From Erythrobacter litoralis (GTDB lineage Bacteria > Pseudomonadota > Alphaproteobacteria > Sphingomonadales > Sphingomonadaceae), in contig NZ_CP017057.1 of the NCBI RefSeq assembly GCF_001719165.1, positions 558,001 through 622,000 on the forward strand: a stretch of 64,000 bases of DNA, read 5' to 3'. The position numbers were made by a program, and so were the translations under genes. The notes under the pieces are model-generated. The model did not search any database and was not told the origin of the DNA. It worked only from the letters and a program-made list of their open reading frames with translations. Of the stretch, positions 1 through 64,000 are shown one piece after another (position 1 is the stretch's first letter; each line of letters begins with the position of its first letter).

Positions 1-18
1 GGCGTTGTCGATGACCAT
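1..18 (-). CDS. Possible 5' end of a leftward gene cut by the window edge
   Basis: An ATG on the minus strand at 18-16 opens six codons (M-V-I-D-N-A) that run off the left end. It would be divergent from the LytTR gene across about 140 bases. The preceding bases offer only a weak ribosome binding site, and six codons do not allow any family assignment, so this is tentative. Confidence 0.25.
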
Positions 19-157
19 GGGAGATGCCCGCTGCCCGCTCGCGGGCAATCGCGCCTGCGCGAATGGCTCGTGACATGCGTGAGCGGTGCCGCGCAAACCG
101 CGGTAAGGCGCGAGTCGCCACTTTACGAAGCGCGAATGGGCAGCGTATTTTACTGCC

Positions 158-1012
158 ATGGTGGAATTTTCCGTCTCGTCCGGCGATCATGAACGCGCGC
201 TGCGCGCCCCGGTTGTCCGGCGCGTGGCGATCGACCTTGCGATCATGACGGCGGTGGGGCTGTTCCTCGCGATCATCGGACCGTTCGGCAGCATCCAGAT
301 GCCGCTCGCTTGGCGTCTCGTTAGTTGGCTCGGCTTCGCCTATGCGGGCTATGCAATCTATCGGCCGATGGGTTTCGTGGTCGACCGGGCCGAGGCGATG
401 CTCGAGCTGCCGCGCGCGGCCTTGTGGTTCGCGGCGACGCTGGTCGCGACCGTGCCGATGGCGGCGCTGGTGTGGATCACGGGTCATCTCCCCCCGCCGA
501 TCCCGCTGCCTGGGCTTGAGGAGGGGCTGCTCCACTATTTCTACGTCTTCGTCATCGGCGGCGGCGTCGTGGCGCTGTTCCATGTGATTCGCGCTCGCGG
601 GGACGCTGCCGATGATCCCGGCACGGCGCCCGGCAAGCGGCTCGATACGGCGATCGCCGATCAGGATCCCGACCATGCGATCGCCGCGCCGCCTGCCGGC
701 GACAATCCGCTGCTCGATCAGCTTCCGGCGGAACTGGGCAGCGATGTGATCGCGCTCGAGATGGAGGACCATTACGTGCGCGTGCACACCGCGCTCGGCT
801 CCGATCTCGTCCTGATGCGGATGCGCGATGCGGTCGCCTATCTGGGCGAAACCGACGGCAGGCAGGTCCATCGCAGCTGGTGGGTGGCGCGCGGCGCGGT
901 CGAGGACGTGAAGCGCGAGGGCCGCAATGTCCGCCTGGTCCTGCCGCGCGGGATCGAGGCGCCTGTTGCGCGCGCCCAGGTCGCCGAACTGCGCGGCGCG
1001 GGCTGGTTCTGA
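158..1012 (+). CDS. Membrane-anchored LytTR-domain transcriptional regulator
   Basis: This 284-residue protein has about four hydrophobic segments (roughly residues 25-46, 50-72, 87-108 and 121-145), a charged linker, and a C-terminal LytTR DNA-binding domain from about residue 185. The domain shows the usual pattern: I-A-L-E-M-E-D-H-Y-V-R-V at its start and H-R-S-W-W-V in the middle, equivalent to the H-R-S-x-L/W-V signature. Family members bind direct repeats and often respond to a membrane or partner signal. No receiver domain is present, so it is not a classical response regulator. A bidirectional terminator lies just downstream and separates it from the convergent katG. The target and signal are not evident; autoregulation or control of the divergent left-edge gene is inference only. 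Confidence 0.85.
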   Translation: MVEFSVSSGDHERALRAPVVRRVAIDLAIMTAVGLFLAIIGPFGSIQMPLAWRLVSWLGFAYAGYAIYRPMGFVVDRAEAMLELPRAALWFAATLVATVPMAALVWITGHLPPPIPLPGLEEGLLHYFYVFVIGGGVVALFHVIRARGDAADDPGTAPGKRLDTAIADQDPDHAIAAPPAGDNPLLDQLPAELGSDVIALEMEDHYVRVHTALGSDLVLMRMRDAVAYLGETDGRQVHRSWWVARGAVEDVKREGRNVRLVLPRGIEAPVARAQVAELRGAGWF

Positions 1013-1019
1013 GAATTGC

Positions 1020-1057
1020 AAAAAGGCCCCCGGGGACATCCCCCGAGGGCCTTTCTC
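1020..1057. terminator. Bidirectional rho-independent terminator between LytTR gene and katG
   Basis: A GC-rich stem (GGCCCCCGGGG opposite CCCCCGAGGGCC with an ACAT loop) is flanked by A5 on the left and CTTTCTC on the right. It can end both convergent genes; in the katG direction it is followed by a T5 run. Confidence 0.85.
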
Positions 1058-1073
1058 ACCTGTCTTGACCGGA

Positions 1074-3380
<2,307 letters not shown>

Positions 3381-3399
3381 TTAATTCGCGCCCATTGAT

Positions 3400-3414
3400 C
3401 GATTGTTGTGATCG
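3400..3414. promoter_or_regulatory. Operator-like element upstream of katG (candidate OxyR site)
   Basis: The minus-strand sequence CGATCACAACAATCG matches 13 of 15 bases of CGATTGCAACAATCG upstream of ahpC at 6275-6289. Each lies roughly 110-125 bases before its start codon. Both are imperfect palindromes (CGATYR-N3-CAATCG). Extra CGAT/ATCGAT half-sites flank this copy at 3375-3383 and 3397-3418. Assignment to OxyR is inferred from the identity of the two genes. Confidence 0.5.
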
Positions 3415-3446
3415 ATCGGTCTCTGTCTGCGCCTTTGCGGTCTTGG

Positions 3447-3464
3447 TCCCCGCGTTCGCGGGGA
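3447..3464. repeat. REP-like palindrome
   Basis: TCCCCGCG-TT-CGCGGGGA is a perfect 18-base inverted repeat inside the katG-ahpF intergenic region. Palindromes of this type are commonly dispersed between genes in sphingomonad genomes. No second copy was seen in this window, so its repetitive nature is inferred. Confidence 0.45.
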
Positions 3465-3493
3465 TGACAGAAAGGGAAGGACACAAACGCAAA

Positions 3494-3515
3494 CGGGCTC
3501 CCGCATGGGAGCCCG
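3494..3515 (-). terminator. Probable terminator of the ahpC/ahpF transcript
   Basis: CGGGCTCCC-GCAT-GGGAGCCCG is a perfect 9-bp stem with a 4-base loop. On the minus strand it is followed by a T-rich tract (TTTGCGTTTGTG). It lies about 120 bases beyond the ahpF stop and before the katG promoter. The rest of the 3276-3635 intergenic stretch holds the katG operator-like element, the REP-like palindrome and weaker GC-rich hairpins, with no convincing gene. Confidence 0.6.
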
Positions 3516-3635
3516 CAGAGGCGTGGAGTCGAAGCCGAAGGCCGCAGACGTGCAAAGCAAAACTGTCTGCACGCCCGCAGCGAAGTGGAGGAACGGCGCC
3601 GAGGAAGCCCCCCGGACGGGGGAGCCCCCAAGGAC

Positions 3636-5225
3636 CTACGCCGCCTGCGCGATCTCCTCGACCGGCTCATTGCGGATGAGATAGTCGAACGCGCCGAGGC
3701 CTGCGGTCGCACCGGTGCCCATGGCGACGACGATCTGTTTGTCCTTGATGATCGTCGCATCGCCTGCGGCATAGATGCCGGGCAGGCTGGTAGAGCCATG
3801 TTCGTCGACGACGATCTCGCCGTATTTCGACAGTTCGATCCCCGTGTCCTTCAACCATTCGGTATTGGGCACGAGGCCGATCTGGATGAACACGCCCTCG
3901 AGTTCGATCGTGCGGTCCTCGCCGCTCTCGCGGTCCTTGAGGACGAGGCCGTTGACGCGCTTTCCGTCACCGGTGATCTCGGTCGTCTGGCCGTTCACGA
4001 TGATTTCGACATTGTCCATCGAGCGCAGTTTCTTCTGCAGGACCTCGTCGGCGCGCAGCTTGGTGTCGAATTCGATCAGGGTGACGTGGCCGACGATGTT
4101 GGCAAGGTCGATCGCCGCTTCGACGCCCGAATTGCCGCCGCCGATCACCGCGATCCGCTTGCCCTTGAACAGCGGGCCGTCGCAGTGGGGGCAATAGGCA
4201 ACGCCCTTGTTGCGGTATTCGGCTTCGCCCGGAACGCCCAGGTTGCGCCAGCGTGCACCCGTGGCGAGAATCAGCGCGCGGCCCTTGAGCACGGCGCCAT
4301 TGGTCAGTTCGAGCGCGTGCATGCCGCCCTTTTCCGCCGCCGGGCGGAGCGACTTGGCCTGCGCGAGGTCCATCACGTCAATGTCGTATTCGCCGACCTG
4401 CGCGCGCAGGTTGTCGGTCAGCTTGGGGCCTTCGGTGTAGGTCGTGCCGGGCAGGTTCTCGATCCCGAGCGTGTCCATCAGCTGTCCGCCGAAACGTTCG
4501 GCCGCGATCCCGGTACGGAAACCCTTGCGCGCGGTATAGACCGCCGCCGCCGCGCCCGCCGGGCCGCCGCCGACGATCAGGACCTCGAACGGGTCCTTCG
4601 CCGAAAGCTTGGCCGCCGCCTTGGCATCGGCGCCGGTGTCGACTTTGGACAGGATTTCGGCGAGTTCCATCTTGCCGTTGTAGAAGACCTCTCCGTTGAG
4701 AAAGGTCGCCGGCACCGCGAGGATGTCGCGTTCTTCGACCTCGTCCTTGAACGTGCCGCCTTCGACCAGGGTTGCGGTGACGTTCGGGTTCTCGAGCGCC
4801 ATCAGCGTCAGCGCCTGCACCACGTCGGGGCAGTTGTGGCAGGTGAGCGAGAAGAACATCTCGAAATCGAACTGCCCTTCGAGGCCGCGCACCTGTTCGA
4901 TCAGGTCGGCATCGACCTTGGGCGGGTGGCCGCCGGCCCACAGCAGGGCGAGCACGAGGCTGGTGAATTCATGGCCCATCGGCAGGCCGGCGAACCGCAC
5001 CGCGGAGGCGTGGTCATCGGCGCGGCGGATGAGGAAGCTCGGCACGCGGCCCTCGGTGCCGTCGAAACGCGCGGTGACGAGGTCGTGGAGCGCGGCGATT
5101 TCTTCGAGCAACTCGCGGGTCTGCGCGCTCTTCTCGCCATCGTCGAGAGTGGCGACCAGCTCGATCGGCTGGCGCAGGTTTGCAAGATACTGCCCAAGCT
5201 GGGCCTTCATGTTCTGGTCGAGCAT
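3636..5225 (-). CDS. ahpF: Alkyl hydroperoxide reductase subunit F (AhpC reductase)
   Basis: NAD(P)H-dependent flavoprotein disulfide reductase that recycles AhpC. From the ATG at 5225 the protein has 529 residues, close to the 521 of E. coli. The N-terminal double-thioredoxin-fold domain carries the C129-H-N-C132 relay disulfide. A thioredoxin-reductase-like module follows, with the FAD-binding G-G-G-P-A-G motif, a second active disulfide C-P-H-C-D near residue 350, the NAD(P)-binding G-G-G-N-S-G motif, and the terminal FAD motif A-A-G-D-A. An in-frame upstream start is rejected because a GAAAGG ribosome binding site precedes ATG 5225. It is transcribed after ahpC, with a 375-base gap that may allow independent expression. 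Confidence 0.96.
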
Positions 5226-5600
5226 GGTGTGTTGCCTTTCGCTGCCACGGCTTGACGCAGGATCGCGGGGTGCGCGTCTGCATGTCAAGGTCGCGGTTGA
5301 CGGTAAATCTACTTGCCCCCTCGCGCCTTTCCTTGAGCCGGATCAATTCGCGGCGTGCCCTTGTTGGTGCGGGCTGGGCAGGCATGGGACCGGAAGACCG
5401 TCCGCCCCGCGTGGGGGGGGAGGGTGTGGAGGCGGATGGCCTCCCGGTCCCTTCTGCGACCCGAGGGCTTCGCGTTGACGAAAGCGGCTCGGGCTCTTGC
5501 GGCTTCGGCGCCCCGCCGGAGGGGGGAGGGCGGGCGCGCCGTGCCGTATGCGTGCCTGGCGACGCGGTGCCGCCGGGCGTTCGGGGTCGGATATCGCCCC
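5226..5600. other. Intergenic region between ahpC and ahpF
   Basis: This GC-rich stretch holds no convincing gene. It contains several short GC inverted repeats (for example CGCCCCGCC/GGAGGGGGGAGGGCG near 5510-5535) that could fold in the ahpC-ahpF transcript and set the relative levels of the two proteins. No clear promoter or T-tract terminator was seen. Confidence 0.4.
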
Positions 5601-6167
5601 TTAGATCTTGCCGACGAGGTCGAGCGAGGGAGCCAGCGTGTCGCTGCCCTCTTCCCACGCCGCCGGGCAGACCTGGCCCGGGTTCTCGCGGACATACTGC
5701 GCGGCCTTGATCTTGCGGACGAGTTCGTTCGCGTTGCGGCCGACGCCTTCGCAGGTGATTTCCATGATCTGGATCACGCCATCGGGATCGACCACGAAGG
5801 TCGCGCGATCGGCAAGGCCCATTTCCTCGCGCAGCACACCGAACTGCTTCGACAGGGTGTGCAGCTGGTCACCGAGGAAGGCGTACTTGATCTTGTTGAT
5901 CTTTTCGGAATTGTCGTGCCACGCCTTGTGGCTGAAATGCGTGTCGGTCGAGACGGCGAAGACTTCGACGCCCATCTTCTGGAGCATCTCGTACTTCTCG
6001 CCCAGGTCCTCGAGCTCGGTCGGGCAGACGAAGGTCCAGTCGGCCGGATAGAAGAAGAACACGGCCCACTTGCCGGCGATGTCCTCGTTCGTGACGTCGA
6101 AGAAGTCCTTGCCGGCCTGGAAGGCGGTCGCCTTGAACGGCTGGATGGTCGAACCGATGATACCCAT
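5601..6167 (-). CDS. ahpC: Alkyl hydroperoxide reductase subunit C (typical 2-Cys peroxiredoxin)
   Basis: Peroxidase that reduces hydrogen peroxide and organic hydroperoxides and is recycled by AhpF. The 188-residue protein has the peroxidatic cysteine C48 in F-V-C-P-T-E and the resolving cysteine C167 in Q-V-C-P-A-A-W, as expected for a decameric AhpC. Translation starts at the ATG at 6167; upstream in-frame codons read into the promoter region. The long 5' leader carries an OxyR-like element shared with katG and, further upstream, a minus-strand GGAAC-N16-CGTT sequence that matches the EcfG general-stress promoter consensus. Dual control by peroxide and by the general stress response is inferred from these two sites. 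Confidence 0.97.
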
Positions 6168-6274
6168 TGCTGTATTCCCCTTGTCTGGAAGATTGAGATT
6201 GAAAGGTTGAAACGGCGGTTTGAACTTGCCTGCCCCACATAAGGGCTGCTGCGATGCACAAAAGCGGGAATGTG

Positions 6275-6289
6275 CGATTGCAACAATCG
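6275..6289. promoter_or_regulatory. Operator-like element upstream of ahpC (candidate OxyR site)
   Basis: CGATTGCAACAATCG is an interrupted palindrome (CGATTG-N3-CAATCG), 13/15 identical to the element upstream of katG. It lies about 108 bases before the ahpC ATG. A further CAATCG half-site occurs 9 bases to the right (6297-6302). Confidence 0.5.
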
Positions 6290-6306
6290 ATTTTTTCAAT
6301 CGTCAG

Positions 6307-6331
6307 AACGGGAACCACGCGAGAGAGTTCC
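6307..6331 (-). promoter_or_regulatory. EcfG-type (general stress sigma factor) promoter for ahpC
   Basis: Read on the minus strand the sequence is GGAAC, 16 bases, then CGTT, which is exactly the consensus for alphaproteobacterial EcfG sigma factors (GGAAC-N16/17-CGTT). It points toward ahpC with a leader of about 135 bases. The cognate ecfG gene is at the right end of this window. Confidence 0.65.
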
Positions 6332-6393
6332 GGCCGCAGCCGAAGCCGGCTCAGTTTCCGCTTCGCAGGTGCAGCGCCGGGCGCGCGCGAGGG

Positions 6394-7047
6394 CTAGTCG
6401 AGCCGCATCATCCCGCGCCGTCCGACGACGACGAAGGTCGCCACCAGCCCGAGCGCGAAGAACGTCGTCAGCAGGTCGAGCGGCGCGGGCGCGGGAAGGT
6501 AACCGGCATGGGCGAGCGCGCCCCAGCCGCCTAGCAGGGCGAAGGCGAGCAGCGCCGTCAATGAATTGGCCTCGCGCGTGACGGAGGTCATCAGTTCGTC
6601 CGAGGCCTGCCACGAACGCCAGGCGAACACCGCGCCGAGCGCGAAGCCGGCAAGGCCTGCCGCCAGCGCCGTCGATGCCGCAAGCGGGCCGGGCGCGGCA
6701 AGCGCAAGCGCGGCGAGCCCGCCGCCCCACAGCGCCATGGCGATGCAGGAATTGACCAGCATTGCGCGGGTTTCGCGCAGTTCGTCGGCATCCTCGACAT
6801 TGAGATAGCGCGCCCCGAAGCCGGGCCGCAGCGCGCCGATGAGCACGCCTAGCGCCATGACGAGGTAGAGCGCACCGGCCACAAGCGCGATTTCGGCCGA
6901 CAGCGTCAGGCCCGAGGCGAAGCCGCCATCGATCAATTCGCCGACGCCCCAGGCCGTGCCGAAGCCGACAGCGCCGCCGGCGAGGGCGGGGATCACGACC
7001 TTGCGCACGAGCTTTCCCTGCGCGGGGCTTTTCACGTCACTCATCAT
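6394..7047 (-). CDS. Integral membrane protein coupled to a small HTH regulator
   Basis: This protein has about 217 residues and roughly six hydrophobic segments. A pair of helices around residues 18-60 is followed by two near 100-140 and two at the C-terminus, separated by charged loops. The family is not recognised with certainty; it resembles the unnamed multi-pass proteins often paired with one-domain Xre-type regulators. Two consecutive ATGs (7047 and 7044) lie inside the last codons of the upstream HTH gene, so translation is coupled. No catalytic motif is visible. Confidence 0.75.
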   Translation of the reverse strand: MMSDVKSPAQGKLVRKVVIPALAGGAVGFGTAWGVGELIDGGFASGLTLSAEIALVAGALYLVMALGVLIGALRPGFGARYLNVEDADELRETRAMLVNSCIAMALWGGGLAALALAAPGPLAASTALAAGLAGFALGAVFAWRSWQASDELMTSVTREANSLTALLAFALLGGWGALAHAGYLPAPAPLDLLTTFFALGLVATFVVVGRRGMMRLD

Positions 7048-7249
7048 CAGCGGGCTCCCAGTGGTCGATGAACAGGTCGGGCACGGCGACCGCGAACAGC
7101 TTTGCCATGCGCAGCGCCAGTGGCAGCGAGGGGTCGTACTTGTCGGTTTCGACCGCGTTGATGGTCTGCCGCGACACGCCGAGCCGCCGGGCAAGTTCAC
7201 CCTGGCTCCAGCCATGCGCCTCGCGGTGCTGTTTCAGGCGGTTTTCCAC
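7037..7249 (-). CDS. Small Xre-family helix-turn-helix regulator
   Basis: This 70-residue protein is essentially a single HTH_3 domain. S-Q-G-E-L-A-R-R-L-G-V-S-R-Q-T-I forms the helix-turn-helix, followed by the typical V-E-T-D-K-Y-D-P-S-L-P-L-A-L-R segment. This is the YozG/YgzD-like type of minimal regulator usually found next to a membrane protein, as here. The start is a GTG at 7249. It overlaps the following membrane protein gene by 8-11 bases. It probably autoregulates the pair; the signal is unknown. Confidence 0.88.
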   Translation of the reverse strand: MENRLKQHREAHGWSQGELARRLGVSRQTINAVETDKYDPSLPLALRMAKLFAVAVPDLFIDHWEPADDE

Positions 7250-7305
7250 CGACGCGCATCTCCTGCTCGCGGCGATTCGCCGCCTGACAAGAGCTCTTGA
7301 CAGGC

Positions 7306-8808
7306 TCAGCGCGTGAGACGGATCTGGGTGAGCGCGGTATCCAGCATCCGGTCCTCGGCCGCGCCCACCGGATTAGGCTGGATCGCGAAATCGGGCACCA
7401 CCCCGCGCACCGCGAGCGAACCGGAGGGGCGCACCATGAATGCCTTGGGATAGATCACTTTGACCCCGGATGCAGGCAGTGTGAACGTCTCGGTCGCGCC
7501 GTACGTGGTTGCAAGGTCGGCGGTTTCCTCGCCCATGATCGTAGCAAGGCCCAGATCCTGCATCATCGCCGCGACGACCGCAGCGTTCGAATAGGAATGG
7601 CGATCGACGAGCACGAAGACCCGGCCGGAAAAGGCATTGTCGGCGATCGGCGGCGCTTCGGGCACCTCGATCGCGATCCTCTCGCCCGGCTCGGCCCGCG
7701 CCAGCGCGTCAGCAATGCGTGCACCGAGGCCGTCGCCTTTAGGCTCGCGCTGCGCCCAGGCCGCCTTGGTGTTGGGTCCGGCGCGCAACTCGTAGCGCGA
7801 GGACTGGGCGAAGGGTCGGTCGGCGACGCGCCCGACGACGAGATCGGAAAAGCTCGCATCCCCGCCCGGATTGCCGCGCAGGTCGATGACGAGGTCCTTC
7901 GCCGCGCTGTCCGCGAGCGCGGCGAAGGCCTCGCGCACGAAGGCACGGTAGGGTTCGATGGCATAGGTTTCGCCGCCTTCGCCGCGTTCTTCCTCGGTCG
8001 CGAAGAATGGGCCGGGCTTGATGTAGAAAACCCCTCCCCCGACATCCTCGAAGGCCCGCATCGAGGCATGCCGCGATGCGTTCGGCACCGGGCGCGCGGC
8101 CTGCAGGGCGTACATCTCGCCGAAACCCCGGGCCGGAATGGCGCGGCTTTCCTGCCGGCCATCGGGGGCGATGAACTCGATTTCGAGCGTGTCGCGCGGA
8201 CCGAAGACCAGGAAGAGATAGGCAGGCAGACCCAGCTCGATCTGGGCGCGCGGCAGCCGATCGGTGTCCGCCGAGACAAGCTTGCGCGCGCGCCGCTCGA
8301 ATTCGGCGAGGGTCAGCCCGTCAAGCCGCATGACGCGCGAGCCGGGGGGCATGGCATCGCCCTCGCTCGCCCACTGGTCGGTCAGCATGGCCTCGCCGCG
8401 ATAGGTGACCGAAAGCGGGATGATCGTGCCGCCCTCCTGAACATGCGTCATGACATCGAGAAACGGCGCATCGCTCTTCGCGTGGCCGACCCGGCCGAAG
8501 GCGAGCGCTTCCTGCACCATGCGGTGGAATGCTGAGCGCGCGATCGGCCCATCGATCCGCGCCGCGATTTCGCCGATCTTCGCGTCGTATTCCGCGCGGG
8601 TCCGGCGGGCAAAGAGGTCGACGTGCTCGGCCTGCATGGTGTCGTAGAGAGCGGCGATATCGGCGCGCGCCTCGGCTGCGGAAAGGCTGTCTTCGTATGG
8701 CGCCTGCGCAGCGCTCTGCGCAGTCACGGGCGCGGTGGGCACGACGACGGCAAGCGCGATTGCGGTCGAGCTTGCTGCAAGGGCTGATCGGAACAGGCTG
8801 CGGATCAT
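7306..8808 (-). CDS. Secreted S41-family peptidase-like protein
   Basis: The 500-residue protein has a clear signal peptide from the ATG at 8808 (M-I-R-S-L-F-R, then a hydrophobic core ending A-P-V-T-A-Q). The C-terminal half is a tail-specific-protease (peptidase S41) fold: D-L-R-G-N-P-G-G-D marks the core strand, and R-H-S-Y-S-N-A-A provides the candidate nucleophilic serine region, followed by G-E-E-T. A PDZ-like region seems to lie around residues 130-230. An upstream in-frame start would place extra charged residues before the signal sequence and is unlikely. It follows aroC on the same strand with 169 bases between. Periplasmic function is inferred; the substrate is unknown. Confidence 0.85.
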   Translation of the reverse strand: MIRSLFRSALAASSTAIALAVVVPTAPVTAQSAAQAPYEDSLSAAEARADIAALYDTMQAEHVDLFARRTRAEYDAKIGEIAARIDGPIARSAFHRMVQEALAFGRVGHAKSDAPFLDVMTHVQEGGTIIPLSVTYRGEAMLTDQWASEGDAMPPGSRVMRLDGLTLAEFERRARKLVSADTDRLPRAQIELGLPAYLFLVFGPRDTLEIEFIAPDGRQESRAIPARGFGEMYALQAARPVPNASRHASMRAFEDVGGGVFYIKPGPFFATEEERGEGGETYAIEPYRAFVREAFAALADSAAKDLVIDLRGNPGGDASFSDLVVGRVADRPFAQSSRYELRAGPNTKAAWAQREPKGDGLGARIADALARAEPGERIAIEVPEAPPIADNAFSGRVFVLVDRHSYSNAAVVAAMMQDLGLATIMGEETADLATTYGATETFTLPASGVKVIYPKAFMVRPSGSLAVRGVVPDFAIQPNPVGAAEDRMLDTALTQIRLTR

Positions 8809-8891
8809 GCGCGGCGCGGTATCCGCAGCATCGACTTGCGACAAGCAATGGCTCTGCGAAAGGGCGATGCAGCCGGACGAAGGCTCTCTTT

Positions 8892-8993
8892 TGCTCCGCT
8901 ACCGCCTGCGCTGCCTGAGCGAGGCCCTGTCGCGCTATCGCTTACGCTACTTGAGCGTTTTCTTGTCGCGCTATCGCTTACGCTACTTGAGCG
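8892..8993. repeat. Three-copy 36-bp tandem repeat at the 3' end of aroC
   Basis: The 30-base unit beginning TGTCGCGCTATCGCTTACG occurs at 8928-8957 and 8964-8993 with full identity, and a diverged copy sits at 8892-8921, so the period is exactly 36 bases. The rightmost copy includes the aroC stop codon and last codons; the others lie between aroC and the S41 peptidase gene. Confidence 0.8.
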
Positions 8994-10048
8994 CGGTGCA
9001 GCATCTTGTGGTCTGCCAGCACCAGCGCCATCATCGCCGCCACCACCGGCGCGCCGCGAATGCCGACGCAGGGGTCGTGGCGGCCCTTGGTCATCACGTC
9101 GACTGCATCGCCATCCGAATTGATCGAGGGGACCGGAGTGAGGATCGAGCTGGTCGGTTTGAACGCGACCCGGCACACCACCGGCTGCCCGGTCGAGATC
9201 CCACCTGCCGTGCCGCCTGCATGATTGCTCGCAAAGACCGGCTTGCCGTCCGGCCCGGGAGACATCGCGTCGGCATTCTGCTCGCCCGTCAGCCGCGCCG
9301 CCTCGAAACCGTCGCCGATCTCGACCCCCTTGACCGCGTTGATGCTCATCATCGCGCTCGCAAGGTCGGCGTCGAGCTTGGCATAGACCGGCGCGCCCCA
9401 GCCCGCCGGAACGCCGAGCGCGACGCATTCGACCACCGCGCCGAGCGACGAGCCGTCCTTGCGCGCTTTCTCGACCTTCTCCTCCCATCGCTTCGCCGCC
9501 CAGCTGTCAGGGCAGAAGAAGGGGTTGCGGGTGATCTGGTCGTAATCGATCGCCTCGCGCTCGATCGCATCGCCGCCCAGTTCGCAGACATAGGCATGGA
9601 TCGTGACTTCGGGAATGATCGCCCGCGCGACCGCTCCGGCCGCGACCCTCGCCGCCGTCTCGCGCGCGGAACTGCGCCCGCCGCCGCGATAGTCGCGGTG
9701 CCCGTATTTGGCGTCATAGGCGTAATCGGCATGGCCCGGGCGATAGGAGCGGGCGATTTCGGAATAATCCTTCGAACGCTGGTCGGTGTTCTCGATCATA
9801 AGGTGGATCGGCGTGCCGGTGGTTCTTTCCTCGAACACGCCCGAAAGGATGCGGACCTGATCGGCCTCCTTGCGCTGCGTGGTGTAGCGGCTCTGGCCCG
9901 GGCGGCGCGCATCGAGGAAGGGCTGGATGTCCTTTTCGCGCAGGGTCAGGCCCGGCGGGCAGCCGTCGACCACCGCCCCCAGCGCAGGCCCGTGGCTTTC
10001 CCCCCATGTCGAAAAGCGCAGCACGCGCCCGAAAGTGTTGAAGCTCAT
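8978..10048 (-). CDS. aroC: Chorismate synthase
   Basis: Converts 5-enolpyruvylshikimate-3-phosphate to chorismate using reduced FMN, the last common step of aromatic amino acid synthesis. The 356-residue protein begins at the ATG at 10048 with the family N-terminus M-S-F-N-T-F-G. It shows G-E-S-H-G-P-A-L-G, the [14 protein letters not shown] loop, the [11 protein letters not shown] motif and the C-terminal G-R-H-D-P-C signature. A further in-frame upstream start adds residues unlike the family. The gene is divergent from ruvA; a pheA gene of the same pathway lies elsewhere in the window. Confidence 0.97.
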
Positions 10049-10204
10049 GGGGCGGAGCCTTAGCGGATTCGCCGGACATGTCGATATTCCGCAACTGCGA
10101 AGGCCTGCGCGCCGACGATAACGCGCGCGCCCGTCTGGCAATCCGCCCGGGTTTGAGCGACAAGGATGCGCTCAAGCAGCGAAGCGGTAGCGCAGAAAAG
10201 AACC

Positions 10205-10813
10205 ATGATTGCGAAGCTGAAAGGCCGCCTCGACGAAACGGGCGAGGACTGGGCGATCGTCGATGTCGGCGGCGTCGGCTATCTTGTCCATTGCTCGGCC
10301 CGGACCCTGTCCGCGCTGGGCGAGGTGGGCGGGGCCTGCACCGTCCACACCGACCTCCAGGTGAGCGAGAACGACATGCGCCTGCTGGGCTTCGCAGAAG
10401 CGAGCGAGCGCGACTGGTTCCGCCTGCTGACCGGCGTGCAGGGGGTGGGCAGCAAGGTCGGCCTTGCGATCCTTTCGGCCCTCTCGACCGGCGAATTGCG
10501 CGATGCCTGCGCTGCGGGCGATGCGGCGAGCGTGGCGCGGGCCAATGGCGTCGGCCCCAAGCTCGCGGGGCGGATCGTCAACGAATTGAAGGACAGGGCG
10601 GGAGCCTTGCCCGGCGGCTCCGGCAGCGGCGCGGGGACGGCGAAGGTCGCCCCGGCGGGCTCGGCCAGCGCCGATGCGGTGAGCGCGCTCGAAAATCTCG
10701 GCTTCAAGCCTGCCGTCGCCGCCCAGGCCGTCGCCCGCGCGCAGGCCGAACTGGGCGAGGGTGCGGGCGAGAGCGAGCTGATCCGGGTCGCGCTCAAGAA
10801 GGCAGCGGGATAA
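10205..10813 (+). CDS. ruvA: Holliday junction branch migration protein RuvA
   Basis: Holliday-junction-binding subunit that loads RuvB. From the ATG at 10205 the protein has 202 residues, beginning M-I-A-K-L-K-G. Domain I (OB fold) covers about residues 1-65. The two helix-hairpin-helix motifs are visible as [14 protein letters not shown] and [19 protein letters not shown] Gly/Ser linker leads to the RuvB-binding domain III ([11 protein letters not shown]). Unusually, ruvB is not immediately adjacent: a DsrE-family gene and an unknown gene lie between. Confidence 0.96.
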
Positions 10814-10827
10814 AGGGAGAGACAGGC

Positions 10828-11346
10828 ATGAGCATGAGAGCAGCAATCGCGGCGCTGGCGTTTTCGATGGCCGCCCCGGCGGCGGCGCAGGACATGAGCG
10901 CGTTCGAGACCGGCCCGGTGCTGGAGGAGTTCGGCCCACACGCACCCGTCCCCGGCGTTCAGCAGCTTCCCGCGGACGCCGAATTCGCGGTCGCCTTCGA
11001 CGTGAGCACGCCCGCCGCCGAGGGCAGCCCCAATCGCGGTTTCATGGCGGCGGCGCGCTTTCTCAACATGCATGTCGCGCACGGCGTGCCCGAGGAGAAC
11101 ATCCGCCTCGTCGTCGTGGTGCACGGCAAGGCCTCGCGGGAACTGCTGGATGCGGATGACAACCCCTCGGGCGCGCTGGTCGAGGCACTCCTCGCCGAGG
11201 ACGTGCGCTTCGTCCTATGCGGCCAGAGCGCAGTGGCCTATGGCATCGCGCCGGAGGAACTCATTCCCGGCGTCGAGATGTCGCTTTCGGCGATGACGGC
11301 CCACGCGGTGCTGCAGCAGCGCGGCTATACGGTGAACCCGTTTTGA
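10828..11346 (+). CDS. Exported DsrE/DsrF-family protein
   Basis: A 172-residue protein with a signal peptide (cleavage near A-A-P-A-A-A-Q at residue 21) followed by a DsrE-like domain. The domain shows R-F-L-N-M-H, L-V-V-V-V-H-G-K-A and a single cysteine in V-R-F-V-L-C-G-Q-S. This matches the periplasmic DsrE family (PF02635), related to sulfur-relay proteins but mostly of unknown function. An AAAGGGAGAG ribosome binding site precedes the ATG, 14 bases after ruvA, so the two are probably co-transcribed. Confidence 0.82.
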   Translation: MSMRAAIAALAFSMAAPAAAQDMSAFETGPVLEEFGPHAPVPGVQQLPADAEFAVAFDVSTPAAEGSPNRGFMAAARFLNMHVAHGVPEENIRLVVVVHGKASRELLDADDNPSGALVEALLAEDVRFVLCGQSAVAYGIAPEELIPGVEMSLSAMTAHAVLQQRGYTVNPF

Positions 11347-11359
11347 TGGCTTTGTGATC

Positions 11360-12022
11360 ATGCCTGAAGAACAAGTCCACTCGACATATGCGGCCGTCCT
11401 CAGGGCCATGGCTATGCGCCTGCTAACTGCCGAGAAAGTGTTGGATGAACTAGCAGATAAACCGGACGATCCGTTCGCCTTGGCAGGCTGCGAACTGGCA
11501 ACTCTGCAAATTCGCTTGATATGCGAATTGATAATGTTGGGTGCTCAAATGGCGCACCTTGAAGACGCAGGGGCGGACCTGTCTGAAACGAAATGGAGGC
11601 CGGTCAATGCATATGCGCAGCTTAAGGACCTAAGCGAACATCCACTCCCCATGCCTGTGAAAGTGGAACTCCACAAGAATGGTATGGGTCAGCACAACAT
11701 TGATCCAATCTCGCGGCCGATAAGCTTTCAATCTATTTCGCGGGTCTACGGGCTTTGCGGAGACCTCCTTCACGCGCCTACGATTAAGCGAGTTGCGGCG
11801 GGAAAAATGTCGGAATTTGATGTTGCGTTGCTGAGATCGTGGGTCGGAGACCTAAAGAACTTAGCATCGTCTCACGTGCTGATGCTGCCAGAGCGAAAGA
11901 TAATTTTTCTCGCTCTGTGGACCGGGAAAATCGAAAACGAGCCGGAATTATTCCGCCTAGATGCGGCAGGACAATCGACTTTCGTGATGGAGAACTATCC
12001 AGTGTGCGATCTTCTCCAATGA
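11360..12022 (+). CDS. Unrecognised AT-richer gene inserted between ruvA and ruvB
   Basis: I do not recognise this 220-residue protein. It looks soluble and mostly helical, with no signal peptide or membrane segment; a motif-like stretch [12 protein letters not shown] sits in its middle. Its base composition and codon choice (AAT, ATA, TTA, AGA, GAT) are clearly more AT-rich than all neighbours, which suggests horizontal acquisition. The GTG two codons before the ATG at 11360 is an alternative start. Its TGA overlaps the ruvB ATG by four bases (ATGA at 12019-12022), so ruvB translation may now depend on it. Confidence 0.7.
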
Positions 12023-13059
12023 CCGACCCCGCCCCCCTCCATTCCCCCGCGCCGCAACCCGGCGACCCCGACGCCGCGCTGCGTCCCAAATCGCTCGCCG
12101 AGTTCATCGGGCAGGAGGCCGCGCGCGATAACCTGCGCGTCTTCATCGAGAGCGCCAAGGGCCGGGGCGAGGCGATGGATCACACTCTCTTCTTCGGCCC
12201 GCCCGGTCTCGGCAAGACGACGCTGGCACAGATCATCGCTGGCGAGCTCGGCGTGGGCTTTCGCGCCACATCCGGCCCCGTCATCGCGAAGGCGGGCGAT
12301 CTTGCCGCGCTGCTCACCAATCTTGAGCCGCACGACGTCCTCTTCATCGACGAAATCCATCGCCTGAACCCGGTGGTCGAGGAAGTGCTCTACCCTGCGA
12401 TGGAGGACCGCGCGCTCGACCTCATCATCGGGGAGGGGCCATCGGCGCGCAGCGTGCGGATCGACCTGCCGCCCTTCACTCTTGTAGGCGCGACCACGCG
12501 GCAGGGCCTGCTGACGACGCCGCTGCGCGACCGTTTCGGCATTCCGGTGCGGCTCAATTTCTACACCCATGACGAACTCGATCTCGTCGTCACCCGCGGC
12601 GCGCGGCTTCTCGGGCTCGCGATCGAAGCCGAAGGCGCGCGCGAGATCGCTCGCCGTTCGCGCGGCACGCCGCGCGTTGCCGGGCGGCTGCTGCGCCGGG
12701 TGCGCGACTTCGCCCATGTCGCGGGCGAGGGCACGGTGACGAAGGCGATGGCCGACGACGCGCTCACCCGGCTGGAGATCGACCGGCTCGGCCTCGATGC
12801 GATGGACCGCAAGTATCTCACCATGATCGCGACCACCTACAAGGGCGGACCCGTGGGGGTGGAAACCCTCGCCGCAGGGCTCGCCGAGCCGCGCGACACG
12901 GTCGAGGAGGTGGTCGAGCCCTATCTCATCCAGCTGGGCCTGCTGGCGCGGACCGCGCGCGGGCGCGTGCTCAACGATGCGGGCTGGGAGCATCTCGGCA
13001 TGACGCCGCCCAGCGGACCGACCGAAAGCCAGATCGGCATGTTCGGGGATGGTAAATGA
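12019..13059 (+). CDS. ruvB: Holliday junction branch migration ATPase RuvB
   Basis: AAA+ hexameric motor that drives branch migration with RuvA. The 346-residue protein has L-A-E-F-I-G-Q (sensor of the N-domain), Walker [10 protein letters not shown], Walker B L-F-I-D-E-I-H-R, sensor 1 L-V-G-A-T-T-R and the arginine finger in P-L-R-D-R-F-G. The C-terminal winged helix includes D-R-K-Y-L. Only a weak ribosome binding site precedes its ATG, which overlaps the stop of the preceding unknown gene. Confidence 0.97.
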
Positions 13060-13307
13060 GGGCGCTCGCCCGTTAACCGATCCGTGTCACGCGGCTGATT
13101 TCTCGGCTCTTTCGGTGCCGGAATGGGACAGGCCCGCTCAAAAGCAGTGATTCCCGCGCGATTCCGGCCATTCTTGGTTTCCCAAGGTGGTTAACGGCGT
13201 TGCCCCCGCAGCGCCTTCGCCACCACAAGGACAAGTGCACATTCGCGCCGGAGCAGGTTCGCTGTCCGGCGACCTGCGCCGATGAATCGCATTTTCGAGG
13301 TGAGTCC

Positions 13308-14597
13308 ATGTCGCTCAAACTGGCAGCCGCAAAGCTTTCCGCCACCGCCGCGGGCGTCGCTCTGATGACCGGCGGCGCGCTGCAGGTCGCCCAGCAGGGC
13401 GGCGCGGTGCGCACGGCCGAGCCGATGACGACCGAGGAGCCTGAATACACCACGGACCTCGACGGCCGCCTCGTCGAAACCGAGCGGCAAGGCAAATACG
13501 TCAAGACCGCGCCGCAGACCGCAGAACCGAAATACATCGAGACCCGCCAGCGCGCGATCCCTGAGCCCGAGCCGCGGCGCCGCCGGATCGTCGAGCGCAC
13601 GATCGAGTGCGAGCCTTATGCAGGTGCGCCTGGCAGCGTCGCCTCAAGCCTGCCGCAGGGCGCGACCCAGGCCTATTTCGATCCCGCCGAATGCCCGCCG
13701 ATCCAGCAGGTCGCCTACGCGCCGGCCCCGCTCCCGCCGCTCCCGCCGATCGGCGGAGGCGGTGCGGCCCCTGCCATCATCGGCGGCGGGCTCGGCGGCT
13801 TCGGCGGCGGTTTCGGAGGGGGCTTCTTCGGCGGTTTCTTCGGCGGAGGCGGCGGCGGCTCATCCTCGGGCGACGTGTCGGTGTCGACCACCACATCGAC
13901 TTCGGGCGGATCGACTTCGGGCGATGTCAGCTCGGGGGGCACGACCAGCACCGGCGGGTCGGACGGGATCGTGATCGATATCGACATCGACAATTCGACC
14001 TCGACCACATCGTCGTCGGGGACCGTGACATCGACTTCCTCGACCGGCTCGATCTCGTCCTCGACCGGTCAGGTGTCGACCAGCACCTCGACCGGCGCGG
14101 TGTCGTCGAGCACGGGGGGCGTCTCGACCAGCACATCGACCTCTTCGGGCAATGTCTCTAGCAGCACGGGCGCGGTTTCCAGCAGCACGGGCGCTGTCTC
14201 GAGCAGCACGGGCGCGGTTTCCAGCAGCACCGGTGCCGTCTCGACCAGCACTGGCAGCGTCTCCTCCTCGACCGGCAGCGTGTCGTCGAGCACCGGCGGC
14301 GTGTCGACAAGCACGGGCAGCGTGTCGAGCACCTCGGGCGACATCACCTCGTCGACCTCGTCGTCGAGTTCGACATCGAGCTCGTCGTCCACTTCGAGTT
14401 CCTCTTCGACCTCGACCTCGACCTCCAGCTCCACTTCGTCCAGCACCTCCTCTTCGACATCGAGCAGCACGAGCGGAAGCAGCAGCGGGGTCGAAGTGCC
14501 CGCGCCGCCGATGGTGGGACTGTTCGGCCTCGCAGCAGCGGCGATCCTGCGTCGCCGCAAGGGGGCCAAGGGCAAGCGGAAAACGCGCGACGCCTGA
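13308..14597 (+). CDS. Ser/Thr heptad-repeat exported protein with PEP-CTERM-like tail
   Basis: A 429-residue low-complexity protein. The N-terminus (M-S-L-K-L-A-A-A-K..., then a hydrophobic stretch) looks like an export signal. A basic/proline segment and a Gly/Phe-rich block (G-G-F-G-G-G-F) follow. About 100 residues are then built of heptads of the type S-S-S-T-G-A-V, followed by a Ser/Thr tract. The C-terminus reads V-P-A-P-P-M-V-G-L-F, a hydrophobic helix and R-R-R-K, which is the layout of PEP-CTERM/exosortase sorting signals. Such proteins are exported and often glycosylated or linked to extracellular polysaccharide; no exosortase is in the window. The ATG at 13308 follows a CGAGGTGAG ribosome binding site. 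The 248 bases before it hold no other gene. Confidence 0.72.
   Translation: MSLKLAAAKLSATAAGVALMTGGALQVAQQGGAVRTAEPMTTEEPEYTTDLDGRLVETERQGKYVKTAPQTAEPKYIETRQRAIPEPEPRRRRIVERTIECEPYAGAPGSVASSLPQGATQAYFDPAECPPIQQVAYAPAPLPPLPPIGGGGAAPAIIGGGLGGFGGGFGGGFFGGFFGGGGGGSSSGDVSVSTTTSTSGGSTSGDVSSGGTTSTGGSDGIVIDIDIDNSTSTTSSSGTVTSTSSTGSISSSTGQVSTSTSTGAVSSSTGGVSTSTSTSSGNVSSSTGAVSSSTGAVSSSTGAVSSSTGAVSTSTGSVSSSTGSVSSSTGGVSTSTGSVSSTSGDITSSTSSSSSTSSSSSTSSSSSTSTSTSSSTSSSTSSSTSSSTSGSSSGVEVPAPPMVGLFGLAAAAILRRRKGAKGKRKTRDA
14038..14343. repeat. 21-bp repeats encoding Ser/Thr heptads
   Basis: Degenerate 21-base units of the form AGCAGCACGGGCGCGGTTTC repeat through this stretch and encode [S/T]-[S/T]-S-T-G-[A/S/G]-V. 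Several neighbouring units are nearly identical at DNA level, so copy number probably varies by slippage or recombination. Confidence 0.8.
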
Positions 14598-14668
14598 TCG
14601 TCCAGGGGGCGCGCGCCTGCGCGGGGACGTCGGGGGCAAAAGCCGTACTTCTTTTCGAAAAACCGGAC

Positions 14669-15130
14669 CTAATCGGCCGCGGTCACTTCGCCACCTGCCT
14701 TCTGCCACGCGAGGATGCCGCCTTCGAGGTGGCGCGCCGGCTCGCCGCTATGAGCAGCGAGCATCTCGGCCGCTTTCGCCGACCTGCGGCCCGAACGGCA
14801 ATAGATCACCACCGTCTCCTCCGCTGAAAGGTCGAGCGCTGCGGGATCGAAATCGGTGAGCGCGATATGTTCGGCCCCCGGGATCATGCCCCGGGCGACT
14901 TCCTCGTCAGTGCGCACGTCGATCAGCCGCACCGCGCCGGCACCGAGCCGTTCGCGCAATTCGGCCGGGGCAAGATCGATGACCGGGGAGACGGGCGTCG
15001 CGGGGCCATCCTGCGCCGCGGCGAGTTCAAAGCCGAAGGGCGATGCGGGCGCGCGCTTTCCCTCGCCTTCTTCGGCCGACGGCGCACAGGCGGCCAGCGC
15101 GACGAGAGGCAGGAAAAGCACGCTACGCAT
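14669..15130 (-). CDS. Rhodanese-domain lipoprotein
   Basis: A 153-residue protein with a lipoprotein signal (L-V-A-L-A-A-C, cysteine at residue 14) and one rhodanese domain from about residue 50. The catalytic loop is Y-C-R-S-G-R-R-S, so the sulfur-accepting cysteine is present; R-L-I-D-V-R-T and H-I-A-L and the final G-G-I-L-A-W are also family hallmarks. It would act at the periplasmic face of a membrane, probably in sulfur transfer or thiol handling. It follows acnA by 27 bases on the same strand. Confidence 0.88.
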   Translation of the reverse strand: MRSVLFLPLVALAACAPSAEEGEGKRAPASPFGFELAAAQDGPATPVSPVIDLAPAELRERLGAGAVRLIDVRTDEEVARGMIPGAEHIALTDFDPAALDLSAEETVVIYCRSGRRSAKAAEMLAAHSGEPARHLEGGILAWQKAGGEVTAAD

Positions 15131-15157
15131 GGGTGTCTCCGTCCGTCTCGAGCCCTC

Positions 15158-17830
<2,673 letters not shown>

Positions 17831-17855
17831 GTCGTATCCCATCCTTCTGGCTGTG

Positions 17856-17880
17856 CCCTTTTCCGCTTTCGGGAAAAGGG
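17856..17880 (-). promoter_or_regulatory. Perfect hairpin in the acnA leader
   Basis: On the minus strand CCCTTTTCC-CGAAAGC-GGAAAAGGG forms a 9-bp stem with a 7-base loop, ending about 26 bases before the acnA ATG. It could terminate transcription from the upstream DMT transporter gene (there is no good T-tract) or act as a leader structure that affects acnA translation. Confidence 0.4.
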
Positions 17881-17977
17881 GGCCGGGCGCCTGCGCTTCC
17901 CGGGTGAATTCTCGGCTGCGCAATTGCTGGACCTTGGGGCTAAGGTCAAGGGCAAGCCGCCCTGAAACCGGGCGGAA

Positions 17978-18895
17978 TCAGGCTTGCGTCGGATCGACCG
18001 GGGCAGGCGGCGGAGCGCGCCGGGTGACGAGCCAGCAGCCTGCGACGATCAGCGCGGCGCCTGCAAGGGTCGGCAGGGTCACTTCCTCGCGGAAGAACAG
18101 CCAGCCCAGAAGGCTCGCCCAGAGAAATCCCGAATATTCGATCGGCACCAGCGCCTGCGCCTCTTCTCGGGCATAGGCCCAGGCGATCGCCATCGATCCC
18201 GCGACCGTCAGCACCCCCGCCGCCGCGATACCGCCCATCACCTCCACCTGCGGCGTCTCCCATGCGAAGGGTGCGAAGATCAGCAGCACCAGGCCGCCGA
18301 TCCCGGCATGGAAGGTCGCGATCTCGACCGGCCCGGCAAGCTGGCTCTGGCGGCGGATGACGATGAAATTGTAGGCGTAGAGTACCGCGGAAAAAGCGAG
18401 GGCAGCAAGGCCTAGCGCGGTATCGGCATCGAATTCGCCCTCGCCGATGCGCCCGCCGACGATCACCAGCGTGCCGGCAATGCCAAGCAGGCTCGCCAGT
18501 ATCGCCTCGCGCCGGATCGTCTCACCGAGCAGCAGGTGAGCGAAATACAGGGCAAGCAGCGGGGCGATGAAGGACAGCGCGATTGCCTCGGCCAGCGGCA
18601 GCTTGGTCAGCGCGTAGAAGAAGGACAGGGCCATGAAGGCCGAGATGACGCCGCGTTCGAGATGCAGCTTCATCACCGCCCCTCGCGGCCAAGCCGGACC
18701 CCGGGCGAGCCAGAAGGGCGCGATCAGCGCCGCCCCGATGAACGATCGCAGCACCGTCGCGCTGTAGGCCCCGGTGGCGAGCGCGGCGCCTTTCATGAAG
18801 GCATCCATCAGCGCGAGGAACCCCACACCGGCAAAGGCGGCGGCAAACGGCGCTAGGCGCGAAGGGGAAGGGACCGCATCAGGCATGGCTGCCAT
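17978..18895 (-). CDS. DMT-superfamily (EamA) transporter
   Basis: A 305-residue inner-membrane protein with about ten hydrophobic segments arranged as two EamA repeats. Typical features are visible: R-S-F-I-G-A near the end of the second helix, L-P-L-A-E-A-I-A-L-S-F at the end of repeat one, and I-E-Y-S-G-F-L-W-A in repeat two. The family exports or imports small metabolites, often amino acids or nucleobases; substrate cannot be told. It is upstream of acnA on the same strand with about 147 bases between, and divergent from the L,D-transpeptidase gene. Confidence 0.88.
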   Translation of the reverse strand: MAAMPDAVPSPSRLAPFAAAFAGVGFLALMDAFMKGAALATGAYSATVLRSFIGAALIAPFWLARGPAWPRGAVMKLHLERGVISAFMALSFFYALTKLPLAEAIALSFIAPLLALYFAHLLLGETIRREAILASLLGIAGTLVIVGGRIGEGEFDADTALGLAALAFSAVLYAYNFIVIRRQSQLAGPVEIATFHAGIGGLVLLIFAPFAWETPQVEVMGGIAAAGVLTVAGSMAIAWAYAREEAQALVPIEYSGFLWASLLGWLFFREEVTLPTLAGAALIVAGCWLVTRRAPPPAPVDPTQA

Positions 18896-19076
18896 CGCCT
18901 CTAATCCTCGCGCGCGCCGCCGTCACTGTCCGTTTCGTCCCGAGCGCGCGGCGAAAGGCGCGGATTCAGCCCAGCGAAAGCCATGGCCATTGATAGGGGG
19001 GCAGAGGCCGGAGTATACTGGCGAGCATAACAACACAGCCGCGCGACCAATGCGGCGCAGGACGGTGGAACGACAC

Positions 19077-20486
19077 ATGAAATATCGCGTGAACCTGCTG
19101 GCGAGCGGCCTTGCCGCCGCGCTTGCGCTCGGCCTTGCGGGCGCCGCGGGTGCGCAGGAGCGCGGGAGCGGGGCCGAGAACCTGCTTGCCGGCGAACAGG
19201 AAGATGAGGCTGCGGAGGGACCGGACAAGGATGCGCGCTTCGACGAGGCCTTTCCGCGCATGATCTCCGATCCGGTGGTGCAGGGCGATCTCGAGGAGCC
19301 CGGACCGCTGGTGCAATCGTGGTCGCTCGCCAATGCCCGAAAGCTTGTCGCCTTCATCGAAGGCATCGCGGCCGAGGGGCTCGACCCGGATGATTACGAT
19401 CTGCAGGCGCTCAAGACCGCGCTCGCCTCTGCTCCCTCGGATGAGCTCGACACGCTCGCCTCGCGCAATTTCGTCTGGCTGGTCGAGGACCTGCGCGACG
19501 GGCGCACGCCGATGGAAGCGCGCAAGCAATGGTTCGTCGTCGATCCCGACCGCGACCTTTTCCGCACCGGCGACCTCATGGAAAAGGCAATCGCGAGCGG
19601 GGACATCGCGGGCACTCTGAAGAGCCTCAATCCGAGCTATCCCGATTATGCCCGCCTGCGCGACGAACTCGCCGCGACACCGCAGGAGGACACCGAACGC
19701 CGCAAGCTGATCCGCGCCAACATGGACCGCTGGCGCTGGCTTCCGCGCGATCTGGGCAAGCTCTATCTCATCACCAATGTTCCCGAATTCCAGCTTCGCC
19801 TGACGGTCGACGACAAGGCGATGAAGACCTATCGCACGATCGTCGGAAAGCCCGGGCGAACCGCGACCCCGCAGCTCGCCGAAATGGTGGAAGGCGTCGT
19901 CTTCAACCCGACCTGGACGGTGCCGCAATCGATCGTCAAGGGCGAGGGGCTGGGCGCGCGCGTTCTTGCCAACCCTTCCTGGGCCCGGTCCAAGGGCTAT
20001 GTCGCGACTCGCGGGGCGAACGGCTACATCTCGGTGGTGCAGCAGCCCGGGCCGACCAATTCGCTGGGCCGGGTGAAGCTGGAAATGCCCAACCCCCACG
20101 CGATCTTCTTCCACGACACGCCTTCGCGCCACCTGTTCGCGCAGGACGACCGCGCGCTGTCGCATGGCTGCATCCGCACCGAGCGCGCGCTCGAACTGGG
20201 CATGACGCTGGCGATTCTCGGCAAGGGCGCGAGCCGCGATGAGGCGGTGGAGATCTCGACTTCGGGCGAATACACCAAGGTCATGATCGAGCGGCAGATT
20301 CCCGCCTACATCACCTATTTCACCTACGGCACGAATGTCCAAGGCGAGATGACCGAGTTCGAGGACATCTACGACCGCGACGCGCCGGTCCTGGCGAGCC
20401 TCGACAAGCCGCGGGTGCGGGATCGCAGCAACAAAATCGACGACGAGGTGATCGTGATCGAGAACGATCCGCGCGACGAGGGCTGA
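19077..20486 (+). CDS. YcbB-like L,D-transpeptidase
   Basis: A 469-residue periplasmic enzyme predicted to form 3-3 peptidoglycan cross-links. It has a signal peptide (cleavage near A-G-A-Q-E, residue 25), a peptidoglycan-interacting N-terminal region (about 70-220) and a YkuD catalytic domain. The catalytic signature is H-D-T-P-S-R-H-L-F followed by the nucleophile in S-H-G-C-I-R. The insert before it (V-F-N-P-T-W-T-V-P) is characteristic of the LdtD/YcbB subfamily. The ATG at 19077 gives the signal peptide; longer in-frame starts read into the divergent promoter region. An acidic tail of about 50 residues follows the catalytic domain. Confidence 0.92.
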   Translation: MKYRVNLLASGLAAALALGLAGAAGAQERGSGAENLLAGEQEDEAAEGPDKDARFDEAFPRMISDPVVQGDLEEPGPLVQSWSLANARKLVAFIEGIAAEGLDPDDYDLQALKTALASAPSDELDTLASRNFVWLVEDLRDGRTPMEARKQWFVVDPDRDLFRTGDLMEKAIASGDIAGTLKSLNPSYPDYARLRDELAATPQEDTERRKLIRANMDRWRWLPRDLGKLYLITNVPEFQLRLTVDDKAMKTYRTIVGKPGRTATPQLAEMVEGVVFNPTWTVPQSIVKGEGLGARVLANPSWARSKGYVATRGANGYISVVQQPGPTNSLGRVKLEMPNPHAIFFHDTPSRHLFAQDDRALSHGCIRTERALELGMTLAILGKGASRDEAVEISTSGEYTKVMIERQIPAYITYFTYGTNVQGEMTEFEDIYDRDAPVLASLDKPRVRDRSNKIDDEVIVIENDPRDEG

Positions 20487-20932
20487 GGAGCGTCAGGCGA
20501 ACGCGCTTTCGAGGAGGATTCTCGGCGATAGAGGATCGCGGCGGATAGGGCATACGGCAGGCACAGGAGCAGAACCATCTGCCAGTCGCCGCTCGCCCAG
20601 CCGGGGATCGCGCCGATCAGCAGCACTGCGCCCAGCGAACTGCTCACGGCGAGGGCAAGGCCCCCCGAGGTCGCGAGGAAGGCTCGCGATACCCGCGCGA
20701 TCACGCTCCCAAAAAGCAGCAGGCAGAGGCCTGTGGCGATCATTCCGATGAATGTCGCGATGGCCCAAGCGAGGCCGATCATCCACAATGAGACGAAGAG
20801 CTGATCGAGCGAAACTTCGCCGAGCAAGGGAGCCCCGAAAAACAGGAGGACGATGATCGCGGCGCCGATCGGTGCCGACTTGATGCTTGCCGCCGCAATC
20901 GCCCGGGCCTCGGGAGAGGGGGCGTGGCTCAT
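20369..20932 (-). CDS. Small multi-pass membrane protein, 3' end overlapping the L,D-transpeptidase gene
   Basis: About 187 residues, with four hydrophobic segments between residues 17 and 150 and then a hydrophilic Ser/Arg-rich tail. The tail is encoded antisense to the last 118 bases of the convergent L,D-transpeptidase gene and looks like shadow sequence, so the true protein may be shorter or a small frameshift may have removed an earlier stop. The ATG at 20932 lies 5 bases after the YkuD_2 gene, so it belongs to that operon. The family is not recognised. Confidence 0.6.
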   Translation of the reverse strand: MSHAPSPEARAIAAASIKSAPIGAAIIVLLFFGAPLLGEVSLDQLFVSLWMIGLAWAIATFIGMIATGLCLLLFGSVIARVSRAFLATSGGLALAVSSSLGAVLLIGAIPGWASGDWQMVLLLCLPYALSAAILYRRESSSKARSPDAPQPSSRGSFSITITSSSILLLRSRTRGLSRLARTGASRS

Positions 20933-20936
20933 CCCC

Positions 20937-21638
20937 TCAGAACGCGCCGGTGACGTAGCGCTGGAGGTCGCTCGGCTGCGTCGGCCGCATTGGTTCGAGA
21001 TTGGCCGAACGGAATGTCCCGTCCGCCTGCAGGCCAAGGCTGTCGGCGAACAGCAGCCGCCCGCCCGACAGGTTCATCAGCGCGATGCGGAACTGTTCCT
21101 CGCCCATGGCAAAGCAGCCGTTCGACCGGCCGAGCCGGCCCCAGCGATCGATATGCGATGGTTCGGCATAATCGGCGCGGTGCATGACGATGTAGCGGTT
21201 GAGCGCGTTGTCGTTCGTCTCGTCGAGCCCGCCGAGGCGGACGCTCGTGCCGTAGCGGCCCTTGTACCACTCCCACGTGACATAGGCCCCGCGACTGGTC
21301 GCGTTCGAGCCTTCGACATTGGAATAGCGATTGAGCACGCCGTCATGTTCGGGGTCCGAACCCTGGCCGTGACTGACGTGGTAGGAGTGCACTTCCTGAA
21401 GGTCGAGATTGACGAAGTGAAACCGCCGCTCGGCCGAATGGACACCGTAATCGGCGATGCCGACAATGTCGCGCTTCCAGATCGCCTCGCCCGCCCGGTC
21501 AAGCTCGCGCCGGGCGATGGCGAAGAGCGCGCGGTCGCGGGCCGAGCCCTTGATCGGCTGGGCGGCGAGGCGCACCGGCGGCAGGGCGAGCAAGGCCCCG
21601 GTAGCCAGAGTGCCCTTGATGAGATCGCGACGCTTCAT
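20937..21638 (-). CDS. YkuD_2-type murein L,D-transpeptidase catalytic-domain protein
   Basis: A 233-residue protein of the PF13645 family. The N-terminus M-K-R-R-D-L-I-K-G followed by a hydrophobic stretch and A-A-Q looks like a Tat-type export signal. The core shows H-S-Y-H-V-S-H-G, N-R-Y-S-N-V-E-G-S, and the catalytic-cysteine region G-R-S-N-G-C-F-A-M. Family members are putative peptidoglycan-active enzymes; activity is less established than for classical YkuD. ATG 21638 is chosen because upstream in-frame codons have no export signal. It precedes a small membrane protein gene by 5 bases. Confidence 0.88.
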   Translation of the reverse strand: MKRRDLIKGTLATGALLALPPVRLAAQPIKGSARDRALFAIARRELDRAGEAIWKRDIVGIADYGVHSAERRFHFVNLDLQEVHSYHVSHGQGSDPEHDGVLNRYSNVEGSNATSRGAYVTWEWYKGRYGTSVRLGGLDETNDNALNRYIVMHRADYAEPSHIDRWGRLGRSNGCFAMGEEQFRIALMNLSGGRLLFADSLGLQADGTFRSANLEPMRPTQPSDLQRYVTGAF

Positions 21639-21721
21639 ATGCCCACAACATATAGCGCGAAAGCTTGCCCTTGCGTGAGCCTTTAATTGCGGCTTGGCGC
21701 ATATCGGGGGCATTCGATGGC

Positions 21722-22654
21722 TCAACCGTGTCTTTTCATCGGCAGGCCGTTCGCGAAGTTGGCGTTTTCGGAGGCCATGGCGAGCATCGAGCGGGCGTGG
21801 CGGCGGGCGACCTCGCGCTGGTCTTCGCCATAACCGCCGCCCAGCGCAGAGGCGACCGGCAGGCCGCGCCGCCGCGCCTCGCGCACCACGAAGCGGTCGC
21901 GCCGCTCCAGCCCCTCATCGCTCAGCGCGAGCCGTCCGAGCTTATCGTTCACATGCGGATCGACCCCCGCCTGGTAGAGCACGAGATCGGGCGCGAATGT
22001 GTCCATGATGGCCGGCAGGTGCGCCTCCAGCGCCTCCATGTAGCCGTGATCGTCCAGCCCGTCGGGCAGCGGCACATCGCAGTTCGAGCGCGCCTTCCTT
22101 ACCGGGAAGTTCTTTTCGGCATGGAGCGAGAGGGTGAAGATGTCGTCCCTCAGGGCGGTGAGGCTCGCGGTCCCATCGCCCTGGTGGACGTCGAGATCGA
22201 CGATCAGGATGCGCCGCGCCGATCCCTCCGCGATCAAGCGGTTGGAGGCCACGGCGAGGTCGTTGAACACGCAATAGCCCGCGCCCGTATTCGCAAGCGC
22301 ATGATGGCTCCCCGCCGCGCTGTTGGCGGCATAACCGTGTTCCATGGCAAGATGCGCAGCGAGCCACGTCCCGCCATTGGTGTGCCGCACCCGGTCGCGG
22401 ATGCGCTCCGTCACCGGAAAGCCGATGCGCCGTTCCTTTTCGCGGGGCACCGAGACGGTGAAGACCTCCTCGACATAATGCGGGTCGTGCACCGCCTCGA
22501 GCCATTCGCGCGGGGCAGGCTCGGGCGCGTGTTCTGTCATGGCCGCGCCGCTCGCCCGCAGTTCCTCCATGACGAGGTAATACTTGTCGAACTTGAACGT
22601 CCCGCGCTCCGGGCGCGGGGCCATGTAATCGGCGTGGTGGACGACGTGAAGCAT
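21722..22654 (-). CDS. Histone-deacetylase-like (class II/acetoin-utilisation type) amidohydrolase
   Basis: A 310-residue zinc-dependent deacetylase homologue. The active-site elements are present: S-H-H-A-L (double histidine), [10 protein letters not shown] (zinc ligands Asp and His), [11 protein letters not shown] (third ligand Asp) and the C-terminal G-G-G-Y (transition-state tyrosine). Bacterial members act on acetylpolyamines, acetylated small molecules or acetyl-lysine; the substrate here is unknown. It lies in the ispG-led leftward run, 9 bases after the thioredoxin-like lipoprotein gene. Confidence 0.92.
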
Positions 22655-22663
22655 GCGCCCCGC

Positions 22664-23158
22664 TCAAACGGGCTGGTCGGCGAGCCGTTCCAGTTCGGCG
22701 AAAATCGCCGCCTCGCTACGGCTCGCCGCGTTGCGCCAGGTGGTCGCGGTGTCGGGGTTTACGAGTGTTCCGTCCGCCGTCAGCACCAGCAGGTTGGGCG
22801 TGCCGGGCAGCTCCTTGAGCCCGAAACGGTGCGCCACGGCGAGGTTATGCCCGTCGCCGGTCTGCGGCATCCCGATATTGACGAAGACCAGTTCGTATTC
22901 GCGCTCGACCAGTGCGGCGATGCGCGCGCTTTCCAGCCATCCGGCGAGCGCGCGGCTGTCATGGCACCAGTTCGCGCCCATCACCAGCAGCACCCGCTTG
23001 CCCGACGCGCCGGCGCGGGCGAGAGCGGCGTCGACATCCGCCATCGCGTTTTCGGACACGTCGTAGGATGCGGCCTCGGGATATGTCGGGGCGGGCGGCG
23101 CAGTCGCGCAGGCGGCGAGCGCGAGAGCCGCGGGAAGCCCGGCAAACAGGCGGATCAC
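22664..23158 (-). CDS. Thioredoxin-fold lipoprotein with a single active-site cysteine
   Basis: A 164-residue protein with a lipoprotein signal (A-L-A-L-A-A-C, cysteine at residue 17) and a thioredoxin-like domain. The active site reads A-N-W-C-H-D-S, so only the first cysteine of the usual pair remains; a cis-proline motif appears at L-P-G-T-P-N-L-L-V-L. This is typical of thioredoxin_7-like periplasmic proteins. Its ATG overlaps the stop of the preceding small gene by four bases. Confidence 0.85.
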   Translation of the reverse strand: MIRLFAGLPAALALAACATAPPAPTYPEAASYDVSENAMADVDAALARAGASGKRVLLVMGANWCHDSRALAGWLESARIAALVEREYELVFVNIGMPQTGDGHNLAVAHRFGLKELPGTPNLLVLTADGTLVNPDTATTWRNAASRSEAAIFAELERLADQPV

Positions 23159-23391
23159 CCGCGCTGGTCCTCGATCTGCAATTGTCCGATGCGCAGCACG
23201 TCGACTTTCGCATCGCGGATACGCAGGCGGTTCACCGCAAGGCGGCCGACGGCGATTGTTCCGATCGCGACCGCTCCCACGGCTAGCGCTCCGATGGCCA
23301 ACGCGCCGATCGCGCCGGCTCCGCCGGAGACGGCACCCGCCGAGGCGGATCGAACCGCGCGGGGCGGGGAAAGAGCGAGGCGCTTCGCCAA
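23155..23391 (-). CDS. Small hydrophobic Gly/Ala/Ile-rich protein
   Basis: About 78 residues if translation starts at the TTG at 23391, immediately after the ispG stop. The middle is a long hydrophobic Ala/Gly/Ile/Val stretch with a quasi-repeat G-A-L-A-I-G, continuing into a regular R-L-A-V-N-R-L-R-I pattern and a hydrophilic end (G-Q-L-Q-I-E-D-Q-R-G). The alternating pattern suggests a membrane-associated beta-like or repeat protein. The reading frame is supported by the 4-base overlap with the next gene rather than by a known family. The start is uncertain. Confidence 0.6.
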   Translation of the reverse strand: MAKRLALSPPRAVRSASAGAVSGGAGAIGALAIGALAVGAVAIGTIAVGRLAVNRLRIRDAKVDVLRIGQLQIEDQRG

Positions 23392-23392
23392 A

Positions 23393-24547
23393 TTACTCTG
23401 CGGCTTCGGGTGTCTTCTGGGGCGCGGTATGCGGGTCGAAGGCGACGGCCTCGCCCGCCTCGATCGCGGCGGCCTTTTCCTCGACAAGACGCACGATATG
23501 GTCGAGCATCGCCTCGTCGTCGATCGCATGCGCCTTGACGCCGGACAGGTAGACCATGTGCTTGCCATTGCCGCCGCCGGTGAGGCCGATATCGGTCTCG
23601 CGCGCTTCGCCCGGTCCATTGACGACGCAGCCGAGGACCGAAAGGCTCATCGGCGTCTTGATGTGTTCGAGCCGTTTTTCGAGCGTTTCGACCGTGCGGA
23701 TCACGTCGAAACCCTGGCGCGAGCAGGACGGGCACGAGACGACGCGCACGCCCCGGGTGCGCAGGCCCAGCGCCTTCAGCATCTCGTAGCCGACCTTGAC
23801 CTCTTCCTCGGGCTCGGCTGAAAGCGAGACGCGGATCGTGTCGCCGATCCCGGCCCACAGCAGCGAGCCGATGCCGATCGAGGATTTCACCGTCCCGCCG
23901 ATCAGCCCGCCCGCCTCGGTGATGCCGAGATGCAGGGGGCAATCGACCGCGTCGGCAAGCCCGTGATAGGCCGCGACCGCGAGGAAGACGTCCGACGCCT
24001 TCACCGCGACCTTGAATTCGTGGAAATCGTGGTCCTGCAGCAGCTTGATGTGGTCGAGCGCGCTTTCAATCAGCGCCTCGGGGCAGGGCTCGCCGTATTT
24101 CTCGAGCAGGTCCTTCTCAAGACTGCCGGCATTCACGCCGATGCGGATCGCGCAGCCGTTTGCCTTGGCCGCGCGGACCACTTCGGCGACACGGTCGGCT
24201 GAACCGATATTGCCCGGATTGATCCGCAGGCAGGCCGCGCCCGCATCGGCGGCTTCCAATGCGCGCTTGTAATGGAAATGGATGTCGGCGACGACCGGGA
24301 TATGCGCGGCGCGCGTGATCTGCCGGAAATTGCGGGTCGATTCCTCGGTCGGGCAGGAGACGCGGATGATGTCGCAGCCGACATCCTCGCAGCGGCGGAT
24401 CTGGTCGATCGTCGCCTTCACGTCCTCGGTCGGGGTGTTCGTCATGGTCTGCACCGTGATCGGCGCATCGCCGCCCACGGGCACGTTGCCCACCATGATC
24501 TGCCGGCATTCACGCCGCTCGATATCGCGCCAGGGTCTTACAGACAT
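23393..24547 (-). CDS. ispG: 4-Hydroxy-3-methylbut-2-en-1-yl diphosphate synthase
   Basis: [4Fe-4S] enzyme of the MEP isoprenoid pathway (converts MEcPP to HMBPP). The 384-residue protein starts at ATG 24547. The TIM-barrel part contains V-Q-T-M-T-N-T and A-D-I-H-F-H-Y; the cluster-binding cysteines are in S-C-P-S-C-S-R and [10 protein letters not shown]. It heads a leftward run that also contains a small hydrophobic protein, a thioredoxin-like lipoprotein, an HDAC-like enzyme and a YkuD_2 protein. A longer in-frame reading upstream is antisense to the divergent hydrolase gene and is not real. Confidence 0.97.
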
Positions 24548-24661
24548 GGGCGTGATATAATCACCTGAGCGTTGCGGGGCAATGACATTGGGACGAGCGG
24601 CGACCCTCCGGCTTGACACCTCGTCCGCGTCCGGCTTGCCTGCGGAAAAGGGAGACATGCC

Positions 24662-25600
24662 ATGCTTGAGGGATTGACGGCCGAACTGCGCAGAGCGCGC
24701 GCGAGTTTCCTCATGCGGGCGGTGGTCTGGCTGATGAAGCGCAGGAAGCCCGTATTCCCGCACAGCCCCGAAGGTTTCCGCGAAAAGCTCAGCCAGCGCG
24801 ATTGCCCGCGCGACGCGCCGATGCCCGCCAAGTTCGAACAGCGCTTCATCGTCGAACGGCGCACTCTTGAAGGGCAGGAGGTCGTGACGCTCCATCCGAA
24901 AAGCGGGCCGGGCGAATGGCACATGCTCTATTTTCACGGCGGCGGCTTCGTGCTGCCGATGTTCGACGTGCACTGGCCGCTCGCCGCGGCGCTGGTCGAG
25001 ACCTGCTCCCTGTCGATCACCCTGCCACTGTACAAGGTCGTGCCCGAAGCCTCGGCAAGCGTGCAGGACGCGCTCGCCGATGCCTGTTTCGCCGAGCTTG
25101 CGATGACCCACGCGCCCGAGCGGATCGTGCTGTCGGGCGACAGCGCGGGCGGGCACATGGCGCTCGCCCTGGCGCTGAGGCTGGCGCGTGCCGGAGGGCC
25201 GCAGCCGGGCCGGCTAGCGCTGTTCGCGCCGTGGCTCGACCTCACCATGCGCGACGAGGCGATGCGCGCGGTCGAGCCGCATGACGTCATGCTCAAGATC
25301 GGCACGCTGCGCGCGACGGGCGAGATCTATGCGGATGGCCGCGACCCGGCGAGCCCGGAATGCAGCCCGCTCTACACGCCTGCCGACCAGCTCGCGCAGC
25401 TTCCCCCGACCCGCATCTGGACCGGGCGGCACGACCTCTTCATTGTCGATTCGCGCACTTTCGCAGGCAAGTTGCGCGATGCGGGCGTGGACTCGAAGCT
25501 CTACGAATACGAGGGTGCGCCGCATGTCTTCATGGCGATCACGCCGACGCGCGAGGCGAAGGACGTGTTCGGCCTGATGAAGGACTTTCTCGAAAGCTAG
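24662..25600 (+). CDS. Alpha/beta hydrolase of the HSL family
   Basis: A 312-residue esterase/lipase-like protein. The oxyanion-hole motif H-G-G-G-F lies near residue 95, the nucleophile elbow is G-D-S-A-G-G near residue 160, and the catalytic Asp and His are plausible in T-G-R-H-D-L-F and G-A-P-H-V-F. This is the hormone-sensitive-lipase subfamily; short-chain ester hydrolysis is likely but the substrate is unknown. No export signal is visible. Its stop overlaps that of the convergent SDR gene. Confidence 0.9.
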
Positions 25601-26556
25601 ACCGGGTAGCTCACGCCCGTCATGCGCTCGCTCATCTCCCACAGCCGCGCGGCCGACTGCGGGTCGAGCGCATAGGGGCGCACGCCGTGATCGGTCGCCT
25701 CGGCGTCGATCTCGGCCTCGCCGCAATCCTCGCAATAGAACCCGCCGCGCCCCTCGAGTGCATCGCTGGTCGCCGCCCAGACGCTCGTGGCCGCGCCCTG
25801 CGGGATAGACTTCCACGAATAGTCGGGGTCGCTCTCGCTCAGATATTGCATCAGACCCTGGGCCATTTCCTCGGTCAGGTGCCGCCCGAGATTGGTGTCG
25901 ATCCCGCCGGGATGGACCGCATAGGCATGGATGCCCCGGCCCGCGTAGCGGTTTTCGAGTTCGACCGTGAACAGGACGTTGGCGGTCTTGGACTGGCCGT
26001 AGCTTGCCCATGGCTCGTATTCGCGCCGCTCGAAATGCGGATCGTCCAGATCGCCCCCGGTCATCTGGTGCGCGCGGCTCGACAAATTAACGATGCGCCC
26101 GCTGCCGGGTCGGCCCGCCGCGGACTCAATCAGCGGCATCAGCCCGGCGGTGAGCGCGAAATGGCCGAGATGGTTGGTCCCGAACTGCATTTCGAACCCG
26201 TCAGATGTGTGTTCGAACGGGCAGGCCATGACCGCCGCATTGTTGATGAGCGCGTCGATCGCCTCGAACCGCTCGCGCGCTTCCTCGGCGCAGGCGCGCA
26301 CGCTCTCAAGGTCGGCGAGGTCGCAGGCAATCGTCTCGACCCGATCGCTGCCCGTGGCCGAGCGGATCGCATCCGCCGCATCGCCCAGTTTTGCAGGGTT
26401 GCGCCCGGCAAGGACGACATGCGCGCCCTTCGCGGCGAGCGCGCGGCCCGATTCCCGGCCCAGCCCCGAATTGCCCCCGGTGACGAAATAGGTCCGGCCC
26501 GACAGGTCCGTGCCCTCCAGTACCTCGTCGGTGGTCGTATTCCTGTCGTAGGCCAT
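25597..26556 (-). CDS. Short-chain dehydrogenase of the retinol-dehydrogenase-like type
   Basis: A 319-residue NAD(P)-dependent oxidoreductase. The cofactor site is T-G-G-N-S-G-L-G with A-G-R-N two strands later, suggesting NADP. N-N-A-A-V, N-L-S-S-R-A and the catalytic Y-G-Q-S-K follow. A cysteine pair F-Y-C-E-D-C near residue 272 is unusual, but present in related bacterial sequences. It is longer than classical SDRs and resembles the RDH/WW-oxidoreductase group. The substrate is unknown. It is divergent from the asparaginase-family gene. Confidence 0.9.
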   Translation of the reverse strand: MAYDRNTTTDEVLEGTDLSGRTYFVTGGNSGLGRESGRALAAKGAHVVLAGRNPAKLGDAADAIRSATGSDRVETIACDLADLESVRACAEEARERFEAIDALINNAAVMACPFEHTSDGFEMQFGTNHLGHFALTAGLMPLIESAAGRPGSGRIVNLSSRAHQMTGGDLDDPHFERREYEPWASYGQSKTANVLFTVELENRYAGRGIHAYAVHPGGIDTNLGRHLTEEMAQGLMQYLSESDPDYSWKSIPQGAATSVWAATSDALEGRGGFYCEDCGEAEIDAEATDHGVRPYALDPQSAARLWEMSERMTGVSYPV

Positions 26557-26618
26557 CGCGGTTCCTCCCCAATTCGCGCCTTGGCTTGATGCGCAGCTTT
26601 GGGCTAGGCGTGCAACCC

Positions 26619-27701
26619 ATGAAAAAGGCCATGTTTGCAGCGCTCGCCGCGCTTTTCGCTCTCTCCGCGCCGCTCGCTGCGGAGAACCACGATAAACCGG
26701 AATGGTCGATCGCGATCCATGGCGGTGCAGGGACGCTCGATCCCACGATGATGACGCCTGAACGCCGCGCCGAATACGAGGCCGCGCTCCAGCAGGCGCT
26801 CGCTGCGGGGGCGAAGGTGCTCGCGAGCGGCGGCAGCGCGATGGACGCGGTGAAGGCCGCGATCATTCCGATGGAGGATTCGCCGCTGTTCAATGCCGGC
26901 AAGGGCGCGGTGTTCACCTGGGAAGGCAAGAACGAGCTCGACGCCTCGATCATGGACGGCCGCGACCGCAGCGCTGGCGCGGTGACGGGCGTTACGACCA
27001 TAAAGAACCCGATCCTCCTCGCCGACGCGGTGCGCACCGAAAGCGAACACGTTTTTCTGATGGGCGAGGGCGCTGAGCAATTCGCGGCGACACAGGATAT
27101 CGAGACCGCTCCGCCCGAATATTTCGCGACCCCGGCCCGCCGCGAATCGCTCGAGCGGATGAAGGCCGAGGCGCTCTCCGCGCTCGATGTCGATACGAAG
27201 TTCGGAACCGTCGGCGCGGTGGCGCTCGACATGGAGGGCAACCTCGCCGCGGGCACTTCGACCGGGGGCATGACCGGCAAGCGCTGGGGCCGGATCGGCG
27301 ACGCGCCGGTGATCGGCGCGGGGACCTATGCGGACAATCGCTCGTGCGCGGTCTCGGCGACGGGGTGGGGGGAGTACTTCATCCGTGTCGGCGTGGCGCA
27401 GGAGATTTGCACGCGGCTGCGGATGCTGAAGGCGCAGGCGGCTTTCGCAAGCGGAGGACAGCATCGCGAATGGCTCGATCAGCAGGATTATGCGCAGGGT
27501 ATCTCCGACGCAGTCATGGCCGAGGTCAAGCAGCTCGGCGGCGATGGCGGGGTGATCCTCGTCACGCCCGAAGGCCACGCGCTGTTCAGCTTCAACACCA
27601 CCGGAATGTATCGCGGCCGCGCAGACAGCACCGGCATGAGCGAGGTCGCGATCTTCGGCGGGGACGTAGAAGCAGGCGCGTCGAACACGCCCGATCACTG
27701 A
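26619..27701 (+). CDS. Exported isoaspartyl peptidase/L-asparaginase (Ntn hydrolase)
   Basis: A 360-residue plant-type asparaginase family protein with a signal peptide (M-K-K-A-M-F..., cleavage near P-L-A-A-E). It shows the N-terminal I-A-I-H-G-G-A-G motif, N-A-G-K-G-A-V, and the autocleavage site before the nucleophile threonine in K-F-G-T-V-G-A-V-A-L-D. G-N-L-A-A-G-T-S-T-G-G-M and G-A-G-T-Y-A-D complete the beta subunit. It would be processed into alpha and beta chains in the periplasm and hydrolyse isoaspartyl dipeptides or asparagine. Confidence 0.93.
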   Translation: MKKAMFAALAALFALSAPLAAENHDKPEWSIAIHGGAGTLDPTMMTPERRAEYEAALQQALAAGAKVLASGGSAMDAVKAAIIPMEDSPLFNAGKGAVFTWEGKNELDASIMDGRDRSAGAVTGVTTIKNPILLADAVRTESEHVFLMGEGAEQFAATQDIETAPPEYFATPARRESLERMKAEALSALDVDTKFGTVGAVALDMEGNLAAGTSTGGMTGKRWGRIGDAPVIGAGTYADNRSCAVSATGWGEYFIRVGVAQEICTRLRMLKAQAAFASGGQHREWLDQQDYAQGISDAVMAEVKQLGGDGGVILVTPEGHALFSFNTTGMYRGRADSTGMSEVAIFGGDVEAGASNTPDH

Positions 27702-27708
27702 GAATGCA

Positions 27709-28626
27709 TCAGAACGGCAGGATGCTCTGCCCGCGCTCCGCGAAATCCTCGATCACCTCGCCGACGCTGGCGAGCGCGGCTTCGCTGGCCGGGTCCATCC
27801 CGTCATGCGTTTCGCGCGCCCGGTAATAGGTCGCAAACGTGATCGGCGGATGCTCGGGCGGGCGGGCGAAGCCGATGTCGACATAGAGCGAGCCCATGCC
27901 CGGCCAGATCGAGGTGCCCGTCTTGTCCCCTGCGACCCAGCCTTCGGGCAGGCCCGCACGCACGCGCCGCGCGCCAGTGGGCGTGTCGATCATCCATTGC
28001 CGCAGCAGCGCCTCGCTCGGCTCGGGCAGGACGTCGCCATAGAGCAGCTTCGCTACGGTGCGGGCCATGGCGGCGGGCGTCGTGGTGTCGCGATATTCGG
28101 TGACGGGCTGGTTGTTCAGTTCGGGCTCTGTCCGGTCGAGCCGGCTGACCCCGTCCCCGATGCTCCGCCAGAATCCGGTCAGCGCCGCCGGCCCGCCCAG
28201 TTCGCGCAGCAGCACGTTGGCCGCCGTGTTGTCCGAATATTTCTGGGTGTATTCGGCCAGTTCAAGCAGGCTCGCGCCTTCGGCCAGCCGCTTTTCGGTG
28301 AAGGGCGAGACGAACATGAGATCGTCCTTCGTCCACGTCACGCGGCGGCTCGCGTCGATCTCATCCGCCGCGTCGAGCGCCAGCACCATCGCCGCCAGCG
28401 ACAGCTTGAACGAGGAGCAATGGCCGAACCGCCGGTCGCGGTTGAGGCCGACCGATACGCCCGTCTGCGTGTCGTAGATGTCGACGCCCAGCGTCCCGCC
28501 CGCTTTCGCCTCGATCAGGCGCAAGGTCGCCTGCATCCGCCCCAGCGGGCTCTGGTCGGGCGGAACGCAGGCCGAAAGCCCCAAGGCAGCCGCCCCGCCG
28601 ATGAAGAACCGTCGATCGATCGTCAC
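27709..28626 (-). CDS. Class A beta-lactamase (Tat-type lipoprotein)
   Basis: A 305-residue serine beta-lactamase with every class A motif: S71-S-F-K74, S131-D-N133, E167 with N171 (R-T-E-P-E-L-N), and K235-T-G237. The N-terminus M-T-I-D-R-R-F-F-I-G-G followed by L-G-L-S-A-C combines a twin-arginine motif with a lipobox (Cys20). The start is the GTG at 28626, which overlaps the GNAT stop codon (GTGA), so it is translationally coupled to the end of the MoxR operon. It is probably intrinsic rather than acquired, since its composition matches the surroundings and no mobile element is near. Substrate range cannot be told from sequence alone. Confidence 0.93.
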   Translation of the reverse strand: MTIDRRFFIGGAAALGLSACVPPDQSPLGRMQATLRLIEAKAGGTLGVDIYDTQTGVSVGLNRDRRFGHCSSFKLSLAAMVLALDAADEIDASRRVTWTKDDLMFVSPFTEKRLAEGASLLELAEYTQKYSDNTAANVLLRELGGPAALTGFWRSIGDGVSRLDRTEPELNNQPVTEYRDTTTPAAMARTVAKLLYGDVLPEPSEALLRQWMIDTPTGARRVRAGLPEGWVAGDKTGTSIWPGMGSLYVDIGFARPPEHPPITFATYYRARETHDGMDPASEAALASVGEVIEDFAERGQSILPF

Positions 28627-29087
28627 AGATGGAGCTCCATGCACAGGCTGAATTCGTCCGGGACATAATCCCCGAAGCCGGTGCTTTCGGCGAAACCGTG
28701 GCTTTCGTAAAGCCTGAGTGCGGGGAGGAAGGGGACGGTCCGTCCGGTCTCCAGCCCGAGCCAGATGAGGCCGCGCGTCCGCGCCTCGGCGATCAGGTGT
28801 TCGAGCAGCGCCCGGCCCGCCCCGCGCCCGCGATAGTCAGGGGCGGCGCGCATCGACTTCAATTCGCCGCGGCCCTCTCCCAGCACCTTCAGCGCCCCGA
28901 CCGCGGCCAGCCGGTCGCCATCGCGCAGCGCGTAGAAGGTCACGTCCGGCGCGCGCAGCTTTTCGGGCGGGAGCGCGTGGACCTTGCAGGCGGGCGACCA
29001 GCTATGCATCTCGTCGAGGTGCAGCCGCAGGAGGTCCAGCACATCCGGGCTAGTCAGGTCGTCGCGGGCGATCGCGAAGCAGGTCAT
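28623..29087 (-). CDS. GNAT-family N-acetyltransferase
   Basis: A 154-residue acetyl-CoA-dependent acetyltransferase. The acetyl-CoA pyrophosphate loop is R-G-R-G-A-G-R-A-L-L, preceded by the strand E-L-K-S-M-R-A. The later L-G-L-E-T-G and A-L-R-L-Y-E-S-H-G-F are typical of the YafP/PA4866-like group. It overlaps the RDD gene upstream and the beta-lactamase gene downstream by four bases each. The substrate is unknown; an aminoglycoside or small amine substrate cannot be assumed. Confidence 0.9.
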   Translation of the reverse strand: MTCFAIARDDLTSPDVLDLLRLHLDEMHSWSPACKVHALPPEKLRAPDVTFYALRDGDRLAAVGALKVLGEGRGELKSMRAAPDYRGRGAGRALLEHLIAEARTRGLIWLGLETGRTVPFLPALRLYESHGFAESTGFGDYVPDEFSLCMELHL

Positions 29088-30013
29088 GAGAACTTGTCCG
29101 CCTTGCGTTTGCCGAATCTCATGTCGCTTTCGAGCTTCGCGCGCAACTGGGCATAGAAGGCTTCGAGAAAGGCGCGCTCGTCGCCCGCACCCGGATCCCA
29201 GCCGATCTTGCGGCAGATCGTCGCGTGGACCGCCGAAAGCGCTTCGCCCTGGTCCTCGCGCAGGATGCGTTCGAGGGTCTGCAATTCCCGCTCGCCGTAG
29301 ACCGACAATTCCTCTTCCCCGAACTGGTAGCGCGCGCCGGTAAGCGTGCTGGTCCCCTCGCTCGCCGCCGCGCCCTGCGTGGACAGCGTCCCGGCGAGCC
29401 GGGTGCGCGGCGCTTCGACCACCCAGGTCCCCGCGATCACGTCGCCCGCACGAAGCGCGTCCTTGTTGAAGAAGGGGAAGGCCATGAAGATCCCGAACCA
29501 TACAAGGCCTGCGATCCCCGCATTGCCCTGTTCGCCCGACGGCGCAAGCAGCAGGAAGAGGATAGGCATGAACAGTTCGATGTCGCGGATCAGGTTGCGC
29601 GCGATCACCGCTTCGGGGGTGAGCCTGCCGCCGCCTCTCGCCGCGACGCGGATGCCGACCGCGCGCTTGCCCGGCGTGGCGCCGCGAGGGGACAGTTCGA
29701 AGGCGAGGAAATAGCCGTAACGCGCGGCGAAGATCAGCAGGATCGCGAGGATGAGCACGAATTCGCCCGCTGCCGGGATCGACCCTTCCGTGCCGTCGAA
29801 ACCCGCGCCCAGCACCGCCCACAAGAGCAGGCCGAAGACCAGCTGGATGGCGAAAATCGCGGTGATGACGATGATGAAATCGAGCACCAGCGCGCCCACC
29901 CGGCTTCCGCGCGAGGCGACCGTGATCGGCAGAGCCAGCCCTTCGGGCGTGATCATGGTGCGGCGGCGTTTCGCTTCGGGACCGGCGTGCATGTCGACGG
30001 CTGCGGCGCTCAT
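29084..30013 (-). CDS. RDD-family membrane protein
   Basis: A 309-residue protein with an RDD domain: G-S-R-V-G-A-L-V-L-D-F-I in the first membrane helix and a second helix ending in A-F-E-L-S-P-R-G-A-T-P-G-K-R-A-V-G-I-R, which is a strong family signature. A further hydrophobic pair follows, then a hydrophilic C-terminal region of about 110 residues. RDD proteins are found in MoxR/DUF58 clusters and may be transporters or assembly factors. It overlaps its neighbours by four bases on both sides. Confidence 0.9.
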   Translation of the reverse strand: MSAAAVDMHAGPEAKRRRTMITPEGLALPITVASRGSRVGALVLDFIIVITAIFAIQLVFGLLLWAVLGAGFDGTEGSIPAAGEFVLILAILLIFAARYGYFLAFELSPRGATPGKRAVGIRVAARGGGRLTPEAVIARNLIRDIELFMPILFLLLAPSGEQGNAGIAGLVWFGIFMAFPFFNKDALRAGDVIAGTWVVEAPRTRLAGTLSTQGAAASEGTSTLTGARYQFGEEELSVYGERELQTLERILREDQGEALSAVHATICRKIGWDPGAGDERAFLEAFYAQLRAKLESDMRFGKRKADKFS

Positions 30014-31077
30014 GGTTCGGCCTCAGCGCCGCCATCGCGGCGAAACAGGAAGAAATAGGCGAGCCAGAAGGCGAGGAAGATCCCGCCGATCGCGAAGCGT
30101 CCTGCGCTGCTGCCCACGAGCTGGCGCGGGAAGGCTTCGAGGAAGGCCGCGACGATCATCATGATGACGACGCCGACCATCACCACTGCCGCGCGCCGCC
30201 CGCTCTGCGACGCGGCGGCGAGCAGGCTGCGCGTCCCCGGAAACGCCATCGAGCGCCCGATATGCAGCCCCGCAGCACCCGCAAGGAGAATGCCGAACAG
30301 CTCCGTCGTGCCATGGACCGAAAGCCAGGCCGCGAATTCGACGCCCAGCCCCGCGCTCGCGAACAGCCACAGGAATGCGCCGAGCATGGCCATGTTGTGC
30401 ACCAGCAGCATCAGCGATGGGATGCCGAAGGCAAACCCCAAAGCGAAGGCGAGGATGCACACGCCGGCATTGTTGCTGAAAAGGAAGGCGGCGAAGGTCG
30501 ACAGCCCCTCGCCCCCGTCCTTTATGCCCAGTGTATCCATCAATTCCTCGCGGCTTGCGCCCGGGCGGCGATTGTCGGCGAGGCCGGTGGGAACGAGGCG
30601 GTAGAACCATTCGGTATCCTGCGCGACCAGAAGCCAGCCGACGATCGCGCCCGAGACCATGACGAACAGCGCGATCGACAGGTCGAGCCAGATTTCGCGC
30701 ACCGCGCGGCTCCATCCGCCCATGAGGAATTCGCGCAGCCAGGAGAACAGGCCCAGCCTCGGCCCGTAGACCTGGAACCAGGCGCGCTGGACGAGGCTTT
30801 CGAGATAGGTCAGCGTCGCGGCATCGAGCGAGGTCTCGCGCGCGACCGAGAGCGAGGAGGCGGCGGTCCGGTAGAGCGTCGGCAGAGCGAGCAGGTCTTC
30901 GTCATCGACGCGCTTCAGACCGCCCTTTTCCATCCGTGCGACGATCGCCTCGAGCCGTCGCCAGTCGCCTTCGCGCTCGAGCCGGAAACGGTCCGAGCGC
31001 AGCGTCGCGCTGGCGATGTCGGCGGGCGCCTCGACCTCCTTTCGGGAGAACCACGATCCCAGCTCCGGCGCCTTCAT
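30010..31077 (-). CDS. SpoIIM/DUF95-family (stage II sporulation protein M-like) membrane protein
   Basis: A 355-residue multi-pass protein with a cytoplasmic N-terminal region of about 120 residues and then six or so membrane segments. F-S-N-N-A-G-V-C-I-L-A-F-A-L-G-F and H-G-T-T-E-L-F-G-I are the conserved SpoIIM signatures. In non-sporulating bacteria the gene is a regular part of MoxR-DUF58 clusters, as here; no sporulation role is implied. The ATG at 31077 overlaps the DUF58 stop. Confidence 0.9.
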   Translation of the reverse strand: MKAPELGSWFSRKEVEAPADIASATLRSDRFRLEREGDWRRLEAIVARMEKGGLKRVDDEDLLALPTLYRTAASSLSVARETSLDAATLTYLESLVQRAWFQVYGPRLGLFSWLREFLMGGWSRAVREIWLDLSIALFVMVSGAIVGWLLVAQDTEWFYRLVPTGLADNRRPGASREELMDTLGIKDGGEGLSTFAAFLFSNNAGVCILAFALGFAFGIPSLMLLVHNMAMLGAFLWLFASAGLGVEFAAWLSVHGTTELFGILLAGAAGLHIGRSMAFPGTRSLLAAASQSGRRAAVVMVGVVIMMIVAAFLEAFPRQLVGSSAGRFAIGGIFLAFWLAYFFLFRRDGGAEAEP

Positions 31078-32441
31078 CCGATCGCCTCCCGTCCGCGGAT
31101 CGCGAGGTAGCGGTCGATGAGATCGAAGCCGATCGTCTCCCACGGCGCTTCGATCACGTCGACGCCCATCCGGCGCAGGCGCTCGAGGACAAGGCTGCGC
31201 TGGCGCGCGAGCGTGTCGGCGGTGACCGAGCGGGCAAGAGTGTCGATGTCGCCCGGCTCCTGCCCGATGAAGGCGTCAAGCTCGCTGTCGGCGAAGGTGA
31301 CGAACAGGACGAGGTGCTTCCTCACGAGCCGCGAAATGCTCTCCACCATCAGTTCGGCCGCGGTCGGATCGGTGAAATCGGAAAACAGCACGATCAGCGA
31401 CCGGCGCTGCAGTTTGGCGGTCAGCGTGGCTAGGGCGAGGGTGAAGTTGGGTTCGACCGGTTCGTAGTCGAGCGCGGCTGCAGCGCTCTGCAGCCGGGTG
31501 AAACCGCGCGAATCGTTCACGAAGGGGGTCATCAGCTGCGGGCTGCGGGCGAAACCGAACAGTGCCGTGCGATCGCCGCCCTTGAGCGCGACATAGGCGC
31601 AGGTGAGCGCGGCGGAGACCGCCCGGTCGATCCGCGGCAGGCCGTCGACCGGCTCGCACATGGCCTGCCCGCAATCGAAGGCGAAGACGATCTGGTTGTT
31701 GCGCTCGCTCTCGTTCTCGCGGGCATACAGGTGGTTGTGCCGCGCGCTCGCCTTCCAGTCGATCCGGCGGCGGTCCATGCCCGCTTCGTATTCGCTCAAT
31801 GCTTCGAACTGGGTCCCCTCGCCGCGGATGCGCCGGGCGATGAGGCCGCTGCGTTCATCGCGCAGGAATGTCTGGAACTCCTTCGACCGGACGGGCGAGA
31901 GGTCGGGCCAGATCCGGATTTCGGTTTCGAGGGGTTGCGAGACCTGCCGCGCGCCGAGGCCGAGCGGCCCGCTCCAGCGCAGCCACAGGCGATTGACGGC
32001 AGCCGTGCCGCGCCGCTCGGGCACGGTTTCGAGCGCGCCCGAGAACACGCCGCCCTGCTGGCCCCGCAGGAGCGCGAGTTCGGCCCGCCCGGAAAGGCCG
32101 AGCCGGGGATCGAATTCGAGCGCCGCCTCGGGCCGCCCCGCATTGCGGCGCAGCATCGCGTGAACCTCGATCACGCAGGGCCGGCCGACCTCGGTGTCCG
32201 CGGGCGCCGTGACCTCATGCCGGGCGCAGGCGCCCGCGACCAGTCCGTCGAGCACGACCAGTACGATGAGCGCGAGCGCGGCGGCGGGTGCGATCACCCA
32301 TGCGCCGGGAGACGCCGAAGCGATCAGCAGCGCGACCGGCGCGAGCCCCGCAATGACCCATGCCGCCCGCACCGTGGGCACGATCGGCAGGGCCGGGAGC
32401 CAGCCGAAAAGGCGGGCCAGGAATGCGCGGATGCGGCTCAT
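31074..32441 (-). CDS. DUF58-domain protein of the MoxR operon
   Basis: A 455-residue protein with two N-terminal membrane segments, an extracytoplasmic region, and a DUF58 domain followed by a von Willebrand A-like fold. The DUF58 signature is visible: D-R-R-R-I-D-W-K-A-S-A-R, then F-D-C-G-Q-A-M (degenerate MIDAS-like region; the canonical D-x-S-x-S is not complete). It probably works as a chaperone partner for the neighbouring MoxR AAA+ ATPase. A 4-base gap separates it from moxR. Confidence 0.92.
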   Translation of the reverse strand: MSRIRAFLARLFGWLPALPIVPTVRAAWVIAGLAPVALLIASASPGAWVIAPAAALALIVLVVLDGLVAGACARHEVTAPADTEVGRPCVIEVHAMLRRNAGRPEAALEFDPRLGLSGRAELALLRGQQGGVFSGALETVPERRGTAAVNRLWLRWSGPLGLGARQVSQPLETEIRIWPDLSPVRSKEFQTFLRDERSGLIARRIRGEGTQFEALSEYEAGMDRRRIDWKASARHNHLYARENESERNNQIVFAFDCGQAMCEPVDGLPRIDRAVSAALTCAYVALKGGDRTALFGFARSPQLMTPFVNDSRGFTRLQSAAAALDYEPVEPNFTLALATLTAKLQRRSLIVLFSDFTDPTAAELMVESISRLVRKHLVLFVTFADSELDAFIGQEPGDIDTLARSVTADTLARQRSLVLERLRRMGVDVIEAPWETIGFDLIDRYLAIRGREAIG

Positions 32442-32445
32442 CTGC

Positions 32446-33404
<959 letters not shown>

Positions 33405-33408
<4 letters not shown>

Positions 33409-34697
33409 TTGGTCAGCTTCCTTGCAAGTTCGTCGAGCGCCCTTGCGGCGCGCAGGATGTCGTCGGGGGCCTCGGCGGCGCGCAGGGTGTCGGCGCGGGC
33501 GGAAAAGGACGGCTCGTCCGGCAGGCGAAGGGCAAGCGCGGCATCGATCGCCGCATCGTCGGCGCGCTTCAGACCGAGCGCGCGGGCGACGCGGCGCCGG
33601 GCGAGCGCGGCATAGGGCGCCGCCAGCAGCCGCATCCGTTTCGCCCGCACGATCAGACCCGCACCGTTCCTGACCAGCCGCTGCTTGCCGAAACCGATCT
33701 CGGGCGCATTCGCGGCGGCCGCGCCGAAGCGCATGAAGGCGCGCCAGCCGACGATGACGAGCGCGAGTATCAGGCACAATGTCGCGGCGAGGAAAGGCGG
33801 CCGGAAGGCGAGCGAAAGAAGGTTCTGCGCCCCGCTGAAACCGTTGAGCGTGAGGTCGAACACCACCCGCGTGTCCTCGCCATAGCCCGCCTCGCGCACC
33901 AGTGCGAGCGCCGCCGCCGCGCGCGCCGGGTCCGCAAGGCCCCAATTGTTGACGAGGTCGGGTTCGGCCACGACGACGGTCCAGTGCGCGTCCTCGTAGA
34001 AATCGCTGCCTTCCTCGCCCAGCACGTTGAAGGCGAGCACATGACCGGCCGCATCGGTGACGAGCGGCTCGATCGTGTCCTTCTGCATCGCATGCTTGAC
34101 CGTGCGGGCGGGCAGTTCGCCCTCGTAGCCGAAGCCTTGCCAGGCGGCGCTATCCCCGTCTTCAAGCCGGTCGAGCGCGGTTTCGAAAGTGTAGGGCGCG
34201 GGAAGGTCGTCGGTCCAGGTCGTCTCCATCGCCATGCCGAGCGCGACCCAGCCTTCCCTGAAAAGCTTGCGGATCTTCTCCGGTGCCCGGTCGGGCACCG
34301 TGTTCGCCTGCCATTTCGGCAGCAGGACCAGGGTCGGCCCGGTGTCCTGCCGCGCTTCGAGCAGCGCGCCGATCTCCTCTGGGTCGGCATAGGGCGAAGG
34401 AGCAATGACGAGGAGGTCGAACGTCTGGAGATCGGACGGGCTGCGCGACAGCTCGACCTCGTGGCCTTCCGCCTCGAGCAGGAGGACAAGCCCGGCATAG
34501 CCGTTCAGACCGACCGAGGCGGCATGCGCCGCGCGGTCATTCTCCCGGTCGCCTCCGGTGTCCCCCGCCGAGATGAACCAGAGCAGGGCGAGGAAGGCGA
34601 CGAAGCCGGTCACCAGCACCGCGAAGACCGTGCCCTTGCCGAAGGGCGAGGAAGCTCGGCCCGACGGTCCGGGCGCGGTGATCGCGGGCCCGGTCAT
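33405..34697 (-). CDS. DUF4350-domain membrane protein
   Basis: A 430-residue protein with a short cytoplasmic N-terminus, one membrane segment near residues 24-44, an extracytoplasmic domain (GATase1-like; L-L-V-I-A-P-S-P-Y and T-L-V-L-L-P-K-W), another membrane segment around 308-328 ([15 protein letters not shown]), and a cytoplasmic helical tail. DUF4350 proteins are regular members of MoxR clusters; function is unknown. Overlaps both neighbours by four bases. Confidence 0.85.
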
Positions 34698-35422
34698 GCC
34701 GCATGCCTTCCATCGAGCTTCGCGAGCGCGAATTCGGCATAGGCCGCGCGCGCCGCTTCCCAGTCAGCGCGATCGAGCGATCTCAGCGCGAACAGGCTGC
34801 GCTCGACCCGGTCGGCGACAACGCGGAAGGCGGCGCGGGCGGCGTCGGGCAGGGCCGGCAGGGCGGCGAGTTCGCGCGCGGTCGAGGAGGGTTCGACCCA
34901 GTCGGGCCGCGCGGCGGCGATCTGGCCGACGCTGCGCATCAGCAGGAGGTGCGTCGCCTCGTCGAAACGGCCCTCGGCGGCGAGGCGGTCGGCATCCTCG
35001 AGCAGGGCGAGGCTCTCGCTCTCGTCCGGGCGCCAGTCGGGCGCGTCCGCAATCGCTCCCGTCGCCGCCGAAGCGCGCGCGGTGCGGGCGAGCGGGCCGT
35101 AGAGCCGGGCGAGGAAATAGAGCGCCAGCGCGGCAGCCGCGATGGCGAACAGCCACCAGAAATTGGCGATGAACCCTGCGACCGGCTGGAGGATCGTCCC
35201 GAGAAATTGGAGCAGCGCGTCGATCGCGCGGCTGAACCAGGTCGGCTCGGGCGGGGGGATGTCGGGGATGTCCACCGGGGCGAACTGAATATCGCCGGCC
35301 TCGCGCAGCTTCTCCCAGCCTTCCGGGGCGACGGCGTCAGGATCGGTCACGGTCCCGGCGGGGCCGGCGGCCCCACCCGTATCCTGTGCCGAAGAGGGAA
35401 ACGTCTGCGCCGCGCCGATCAT
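34694..35422 (-). CDS. DUF4129-like membrane protein, first gene of the MoxR operon
   Basis: About 242 residues with one strong membrane segment (F-W-W-L-F-A-I-A-A-A-A-L-A-L-Y-F-L) near residue 100 and a cytoplasmic helical domain resembling DUF4129 (L-A-A-E-G-R-F-D-E-A-T-H-L-L-L-M-R). The ATG at 35422 is preferred; an in-frame TTG 11 codons earlier lies directly beside a 14-bp palindrome and lacks a ribosome binding site. It leads the overlapped operon, 72 bases after pheA on the same strand. Confidence 0.78.
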   Translation of the reverse strand: MIGAAQTFPSSAQDTGGAAGPAGTVTDPDAVAPEGWEKLREAGDIQFAPVDIPDIPPPEPTWFSRAIDALLQFLGTILQPVAGFIANFWWLFAIAAAALALYFLARLYGPLARTARASAATGAIADAPDWRPDESESLALLEDADRLAAEGRFDEATHLLLMRSVGQIAAARPDWVEPSSTARELAALPALPDAARAAFRVVADRVERSLFALRSLDRADWEAARAAYAEFALAKLDGRHAA

Positions 35423-35456
35423 GCCTGCGGATTGGTGGCATGCAGGCGAACCCAAG

Positions 35457-35470
35457 GCAACAATTGTTGC
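35457..35470. promoter_or_regulatory. 14-bp perfect palindrome upstream of the MoxR operon
   Basis: GCAACAATTGTTGC is fully palindromic and lies 35 bases before the DUF4129 ATG, in the short gap after pheA. It shares CAACAAT with the katG and ahpC elements but lacks their CGAT arms. It is a candidate operator only. Confidence 0.4.
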
Positions 35471-35494
35471 TGCGAGTTTTGCCGAAGGCCCGCC

Positions 35495-36388
35495 TCAGCC
35501 CCGCTTGCGGCCCTGGCGGTAGGTTCCGAGAATGCGCAATTCCTTGGAAAAATAGGCGCATTCCTCGAGCGCGCGATCGACCGCCGGATCGCCCGGCGCG
35601 CCGTGGATATCGGCGTAGAACATGGTCGCCGAAAAGCTAGCGCCCTTCTGGTAGGATTCCAGCTTGGTCATGTTGACGCCGTTCGTGGCGAACCCGCCCA
35701 GCGTCTTGTAGAGCGCGGCGGGGATGTTACGGACCTCGAAGACGAAGGTCGTGATCGCTTCCGTGCCGACGAGATCGGCCGGATCGAGCGGATCGGCGGC
35801 GAGCACGACGAAGCGGGTCATGTTGTCCGCGCTGTCCTCGACCCGCTCCTCGATGATGTCGAGCCCGTAAAGCTCCGCCGCGATTGCGGGGGCGATGGCA
35901 GCGATCTTGGGATCGTTCCTTTCCGCGACAAATGCCGCCGCGCCGGCCGTGTCGGCATGGGAAAGCGGCACGATCCCGCGTTCCCGCAGGAACAGGCGCG
36001 ACTGGCCGAGGGCCTGCGGGTGGCTGTAGGCGGCCTCGAACGGGCCGGGGCCCTTCGCCATCAGCGCGTGGTGGATTTCCATGAAATATTCGCCGACGAT
36101 CGACAGGCCGCTTTCGGGCAGCAGGAAATGGATGTCGGCGACGCGCCCGTGCTGCGAATTCTCGATCGGGATGATCGCCTGCCCGGCGCGCCCGTCCTTC
36201 ACCGCCTCGAGCGCGTCCTCGAAGCTGAAGCATGGCAGCGGCAGGGCCTCGGGCCGGGCTTCCGTGGCGGCGCGGTGCGAATTGGCGCCGGGCGAACCCT
36301 GAAAGGCGATCGCGCGCGCCGGATCGGCCCCGGCGGCTTCGCGCAGGCGATCGACGAGGGCAATGGCGGGTCCGGGGAAACTGTGCAT
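35495..36388 (-). CDS. pheA: Prephenate dehydratase
   Basis: Converts prephenate to phenylpyruvate for phenylalanine synthesis. The 297-residue protein is monofunctional: there is no chorismate mutase domain. The dehydratase part shows F-Q-G-S-P-G-A-N-S, I-P-I-E-N-S-Q-H-G-R-V and the catalytic D-N-M-T-R-F. A C-terminal ACT domain (T-F-V-F-E-V, then N-G-V-N-M-T-K-L-E-S-Y) would bind phenylalanine for feedback control; the second motif reads K-L-E-S-Y in place of the common K-I-E-S-R. Confidence 0.95.
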   Translation of the reverse strand: MHSFPGPAIALVDRLREAAGADPARAIAFQGSPGANSHRAATEARPEALPLPCFSFEDALEAVKDGRAGQAIIPIENSQHGRVADIHFLLPESGLSIVGEYFMEIHHALMAKGPGPFEAAYSHPQALGQSRLFLRERGIVPLSHADTAGAAAFVAERNDPKIAAIAPAIAAELYGLDIIEERVEDSADNMTRFVVLAADPLDPADLVGTEAITTFVFEVRNIPAALYKTLGGFATNGVNMTKLESYQKGASFSATMFYADIHGAPGDPAVDRALEECAYFSKELRILGTYRQGRKRG

Positions 36389-36507
36389 GACAAGGCCCCT
36401 GCTAGCCCCCCTTGACAGGCCTCACAAGCCTGCTTGCAAAAGCTGCAAGTCTTGATGCCGCCATGGCCCTTGCGCGGGGACGAGGGCAACAGTAAGGGAC
36501 GCGCGCA

Positions 36508-37215
36508 ATGGCACAAGACAACACCAACAACCAGGCGACGGGCGCGGCTTCGGGCACGACCGAATCGGGCTCAAGCGACCTGTTCAACACCGCGGCGGGC
36601 TGGGTCCTGTTCGCCGGTATCGTCGGCCTCGGCCTGTCCGTCCTCAGCGACAAGTATTTCCACGGCTATGACGCGGAAGACCTGCCCACCGAACAGATGG
36701 GATACGTGGTCGAGGGCGTCGAGGAAGAAGGCGCGGCGGATGCCGGGCCGACCCTCGCGCAGGTTCTCGTCGACGCCGACCCCGAGGCGGGCGCCAAGGT
36801 CTTCCAGAAATGCCAGTCCTGCCACAATGTCGAGCAGGGCGGCCCCAATGGCGTCGGCCCCAATCTCCACGGCGTGATGGGCAAGCCGATCGCTTCGAAC
36901 GCTCCGGGCTTCAACTATTCGTCCGCGCTCAAGGACAAGGGCGGCGAATGGACGTGGGAAAACATGAGCGAATGGCTCGCCGCGCCGCGCAATTTCGCGT
37001 CGGGCACGTCGATGAGCTTTGCCGGTCTCGGCAGCATCGAGGACCGCGCGAACGTGATGGCCTATCTCGCGGCGAATGGCGGCGCGCCGCCAAAGCCCGA
37101 ACCCGAGGCTCCGGCCGAGGAAGAGGCCGCTCCGGCTGAAGAGGGCGCGGAAGAAGGCGCTGCCACCGAGGAAGGGACCGAGGCCGAAGCTCCGGCGGAG
37201 ACGGCGGAAGGCTGA
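36508..37215 (+). CDS. Membrane-anchored c-type cytochrome (CycM/c552-like)
   Basis: A 235-residue class I cytochrome c. An N-terminal uncleaved membrane anchor lies around residues 30-47, then an acidic linker and the heme motif C-Q-S-C-H with the distal methionine in G-T-S-M-S-F-A-G-L. G-P-N-L-H-G-V matches the mitochondrial/CycM type. The last 45 residues are a very acidic Ala/Glu/Pro tail, longer than usual. It likely carries electrons between the bc1 complex and a terminal oxidase. A strong terminator follows. Confidence 0.93.
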   Translation: MAQDNTNNQATGAASGTTESGSSDLFNTAAGWVLFAGIVGLGLSVLSDKYFHGYDAEDLPTEQMGYVVEGVEEEGAADAGPTLAQVLVDADPEAGAKVFQKCQSCHNVEQGGPNGVGPNLHGVMGKPIASNAPGFNYSSALKDKGGEWTWENMSEWLAAPRNFASGTSMSFAGLGSIEDRANVMAYLAANGGAPPKPEPEAPAEEEAAPAEEGAEEGAATEEGTEAEAPAETAEG

Positions 37216-37242
37216 TCTTTCCCACGAACCGATTTCATGGAA

Positions 37243-37269
37243 GGGGCGCGGATTTCGCGCCCCTTTTTT
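37243..37269 (+). terminator. Rho-independent terminator after the cytochrome c gene
   Basis: GGGGCGCG-GATTT-CGCGCCCC followed by T6: a perfect 8-bp GC stem with a 5-base loop. Confidence 0.92.
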
Positions 37270-37317
37270 GTTTCCGGGCGAGCTGTCGGGCGCGCTGCTT
37301 GAAACTCCCCGAAGGGA

Positions 37318-37983
37318 TCAGCCGCGGCCCTTGAAGCCTTGCGCGACGACATACCACTCGGACGAACCCTTGCGGCTCGCGGGCGGCTTGGCGTGCTTGA
37401 CCGTCTTGAAATGCTGCTTGAGCAGACCCAGCAATTCGGCGTCGGTTCCGCCTGCCAGCACCTTGGCGACGAAAGCGCCGCCCTTGTCCAGCGTCTCGAC
37501 CGCGAACCATGCGCCCGCTTCGACCAGCGCCATGGTCCGCAGGTGGTCGGTCTGCTTGTGCCCTACCGTGTTCGCCGCCATGTCCGACAGGACGAGATCG
37601 GGCGGCCCGCCCAGCGCCTGTGCGAGCGCTGCGGGCGCGTCATCGGCCATGAAATCCATCTCGAAGATCGTCACGCCATCGATCGGCTCGACCGGGAGCA
37701 GGTCGATCCCGACCACCTCGGCCTTGGGCGCCTTCTTGCGAACCACCTGCGCCCATCCTCCCGGCGCGATGCCGAGATCGACCACGCGTCTGACGCCGTT
37801 CAGCAGCGCAAAGCGTTCGTCGAGCTCGATCAGCTTGTAGGCCGCGCGGCTGCGATAGCCTTCGGCCCTGGCCTTCTGGACATAGGGGTCGTTCAGCTGC
37901 CGCTCGAGCCACCGCGTCGAGGACACCTTGCGCCCACGCGCGGTTTTCACCCGGCGGTCGGGATCGCGGCCCGAGCGGCTCAC
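37318..37983 (-). CDS. rlmE: 23S rRNA 2'-O-methyltransferase RlmE (FtsJ/RrmJ)
   Basis: Methylates U2552 of 23S rRNA using S-adenosylmethionine. The 221-residue protein has the K-D-K-E tetrad regions: S-R-A-A-Y-K-L, L-V-L-S-D-M-A, F-V-A-K-V-L and S-S-E-W-Y-V-V. The SAM-binding segment is V-V-D-L-G-I-A-P-G-G-W. The start is the GTG at 37983, which overlaps the upstream phosphatase stop (GTGA). The lysine- and arginine-rich N-terminus fits RNA binding. Confidence 0.93.
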   Translation of the reverse strand: MSRSGRDPDRRVKTARGRKVSSTRWLERQLNDPYVQKARAEGYRSRAAYKLIELDERFALLNGVRRVVDLGIAPGGWAQVVRKKAPKAEVVGIDLLPVEPIDGVTIFEMDFMADDAPAALAQALGGPPDLVLSDMAANTVGHKQTDHLRTMALVEAGAWFAVETLDKGGAFVAKVLAGGTDAELLGLLKQHFKTVKHAKPPASRKGSSEWYVVAQGFKGRG

Positions 37984-39275
37984 CCTTGCGGTCTTTCGCG
38001 CAGCTTCTTGAGCGCCCGTTCGCCCTGCCGTTCGGCCGCCATCAGGCTGCGCAGGATGCCCTCGCGGATACCCCGGTCGGCGACGCCCAGCCGCGCGGCG
38101 GGCCACAGGTCGAGGATCGTCTCGAGGATGGCGCAGCCCGCGACGACGAGATCGGCGCGGTCATTGCCGATGCACGGCAGCGTGCTGCGCTCCGCCGGGG
38201 ACATGCCGGAAAGCCGCGTGCTGATCGCGCGCATGTCGTGCGAGGAGACGATCAGGCCGTCCACCGCCTTGCGGTCGTAATGCGGCAGTTCGAGATGAAG
38301 GCTGGCGAGCGTCGTCACCGTTCCGCTTGTGCCGAGCAGGCGAATGTCGGAAGCGCGCGGGGCCTCCCCGATCCGTTCGGCGAAATCTGCGAAGCTGTCG
38401 CCTACGAGTTCGCGCATGCGCCGGTATCGTGCCAGCCGCGCGGCACGGCCGGCCTCGCATTCCAGCCCGTCATCGTGCCCGACCGTGTCGGTCAGCGAGA
38501 CCACGCCCCAGGGCACCGATTGCCAGTCGAGGATGCGCGGCACCCGGCGCCCTTCGGCATCGCCCGCCTCGAGCAGGACAAGCTCGGTGGATCCGCCGCC
38601 GATATCGAAGATCATCGCCGGACCTTCGCCGGCCTCGAGCAGGATGTGGCAGCCCAGCACGGCGAGCCGGGCCTCTTCCTCGGCGCTGATGATGTCGAGC
38701 GCGATTCCGGTTTCGCGCCGGACGCGCTCGATGAAATCCGCCCCGTTCTCCGCCCGGCGGCAGGCCTCCGTCGCGACCGATCGGGCGAGGCGGACATTGC
38801 GGCGGCGCAGCTTGTCGGCGCAGATCGACAGCGCGCCGAGCGCCCGGTCCATCGCCTGATCCGACAGGCGACCGGTGGTCGCAAGACCTTCGCCCAGCTT
38901 CACCACCCGGCTGAAGGCGTCGATCACGGTGAAATCCCGGCCCGACGGGCGGGCGATGAGCAGGCGGCAATTGTTGGTGCCCAGATCGAGCGCGGCATAG
39001 GCCTCGCCGCGAAACGGCGAGCCCCGGGCCGGCCCGCGCGCGAATGCGTCGGGTCGCGCTGACCTGCCGGGGGCGTTTCCCCGGCGGGAGGGACCGGCAT
39101 CGTTCGCATTGCTGTCGGGGTTGCGACCTTGACCCAAGCGGCCCCGCGAGAGGCGCTCGGTTCGCTCGTCGGGCTGGAAGGAGCGGGCGTAGCGTGGATC
39201 GGCTACAGTGCCGGACTTGGCGCCCCTTTGGTTACCAGCTCTCCTGTCGTCGTCCGGCGGCACGGTATCCGCCAT
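37980..39275 (-). CDS. Ppx/GppA-family exopolyphosphatase/pppGpp phosphatase
   Basis: A 431-residue member of the sugar kinase/Hsp70-like phosphatase family. After about 90 disordered, Arg-rich residues, the core begins A-A-L-D-L-G-T-N-N-C-R-L-L. The second phosphate-binding loop I-F-D-I-G-G-G-S-T-E-L follows, and the switch-like G-T-S-G-T-V-T-T. It lacks the C-terminal HD domain of long Ppx proteins. Whether polyphosphate or pppGpp is the main substrate cannot be told. It is coupled to rlmE, an arrangement common in alphaproteobacteria. The 216 bases upstream (39276-39491) hold no other gene. Confidence 0.9.
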   Translation of the reverse strand: MADTVPPDDDRRAGNQRGAKSGTVADPRYARSFQPDERTERLSRGRLGQGRNPDSNANDAGPSRRGNAPGRSARPDAFARGPARGSPFRGEAYAALDLGTNNCRLLIARPSGRDFTVIDAFSRVVKLGEGLATTGRLSDQAMDRALGALSICADKLRRRNVRLARSVATEACRRAENGADFIERVRRETGIALDIISAEEEARLAVLGCHILLEAGEGPAMIFDIGGGSTELVLLEAGDAEGRRVPRILDWQSVPWGVVSLTDTVGHDDGLECEAGRAARLARYRRMRELVGDSFADFAERIGEAPRASDIRLLGTSGTVTTLASLHLELPHYDRKAVDGLIVSSHDMRAISTRLSGMSPAERSTLPCIGNDRADLVVAGCAILETILDLWPAARLGVADRGIREGILRSLMAAERQGERALKKLRERPQG

Positions 39276-39491
39276 GGTCTTGATCTTCTTCTTGTCTCAC
39301 CCGCACGGCCAAATGCTGCGGGAACCTACCTGCAGAGCTAACCCAAGTCGCGCGGCAGGGCAAGCGAGGGGTCTTGCGCCGGGGCGCGGGAGGGACCATC
39401 TCCTGCCTCGCCCGTCCCCCCTTGACCTTGCGGCCACGCAAAACTAGGGAGCGCGCTCGTTCGTCGGCCCGTCACCGGGGCGGCGCGATGA

Positions 39492-39565
39492 TGCCCCGTC
39501 GTCTAATGGTAAGACTACGGACTCTGACTCCGTCAATTGAGGTTCGAATCCTCACGGGGCATCCA
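39492..39565 (+). tRNA. tRNA-Gln (anticodon CUG)
   Basis: Full cloverleaf: acceptor TGCCCCG/CGGGGCA, D-arm GTCT-AATGGTA-AGAC, anticodon stem ACGGA/TCCGT with loop CTCTGAC (anticodon CTG at 39524-39526), 4-base variable loop, T-arm TGAGG-TTCGAAT-CCTCA. The discriminator base is T and the CCA end is encoded. Confidence 0.95.
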
Positions 39566-39634
39566 GCCGTCCCTGCGCTCTGTTTCGCGCGGTTCGGCCC
39601 GCGCGGATCGACCCACGCGGTTAGGGATGCGTCC

Positions 39635-40441
39635 TCAGGCGTAATAGAGCTCGCCCGAAGCCGGATCGAACGCGACTTCTCGCGCGGCCATGTCCTCGTC
39701 GATCGAATGCATGAAGCCCGTGTAGAGCGCGGCCCCGTTCGCGATGTTCTCCTCGATTCTCTCCAGCGCCTGCGCGATGTCGGTGAAGTTCACCCCCTCG
39801 AGTGCGTTGATGCCATAGGCCCACCACTGGAGTTCGAGCAGCTTCTCGATCGTGGCTGGGTCGAAGCGGTAGCGGATGACCCTTGCAGGAGCGCCGCCGA
39901 CGATCGCGTAGGGCGGCACGTCCGATGTCACGACCGAGCGCGATGCCACGACCGCGCCGTCGCCGATCGTGACCCCGCGGCGGATGAAGACGCCTTCGCC
40001 GATCCACACGTCGTTGCGGATCCTGATCTTGCCCAAACGGTGCGCGAGCGATCGCTCCTCCGCCTCCAGCGCCCTTGCGATCATCGCGCGGTTGCGGGCG
40101 TGGAAGGGCTCGAGGCCCCAGCCCCATTTCCATTTCGGATGGGTCAGCACGCCCGCCGTGGTCAGCTGGTCGGTCGGGTGCTCGACCTGTCCCGCCACGA
40201 TGTTGCTGGCGATCGAGCAGAACCGCCCGATGACCGAGACATGCCGCATCAGCGTCGCCCTCCCGCCGAGATAGGTATAAGCCCCGATGGCGTCGATGTC
40301 GTAGGCGCCCTTGCGGACCTCGCACGGCGCTTCGAGCAGGATCGCCTTGGGCCGCCCGAAGCCGAATTGCACCTCCGGATTGATATGAATGTGCTTCTCA
40401 CGGCAAGCGCGCCGCGTTTCCTCGGGAACAAAGCCCGGCAA
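39635..40441 (-). CDS. Left-handed beta-helix (hexapeptide) acetyltransferase
   Basis: A 268-residue CatB/xenobiotic-acetyltransferase-like protein. Imperfect hexapeptide repeats are visible ([37 protein letters not shown]), with the family end [14 protein letters not shown]. The insert after the catalytic region includes H-P-T-D and H-P-K. It lacks a recognisable sugar or antibiotic specificity marker. It faces the tRNA gene and follows acoC on the same strand with about 118 bases between. Confidence 0.88.
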
Positions 40442-40559
40442 GGCGGGGGCTCCTTACATGTCCATCATCCGGCAAGCCGCAGCGGGCGGCCGCGATGGCG
40501 TGATAGGCCACGCCCCCTTAATTCCCTGCGCCGTCCGGCTAGGGAAAGCCGCTGTACTC

Positions 40560-41663
40560 CTAAGGCCTCTCGCCCGCGATGTTCGCGCGGACGAGGCGCG
40601 CGGTTTCGGCGGCCCGTTCGAGATGCGGCAGGTGGCCCGCGCCCGCGACGATCTCCACCGTGGAGCCCTTGCCAACCTTGCCGCCGGAGGGCGGAGGGAT
40701 GATGCGGTCGGCCTCGCCCCAGATCGCCAGAGCGGGCATCGCGGGCGCGCGCGGGTCTGCGTCCGCGATGTCCCCGGCGACCTCGCCCAGCCTTGCCAGC
40801 GCCTCGGCGACCCCGTCGAGCCGCTTGTAGCGCAGCACGTCCTCGACCATGTCGCGCGAAATCGCCTCGGCGTCGGCGACGAGCCGGGTGAGCACTTCGC
40901 GCAGTTCCCGCTTGCGCTTCGCCTCGGTGAAATCAGCGATGTATGCGCGGTTCAGAGCGCAGCCGGGCAGGAGCGGGGCGATGAGCGTGAGCGAGCGGGC
41001 TTCGCACGAGGCCGCTACCCGTTCCGCCACCGCGCCGCCGACGGAATGGCCGACGAGATGGACCGCGCCCAGCCCTTCGCCCGCGATGAAGCCGCGCACC
41101 AGCGCTGCGATGTCCTCGAGGCTGCCGTCGCCGGGAAGCGCCTTGTCCGAGCCGCCATGGCCCGGCAGGTCGAGCGCGATCACGCGGTGGTCGCGCGCCA
41201 GGTCCTCGCTCACGAACATCCAGTTGCCGCTGTCCCCGCCGAAGCCGTGGAGCAGGAGCACGGTTTCCGCGCCCGCGCCGGCCTCGGCATAGCGCAGGGT
41301 CAGCCCGTCCACCTCGGCCGTGCGAAAGGCCGGGGCCGATGCCTCGTCCGCTTCTGTGGCATCGGGTTCGACCGCCTCGAACGAGGCGATGAAGGCCTCG
41401 ACCGCCTCCGCGTCCGTTCCTGCCTCGCCCAGCACCGCGATCAGCGCGCCGCAGGGCAGCGTCTCGCCTTCCTGCGCGACCAGCCGCAGCAGCGTTCCCG
41501 GCGACCGGGCTTCCAGCGTGTTGAGCAGTTTCGAGGTCTCGATGTCCGCGATCTCCGCGCCCTCGCTCACCGCGTCGCCTTCGGCGAGGTGCCACGAGGC
41601 AAGCGTGCCTTCCTCCATCGACAGGCCCCATTTGGGCATGGTGAGCGCGGTGAGTTCCGCCAT
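40560..41663 (-). CDS. acoC: AcoC-type E2: lipoyl domain fused to alpha/beta hydrolase
   Basis: A 367-residue protein with an N-terminal lipoyl domain (lipoylated Lys45 in D-I-E-T-S-K-L-L-N) and a C-terminal alpha/beta hydrolase fold (H-G-F-G-G-D near residue 140, nucleophile G-H-S-V-G-G, His in G-A-G-H-L-P-H). This combination, without the classical acyltransferase domain, is the AcoC-type E2 of acetoin dehydrogenase. The chosen ATG has GGAG at 8-base spacing; a GTG three codons earlier overlaps the acoB stop and is an alternative. Together with AcoA/AcoB it would cleave acetoin or a related alpha-ketol to acetyl-CoA; no E3 gene is here. Confidence 0.85.
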   Translation of the reverse strand: MAELTALTMPKWGLSMEEGTLASWHLAEGDAVSEGAEIADIETSKLLNTLEARSPGTLLRLVAQEGETLPCGALIAVLGEAGTDAEAVEAFIASFEAVEPDATEADEASAPAFRTAEVDGLTLRYAEAGAGAETVLLLHGFGGDSGNWMFVSEDLARDHRVIALDLPGHGGSDKALPGDGSLEDIAALVRGFIAGEGLGAVHLVGHSVGGAVAERVAASCEARSLTLIAPLLPGCALNRAYIADFTEAKRKRELREVLTRLVADAEAISRDMVEDVLRYKRLDGVAEALARLGEVAGDIADADPRAPAMPALAIWGEADRIIPPPSGGKVGKGSTVEIVAGAGHLPHLERAAETARLVRANIAGERP

Positions 41664-41668
41664 GCGCG

Positions 41669-42691
41669 TCACTCCGCCGGGACGGTTTCGCCGAGAACGC
41701 TGCGCACGGCTGCGGCGATGCGCTCGTTCGACGGCAGATAGGCCGCTTCCAGATTGGGCGCGAAGGGGACGGGCGTGTGCGGCGGGGTGACCATCGCGAC
41801 CGGCGCCTTGAGGTGCGCGAAGCCCTTCGAGGCGACCAGCGCGGCGATGTCTGCGGCCATGCCGCAGCGGGGCGAGCCTTCGTCGACCACCACCAGCCTC
41901 CCGGTGCGTTCGACCGATTCGAGGATCGCCTCCTCGTCCAGCGGCGAGGTCGTGCGCGGGTCGATCAGTTCGACTTCGATCCCGTCCCTTTCGAGTTCCT
42001 CGGCCACCGCCTTCGCGCGCGCGACCATGGCGGAAAAGGCGACGATCGTGACATCGTCCCCCTCGGTCACGAATTCCGCTTCGCCGAAGGGGATGGCGTA
42101 GGCCTCGTCCGGCACTTCTGCCTGCGTGTCGTAGAGCGCCTTGTGTTCGAGGAAGATCACCGGGTCGTCGTCGCGGATCGCCTGGATCAGCAGGCCCTTC
42201 GCGTCATAGGCGTTGGACGGCATCACCACCTTGAGGCCCGGGATGTGGGTGAAGATCGGGTGCAGCGCCTGCGAATGCTGCGCCGCCGCGCTCATCCCCG
42301 CACCGATCATCGAGCGGATGACGAGCGGCGTTCTGGCCTTGCCGCCGAACATGTAGCGGAATTTCGCCGCCTGGTTGAAGATCTGGTCGAAGCACACGCC
42401 GAGGAAATCGACGAACATCAATTCGGCCACCGGGCGAAGGCCGGTCGAGGCGGCGCCTGCGGCGGCGCCCATGATCGCGCTTTCGGTGATCGGCGTGTCG
42501 ATCACGCGCGCGCGTCCGTATTTGCCGACGAGGCCCTTGGTCACGCCGAGCACGCCGCCATAGGCATCGTCCTCGCCGCTGCCGCCCGCGCCGCCGGCGA
42601 TGTCCTCGCCGATGACGATGACGGTGTCATCGCGCGCCATTTCGCAATCGAGCGCTTCGTTGATCGCCTGGCGGTAGGTCTTGCGGGGCAT
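41669..42691 (-). CDS. acoB: AcoB-type TPP dehydrogenase E1 beta subunit
   Basis: A 340-residue transketolase-like beta subunit. Motifs include Y-R-Q-A-I-N-E-A-L at the N-terminus, V-I-G-E-D-I-A (catalytic Glu region), D-T-P-I-T-E-S and the C-terminal V-D-E-G-S-P-R-C-G. It pairs with AcoA to form the thiamine-dependent E1. Assignment to the acetoin-type rather than pyruvate or branched-chain type rests mainly on the adjacent AcoC-type E2. Confidence 0.87.
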   Translation of the reverse strand: MPRKTYRQAINEALDCEMARDDTVIVIGEDIAGGAGGSGEDDAYGGVLGVTKGLVGKYGRARVIDTPITESAIMGAAAGAASTGLRPVAELMFVDFLGVCFDQIFNQAAKFRYMFGGKARTPLVIRSMIGAGMSAAAQHSQALHPIFTHIPGLKVVMPSNAYDAKGLLIQAIRDDDPVIFLEHKALYDTQAEVPDEAYAIPFGEAEFVTEGDDVTIVAFSAMVARAKAVAEELERDGIEVELIDPRTTSPLDEEAILESVERTGRLVVVDEGSPRCGMAADIAALVASKGFAHLKAPVAMVTPPHTPVPFAPNLEAAYLPSNERIAAAVRSVLGETVPAE

Positions 42692-42707
42692 TGCTTTCCT
42701 CGCCTTT

Positions 42708-43673
42708 TCAGTAGGAGACGTAGACGTCGGTGGTGAGTTCGTCCTCTGAGGGGACGGGGGCGCTTTCGGCGGCCTCGATGGCGTCGGCGATGGCCTTGGC
42801 GCATTCGGCGTCCACCGCGTCGAGATCGGGAGCGTCGAGCCGGCCTTCGCCGGTCACGCGCTCGCGGAACAGGCGCAGCGGATCGTCGGCGCGCACGCGT
42901 TCGAGTTCCTCGCGGCTGCGATAGGCCTGCGCGTCGCCGATGAAATGGCCGTGCTGGCGCATGCAGGTGACCTCGATCGCGCTGGGGCCGCCGCCGGTGC
43001 GGGCGCGTTCGATGGCCTCGCGCGCGGCTTCGAACACGGCGAAAAAATCGCGCCCGTCGACTGCCTTGGCCGGCATGCCGAAACCCGCCGCGCGATCGGC
43101 GATGCTGTCCGCGCCGACCGCGTAGGAAACGCCCGTCCCCTCGCCGTAACCGTTGTTTTCGAACACGAAGATCGCGGGCAGGTTCAGCACCACGGCAAGG
43201 TTCATCGCCTCGAACGTGGTCCCCTGGTTAGATCCGCCATCGCCGGTGAACGACACGGCGACATGCGGCAGGCCCTTGGTCTTGACCGTCAGCGCCGCGC
43301 CCACGACGAGCGGCGGATTGCCGCCGACGATCGCGTTCGCGCCCAGCATCCCCTTGTCGAGATCGGCGATGTGCATCGATCCGCCCTTGCCCCGGCACAG
43401 CCCGCCCTCGCGCCCGAAGATCTCCTTCATCATGCCCGTGACGTCGCAGCCCTTAGCGATGCAATGGCCGTGGCCGCGATGGGTCGATCCGATGTAATCC
43501 TCGTCCGAAAGGTGGAGGCACACGCCCACCGCGCTCGCTTCCTGCCCTGCATAAAGGTGGACGAAGCCCGGGATGCGGCCCTGTTCGAACTGGGCCTGCA
43601 CGTTGTCCTCGAAATCGCGGATGAGGCGCATCCGGCGATAGGCTTCGATGAGGGTGGGGCGGTCTAGCTGCAT
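42708..43673 (-). CDS. acoA: AcoA-type TPP dehydrogenase E1 alpha subunit
   Basis: A 321-residue E1 alpha. The thiamine diphosphate motif is G-D-G-G-S-N-Q-G-T-x-x-E-A-M-N, with H-R-G-H-G-H and the K-G-G-S-M-H loop upstream of it. The length and motifs fit acetoin dehydrogenase and pyruvate dehydrogenase E1 alpha alike. It is the first gene of the leftward acoABC operon and diverges from the Rieske ferredoxin gene; the shared promoter region contains one of the three TTAC-N6-GTMA-like elements. Confidence 0.88.
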   Translation of the reverse strand: MQLDRPTLIEAYRRMRLIRDFEDNVQAQFEQGRIPGFVHLYAGQEASAVGVCLHLSDEDYIGSTHRGHGHCIAKGCDVTGMMKEIFGREGGLCRGKGGSMHIADLDKGMLGANAIVGGNPPLVVGAALTVKTKGLPHVAVSFTGDGGSNQGTTFEAMNLAVVLNLPAIFVFENNGYGEGTGVSYAVGADSIADRAAGFGMPAKAVDGRDFFAVFEAAREAIERARTGGGPSAIEVTCMRQHGHFIGDAQAYRSREELERVRADDPLRLFRERVTGEGRLDAPDLDAVDAECAKAIADAIEAAESAPVPSEDELTTDVYVSY

Positions 43674-43702
43674 ATCGTGTGATCCCTGCTTGGCGGCGAA
43701 AC

Positions 43703-43724
43703 TTTATACAGTCATATCAAAAAA
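43703..43724. promoter_or_regulatory. Operator-like element 1 (acoA / ferredoxin divergent promoter)
   Basis: Core ATACAGTCATATCA (43706-43719) followed by an A-tract. It aligns base for base over 22 positions with elements at 44153 and 51718. It lies 30 bases from the acoA start and about 100 from the ferredoxin start. It is the weakest copy of the three. Confidence 0.5.
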
Positions 43725-43826
43725 TGGAAGGTGCTTGTCGAGCCTCGGGTGGGCAGGCAGGTTCCCACGGACACAATCGCTGCGAAATGCCCGTTTTTGG
43801 GAGCGGCAAGGGGGCGAAGGGACACG

Positions 43827-44141
43827 ATGGACGAAGAGGGCTGGCAGCACGCGGGGCGGGTCGGGGAAATTTCGTCCGCGCGCCCGCTCGCCGTCGAGGT
43901 GGGCGGGCGCGAGGTGCTGCTGTGTCGTTCGGGCGGGGATGTCTTTGCCGTGGATGCGCGCTGCCCCCATGCGGGCCAGTCGCTCGCGCAGGGGCAGGTG
44001 AGAGGCGGCGCGATTGCCTGCCCCTTTCACGGCGCGCGCTTTCGCCTGTCGGACGGCGCTCCGACGGCCGGGCCCACGCGCCGGGCGCTCGGCACGCACC
44101 GGGTTCGGATCGCGGACGGGGAGGTATGGGTGCGCCTGTGA
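43827..44141 (+). CDS. Rieske-type [2Fe-2S] ferredoxin
   Basis: A 104-residue soluble Rieske protein, the size of ferredoxins that feed ring-hydroxylating oxygenases. The cluster ligands are in C-P-H-A-G-Q-S-L and C-P-F-H-G-A-R-F (C-x-H...C-x-x-H). It directly precedes a Rieske oxygenase alpha subunit and would deliver electrons to it or to the P450. No reductase gene is in the cluster. The ATG follows AAGGGACACG. Confidence 0.93.
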   Translation: MDEEGWQHAGRVGEISSARPLAVEVGGREVLLCRSGGDVFAVDARCPHAGQSLAQGQVRGGAIACPFHGARFRLSDGAPTAGPTRRALGTHRVRIADGEVWVRL

Positions 44142-44152
44142 GTCTTGCAAGA

Positions 44153-44174
44153 TTCTTACAGGTATGTAAAAAGG
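44153..44174. promoter_or_regulatory. Operator-like element 2 (upstream of the Rieske oxygenase)
   Basis: Core TTACAGGTATGTAA (44156-44169) is an inverted repeat TTAC-N6-GTAA followed by AAAGG. It lies in the 51-base gap between the ferredoxin stop and the oxygenase start. Same spacing as elements 1 and 3. Confidence 0.6.
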
Positions 44175-44192
44175 TGAGCGGAGAGGTTTGAA

Positions 44193-45551
44193 ATGCCCCA
44201 GCGTTCGCCCACGGCCCCGCAGCCGACGCTCGACCAGATGCTCGCGCGCGAGAAGCGCCCCGTTCCCGCCGTGCTCGCCGAGCGCGGCGAGGCCCCGGTG
44301 CCGGCGAAGCCGATCGACCGGCGGCGCTATTACGATCCCGATTTCGCCGCGCTCGAAAATGCGCGCCTGTGGCCCGGGACATGGCAGATGGCCTGCCGGC
44401 TGGAGGACATTCCCGAAATCGGCGACTATATCCTCTACGAGATCGCCGACATCTCGCTGATCGTGGTCCGATCGGACAGGAACACGGTCAGGGCCTTCTT
44501 CAACGCCTGCCTTCACCGGGGCCGGGCACTGCGCGATTCGGACGGGACGGCCAGCGAATTCCGCTGCCCCTTTCACGGCTTCACATGGGGCATAGACGGG
44601 ACATGCAAGCGGATCGTCAACGAATGGGATTTCGCCCATGTCGACAAGGCCGATTTCGCGCTTCCCGAGGCACAGGTCGGCGTCTGGGGCGGGTTCGTCT
44701 TTGTCTGCCCGGACGGGTGCGATGAAAGCCTCGCGGACTTTCTCGGCCCCGTCGCCGCGGCCTATGAAACGCGCGGCTGGTCGCTCGCCGAGCGGACCAA
44801 GGTGGTTCACGTCCAGAAGATCAATCGCTGCAACTGGAAGATCGCATTGGAGGCGTTCATCGAAAGCTTCCACGTCACCGAAACCCATTCGAGCGCCGCG
44901 CCCTATCTGGGCGATGCGAACACGCAATACGATGTGTGGGAGGGCGTGCCGCACACCCGGATGATCTCCCCGCGCGGGCTCGCCAGCCCGAACATCGCGC
45001 CGATGAGCGACGAGGAAGTCTACCGCGCCGGGATGCGCCCCGCGCTGGGAGAGGAGGCGGACACGCTGACGCTGCCGGACAGCGCCGAAAGCGCGCGCGA
45101 AGCGATCGGCGCGGCGCGGCGCAGGGCGCTGGTGGAACAGGGCGTTCCCCATGCCGCCGAAGCGACCGATTGCGAACTGATCGACACGATCCAGTACCAC
45201 GTCTTTCCCAACCTCGTGTGCTGGGCGGGCTGGGGGAGCTATCTCGTCTATCGCTTCCGCCCGCACGGCACGGACCCTGACATGAGCGTCATGGACATCA
45301 TGTTCGTCGCCCCGGGCGGCGACCCCGAGGCTGTGCCCGAACCGCAGGTCGTCGGACCCGATGCGAGCCTTCACGAAGCGCCCCAGCTTGGCGGATACTG
45401 CACCGTGTTCGACGAGGATTCCGCCAATCTCGCCGCGCTCCAGCGGGGCCTGAAGACGATGCGCACCAAGGGGCCGGTGACGGGCGACTATCAGGAAGCG
45501 CGCATCCGCCATTTCCACGCGCAGCTGGACAAGAGCCTTGGAAACACTTGA
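44193..45551 (+). CDS. Rieske non-heme iron oxygenase, alpha subunit
   Basis: A 452-residue ring-hydroxylating-type oxygenase. The N-terminal Rieske domain has C-L-H-R-G and C-P-F-H-G; the catalytic SRPBCC domain has the mononuclear iron site E-S-F-H-V-T-E-T-H (His-x4-His), preceded by N-R-C-N-W-K-I-A-L-E, with the bridging-type Asp/Glu region nearby. Family members hydroxylate or demethylate aromatic, steroid or other ring compounds. No small beta subunit is encoded, so it belongs to the alpha-only type. A GGAGAGG ribosome binding site precedes the ATG. The substrate is not evident. Confidence 0.93.
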   Translation: MPQRSPTAPQPTLDQMLAREKRPVPAVLAERGEAPVPAKPIDRRRYYDPDFAALENARLWPGTWQMACRLEDIPEIGDYILYEIADISLIVVRSDRNTVRAFFNACLHRGRALRDSDGTASEFRCPFHGFTWGIDGTCKRIVNEWDFAHVDKADFALPEAQVGVWGGFVFVCPDGCDESLADFLGPVAAAYETRGWSLAERTKVVHVQKINRCNWKIALEAFIESFHVTETHSSAAPYLGDANTQYDVWEGVPHTRMISPRGLASPNIAPMSDEEVYRAGMRPALGEEADTLTLPDSAESAREAIGAARRRALVEQGVPHAAEATDCELIDTIQYHVFPNLVCWAGWGSYLVYRFRPHGTDPDMSVMDIMFVAPGGDPEAVPEPQVVGPDASLHEAPQLGGYCTVFDEDSANLAALQRGLKTMRTKGPVTGDYQEARIRHFHAQLDKSLGNT

Positions 45552-46797
45552 GGACATAGCCCGCCCCGGCGAGATGAAACCGCGCGCGGCGGGCTTCATG
45601 CGCGCGCCGTGGGAAGCCTATGCCGCGATGCGCGAGGAGGCGGGGCCGCTATGGACCGAACCCGAAACCGGCGTCGTCTTCGTGCTCGACTACGCTCTCG
45701 CCGAAGAGGTGATGCGCAATCACCAGCGTTTCTCCAGCTTCGCCGACCGCGCCGCCATGCGAAAGGGTGGTCTTCCGGCGGAGGTGCTGGAGATCAAGGC
45801 GCAGGGGTGGCCGCTCGCTCTCACAATGGTCCAGAACGATGCTCCCGATCACGACGACTATCGCAAGCTCGTCGGCCCCTTTTTCCTGCCGCGGCGCCTG
45901 AAACTGATGGAGCCCTTCGTCGCCGGGCGGATCGGGGAATTGCTGGACGCGATTGATGATAAGGGCGGGCGCAGCGATTTCTTCCCCGATTTCGCGGTTC
46001 CGCTGCCGGTTTCGGTGATCGGCGAATATCTCGGGATGCGGCACCTTGGCGATGACACGGTGAAACGCTGGTCCGACGCTTTCGCCGACGAGATCGGCTT
46101 CCTCACCAGCGATGAACGCGCGGTCGAGATCGCGAAGCTCACCCTCGAATGCCACAGGGCCATGGTCGCGCTGTGCGACGGGCGGCGCCGAGGGGAGGGC
46201 AAGGACATCATCACTGCTCTCGCCAATGCGACAAGGCCCGATGGCGAGCGGCTGGGCAATCCCGAGCTTCTCTCGATCCTCACCCAATTGATGGTCGCGG
46301 GCAACGAGACCACCACTTCGACCCTCGGCTTCGCACTGCTGCGCCTCGCGCGCGATCCCGCGCTGTACGCAAGGCTGAGCGCCGAGCCAGAAAAGATCGC
46401 GCCCTTCCTTGAAGAGGTCCTGCGCCTCGACAGCCCGATCCAGGGCCAGTTCCGCAAGGCGGTGGGCGACCAGCAATTGGGCGGGCACACCATACCCGAC
46501 GGGACCATGCTCCACGTCCGTTTCGGCGCGGCCAATCGCGACCCGCGCGTCTGGGGTGCGGGCGCGGGCGACGTGCAGCTCGACCGCAGGCCGCCCAAGC
46601 CGCACATGGCGTTCGGCAATGGCATCCATTTCTGTGTCGGCGCGGCGCTTTCCCGGCTCGAAATGCGCGTCGCGCTCGGCGAAATCCTCTCGCGCTACCG
46701 TTCGGTCAGGCTCGCCTGCGCCGAGGAAGACCTTCCCTTCCGCACGAATTTCCACCAACGGGGCATGACCTCACTGCCCCTGGAATTCGAGCGATGA
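45538..46797 (+). CDS. Cytochrome P450
   Basis: A 419-residue soluble bacterial P450. Visible landmarks are the I-helix oxygen-activation motif A-G-N-E-T-T-T-S, the K-helix E-x-x-R (E-E-V-L-R), and the heme-binding loop F-G-N-G-I-H-F-C-V-G. The start is uncertain: a TTG at 45538 overlaps the oxygenase gene by 14 bases, while the ATG at 45574 gives a protein 12 residues shorter. It is within the oxidative operon between the Rieske oxygenase and the TetR gene. It probably uses a ferredoxin, possibly the Rieske one, though that would be unusual for a P450. Confidence 0.93.
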   Translation: METLEDIARPGEMKPRAAGFMRAPWEAYAAMREEAGPLWTEPETGVVFVLDYALAEEVMRNHQRFSSFADRAAMRKGGLPAEVLEIKAQGWPLALTMVQNDAPDHDDYRKLVGPFFLPRRLKLMEPFVAGRIGELLDAIDDKGGRSDFFPDFAVPLPVSVIGEYLGMRHLGDDTVKRWSDAFADEIGFLTSDERAVEIAKLTLECHRAMVALCDGRRRGEGKDIITALANATRPDGERLGNPELLSILTQLMVAGNETTTSTLGFALLRLARDPALYARLSAEPEKIAPFLEEVLRLDSPIQGQFRKAVGDQQLGGHTIPDGTMLHVRFGAANRDPRVWGAGAGDVQLDRRPPKPHMAFGNGIHFCVGAALSRLEMRVALGEILSRYRSVRLACAEEDLPFRTNFHQRGMTSLPLEFER

Positions 46798-47498
46798 CCA
46801 ACAAGAAGACAACCGAAAACGGCCACATCACCCGCCTGCCCGACCCGGCCGCGCTGACCTCGGGCGAATTCAACCGGTCGCGCCGCACGCGGCTGAAAAT
46901 CCTCGATGCGGGCGTCGCCGTGCTGGCGCGGGACGGTTACAAGAAGCTGTCGACCACCGGCGTCGCGAAAGAGGCCGGGATCACGCGCGCGGCCATGCTC
47001 TACCATTTCGGATCGCGCAGCGAGCTGATCGAGGCGATCATCCGCCACGTTACCCGTCGCCGGATCGACATGTACACGAACGCGATGGAGGGCCTGCCGC
47101 ATGACGAGGGCTTTCTCGAACGTGCGGTCGATATCGCCTGGGAGCAGCTCCAGACCCCCGAATTCGAGGCCTATACCGAGCTTTCGCTGGCCTCGCGCAC
47201 CGATCCCGAATTGCGCGCGCTGATGGAGCCCGCTCTTGCCGCCTTCGACCGTGCCCGGCGCGAGGCGGCCTTGGGCCTGTTCCCGCGCTACCTTTCGGAC
47301 AAGGTCGAATTCGACCTGCGCCGCGACGTGGTGCGCTTCCTTCTCGAAGGGGTCGCGCAGCAGGACGGCATCACCTTCAACCGCGAGGAGCGCGTGGGCG
47401 CGATGCTGCGTTTTCTGAAATTGCTGATCGGCACCGAGGATGGCGTCGCGCTGCTGCGCAAAGCGGTCGGGGCGAGCCAAGAGGATGACGCGGCTTGA
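46794..47498 (+). CDS. TetR-family repressor of the catabolic cluster (inferred)
   Basis: A 234-residue TetR/AcrR protein. The N-terminal HTH spans about residues 30-78 (I-L-D-A-G-V-A-V-L-A-R-D-G-Y... then G-V-A-K-E-A-G-I-T-R-A-A-M-L-Y-H-F-G-S-R). The C-terminal ligand-binding region is not similar to a named type. The ATG overlaps the P450 stop and the TGA overlaps the MFS start, so it is inside the operon and likely autoregulated. The palindromic elements at three promoters of the cluster are the natural candidates for its operators; this link is inference. Confidence 0.92.
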   Translation: MTNKKTTENGHITRLPDPAALTSGEFNRSRRTRLKILDAGVAVLARDGYKKLSTTGVAKEAGITRAAMLYHFGSRSELIEAIIRHVTRRRIDMYTNAMEGLPHDEGFLERAVDIAWEQLQTPEFEAYTELSLASRTDPELRALMEPALAAFDRARREAALGLFPRYLSDKVEFDLRRDVVRFLLEGVAQQDGITFNREERVGAMLRFLKLLIGTEDGVALLRKAVGASQEDDAA

Positions 47499-48814
47499 AG
47501 GCCGAGGCCGGGTTCCTCGAGGCTCGGCCATGGCCAGCACAGCGGCTCGCATGGACAGCGCTCGCGATCCTCGCGCTCGCCAATGTCCTGTCCTATCTCG
47601 ACCGGATCGTGATCAACCTGCTGGTCGAGCCGATCCAGCGCGACCTTGCGATCAACGACACCCAGTTCGGCCTGTTGCAGGGCGTCGCCTTCGGCCTGTT
47701 CTACACCGCGATGGCCTTGCCCATCGGGCGGCTGGTCGACAACGGCCCGCGAAAGCCGATCATCGCCATCGGCGTTGCGGTCTTCAGCCTGTTCACCCTC
47801 GCTTCGGGCCTTGCGCGCACGTTCGGCCAGATGTTCGTCGCCCGCATCGGTGTCGGCGCGGGCGAGGCGAGCGTCGTTCCGACCGCCTATTCAATCATAT
47901 CCGACATGTTCCCGCCCGAACGCCTGGGGCGGGCGATGAGCGTCTTCACCATGACTGCCTTCGTCGGGATCGGGCTCGCCTATATCGCGGGCGGAGTGGC
48001 GATCGCGGCGGTGGCGGCGTGGGACGCGCCTGGGTTCCTGGGTGAGCTTGCGCCGTGGCGGCGGACCTTCCTGCTGGTCGCCGCGCCCGGCCTGTTGGTC
48101 GCGGTGCTGCTGATGACGGTGCTGAAGGAGCCGGAGCGGCGCGGCGGGCGGGACGCGGCGAAGATCCCCATGCGCGAGGTCGCAGCGCATCTTGCCGGTC
48201 AACGGCGCGCGCTGGTGCTGGTCTTCGCAGGGTTCAGCATGATCACCATGTCGGGCTATGCCTCGACAGTGTGGACCCCGGCCCTGTTCATCCGCGCCTA
48301 TGGCTGGTCGGCGGGCGAGATCGGGGTCGCCTATGGCGCGCTCTACCTCGTGCTCGGTCCTGCGGGGGCGCTGCTTGCGGGCTGGCTGTGCGACCGGATG
48401 ACCGCGCGCGGCGTGCGGGAGGCACCGCTGAAGGTCGCGGCCTGGGGCTATCTCGGCACCGCGCTGTTCGGCGGGCTCGCCCCGCTGATGCCGACGGGCG
48501 AACTCGCGCTCGCGGTGTTCGCGCCCGCCATGCTGATGGCGACCATGCCCTATCCGATGGCCGGGACCGCGATCCAGCTGGTGACGCCGAACCGGATGCG
48601 CGGGCAGGTGAGCGCGCTTTACATGCTGGTCATCAACCTCGTCGGGCTGGGCGCGGGGCCGCTGGTGGTGGGGGTGTTCAACGATGCGCTGTTCACCGGG
48701 CACGAAGGCGTGCGCTATTCGCTCGCCTGGGTGAACGCGGTGGCGGCGCCGGTCGCCTTCGTCCTGCTGTGGGCGGCGTTCCGGCCCTATCGCGACCTGC
48801 GGAGGGAGACATGA
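47495..48814 (+). CDS. MFS transporter of the catabolic operon
   Basis: A 439-residue twelve-helix permease. The conserved early motifs are present: D-R-I-V-I-N-L-L-V-E-P-I-Q-R-D-L after helix 1 and G-R-L-V-D-N-G-P-R-K-P between helices 2 and 3 (motif A). G-E-A-S-V-V-P-T-A-Y resembles the spinster/hexuronate-type subfamily common in sphingomonads. The start is a TTG that overlaps the TetR stop. Uptake of the cluster substrate or an intermediate is inferred. Confidence 0.9.
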   Translation: MKAEAGFLEARPWPAQRLAWTALAILALANVLSYLDRIVINLLVEPIQRDLAINDTQFGLLQGVAFGLFYTAMALPIGRLVDNGPRKPIIAIGVAVFSLFTLASGLARTFGQMFVARIGVGAGEASVVPTAYSIISDMFPPERLGRAMSVFTMTAFVGIGLAYIAGGVAIAAVAAWDAPGFLGELAPWRRTFLLVAAPGLLVAVLLMTVLKEPERRGGRDAAKIPMREVAAHLAGQRRALVLVFAGFSMITMSGYASTVWTPALFIRAYGWSAGEIGVAYGALYLVLGPAGALLAGWLCDRMTARGVREAPLKVAAWGYLGTALFGGLAPLMPTGELALAVFAPAMLMATMPYPMAGTAIQLVTPNRMRGQVSALYMLVINLVGLGAGPLVVGVFNDALFTGHEGVRYSLAWVNAVAAPVAFVLLWAAFRPYRDLRRET

Positions 48815-49587
48815 AGCTTGCCGGGAGGACCGCGCTCGTGACGGGCGCTGCGGGCGGGATCGGCGCGGCGGTGGCGCGGCTCTTCGTCGCCGAGGGCGCG
48901 CAGGTGATCTGCGCCGACGTCTCGCGCGATGCCGTCTTCGCACTGGCCGGGGAACTGGGCGAAAGTGCCGGGGCGGCGCTGCTCGACGTGGGCGAACGCA
49001 CCGACTGGGACCGGGTGGCCGAGGCGATCGAGCGGCGCCACGGACGGCTCGACGTGCTGGTCAACAATGCCGGGATTTCGGGGCTGGGCGACATCGACCA
49101 TATCGACACCGAATTCTGGGAGCGGTTCCAGCGCATCAATGCCGACAGCATCTTCCATTCGGTGCAGGCCATGGCCCCCCTGCTGCGCGCATCGGGCCAT
49201 GCAACGATCGTCAATGTCGGCTCGCTCCTCGCGCTGAGGCCGAGCGCGGCGCTGCCCGCATACAGCGCGGCCAAGGCGTCGCTGCGCGCCCAGACGAAAG
49301 CCTATGCGCTGCACTTCGCGGAAAAAGGCGAATATGTCCGCGTGAACGCGGTCCACCCGGGATCAACGCTTACGCCGATGATGGAGGCCAATCTCGGCGC
49401 GAGCGAAGGGGAGCGCGCGGCGAATTACGCCCGCCGCGTCGCGGTCCACCCGCTGGGTGCGGCGACGGGGCGGATCGTGCTGCCCGAGGACGTGGCGAAG
49501 GCGGTGCTGTTCCTGTCATGCGAGGATTCGGCCTTCATCACCGGGATCGACCTGCCCGTCGACGGCGGCGCGAGCATCGCCGGTTAG
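48811..49587 (+). CDS. Short-chain dehydrogenase/reductase (rightward operon)
   Basis: A 258-residue classical SDR. The cofactor motif is T-G-A-A-G-G-I-G, Asp in C-A-D-V-S suggests NAD, and N-N-A-G-I and the catalytic S...Y-S-A-A-K follow (P-A-Y-S-A-A-K-A-S-L). The C-terminus G-I-D-L-P-V-D-G-G-A-S-I-A-G is typical. It is the last gene of the ferredoxin-oxygenase-P450 operon and would oxidise a hydroxylated product; substrate unknown. It overlaps the stop of the convergent SDR by four bases. Confidence 0.93.
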   Translation: MKLAGRTALVTGAAGGIGAAVARLFVAEGAQVICADVSRDAVFALAGELGESAGAALLDVGERTDWDRVAEAIERRHGRLDVLVNNAGISGLGDIDHIDTEFWERFQRINADSIFHSVQAMAPLLRASGHATIVNVGSLLALRPSAALPAYSAAKASLRAQTKAYALHFAEKGEYVRVNAVHPGSTLTPMMEANLGASEGERAANYARRVAVHPLGAATGRIVLPEDVAKAVLFLSCEDSAFITGIDLPVDGGASIAG

Positions 49588-50342
49588 AGCGAGACGCGCC
49601 GCGTCTGGCCGCCATCCACGATCAGGTTGACCCCCGTGATCCACGAGGCGCGCTTCGACAGCAGGAACGCGGCGGCGTCCGCGACCTCTTCCGCCGTGCC
49701 GAGCCGGCCGAACGGGATTTCCGCCACGGTCGCCTCGTAATAATCGGGATAGTTCACCTTGTGCCTCTCCCAGTTCCCGCCGGGAAAGATCGTCGCGCCG
49801 GGCGAGATGCAGTTCACCCGCACCCCCTTCTTGCCGACCACCTGGCTGATCTGCTTGGCATAGACGATCAGCCCTGCCTTCATCACGTTGTAGGGCTGGA
49901 CGAAGGGATAGGTCTCGAGCCCCGCCGTGCTGGAGACGAACAGGACCGAACCGCCGCCAGCCGCGAGATGCTCCTCGAGCGCTTCGAGCCCGCGCACCGC
50001 GCCCATCAGGTCGATCTCGAAATTGGCGCGCCATTTCTCGTCGCCGCCCGCGCCGCCACCGCCGGACACGTTATGAACGAAGGCATCGCACCCGCCGAGC
50101 CAGTGCGCGGCCTCGGCCAGCCATCCGCGATAGGCCTCTGCATCGCCGACATCGACCGCGGCGCCCTTTGCGTGGAAACCGCGGGCGGTCCATTCCTTCT
50201 CGCACTGCTCCACCGCATCGCCGTCGCGCGCGCAGAAGGCGAGGTCCGCCCCCGCTTCGAGCAGCCGCTCGGCGATCCGGTTGCCGATCCCGCGCGTCGC
50301 CCCGGTGATGATCGCCTTCGTACCCTTCATTTCAAGATCCAT
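49584..50342 (-). CDS. Short-chain dehydrogenase/reductase (leftward operon)
   Basis: A 252-residue SDR, only distantly like its convergent neighbour. Motifs: T-G-A-T-R-G-I-G, then C-A-R-D, which fits NADP; H-N-V-S-G-G-G-G in place of the usual N-N-A-G; and the catalytic Y-N-V-M-K. It is the third gene of the thuA-like operon, 3 bases after the carboxymuconolactone decarboxylase-like gene. The substrate is unknown. Confidence 0.92.
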   Translation of the reverse strand: MDLEMKGTKAIITGATRGIGNRIAERLLEAGADLAFCARDGDAVEQCEKEWTARGFHAKGAAVDVGDAEAYRGWLAEAAHWLGGCDAFVHNVSGGGGAGGDEKWRANFEIDLMGAVRGLEALEEHLAAGGGSVLFVSSTAGLETYPFVQPYNVMKAGLIVYAKQISQVVGKKGVRVNCISPGATIFPGGNWERHKVNYPDYYEATVAEIPFGRLGTAEEVADAAAFLLSKRASWITGVNLIVDGGQTRRVSL

Positions 50343-50345
50343 TGC

Positions 50346-50912
50346 CTAGCTCCTGTTCGCGCGAGTGTAGTGGGGCTGGTCCTCCGGCAGCGGCGGCAGG
50401 CCGTCCTCAAGCGGCACGCGCAGCGCGTTCAATTGAAGCGATATCGTGGCGAAATTGCCCGTCAGCCAGATGAGGTCGACCAACTGGTCGGGCGCGTAAT
50501 GTTCGGAGAGCCGCGCCCACACGCCTTCCGAAATCGTCCAGCGGGCCTGCATGTCGTCGACCCCCGCCACGATCGCCGCCTCCGCTTGAGCCCAATGTTC
50601 GCTGCCCGCGCCCACGCACAGCGCCTCGAAATCAGCGTCCTCGAACCCGCCGCCCCGCGCGACCATCGAATGCATTCCCCATTCATAGGCGCAAGCCGCA
50701 TTCCACCCGACGCGCAGGATCGCGATCTCCCGTTCGCGGAAGGGGAGCGTGTTCTCGCGCAGGATATGCTCGCCGAAAGGCAGCCATTTGAGCAGTGTCC
50801 CGGGCGAATGGGCGAGCGTGCGGTGCAGCTTGTAGGGCCACGCCTCGATCACCTGCGCGAGGCTTTCGGGAATGTCCCCGTCGGCAAGCGGCGCAAGGCC
50901 GGGTCCGGTCAT
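50346..50912 (-). CDS. Carboxymuconolactone decarboxylase-like (AhpD-fold) protein
   Basis: A 188-residue protein of the CMD family. The conserved helix reads R-E-R-E-I-A-I-L-R-V-G-W-N-A-A-C-A-Y-E-W-G-M-H, with the E-x2-x-H pattern of the family. Only one cysteine is near it, so the C-x2-C peroxidase site of AhpD is absent; it belongs to the broader CMD group seen in catabolic operons. The ATG at 50912 overlaps the stop of the ThuA-like gene. Confidence 0.88.
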   Translation of the reverse strand: MTGPGLAPLADGDIPESLAQVIEAWPYKLHRTLAHSPGTLLKWLPFGEHILRENTLPFREREIAILRVGWNAACAYEWGMHSMVARGGGFEDADFEALCVGAGSEHWAQAEAAIVAGVDDMQARWTISEGVWARLSEHYAPDQLVDLIWLTGNFATISLQLNALRVPLEDGLPPLPEDQPHYTRANRS

Positions 50913-51685
50913 GCCTTTTCTCCTTCGATCACCGGCTCGCGGCATACCCATCCGAGGCACCGCTTCAGCACCTCGCGGAAGGCGGGTTCTTGCCACGCCC
51001 CGCGCTCGACATGCGGATAGAACGGCGTGCGGTGGGGCGCGTCATAGTGCCCGCGCGCATGGCCGGGGGTGAAATAGAGCACTTCGCCCGAGCCCAGAGA
51101 ACGGCGATAAAGCACTGCCTGCTCGCCCTGCGGCCATCGGTCCCGCACGAAACCGGGCGCCGCCCCGCCGAACCGCGCATGCAGCAGGACCTCGACCTCG
51201 TCCGCATAGTCGGACAGGTAAAGCTCGTCCTCGATCGTGAAGGGCGCGATCCCGGCTGTCAGCGGGTCCGCGACCGGGCCGGGCCGCACCTCGTAGGGAC
51301 CGATCGGCGGATGCGCCTGGAAGGAGGATCCGAGCGTCTCGAGAAAATCGCCGGTCGCGGGCCGCCCCGCGACACCGTCAGCGCGCCATTCGAGCAGCGA
51401 ATTGGTCGCATGGAGCGCGAGCCAGCGCCCGCCGTTCTCGACGAAGCTGCGCAAACGCAGCGCGGCTTCGGGCGAAGGTTCGACATTGCAGGTATAGCTC
51501 ACCAGCGCCGTCCGCGGATCGCCGCCGAACTCTTCGAATGTCGATGACACCGCCACCCGGTTGCGTTCGTCCTCGCCCAGCGCGCGGAGCAATTCCATCC
51601 GCACGAAATCGAAATCGTGCGCCATGCCGCCCACCACGAGCCGCACCTCGCGCCGACCCCCTGCGGGCGCGCCATCTTCAACCAT
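50909..51685 (-). CDS. ThuA-like (trehalose-utilisation/glutamine-amidotransferase-fold) protein
   Basis: A 258-residue ThuA-family protein: L-V-V-G-G-M-A-H-D-F near the N-terminus, W-L-A-L-H-A-T-N-S-L in the middle, and the family ending G-E-V-L-Y-F-T-P-G-H-A-R-G. The start at 51685 has GGAGAGGTCAGGC just before it; an ATG five codons earlier overlaps that site and is less likely. ThuA domains bind sugars or related ligands in known cases; here the role in the catabolic cluster is unknown. It diverges from the TonB receptor. Confidence 0.85.
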   Translation of the reverse strand: MVEDGAPAGGRREVRLVVGGMAHDFDFVRMELLRALGEDERNRVAVSSTFEEFGGDPRTALVSYTCNVEPSPEAALRLRSFVENGGRWLALHATNSLLEWRADGVAGRPATGDFLETLGSSFQAHPPIGPYEVRPGPVADPLTAGIAPFTIEDELYLSDYADEVEVLLHARFGGAAPGFVRDRWPQGEQAVLYRRSLGSGEVLYFTPGHARGHYDAPHRTPFYPHVERGAWQEPAFREVLKRCLGWVCREPVIEGEKA

Positions 51686-51717
51686 GCCTGACCTCTCCAT
51701 AGTGCCAATCTTGACTT

Positions 51718-51739
51718 TTCTTACTAGCCTGTCAAAAAG
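51718..51739. promoter_or_regulatory. Operator-like element 3 (thuA-like / TonB receptor divergent promoter)
   Basis: Core TTACTAGCCTGTCA (51721-51734) followed by AAAAG, preceded by TTC, as in element 2. It also sits inside a wider inverted repeat TTGAC-N15-GTCAA. It lies 33 bases from the ThuA-like start and about 66 from the TonB receptor start. Confidence 0.6.
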
Positions 51740-51804
51740 TTTATGTGCGCCGAAAGCCGCCATGCCGTAGCGGCACGGGGCGAACGGCGACGGGGAGAGG
51801 AAAA

Positions 51805-54186
51805 ATGAGCCAATTCAGAACACGCTTGCGTGCAGGTCTTGCCGTGGGGGCGGCCTGTCTTGTCCTGCCCGCTGTCGCACAGGCACAGGACGCATCGGAA
51901 GGGGGAGCAGAGGCGACCGCCGACCAGGGCCTGCGCCAGATCGTCGTCACCGCCCAGCGCCGCGCCGAGGCGCAGCAGGACGTGCCGATCGCGATCACCG
52001 CCTTCGACCAGGCCGAGGTCGAGCGTTTCAACGCCCGCGACATTTCCGAGCTGACCGGGCAGGTGCCGAACCTCGTCCTCACCGAAGTCTCGATCGGGCC
52101 CAGCCTTGCGCAGGTCTCCATCCGCGGGGTGAATTCGCAGGATCCGGAAAAAAGCTTCGATCCGGCGGTCGGCACCTTTCTCGACGGGATCTATCTCGGC
52201 ACCTCGGCCTTCAACCTGCTCGACACGTTCGACCTCGAGAGGATCGAAGTGCTGCGCGGGCCGCAGGGCACGCTGTTCGGCCGCAACACGACCGGCGGCG
52301 CATTGAACGCCACCCGCCGCCGCCCGACCGGCGAATTCGGCGCGCGCGGCACGATCACGGTCGGCAATTTCGATACGCTGGATTTCCGCGGCGAGATCAA
52401 CACGCCGCTGATCGGCGACACCGTCTCGATGCTGGTGCGCGGGCAATATCTCACCGATGACGGCTTTTTCTCGAACCCCGCCGGAGGTTCGCGCGGGGCT
52501 AGGGATCGCTGGTCCTTCGGCACCGTGCTCAGGATCGACACGCCCGGCGTTGCGACATTCGACATCATCTACGACCATGCCGAGGACAATTCGGACCTCA
52601 CCCCTTACGTCCCGCGCGGCATTGCCGGGGTCGAGCCGCTGCCGATCGATCTCATCCAGACGACCTTCCCCGTGCCCGCCACGGTCACGCCCGCTTTCGG
52701 GCCGGATGCGCTCTGCCTGATCCAGAACATCTGCGATGATCCGGTCAACCCGGTCTCGACCTCGACCGACCCGCATTTCCTCGACGCGCGGCTCGATGCG
52801 CTGACGGTGACGGGCGACATCTACCTGTCCGACACCCTGACCCTGTCGACCGTGTTCGGGATGCGGGATTCGCGTGAGGAAGTGTTCATCGATTTCGACG
52901 GGTCGAGCGCGACCGCCTTCAACGTGGTGCGCGAACAGGATTACAGCCAGTACAGCGGCGAGATCCGGCTTGCGAGTTCGTTCGACGGGCCGGTCAATTT
53001 CGTCGCGGGCGCGTTCCACTTCCATTCGGAATACAGCCTGAGGCAGGCGATCAAGCTCGACCTGTCGCTGGTCGGCGTGCCGGTCCCGCCCGGGGCCCTG
53101 TTCGTGAACGGGGCCGGAGACGAGGACGATCACGAATCGACCACCACCGCCCTTTTCGCGCAGGCCGACTGGGCCATGACCGACACGCTCACCCTGACGC
53201 TGGGCGGGCGCGCGACCTGGGACGAGAAACAGATCGCCACCCGCTTCTACGATGCCGGCCTGCCGCCCTTCGCGCCCTACCAGATAACCGACGGCATTCC
53301 CGAAGGTCGCCCGCTGACATCGTCCGGCGCGGCGCGCGAGGACTGGTTCGAATTCACTCCCAAGGTGATGCTGACCTGGGAGCCGGACGCGGACATGCTC
53401 TATTACGCCTCGTTCACGCGCGGCTACAATGCGGGCGGGTTCAGCGCGCGTGCGGGCACGGTGCGCGACGTCACGACCCCGTTCGATCCGGAAATCATCG
53501 ACGCCTTCGAACTGGGCGGCAAGCTTGACCTTCTCGATCGCAAGCTGCGCGTGAACGCGGCGCTGTTCTGGAACGAATACAAGGACAAGCAGGAAGAGGC
53601 GATCGAGCCCGGCCCGCCGCCGACCTTCACCTCGACCACGGTGCGCAACGTCGCCGAGGCGCGCATTCGCGGGGCGGAGCTCGAAGTCAGCGCGCTGCCT
53701 TTCGAAGGGCTGAGGCTCGATGCGACGCTCGGCTATCTCGATGCGGAATACACCGATTACGAGGCATTCATCGCGTCCTCGACCTATATCTCGGTCCCGC
53801 CGCAGCCGCCCGGCACGCTGATCCTTGCCGACCTGTCGACGCTGGAACTGCGCAACGCGCCCGAGATCACGGGCAGCTTCGCTGCGACCTACACCGCCGA
53901 TCTCGGCTTTGGCGAACTGCAATTGAACGGCAATGCCCGCTATGTCGGCGAGCGGTTCCAGGAATTCTTCAACTCGCCGCGCGGCCTCGTCGAGGGGCTG
54001 TGGCGGGTGGACAGCTCGGCGACGATCAGTTTCGGCGGGCCGGACAGGGACCTGTTCCGCGTCACCGCCTTCGTCGAGAACCTGTTCGACGAACAGATCA
54101 ATTTCGGCCTTACCAATTCGATCGTGGATTTCGGGACGCTGTCGCCGCCCCGCCTCTACGGCGTCGAATTCGGTTTCGGTTTCTGA
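51805..54186 (+). CDS. TonB-dependent outer membrane receptor
   Basis: A 793-residue receptor with a signal peptide (cleavage after A-Q-A-Q-D region, residue 28). The plug domain begins I-V-V-T-A-Q-R-R-A-E and has V-S-I-R-G-V-N and V-L-R-G-P-Q-G-T-L-F-G-R-N-T-T-G-G-A. The barrel ends with the usual aromatic F-G-F-G-F. It resembles the large family of sphingomonad receptors used for uptake of aromatic, terpenoid or glycoside substrates rather than a known siderophore receptor. No FecI/FecR pair is nearby. GGGGAGAGG precedes the ATG. Confidence 0.93.
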   Translation: MSQFRTRLRAGLAVGAACLVLPAVAQAQDASEGGAEATADQGLRQIVVTAQRRAEAQQDVPIAITAFDQAEVERFNARDISELTGQVPNLVLTEVSIGPSLAQVSIRGVNSQDPEKSFDPAVGTFLDGIYLGTSAFNLLDTFDLERIEVLRGPQGTLFGRNTTGGALNATRRRPTGEFGARGTITVGNFDTLDFRGEINTPLIGDTVSMLVRGQYLTDDGFFSNPAGGSRGARDRWSFGTVLRIDTPGVATFDIIYDHAEDNSDLTPYVPRGIAGVEPLPIDLIQTTFPVPATVTPAFGPDALCLIQNICDDPVNPVSTSTDPHFLDARLDALTVTGDIYLSDTLTLSTVFGMRDSREEVFIDFDGSSATAFNVVREQDYSQYSGEIRLASSFDGPVNFVAGAFHFHSEYSLRQAIKLDLSLVGVPVPPGALFVNGAGDEDDHESTTTALFAQADWAMTDTLTLTLGGRATWDEKQIATRFYDAGLPPFAPYQITDGIPEGRPLTSSGAAREDWFEFTPKVMLTWEPDADMLYYASFTRGYNAGGFSARAGTVRDVTTPFDPEIIDAFELGGKLDLLDRKLRVNAALFWNEYKDKQEEAIEPGPPPTFTSTTVRNVAEARIRGAELEVSALPFEGLRLDATLGYLDAEYTDYEAFIASSTYISVPPQPPGTLILADLSTLELRNAPEITGSFAATYTADLGFGELQLNGNARYVGERFQEFFNSPRGLVEGLWRVDSSATISFGGPDRDLFRVTAFVENLFDEQINFGLTNSIVDFGTLSPPRLYGVEFGFGF

Positions 54187-54246
54187 CCGGAGGCCTGCTG
54201 TCATCCCAACCCGTGACGCGATGATCTCTCTGCCACGGATGAAACT

Positions 54247-54280
54247 GGGGCTCCGCATGTCCGTGCGGGGCCCCTTTCTT
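54247..54280 (+). terminator. Rho-independent terminator after the TonB receptor gene
   Basis: GGGGCTCCGCA-TGTCCG-TGCGGGGCCCC followed by TTTCTT; about 60 bases after the stop codon. Confidence 0.85.
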
Positions 54281-54433
54281 GTTGGAGGGGTTTCGCGTTG
54301 TTGGATCGGCGAAGGGGGTTTCCAACGCAAAATTTCCCGCGAAGACGACCCCGTATGACTTTCATCAACTTGCGCGGCGCGATGGAGGCAGGGCGGCTTG
54401 CCGGGGCGCGGGCTTCGCCCTAGGGGCTTGGCG

Positions 54434-55318
54434 ATGACCGACAAGCCCCACGAACGCGACCTCAAGGATCGCCGATTCTATCGCGCTGGCGAGGAAAGCC
54501 GCTTCGCCGACGAGAACCCGGACCGCACCCCGCAGACCGAACACCCGGCCTACAAGCTCGCCTTTCGCGACACCGATTTCCTGCTGCGCGACGAACTGCG
54601 CCCGGTGCGATTCCAGCTCGAATTGCTGAAGCCGGAAATGCTGCTCGACGAAGCGCGTGTAGGCTCGACGCTGGTGATGTACGGCTCGGCGCGCATCCCT
54701 TCGCCCTCGCAGGTCGAAGCGCGGCTCGAAGCGGCGAAGGAAGGCGACGAATTCGAGCAGACGGTCGCCCAGCGCCTCGCGGAAAAGGCGAAATATTACG
54801 ACGAGGCCTACCGCCTCGCCCGGCTGGTTTCGGAAAAGGCGATCATCGAGGACGGCCAGCGGCAATTCGTGGTGACGACGGGCGGGGGGCCGTCGATCAT
54901 GGAAGCGGGCAATCGCGGGGCGTCGGATGCGGGCAGCGAATCGATCGGGCTCAACATCGTCCTGCCGCACGAACAGGCACCCAACAGCTTCGTGACGCCC
55001 TATCTCAGCTTCCAGTTCCACTACTTCGCGCTTCGCAAGATGCACTTCCTCCTGCGCGCCCGCGCGGTCGCGGTGTTCCCGGGCGGCTTCGGGACGTTCG
55101 ATGAATTCTTCGAGCTTCTTACTCTGGTCCAGACCGGCAAGATGAAGCCGATCCCGATCCTTCTGTTCGGGCACGATTTCTGGACCCGGGTGATCGACTT
55201 CGAAGCGCTGGCCGAGGAAGGCACGATCTCGAAGCGCGACCTCGACCTGTTTCACTGGTGCGAGACGGCCGAGGACGCGTGGGAACACATCGCGGAATTC
55301 TACGAATTGGGGCGCTGA
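54434..55318 (+). CDS. LOG-family (TIGR00730-like) nucleotide-binding protein
   Basis: A 294-residue Rossmann-fold protein of the family once called lysine decarboxylases. It has V-M-Y-G-S-A-R-I-P near residue 80, T-G-G-G-P-S-I-M-E-A-G-N-R-G and the hallmark P-G-G-F-G-T-F-D-E. Shorter members (LOG) hydrolyse cytokinin ribotides or AMP-like nucleotides; this longer form has about 75 extra N-terminal residues and its substrate is not known. Its ATG lies 154 bases beyond the terminator of the TonB receptor gene. Confidence 0.9.
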   Translation: MTDKPHERDLKDRRFYRAGEESRFADENPDRTPQTEHPAYKLAFRDTDFLLRDELRPVRFQLELLKPEMLLDEARVGSTLVMYGSARIPSPSQVEARLEAAKEGDEFEQTVAQRLAEKAKYYDEAYRLARLVSEKAIIEDGQRQFVVTTGGGPSIMEAGNRGASDAGSESIGLNIVLPHEQAPNSFVTPYLSFQFHYFALRKMHFLLRARAVAVFPGGFGTFDEFFELLTLVQTGKMKPIPILLFGHDFWTRVIDFEALAEEGTISKRDLDLFHWCETAEDAWEHIAEFYELGR

Positions 55319-55391
55319 TCCTTGACCGGCTGACGCCGGAGCCGCACGCACCAAGGACGCGGGCGCCTCGGCAGCGCCGACACCACTTGGC

Positions 55392-56216
55392 CTAATCCAG
55401 CTTGCGCACCGCCTGGTGGCCGAGCGGCCCACTTCCCGCGCCATAACCCGGCGCCTGCCTTATCGCCTCGATCACGAAACGCCGCGCAAGCCGGACCGCA
55501 TGTTCGAGGCTCTGTCCGTGACCAAGCAGGGTGGCGATGGCGGAGGAAAGGGTGCAGCCCGTTCCGTGGGTGTGCCGCGTCTCTATCCTCGCATGGTCGA
55601 ACTGGACCGATCGTCCCTCGGTCGGGATCAGGATGTCGATGATCCGCGCATCATCGGTGTGGCCTCCCTTCGCCAGCACTGCGCAGCCGAACCCTGCGAC
55701 AAGCTCGCGCGCGGCGCCTTCGACGAGCTCGGTCGTCCTGAGATTGCGGCCGGCGAGATGCTCCAGCTCCGGCAGGTTCGGCGTCACCAGCATGGCGCGC
55801 GCGAACAGGCGCTCCTTCATCGCCTCGACCGCGTCCTCCGCGATCAGCGCCGCGCCCGAAGTCGCGATCATCACCGGATCGAGCACCAGCGGAACGTTGC
55901 TGTCGACCTCCTCCAGAGCCTCGGCGACATGGGCGATGATGTCGGCATCGTGAAGCATCCCGATCTTGATCGCATCGACCCCGATATCGCGGATGCACGA
56001 GCGGATCTGTTCCGCGACGAAGGGGCCGGAGAGCGGCGTGATCGCCTGCACCCCGGTGCTGTTCTGTGCGGTCGCGGCGGTGATCGCGGTCATGCCGTAA
56101 CCGCCGAGCATCGCAATGGTCTTGAGATCGGCCTGTATCCCGGCCCCGCCCGAACTGTCGGAACCGGCGATGGAAAGGATGCGGGGAGGGGCGGGGGGTG
56201 TGCTGTTGGCGCTCAT
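55392..56216 (-). CDS. thiD: Hydroxymethylpyrimidine/phosphomethylpyrimidine kinase
   Basis: Phosphorylates HMP and HMP-P in thiamine synthesis or salvage. The 274-residue protein has I-A-G-S-D-S-S-G-G-A-G-I-Q-A-D at the N-terminus, the catalytic T-H-G-T-G-C-T-L-S-S-A-I-A motif, and D-P-V-M-I-A-T-S-G. No TPP riboswitch is visible in the 83 bases upstream, so it may be expressed with the upstream glmM group or from its own promoter. A longer start six codons upstream lacks a clear ribosome binding site. Confidence 0.95.
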   Translation of the reverse strand: MSANSTPPAPPRILSIAGSDSSGGAGIQADLKTIAMLGGYGMTAITAATAQNSTGVQAITPLSGPFVAEQIRSCIRDIGVDAIKIGMLHDADIIAHVAEALEEVDSNVPLVLDPVMIATSGAALIAEDAVEAMKERLFARAMLVTPNLPELEHLAGRNLRTTELVEGAARELVAGFGCAVLAKGGHTDDARIIDILIPTEGRSVQFDHARIETRHTHGTGCTLSSAIATLLGHGQSLEHAVRLARRFVIEAIRQAPGYGAGSGPLGHQAVRKLD

Positions 56217-56299
56217 GACCCGGTGCCATAGCAAGGCCGGGTGCGGGCCGGGACCCTATTCGTGCAAGGCGGATTGAAGCGGCGGCGCGGGGGCCGCGT

Positions 56300-56741
56300 T
56301 CAGCTCCGCTCGGCCTCGCGATATCCCGCCGCCTTTGCCTCGGCCGTGTTGCAGAACACCCTATCGGCGCGCGCCTGGCGGTAGGCGGGGCTGCCGGGCA
56401 TGCGGTAGATCAGTGCGCCCTGTTCGTCTCTCGACCCCTTGATCTCGCACCGGGCACCGCAGGTGACGAAGGCGCAGCGGGTCTTCGAGACTCGCGGCTG
56501 AACGCGCCGTTGTGAAGAACCCTCGGACGACGCCATCCTGGCTGCGCCCCCCCTTGTTCTCGTCGCCGGCGACCGGATCGGCGAGCCTGCCCTGCGCCAC
56601 CGCGATCGGGTTCGCGCCCCGCGCGAGCGCATGGCCTTCCCGCTCCTGCATGGGAGCGAGGGCAGCGGGCAGCAGCATCAGGGACGCGGCGAGTACGAAC
56701 ATTTCGCCAGTGTCGATGAAAGCGTCTTTAGCTTCCGTCAT
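56300..56741 (-). pseudogene. Frameshifted small exported protein gene
   Basis: Two overlapping minus-strand frames make one protein if a single G is removed from the G7 tract at 56547-56553. The upstream frame gives a start and hydrophobic signal-like segment (M-F-V-L-A-A-S-L-M-L-L-P-A-A-L-A) and runs to E-N-K-G-G. The downstream frame then continues A-A-R-M-A-S-S and ends in a domain C-E-I-K-G-S...I-Y-R-M-P-G-S-P-A-Y...F-C-N-T-A-E-A-K-A-A-G-Y, like the short module found at the end of thermonuclease-like and excalibur-type proteins. The break may be a real mutation, a phase-variable tract or a sequencing error. Confidence 0.65.
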
Positions 56742-56789
56742 TCGACATCGTTACGGGGTCTTACGTCCGAGTGGGGTTCGGGAGGGCCT

Positions 56790-57020
56790 TCAGCGATCGC
56801 TCCTGAACGTTGGCCGCGTCGAGGGCGTGTGCTTTTCGTGCAGCGCCTTTGCCCGGGTCGGCCGGTCCATCAGCTCTCCCCGGCAATTGGGGCACAGGTC
56901 GTCGAGCTCCTCGGCACAGGAAGCACAAAAGGTGCATTCGAACGAACAGATGAATGCGCCCGGTGCCTCTGCGGGCAGTTCGGTCCCGCAGCGTTCGCAA
57001 TCGGGGCGCATCTCGAGCAT
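56790..57020 (-). CDS. DUF1272 zinc-ribbon-like protein
   Basis: A 76-residue protein with eight cysteines in the DUF1272 pattern: M-R-P-D-C-E-R-C-G, I-C-S-F-E-C-T-F-C-A-S-C and C-P-N-C-R-G-E-L. The cysteines are expected to bind zinc. The function is unknown. It lies 3 bases after glmM. Confidence 0.9.
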   Translation of the reverse strand: MLEMRPDCERCGTELPAEAPGAFICSFECTFCASCAEELDDLCPNCRGELMDRPTRAKALHEKHTPSTRPTFRSDR

Positions 57021-57023
57021 GGC

Positions 57024-58361
57024 TCAGGCCGCCTGCCGGACCGCTTCGCAGATCGAATCGACGACCTGTTCGACCTCGCCCGCATCGTCGCCTTCGGCCA
57101 TGACCCGGATCACCGGTTCCGTGCCGGACGGGCGGATGACGATGCGGCCATGACCCTCTAGCACCCGTTCCGCGTCCGCGATCGCGGCCTTGACGCCCGC
57201 ATCGTCGAGCGGCGCGCCGCCCTCATAACGGACATTCCTGAGCAGCTGGGGGACAGGATCGAACAGGTGCAGGATCTCGCTCGCCGGCTTGTTCTCGCGC
57301 ACGAGGCTGGCGAGCACGCGCAGCGCCGCGACCGTTCCATCGCCGGTGGTCGCATGGTCGAGCAGGATCATGTGGCCCGATTGTTCGCCCCCGACATTGA
57401 AGCCGCCTTCGCGCATCCTTTCGAGCACATAGCGGTCGCCAACCTTGGTGCGTTCGAGGGTGAGGCCGATCCCCGCGAGATAACGTTCGAGCCCGAGATT
57501 GCTCATTACCGTTGCGACCACGCCGCCTCCGGCAAGCGCGCCCTTTTCCTGCATCCGGGTCGCGATCAGGGCCATGATCTGGTCGCCATCGACCGCGCGG
57601 CCTTTCTCATCGACCACGATCAGCCGGTCGGCATCTCCGTCCAATGCGATGCCGATATCGGCCCTTTCCTCGACCACTTTCGCCTGGAGCGCCTCTATCG
57701 CGGTCGATCCGACGCGATCATTGATGTTGGTCCCATCGGGAGAGACGCCCAGGGCGACCACTTCGGCGCCCAATTCCCAGATCGCCGAAGGCGCCACCTG
57801 GTATCCCGCGCCATGGGCGCAATCGACCACGACCTTGAGCCCGTCGAAGCTGATGTCGCTTCCGATCGAACGTTTGACCGCGTGGATATAGCGCCCGCGC
57901 GCATCCTCGATCCGGCGCGCGCGCCCGATCTTCTCGGCTGGCGCGAGCTGCGGTTCGGCATCCATCAGCCGTTCGATCTCGGCCTCGGTCTCGTCCGACA
58001 GCTTGAACCCGTCTGGGCCGAACAGCTTGATCCCGTTATCGGGAAAGAGATTGTGGCTGGCCGAGATCATCACGCCAAGATCGGCGCGCATGTCGCGGGT
58101 GAGCAGGGCGATCGCGGGAGTGGGCAGCGGACCGGTCATGATCACGTCCATGCCGACGCTGGTGAAACCGGCCACCAGCGCGCTTTCCATCATGTAGCCC
58201 GACAGGCGGGTATCCTTGCCGATCACGACCCGGTGACGATGTCCGCCGCGCACGAAATGGGTGCCGGCCGCCTGGCCGACACGCATCGCCGTCGCGGCGG
58301 TCATGATGCCGCCATTGGTGCGTCCGCGGATCCCGTCCGTTCCGAAAAACCTGCGTCCCAT
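57024..58361 (-). CDS. glmM: Phosphoglucosamine mutase
   Basis: Converts glucosamine-6-phosphate to glucosamine-1-phosphate for UDP-GlcNAc and cell wall synthesis. From ATG 58361 the protein has 445 residues, beginning [13 protein letters not shown]. The phosphoserine is S102 in M-I-S-A-S-H-N, the metal loop is D-G-D-A-D-R, the sugar loop G-E-Q-S-G-H and the phosphate loop R-P-S-G-T-E-P. Upstream in-frame codons overlap the divergent symporter's promoter region. Confidence 0.97.
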
Positions 58362-58467
58362 GCGGGGCTTGCCCCCTCCCTTGCGGTGTCGATCGATTGC
58401 CAAGCGGGTCATGGCGCGGTTATCGCGGGAAGGGAAGGGCAGCAACCTTGAAAGCGGACGGATTTCC

Positions 58468-59730
58468 TTGAGCGATGCAACAAGGCCCGGGGGCGGGCGA
58501 ACCTATGATCTGGTGACGATCCGTTTGCCGGTGGTGCTGACCTTCGCGGCGCTGGTCGCGGGGCTGGCGGCAGGCGTCGTGCTGGCGGCAAGCGGGCTTG
58601 CGCTCTGGCTGCGCGATGCGATCGCGCTGGTCGGCACCGTGTGGCTGCGCGCGCTGCAGATGACGATCATCCCGCTCGTCGCCTCGCTGCTGGTGCTGGG
58701 CCTATCGCAGATGGTCCGCGCGGCAAGCGCGGGGGCTGCCGCGCGCCGTTTCCTCATGCTGGTCTTCGGCGTGCTGATCGCCGGCGGCGTGTTCACCGCG
58801 GTCATGTTGCCGCTGCTGCTCGAAATCGTCCCGATCCCGCCGAGCGCCGCGGGCTTCCTTGCGGAAGGGGCGGGGCAAGCACAGGAAGTGCCGGGCATTC
58901 TCGACTTTCTCGCAAGCCTGGTCGCGCCCAATATCATCGCCGCCGCGGCCGAGACCGCCATGCTGCCGCTGACGATCTTCTTCGCGCTGTTCGCTCTCGC
59001 CGTCACCCGCCTGCCCGAGGAGCAGGGCGAGCGGCTGCTCGGTTTCTTCCATGCGCTAGCCAATGCCATGCTGCTGATCATCGGCTGGGTGCTGTGGGTG
59101 GCCCCCGCGGGCGTCTTCGCGCTCGCTTTCGGAGTAGGCCTGCGCAGCGGGAGCGGGGCCTTCGCGGCGCTGGCCCATTACATTCTCGTGGTTTCGGCCA
59201 TGGGCGGCTTCGTGCTGGTGCTGGCCTATGTTCTCGCCGCGGTGCTGGGCGGGATTTCCCCGTGGCGTTTCGCGCGGGCGGCGCTGCCCGCACAGGCCGT
59301 GGCGGTTTCGACCCAGAGCTCGCTCGCCAGCCTCCCCGCGATGCTCGATTCGGCCTCGCGACTGGGCCTGCGCGCGGCGACGGCGGAGTTCGTCCTGCCG
59401 CTGGCCGTCGCGATCTTCCGCGCGACCAGTCCCGCGATGAACATGGCCGTCGCGCTCTATGTCGCCGCGCTTGCGGGCGTCGAGATCACTCCCGTCGCTG
59501 CGATTGCAGGCATCCTCGTCGCGCTTGTCATCTCCGTCGGATCGGTAAGCCTGCCCGGATCGATCAGCTTCGTGATCTCGATCGGTCCCATCGCGCTCGC
59601 CATGGGCGTGCCGATCGAGCCGCTCGCGCTGCTGGTCGCGGTCGAGATGCTGCCCGACATCATGCGCACGCTCGCCAATGTGACGATGAACCTCGCCGTC
59701 ACGAGCGCGGTCGACAGGACCGGCAAGTGA
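58468..59730 (+). CDS. SDF/DAACS-family dicarboxylate-amino acid:cation symporter
   Basis: About 420 residues with eight predicted helices and two re-entrant regions. The family signatures are visible in modified form: [10 protein letters not shown] near helix 2, [11 protein letters not shown] (hairpin 1), and N-M-A-V-A-L-Y (helix 7), with V-S-L-P-G-S at hairpin 2. The start is uncertain; the TTG at 58468 with GGACGGA upstream is preferred, but ATG 58411 and GTG 58513 are possible. The substrate is probably an amino acid or C4-dicarboxylate. Confidence 0.85.
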
Positions 59731-59842
59731 TGCAAGCCGGGCGGCACGATCCGCAACCCTCATTTTGCAACCCTTCGCGCGCCCGTGCGTTGATGCTACG
59801 ACCTGGCAACCAGTTCATTCATTGAAACCAACCGGAGGATTT

Positions 59843-60451
59843 ATGGCTTTCCAATTGAGTCCGCTTCCCTATGCCCCCGACGCGCTCGACCCGGCGATTT
59901 CGGCCGAGACGCTGTCGTTCCATCACGGCAAGCACCACCAGGCCTATGTCGACAAGACCAATGCCGCGATTGAGGGCACCGATCATGACGGCAAGCCGCT
60001 CGAAGCCGTGATCGCCGCGGCGCGCGGCAGCAGCGCGGGGCTGTTCAACAATTCCGCGCAGACCTGGAATCACGCCTTCTACTGGAATTCGCTCTCGCCC
60101 GACGGCGGCGAGCCTTCTGCCGAACTCAAGGCCAAGATCGACGAGGCTTTCGGTTCGATGGACGAATTGAAGAAGGCGCTGAAGGAACGCGGCGCGGGCC
60201 ATTTCGCATCCGGCTGGGTGTGGCTCGCGGAAAAGGGCGGCAAGCTCTCGATCGAGGAATCGCACGATGCCGACACGCTCGCCGACAGCGAATTCAATCC
60301 GCTGCTGACGATCGACGTGTGGGAGCACGCCTATTATCTCGATCACCAGAACAAGCGTCCGAGCTATCTCGACGCGGTGGTCGACGGCAAGCTGAACTGG
60401 AAGTTCGCGAGCGAGAATCTCGAGCGCGGATCGACCTGGACCTACGGCTGA
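59843..60451 (+). CDS. sodB: Iron superoxide dismutase
   Basis: Dismutates superoxide in the cytoplasm. The 202-residue protein has the metal ligands H27, H77, D158 and H162 (S-F-H-H, T-W-N-H, D-V-W-E-H). Q73 in the N-N-S-A-Q-T-W-N-H helix supports an iron rather than manganese enzyme. A strong GGAGG ribosome binding site precedes the ATG. A terminator follows directly. No EcfG-like promoter was seen in its upstream region, unlike ahpC. Confidence 0.97.
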   Translation: MAFQLSPLPYAPDALDPAISAETLSFHHGKHHQAYVDKTNAAIEGTDHDGKPLEAVIAAARGSSAGLFNNSAQTWNHAFYWNSLSPDGGEPSAELKAKIDEAFGSMDELKKALKERGAGHFASGWVWLAEKGGKLSIEESHDADTLADSEFNPLLTIDVWEHAYYLDHQNKRPSYLDAVVDGKLNWKFASENLERGSTWTYG

Positions 60452-60473
60452 ACCCGATAGGCGAACGCCAATG

Positions 60474-60511
60474 AAAAGGCCCGCCGCACTTCGTGTGCGG
60501 CGGGCCTTTTT
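60474..60511. terminator. Bidirectional rho-independent terminator between sodB and ecfG
   Basis: AAAAGGCCCGCCGCAC, a short TTCGT loop, and GTGCGGCGGGCCTTTTT. The stem is about 13 bp, with A4 and T5 on its flanks, so it can end both convergent transcripts. Confidence 0.92.
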
Positions 60512-60547
60512 CATGTGCGGCGATGTTTTCGCGAGCGGTCGCCGCGA

Positions 60548-61177
60548 TCAGCCCTTGGCCGCGGCGACGCCCTTGCCCGCGGCGACATCGTCGAGTTCCT
60601 CGAGGATCGCGCGGTGCGCGGTCGCATCATCGATCGATCGCTGGGGGATGTCGCCATCGGCGAGCATGGAATTGAGCGCGGCGCGGGCGCGGCCCACCCG
60701 GCTCTTGATCGTGCCGACTGCGCAGCCGCAGATCTGTGCGGCCTCTTCATAGGAAAAGCCGCCAGCGCCCACAAGCAGAAGCGCCTCGCGCCTTTCGGGC
60801 GGGAGGGTGAGCAGCGCGCGGTGCATGTCGGACAGGTGGAGCGGTTCCTCCTGGCCCGCAGGCGCGGTTAGGATGCGTTCGGCGACGCCCTCGTCATATT
60901 CGCCGCGGAAACGATTGCGACGCATGTCGGTGAGATAGGCGTTCCTCAGGATCACGAAGGTCCAGGCCCGCATCGAAGTGCCGGGTTCGAACCGGTCCTG
61001 CGCAGCCCATGCCTTGAGCAGGGTTTCCTGCACGAGATCATCGGCCATATCGGGCCGCCCGCACAGGCCGCGCGCAAAGGCGCGCAGATGCGGCACGACC
61101 TCGGTAAGCTCGCGCTTGAAGTCGGCCCGCTGAGCGGGGGTGCGTTCGATCGTCTGCTTTTTTTTCTTCTCGGCCAT
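60548..61177 (-). CDS. ecfG: General stress response sigma factor EcfG
   Basis: ECF15-type sigma factor of alphaproteobacteria; 209 residues. Region 2 covers about 30-95 (R-A-F-A-R-G-L-C-G-R-P-D-M-A-D-D-L-V-Q-E-T-L-L-K-A-W) and region 4 about 125-185 (L-L-T-L-P-P-E-R-R-E-A-L-L-L-V, S-Y-E-E-A-A-Q-I-C-G-C-A-V-G-T-I-K-S-R). It is held by the anti-sigma factor NepR, and freed when phosphorylated PhyR binds NepR. Its ATG overlaps the nepR stop (TAATG). A basic N-terminus (E-K-K-K-K) precedes region 2. Confidence 0.96.
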   Translation of the reverse strand: MAEKKKKQTIERTPAQRADFKRELTEVVPHLRAFARGLCGRPDMADDLVQETLLKAWAAQDRFEPGTSMRAWTFVILRNAYLTDMRRNRFRGEYDEGVAERILTAPAGQEEPLHLSDMHRALLTLPPERREALLLVGAGGFSYEEAAQICGCAVGTIKSRVGRARAALNSMLADGDIPQRSIDDATAHRAILEELDDVAAGKGVAAAKG

Positions 61178-61470
61178 TATGCTCCGCTCCCCCGTGACGG
61201 GGGCTGGTCGGATGGGTCGTCGCTCTCGGCGATCTCGTCCGGGTCGCTTTCGTCCAGCTTGTCGAGCAGCGCCCTGAAACTGTCGGGCAGGTCTTCCTCG
61301 ACCACCGAATCGTAAAGCTGCCTGAGGCCGTGACTCCAATCGGGCTGGTCGGCCTTGTCGCCGCTGCCGGTCGCAGCCTTGGCGGGCTTGCCCGGGTCCG
61401 GGGCGTCTTTCGCGGTGCCACTGGCGCCAGCGCGTGCCCCTGCTTCTCTTGATGTTTCCTGTGACGCCAT
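61177..61470 (-). CDS. nepR: Anti-sigma factor NepR
   Basis: 97 residues from the ATG at 61470. The conserved two-helix NepR core is L-R-Q-L-Y-D-S-V-V-E-E-D-L-P-D-S-F-R-A-L-L, with disordered flanking segments on both sides as usual. It binds EcfG regions 2 and 4 and is displaced by phosphorylated PhyR. It is co-transcribed with ecfG. The leader is long (about 130 bases from the predicted promoter), and a start at 61545 in the same frame is possible. Confidence 0.9.
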   Translation of the reverse strand: MASQETSREAGARAGASGTAKDAPDPGKPAKAATGSGDKADQPDWSHGLRQLYDSVVEEDLPDSFRALLDKLDESDPDEIAESDDPSDQPPSRGSGA

Positions 61471-61605
61471 AAGCGTTTCTGTCTGTCCTCGATCCCGTTC
61501 GGCGCGTTCTGCCGAGCTTGCGCAATCCGTGCGGTCCCCCACCGCCATTTGTGGTTCCCATGCCACAACGGGAGAACCGCTGGCACCTGGGAGGCGCGTG
61601 CTGTG

Positions 61606-61632
61606 GGAACGTAGCGCGAGGTGTTTGGTTCC
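61606..61632. promoter_or_regulatory. Overlapping divergent EcfG-type promoters (nepR-ecfG and kinase)
   Basis: Minus strand: GGAAC (61632-61628), 16 bases, CGTT (61611-61608), a consensus EcfG promoter for nepR-ecfG. Plus strand: GGAAC (61606-61610), 17 bases, GTT (61628-61630) toward the kinase. The -35 of each overlaps the -10 of the other because the segment is nearly palindromic at its ends. Confidence 0.7.
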
Positions 61633-61661
61633 GTCCACACACCAAGGCAAATGCTTTCCCA

Positions 61662-63356
61662 ATGAACTCTTCAGGCGCACATCCGGGCGCATCGGCGCCG
61701 AGCGAGGCAGCATCCGGCGCGGTGCAGGCTGGATCCCTGTCCGCTCCGCCGCCGCAGGCGAGCCGCGCGCGGCGCTGGCTGGTGAGCTATCCGCGTGCGA
61801 TTCCCGTCGCGATCTTCCTCGCCATCGCCGCGATCACCGCGCTCAGCGTCTTCGCGATCGAGAGCAATGCGCGGGCCCGCGAAAAGGCGCAGATGCGCGA
61901 ATATGCGCAGTCCATCGCCTCCGCGCTCGACCGGCGCGGAACCAGTTTTTCGTCCTATCTGCGCGCCGGGGCCGCGCTGTTCTCCAGCCTCGAGGAGGTG
62001 AGCCCGCGCACGTTTCGCCAGTTCGTCAGCGAATTGCGCATCGACCTCGATTATCGCGGAGCCGAGGGCATCGGCTGGATCGCGGTCGAGGACGCGCAAG
62101 CGGCTGCGGGCGGTCAGGGCAAGCGAGCCACGGTGCGCTACATCTGGCCCGACACCGAACGCAATCGCCGCGCGATCGGTTTCGACATGTATTCCGAAGA
62201 CGTGCGCGCCGCCGCGCTCGAGGAAGCGCGCCGCACTGTGCGCCCGACCGCCTCGGGCAGGATCGTGCTGGCGCAGGAAGGGGTGGGCACGGCTCCCGGC
62301 TTCCTCATCGTGATGCCGGTCTTCGCCGGCGATCCCACCATGCGCGACAGCGAACGCAGCCTCTCAGGCTTCGTCTATTCGCCGTTCGATGCGGACCAGT
62401 TCCTGAGCTCGGCGATCGACCAGGCCGCGCCGGCCGATCTCGGCGTGCGGCTCTATGACGGCGATGCAAGGACCGACAACCTGCTCGTCGCCCATTCGTC
62501 GGGCGCGCGTCAGGTGCAGCGCATGGAGCAGCCCGTCACGATCGCCAATCGCGAATTGTTGCTGGTGGTCGAGGCGGCCGAGGCGCAGGCGCTCGCCCCG
62601 CTTTCGATGGTGACGCTGCTGTTCGGTCTGGCCGTCGCGAGCCTGCTGATGCTGCTCGCCCGGCTGCTGACCCAGCAGGCGTTCGAGGACCAGGCGCGGC
62701 TCGCCTTTTTCGAGGAGCAGCATTCGATCCGCAATTCGCTGAGCCGCGAACTCAATCACCGGGTCAAGAACACGCTTGCCAATGTCCTTTCGATCCTCTC
62801 GCTGACGCGCCGCCGGTCGACCAGCCTTGATGATTTCGCCGACAGCCTCGAAGGACGCATCAGGGCGCTGTCGGCGACGCATGACCTGCTCACTGGGACG
62901 GACTGGAGCACCACTCCGATCGAAGCGGTGGTCGATGCCGAATTGCAGCATTTCCGCTCGCTGAGCGACGAAGCGGTGACAATCGAGGGGCCGCCCGCGC
63001 AGCTTGCGCCCAACGACGCGCTCAGTTTCGGCCTCGCGATCCACGAATTGGGCACCAACGCTGCGAAATACGGGGCGCTCAGCGTACCGGGCGGGCGCGT
63101 CTCGATCCGCTGGAAACTGATCGGCGAGCGGCTTGCCGAAGTCGAATGGCGCGAGACGGGCGGGCCGCCCGTGGCCGAAACGCGCAAGCGCGGCTTCGGC
63201 ACGGAACTGATCGAGAAGATCGTCGCCCACGAACTGCGCCACAAGGTGACGCTCGATTTCGAGCCCGATGGCGTGCGCTGCGTGATGCGCGTGCCGATCC
63301 GCCGCCGCGGCGATTTCCGCATTCGCGATGGCGCGCCGCGCGCGAAGCAGCCCTGA
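61662..63356 (+). CDS. CHASE-domain HWE/HisKA_2 sensor histidine kinase (Phy-type)
   Basis: A 564-residue membrane kinase. A first membrane helix near residues 45-67 and a second near 318-340 frame an extracytoplasmic CHASE domain (G-W-I-A-V and Y-I-W-P-D...I-G-F-D-M regions). The cytoplasmic part has the HisKA_2 phosphoacceptor E-L-N-H-R-V-K-N-T-L and the HWE-like ATPase N-box H-E-L-G-T-N-A-A-K-Y-G. This is the kinase class that phosphorylates PhyR. Its position between nepR-ecfG and phyR and an EcfG-type promoter upstream support that role. The ligand of the CHASE domain is unknown. Confidence 0.93.
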   Translation: MNSSGAHPGASAPSEAASGAVQAGSLSAPPPQASRARRWLVSYPRAIPVAIFLAIAAITALSVFAIESNARAREKAQMREYAQSIASALDRRGTSFSSYLRAGAALFSSLEEVSPRTFRQFVSELRIDLDYRGAEGIGWIAVEDAQAAAGGQGKRATVRYIWPDTERNRRAIGFDMYSEDVRAAALEEARRTVRPTASGRIVLAQEGVGTAPGFLIVMPVFAGDPTMRDSERSLSGFVYSPFDADQFLSSAIDQAAPADLGVRLYDGDARTDNLLVAHSSGARQVQRMEQPVTIANRELLLVVEAAEAQALAPLSMVTLLFGLAVASLLMLLARLLTQQAFEDQARLAFFEEQHSIRNSLSRELNHRVKNTLANVLSILSLTRRRSTSLDDFADSLEGRIRALSATHDLLTGTDWSTTPIEAVVDAELQHFRSLSDEAVTIEGPPAQLAPNDALSFGLAIHELGTNAAKYGALSVPGGRVSIRWKLIGERLAEVEWRETGGPPVAETRKRGFGTELIEKIVAHELRHKVTLDFEPDGVRCVMRVPIRRRGDFRIRDGAPRAKQP

Positions 63357-63387
63357 GACCCGCGCGCGCCGGCCCCGCAGCCTCGCT

Positions 63388-64000
63388 TCAGCCGTCCTCG
63401 AGCGGGCGGCTCGATCCGAAGAAAAGCGCCTGGCTGATCGCCGCGCGCACGGTCTGTTCCTGGAACGGCTTGGTCACCAGATAGGTCGGCTCGGGCCGGT
63501 CGCCCGTCAGCAGGCGTTCGGGATAGGCGGTGATGAAGATCACCGGCACGCTGGTGATGGCAAGAATATCGTCCACCGCATCGAGCCCCGATGATCCGTC
63601 GGCCAGCTGGATGTCGGCAAGAACGAGGCCCGGGGTCTTTTCCGCCACCGCTTCCTGCGCCTGCGTACGGGTCGCCGCGGTCCCGGCGATTTCGTGGCCC
63701 AGCGAGGAGACGAGGTCTTCGAGCTGCATCGAGATGAGCGGCTCGTCCTCGATGATGAGCACGCTGGTCGCCTGTTCGCGGTCGATTTCGGCGATCGCCT
63801 CGGCCACCAGCTGTTCGACTTCGCCGGTTTCGAGATCCATGATCTGGCCGGCCTGTGCCGGGGTGAAATCCTCCAGCGTGGTAAGCAGCAGCGCCTGTCG
63901 GTTGAGCGGCGTGATCGCGCTCAGGCGATCCTGTGCACCGGTCTCATGCTCGCCGCCCCCGCTTGCCCCCGACGCACGATCGGTCGCGGCGACATCGAGA
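63388..64000 (-). CDS. phyR: Response regulator PhyR (C-terminal part; 5' end beyond the window)
   Basis: The open frame runs off the right edge, giving about 203 residues of PhyR. The visible N-terminal segment is sigma-like (R-L-S-A-I-T-P-L-N-R-Q-A-L-L-L, then F-T-P-A-Q-A-G-Q-I), equivalent to a sigma region 4, and then a receiver domain: V-L-I-I-E-D-E-P acidic pocket, phosphoacceptor Asp in L-V-L-A-D-I-Q-L, T in V-I-F-I-T-A-Y and the K in Y-L-V-T-K-P-F. Phosphorylated PhyR binds NepR and frees EcfG. A shorter in-frame ATG at 63840 would cut the sigma-like domain and is not the start. It converges on the kinase gene, 31 bases away. Confidence 0.95.
   Translation of the reverse strand, partial: LDVAATDRASGASGGGEHETGAQDRLSAITPLNRQALLLTTLEDFTPAQAGQIMDLETGEVEQLVAEAIAEIDREQATSVLIIEDEPLISMQLEDLVSSLGHEIAGTAATRTQAQEAVAEKTPGLVLADIQLADGSSGLDAVDDILAITSVPVIFITAYPERLLTGDRPEPTYLVTKPFQEQTVRAAISQALFFGSSRPLEDG

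Follow-up and report, generated by a model that had tools for sequence, protein, structure and literature searches.

Operator-like elements at the promoter gaps of an oxygenase-P450 gene cluster in Erythrobacter litoralis and their predicted TetR-family regulator

Genes and operator-like elements of the cluster

The window analyzed here, a 64-kb stretch of the Erythrobacter litoralis genome, contains a catabolic cluster whose genes and predicted operators are collected in Table 1. In a sequence search of solved structures, the best relatives of the oxygenase are ring-hydroxylating dioxygenases, and neither the oxygenase nor the P450 gave a pointer to the substrate in that search. The regulator gene within the cluster, which the original prediction had assigned to the TetR family, is confirmed as such by its profile match, and the length of the encoded protein fits a TetR with a helical C-terminal ligand and dimer domain.

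Table 1. Genes and predicted operators of the cluster, in window coordinates.
Feature	Position	Strand	Evidence or context
acoC-like, lipoyl domain + alpha/beta hydrolase	40560..41672	-	NF011457 equivalog, 361.4 bits vs cut-off 307
acoB-like E1 beta	41669..42691	-	Open reading frame; name from the original prediction; relatives found
acoA-like E1 alpha	42708..43673	-	PF00676
Operator 1 (predicted) CTTTATACAGTCATATCAAAAA	43702..43723	.	Between divergent acoA and Rieske ferredoxin gene; centre ~40 nt before acoA, ~115 nt before ferredoxin start
Rieske-type ferredoxin	43827..44141	+	PF00355, scanned on longer frame 43731-44141; start chosen here
Operator 2 (predicted) ATTCTTACAGGTATGTAAAAAG	44152..44173	.	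Before oxygenase-P450-tetR-MFS-SDR operon; centre ~30 nt before oxygenase start
Rieske oxygenase alpha subunit	44193..45551	+	PF00848, PF00355
Cytochrome P450	45538..46797	+	PF00067
TetR-family regulator, 234 aa	46794..47498	+	PF00440 TetR_N, E 5.5e-12, 45.7 bits vs cut-off 24
MFS transporter	47495..48814	+	PF07690
SDR 1	48811..49587	+	PF13561
SDR 2	49584..50342	-	PF13561
Carboxymuconolactone-decarboxylase-family (CMD) protein	50346..50912	-	PF02627 on longer frame 50346-50996; start chosen here
ThuA-like protein	50909..51685	-	PF06283 on longer frame 50909-51763; start chosen here
Operator 3 (predicted) TTTCTTACTAGCCTGTCAAAAA	51717..51738	.	Between divergent ThuA-like operon and TonB receptor; centre ~43 nt before ThuA, ~78 nt before TonB
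TonB-dependent receptor	51805..54186	+	TonB-receptor models, best three below cut-offs; orthologs in other loci

Three 22-base elements had been proposed at 43703-43724, 44153-44174, and 51718-51739, in what were described as the only promoter regions of the cluster, and re-reading of the sequence bears this out, including the inverted repeat TTAC-N6-GTAA in the second element (TTACAGGTATGTAA at 44156-44169). The symmetry is centred by a frame that starts one base further left, which is the frame used in Table 1. With the gene starts picked in this analysis, on which the gap sizes depend, the promoter-sized gaps are those between acoA and ferredoxin (153 bp), ferredoxin and oxygenase (51 bp), and ThuA and TonB (119 bp), with one site in each, and all remaining gaps are 16 bp or less or are overlaps. 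Of the five start codons that the sites could serve, all but that of the ferredoxin lie 30 to 78 nt downstream of a site centre, and Operator 2 precedes the overlapping oxygenase-P450-tetR gene run, that is, the operon of the regulator itself. The gap that holds the 44153 site may also be internal to a ferredoxin-oxygenase operon.

The two arms of the window's three sites match at 5, 7, and 7 of 11 positions, and across the 33 sites listed in all loci at 4 to 9 of 11, so the symmetry is imperfect. No sigma-70-like promoter turned up in a scan of 43600-44250 and 51650-51850, the stretches that contain the sites. That the motif is itself a core promoter element, for example of an alternative sigma factor, would fit its A/T-richness and its position directly upstream of genes; we nevertheless rejected this as very improbable, because the motif has approximate two-fold symmetry, is matched well nowhere else in the 64-kb window, and occurs in several copies within a single gap in three other clusters (L092, L057, and L061).

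Strength and specificity of the motif

A de novo search of 18 upstream regions from outside the genus of the window gave a 20-bp motif with the consensus TTTnTACAGnnCTGTAnAAA, under a model constrained to be symmetric, with a score of 174.2 compared with 34.5 ± 2.9 in 20 shuffles, which were run with fewer seeds and iterations than the real search. Gene position determined how the regions were cut; the MFS and ThuA regions and the locus L044, however, were included after sites had been seen there, and the rate of 18/18 is therefore biased, so that the actual test is how the motif ranks places in the window. In the 64-kb window the motif places Operators 2, 3, and 1 at ranks 1 to 3 (24.9, 23.1, and 20.4; next 3.5), and when the window was shuffled 200 times with dinucleotides preserved, no shuffle reached the weakest of the three. 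A held-out weight matrix, built from 15 sites of seven loci outside the genus, recovers the same places in the order Operator 3, Operator 2, and Operator 1 (29.1, 24.5, and 20.8; next 9.4).

Simple patterns are less discriminating. The pattern as originally given has four matches at three places in the window compared with 0.12 expected, a figure that is post hoc because the pattern was derived from these very sites. Its 14-base form alone is not enriched genome-wide, since it has 17 matches (15 places) versus 18 for the reversed control. At one mismatch or fewer, the 21-base pattern occurs at four places in the genome, namely the three sites and one place in a glycosyltransferase-like frame, and at two mismatches at five more; within the limit of one mismatch, the many equally good coding matches that would have spoken against the original prediction come down to a single other place. 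The 21-base pattern also occurs at one mismatch at 1 to 4 places in five of 11 genomes that have no match to the cluster P450 or TetR, and it misses known sites of G491 and G1319. What stands out is that each of three promoter gaps within 8 kb has a site, and that these sites are conserved.

A wider regulon in the genome was sought among the 12 places of the 14-base pattern outside the cluster (covered by 11 stretches, one of which spans two places) and rejected, the best matrix score, 20.1, lying inside the glycosyltransferase-like frame. Isolated strong matches in G1292 (L095) and G311 (L096) were likewise discarded, as they fall within stop-to-stop reading frames, while a match in G101 (L094) adjoins another TetR-like gene and seems to belong to a separate motif, ATACC-N4-GGTAT. 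At L052, scores of 13.8 and 8.9 were obtained for two TTACA-type sites, which lie close to a nitroreductase-like gene and to the gene of a 277-aa protein.

Conservation of the elements and their company with a TetR clade

The element is kept at corresponding places in relatives of other genera and families, and the conservation in orthologous clusters on which the original prediction was to be judged was found. The 33 sites come from 12 loci, namely the window, ten further clusters, and a TetR locus whose genes differ (L044), and each of these loci has an imperfectly two-fold symmetric site upstream of genes. A counterpart of Operator 2 lies upstream of the oxygenase gene in nine of the ten other clusters, the tenth being L061, where the contig ends ahead of that gene. 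Upstream of ThuA and/or TonB, a counterpart of Operator 3 is also present in nine of ten, and in the tenth (L093) no ThuA or TonB match was found within the stretch examined. Operator 1 is identical in 19 of 22 columns among three same-genus clusters, compared with 41 of 100 gap-free columns outside the site. In two rearranged clusters the units carry their own sites, at SDR/oxygenase, TonB, and MFS in G834 and at oxygenase, TonB, MFS, and ThuA in G1292.

A weight matrix was also frozen at 21 sites, which had been picked by resemblance to a consensus written once the first clusters had been seen, and was then applied to three newly obtained clusters. It gave three top sites in L088, of the same genus (30.2, 29.5, and 22.3; next 2.1), seven in L092 (32.7 to 18.4; next 13.0), and two in L093 (27.4 and 19.3; next −2.1), those in L092 and L093 lying outside the matched genes. 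These results bear on the reading that the elements are chance likenesses among the A/T-rich gaps of a G+C-rich genome, which the unenriched 14-base pattern would allow, but which is almost certainly wrong and was rejected given the top ranks by held-out matrix and de novo motif, the shuffles, the column conservation of Operator 1, the frozen-matrix sites, and the retention of sites at equivalent promoters in other families.

The TetR proteins of the 12 motif-bearing loci fall in one clade of 15 (support 98/99), and the motif accompanies this clade in 12 of 15 loci. At L044 the TetR is 51% identical, the surrounding genes are no more than distantly related to those of the cluster (25-29%), and the motif separates the TetR gene from the gene beside it. 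The remaining clade members, in G163, G173, and G101, are 45-47% identical and have gene contexts that differ from the cluster; no site was found within 19 kb around each, nor any palindrome resembling the motif within ~2 kb of their genes. Their position among the motif-bearing TetRs is only partly resolved in the tree, and the G173 protein has an almost identical helix-turn-helix, although the site is absent nearby. The link between motif and TetR, which the original prediction had offered as inference, appears strengthened by the clade, the rearranged clusters, and L044.

Alternatively, the cluster could be controlled through these elements, as operators, by another regulator whose gene lies elsewhere in the genome. 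The three clade TetRs with no site nearby would favour this; however, TetR and motif stay together in other families and in a locus with different genes, and at one mismatch or fewer the sites of the genome are confined to the cluster bar one coding match, and we regard a distant regulator as unlikely.

Predicted regulation and the place of acoABC

The elements are most probably operators of the TetR encoded in the cluster, acting as an autoregulated repressor of a local regulon (probability roughly 0.85, judged from sequence comparison). On the best reading, this regulon would comprise 10 to 13 genes whose products take up and oxygenate a compound. A TetR dimer would bind each 20-22 bp imperfect palindrome and block transcription of the oxygenase-P450-tetR-MFS-SDR operon, and since tetR lies within the blocked operon, TetR would control itself. 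The bound protein would also block the ThuA-CMD-SDR operon and the TonB receptor gene, as well as ferredoxin and/or acoABC. We infer that the pathway substrate or an early product would bind TetR and release it from the DNA, and that the uptake and oxygenation genes would then be switched on together.

The least certain step of this explanation is control of acoABC through site 1. The original prediction had grouped the genes into a single regulon of at least 13; a site is present at every transcription unit, as that claim implies, but acoABC is not kept under the site in relatives. It adjoins the cluster in two of three same-genus clusters and is lost in the third (G932), which has no acoB match and only an acoA remnant. 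None of seven acoABC relatives elsewhere has a site in its upstream DNA, an eighth, cut by a contig end, being outside this count. On these comparisons acoABC appears a doubtful member of the regulon. A variant in which bound TetR activates, or both activates and represses, or in which site 1 serves ferredoxin only, without acoABC, is a real if minority possibility; it overlaps the best reading, and the odds of the two do not sum to one. Service to ferredoxin only is favoured by G932, where the site is retained ahead of ferredoxin, and by the seven site-less acoABC relatives, and is opposed by the position of site 1, which is closer to acoA than to ferredoxin, and by its conservation in G349, which carries acoABC. 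Activation is disfavoured because most TetR proteins are repressors.

TetR-family local repressors of catabolic clusters are a known type, and the mycobacterial TetR-type repressor Rv3574 is also named KstR. As described in excerpts of its report, Rv3574 resembles the predicted regulator in repressing catabolic genes but has a large lipid-degradation regulon where the one here is a local cluster (PMC1995591). Another sphingomonad degradation cluster, the bile-salt cluster bsd I of Caenibius tardaugens, also encodes a TetR within it, EGO55_16300, and has intergenic palindromes suggested as operators; in the excerpts available these palindromes, ATAGGGCCATTG and GCATGCGGGATGC, differ from the present motif, and the genes named there differ as well (PMC12882949). 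PheR of Sphingobium sp. SHPJ-2 is likewise, according to parts of its report, a repressor of a sphingomonad ring-oxygenase cluster that ties uptake to catabolism, but it belongs to the IclR family and has the operator core GCAACG, established by gel shift and footprint (PMC13273656). Among the matches listed, seen in part, no literature on the present cluster was found, and the motif in its written forms gave no literature match by exact spelling.

The system is of an ordinary type. More tentatively, and at not quite even odds, TetR, operators, and the oxygenase-P450-SDR-ThuA-TonB genes may form a mobile, self-regulating catabolic module that recruits local genes via the same operator, with a patchy spread across alphaproteobacterial families in which the operator code is kept while gene order is reshuffled. 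The recruited genes would be acoABC and ferredoxin in this genus and a molybdopterin-oxidoreductase-like gene in G1292. With these elements the catabolic cluster becomes a predicted regulon for which an exact operator can be given; this helps to recognize the same module in other genomes and offers a handle, through a simple reporter, on the inducer and hence on the substrate.

Promoter gaps of the catabolic cluster

The catabolic cluster contains only three promoter-sized gaps, and each of them holds one 22-base element, in agreement with the original prediction that the elements occupy the cluster's only intergenic promoter regions. Consecutive genes overlap throughout the rightward run from the oxygenase to the SDR. 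A promoter scan at the sites recognized no promoter. Among its best matches, the oxygenase's likeness to ring-hydroxylating dioxygenases is confined to the first 240-odd residues, and the P450 is similar to many bacterial P450s. A separate inverted repeat, ATGCCGTAGCGGCA (TGCCG/CGGCA), lies on the TonB side of operator 3, ahead of the receptor's start, and is conserved in all three same-genus clusters (the window, G349 and G932).

Features of the catabolic cluster in the window
Feature	Coordinates	Direction
Catabolic cluster	40560-54186	both strands
acoC, acoB, acoA (left part)		leftward
Rieske ferredoxin, Rieske oxygenase, P450, TetR, MFS transporter, SDR		rightward
TetR gene (234 aa, PF00440)	46794-47498	rightward
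SDR, carboxymuconolactone-decarboxylase-family protein, ThuA-like protein		leftward
TonB receptor (right end)		rightward
Promoter-sized gap 1	43674-43826	
Promoter-sized gap 2	44142-44192	
Promoter-sized gap 3	51686-51804	
Site 1	43702-43723	
Site 2	44152-44173	
Site 3	51717-51738	
TGCCG/CGGCA inverted repeat	51762-51775	

Recovery of the motif from other genomes

The short pattern originally proposed occurs at three places in the window compared with 0.12 expected, though it was derived from those same places, and by itself it proves nothing, because it gives 17 hits genome-wide compared with 18 for a reversed control. A longer pattern with at most one mismatch finds the three sites and a single further place in this genome, within a coding frame (control, 0); with two mismatches it gives 12 hits at nine places (control, 7 hits). 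Scored with the de novo motif described below, not one of 200 dinucleotide-shuffled copies of the window attained the score of the weakest site.

Related clusters were located through the TetR or P450 protein in ten genomes (G038, G113, G030, G349, G491, G834, G722, G932, G1292 and G1319), and a gammaproteobacterial metagenome contig in which the TetR has other neighbors (L044) was added. In G038, G113 and G030 a matching palindrome lies upstream of both the oxygenase and the TonB gene, as in TTTCATAC-ATCGTC-GTATGAAA from G030. A symmetric weight matrix built from 15 sites of other genera, selected by likeness, ranks the three sites first to third in the 64-kb window (29.1, 24.5 and 20.8; next, 9.4). 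Since these training sites were picked by likeness, a de novo search forced to symmetry was also run; its 18 input regions comprised upstream DNA from clusters of other genera (17) and from L044 (one). It returned TTTnTACAGnnCTGTAnAAA with a score of 174.2, compared with 34.5 ± 2.9 for 20 block shuffles run with fewer seeds, and best matches per region of 11.9 to 28.0. As some regions were chosen knowing that a site was present, the test is not the 18 of 18 but the ranking in the window, where the same three places score 24.9, 23.1 and 20.4 and the next 3.5. Both motifs derived outside the genus speak against a chance match. The sites also recur in orthologous clusters: matrices leaving out each of eight other loci put that locus's own sites topmost in every case, and a matrix frozen at 21 sites gave top 3, 7 and 2 hits, all outside matched genes, in three newly fetched clusters. 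In total, 33 sites were catalogued in 12 loci.

The TetR clade and its candidate targets

In a tree of 38 TetR matches, the 12 with the motif at their locus and three without it form one clade (98/99), and the remaining 23 are more distant. The motif accompanies the clade TetR despite altered gene order (G834, G1292, G1319) and different neighbors (L044). The three exceptions (G163, G173, G101) have no site within 19 kb around each TetR gene and no clear difference in the helix-turn-helix; either the site has moved or diverged, or the targets lie elsewhere. In G101, three ATACC-N4-GGTAT-like palindromes (L094 8515-9252) flank a different TetR-like gene (by reading) and are probably that regulator's operator.

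G1292 carries sites upstream of TonB, MFS, ThuA and a gene resembling a molybdopterin oxidoreductase (by reading), and three between an SDR and the oxygenase. The molybdopterin-oxidoreductase-like gene lies beside the cluster, ∼44 nt downstream of its match (L092 1187-1208; 32.7), and is a possible further regulon member there. In G722 the ThuA-TonB interval holds two tandem matches spaced by 23 bases (L061 745-789). A lone strong match (19.9) lies away from the cluster in G349 (L082 1797-1818; C1 about 2405296). In the window's own genome, two TTACA/TGTAA-type palindromes (L052 5703-5724 and 7327-7348; C1 about 1760702 and 1762326; 13.8 and 8.9) are perhaps sites of another regulator; a nitroreductase-like gene lies nearby, as does one encoding a 277-aa protein (both named by reading).

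The proposed single regulon including acoABC fits the presence of sites in all promoter gaps, but conservation gives acoABC control no support beyond two close genomes. Site 1 is ∼40 nt from acoA, a position that would allow such control. Among 11 clusters, acoABC adjoins only those of the window's genome and G349. Eight acoABC relatives were inspected (two in G834, two in G722, one in each of four same-genus genomes); the site is absent from all seven whose sequence covers acoA and its upstream DNA, the eighth (G722, L086) being truncated by a contig end. G932 has the cluster but no acoB match at E 1e-120, and its element upstream of the ferredoxin is intact despite the acoABC loss. Across the three genomes, 19 of the element's 22 columns are identical, compared with 41 of 100 gap-free flanking columns. 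Beside the G932 cluster, acoABC is decayed or deleted, leaving the acoA start and a short piece (L088 13059-13330).

Distribution and proposed regulation

The cluster is rare and patchy, a pattern that would fit horizontal spread. Of the genus's 114 genomes, 3 match the P450 (E 1e-90), as do 6 of 396 sampled from the order. The TetR (E 1e-38) is matched in 3 of 385 sampled from the class, and a phylum sample of 398 yields a single genome, that of the window; G491's genus contributes 2 of its 32 genomes and G834's family 2 of 10. By analogy with its family, the TetR is most likely a ligand-responsive repressor: autoregulated, it would occupy each promoter of an uptake-and-oxygenation cluster until released by the substrate or product. 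The original observation stands, reinforced by the follow-up, and the sequence comparisons point to a local TetR regulon that is new and whose predicted operator is well defined. Systems of this kind are ordinary.
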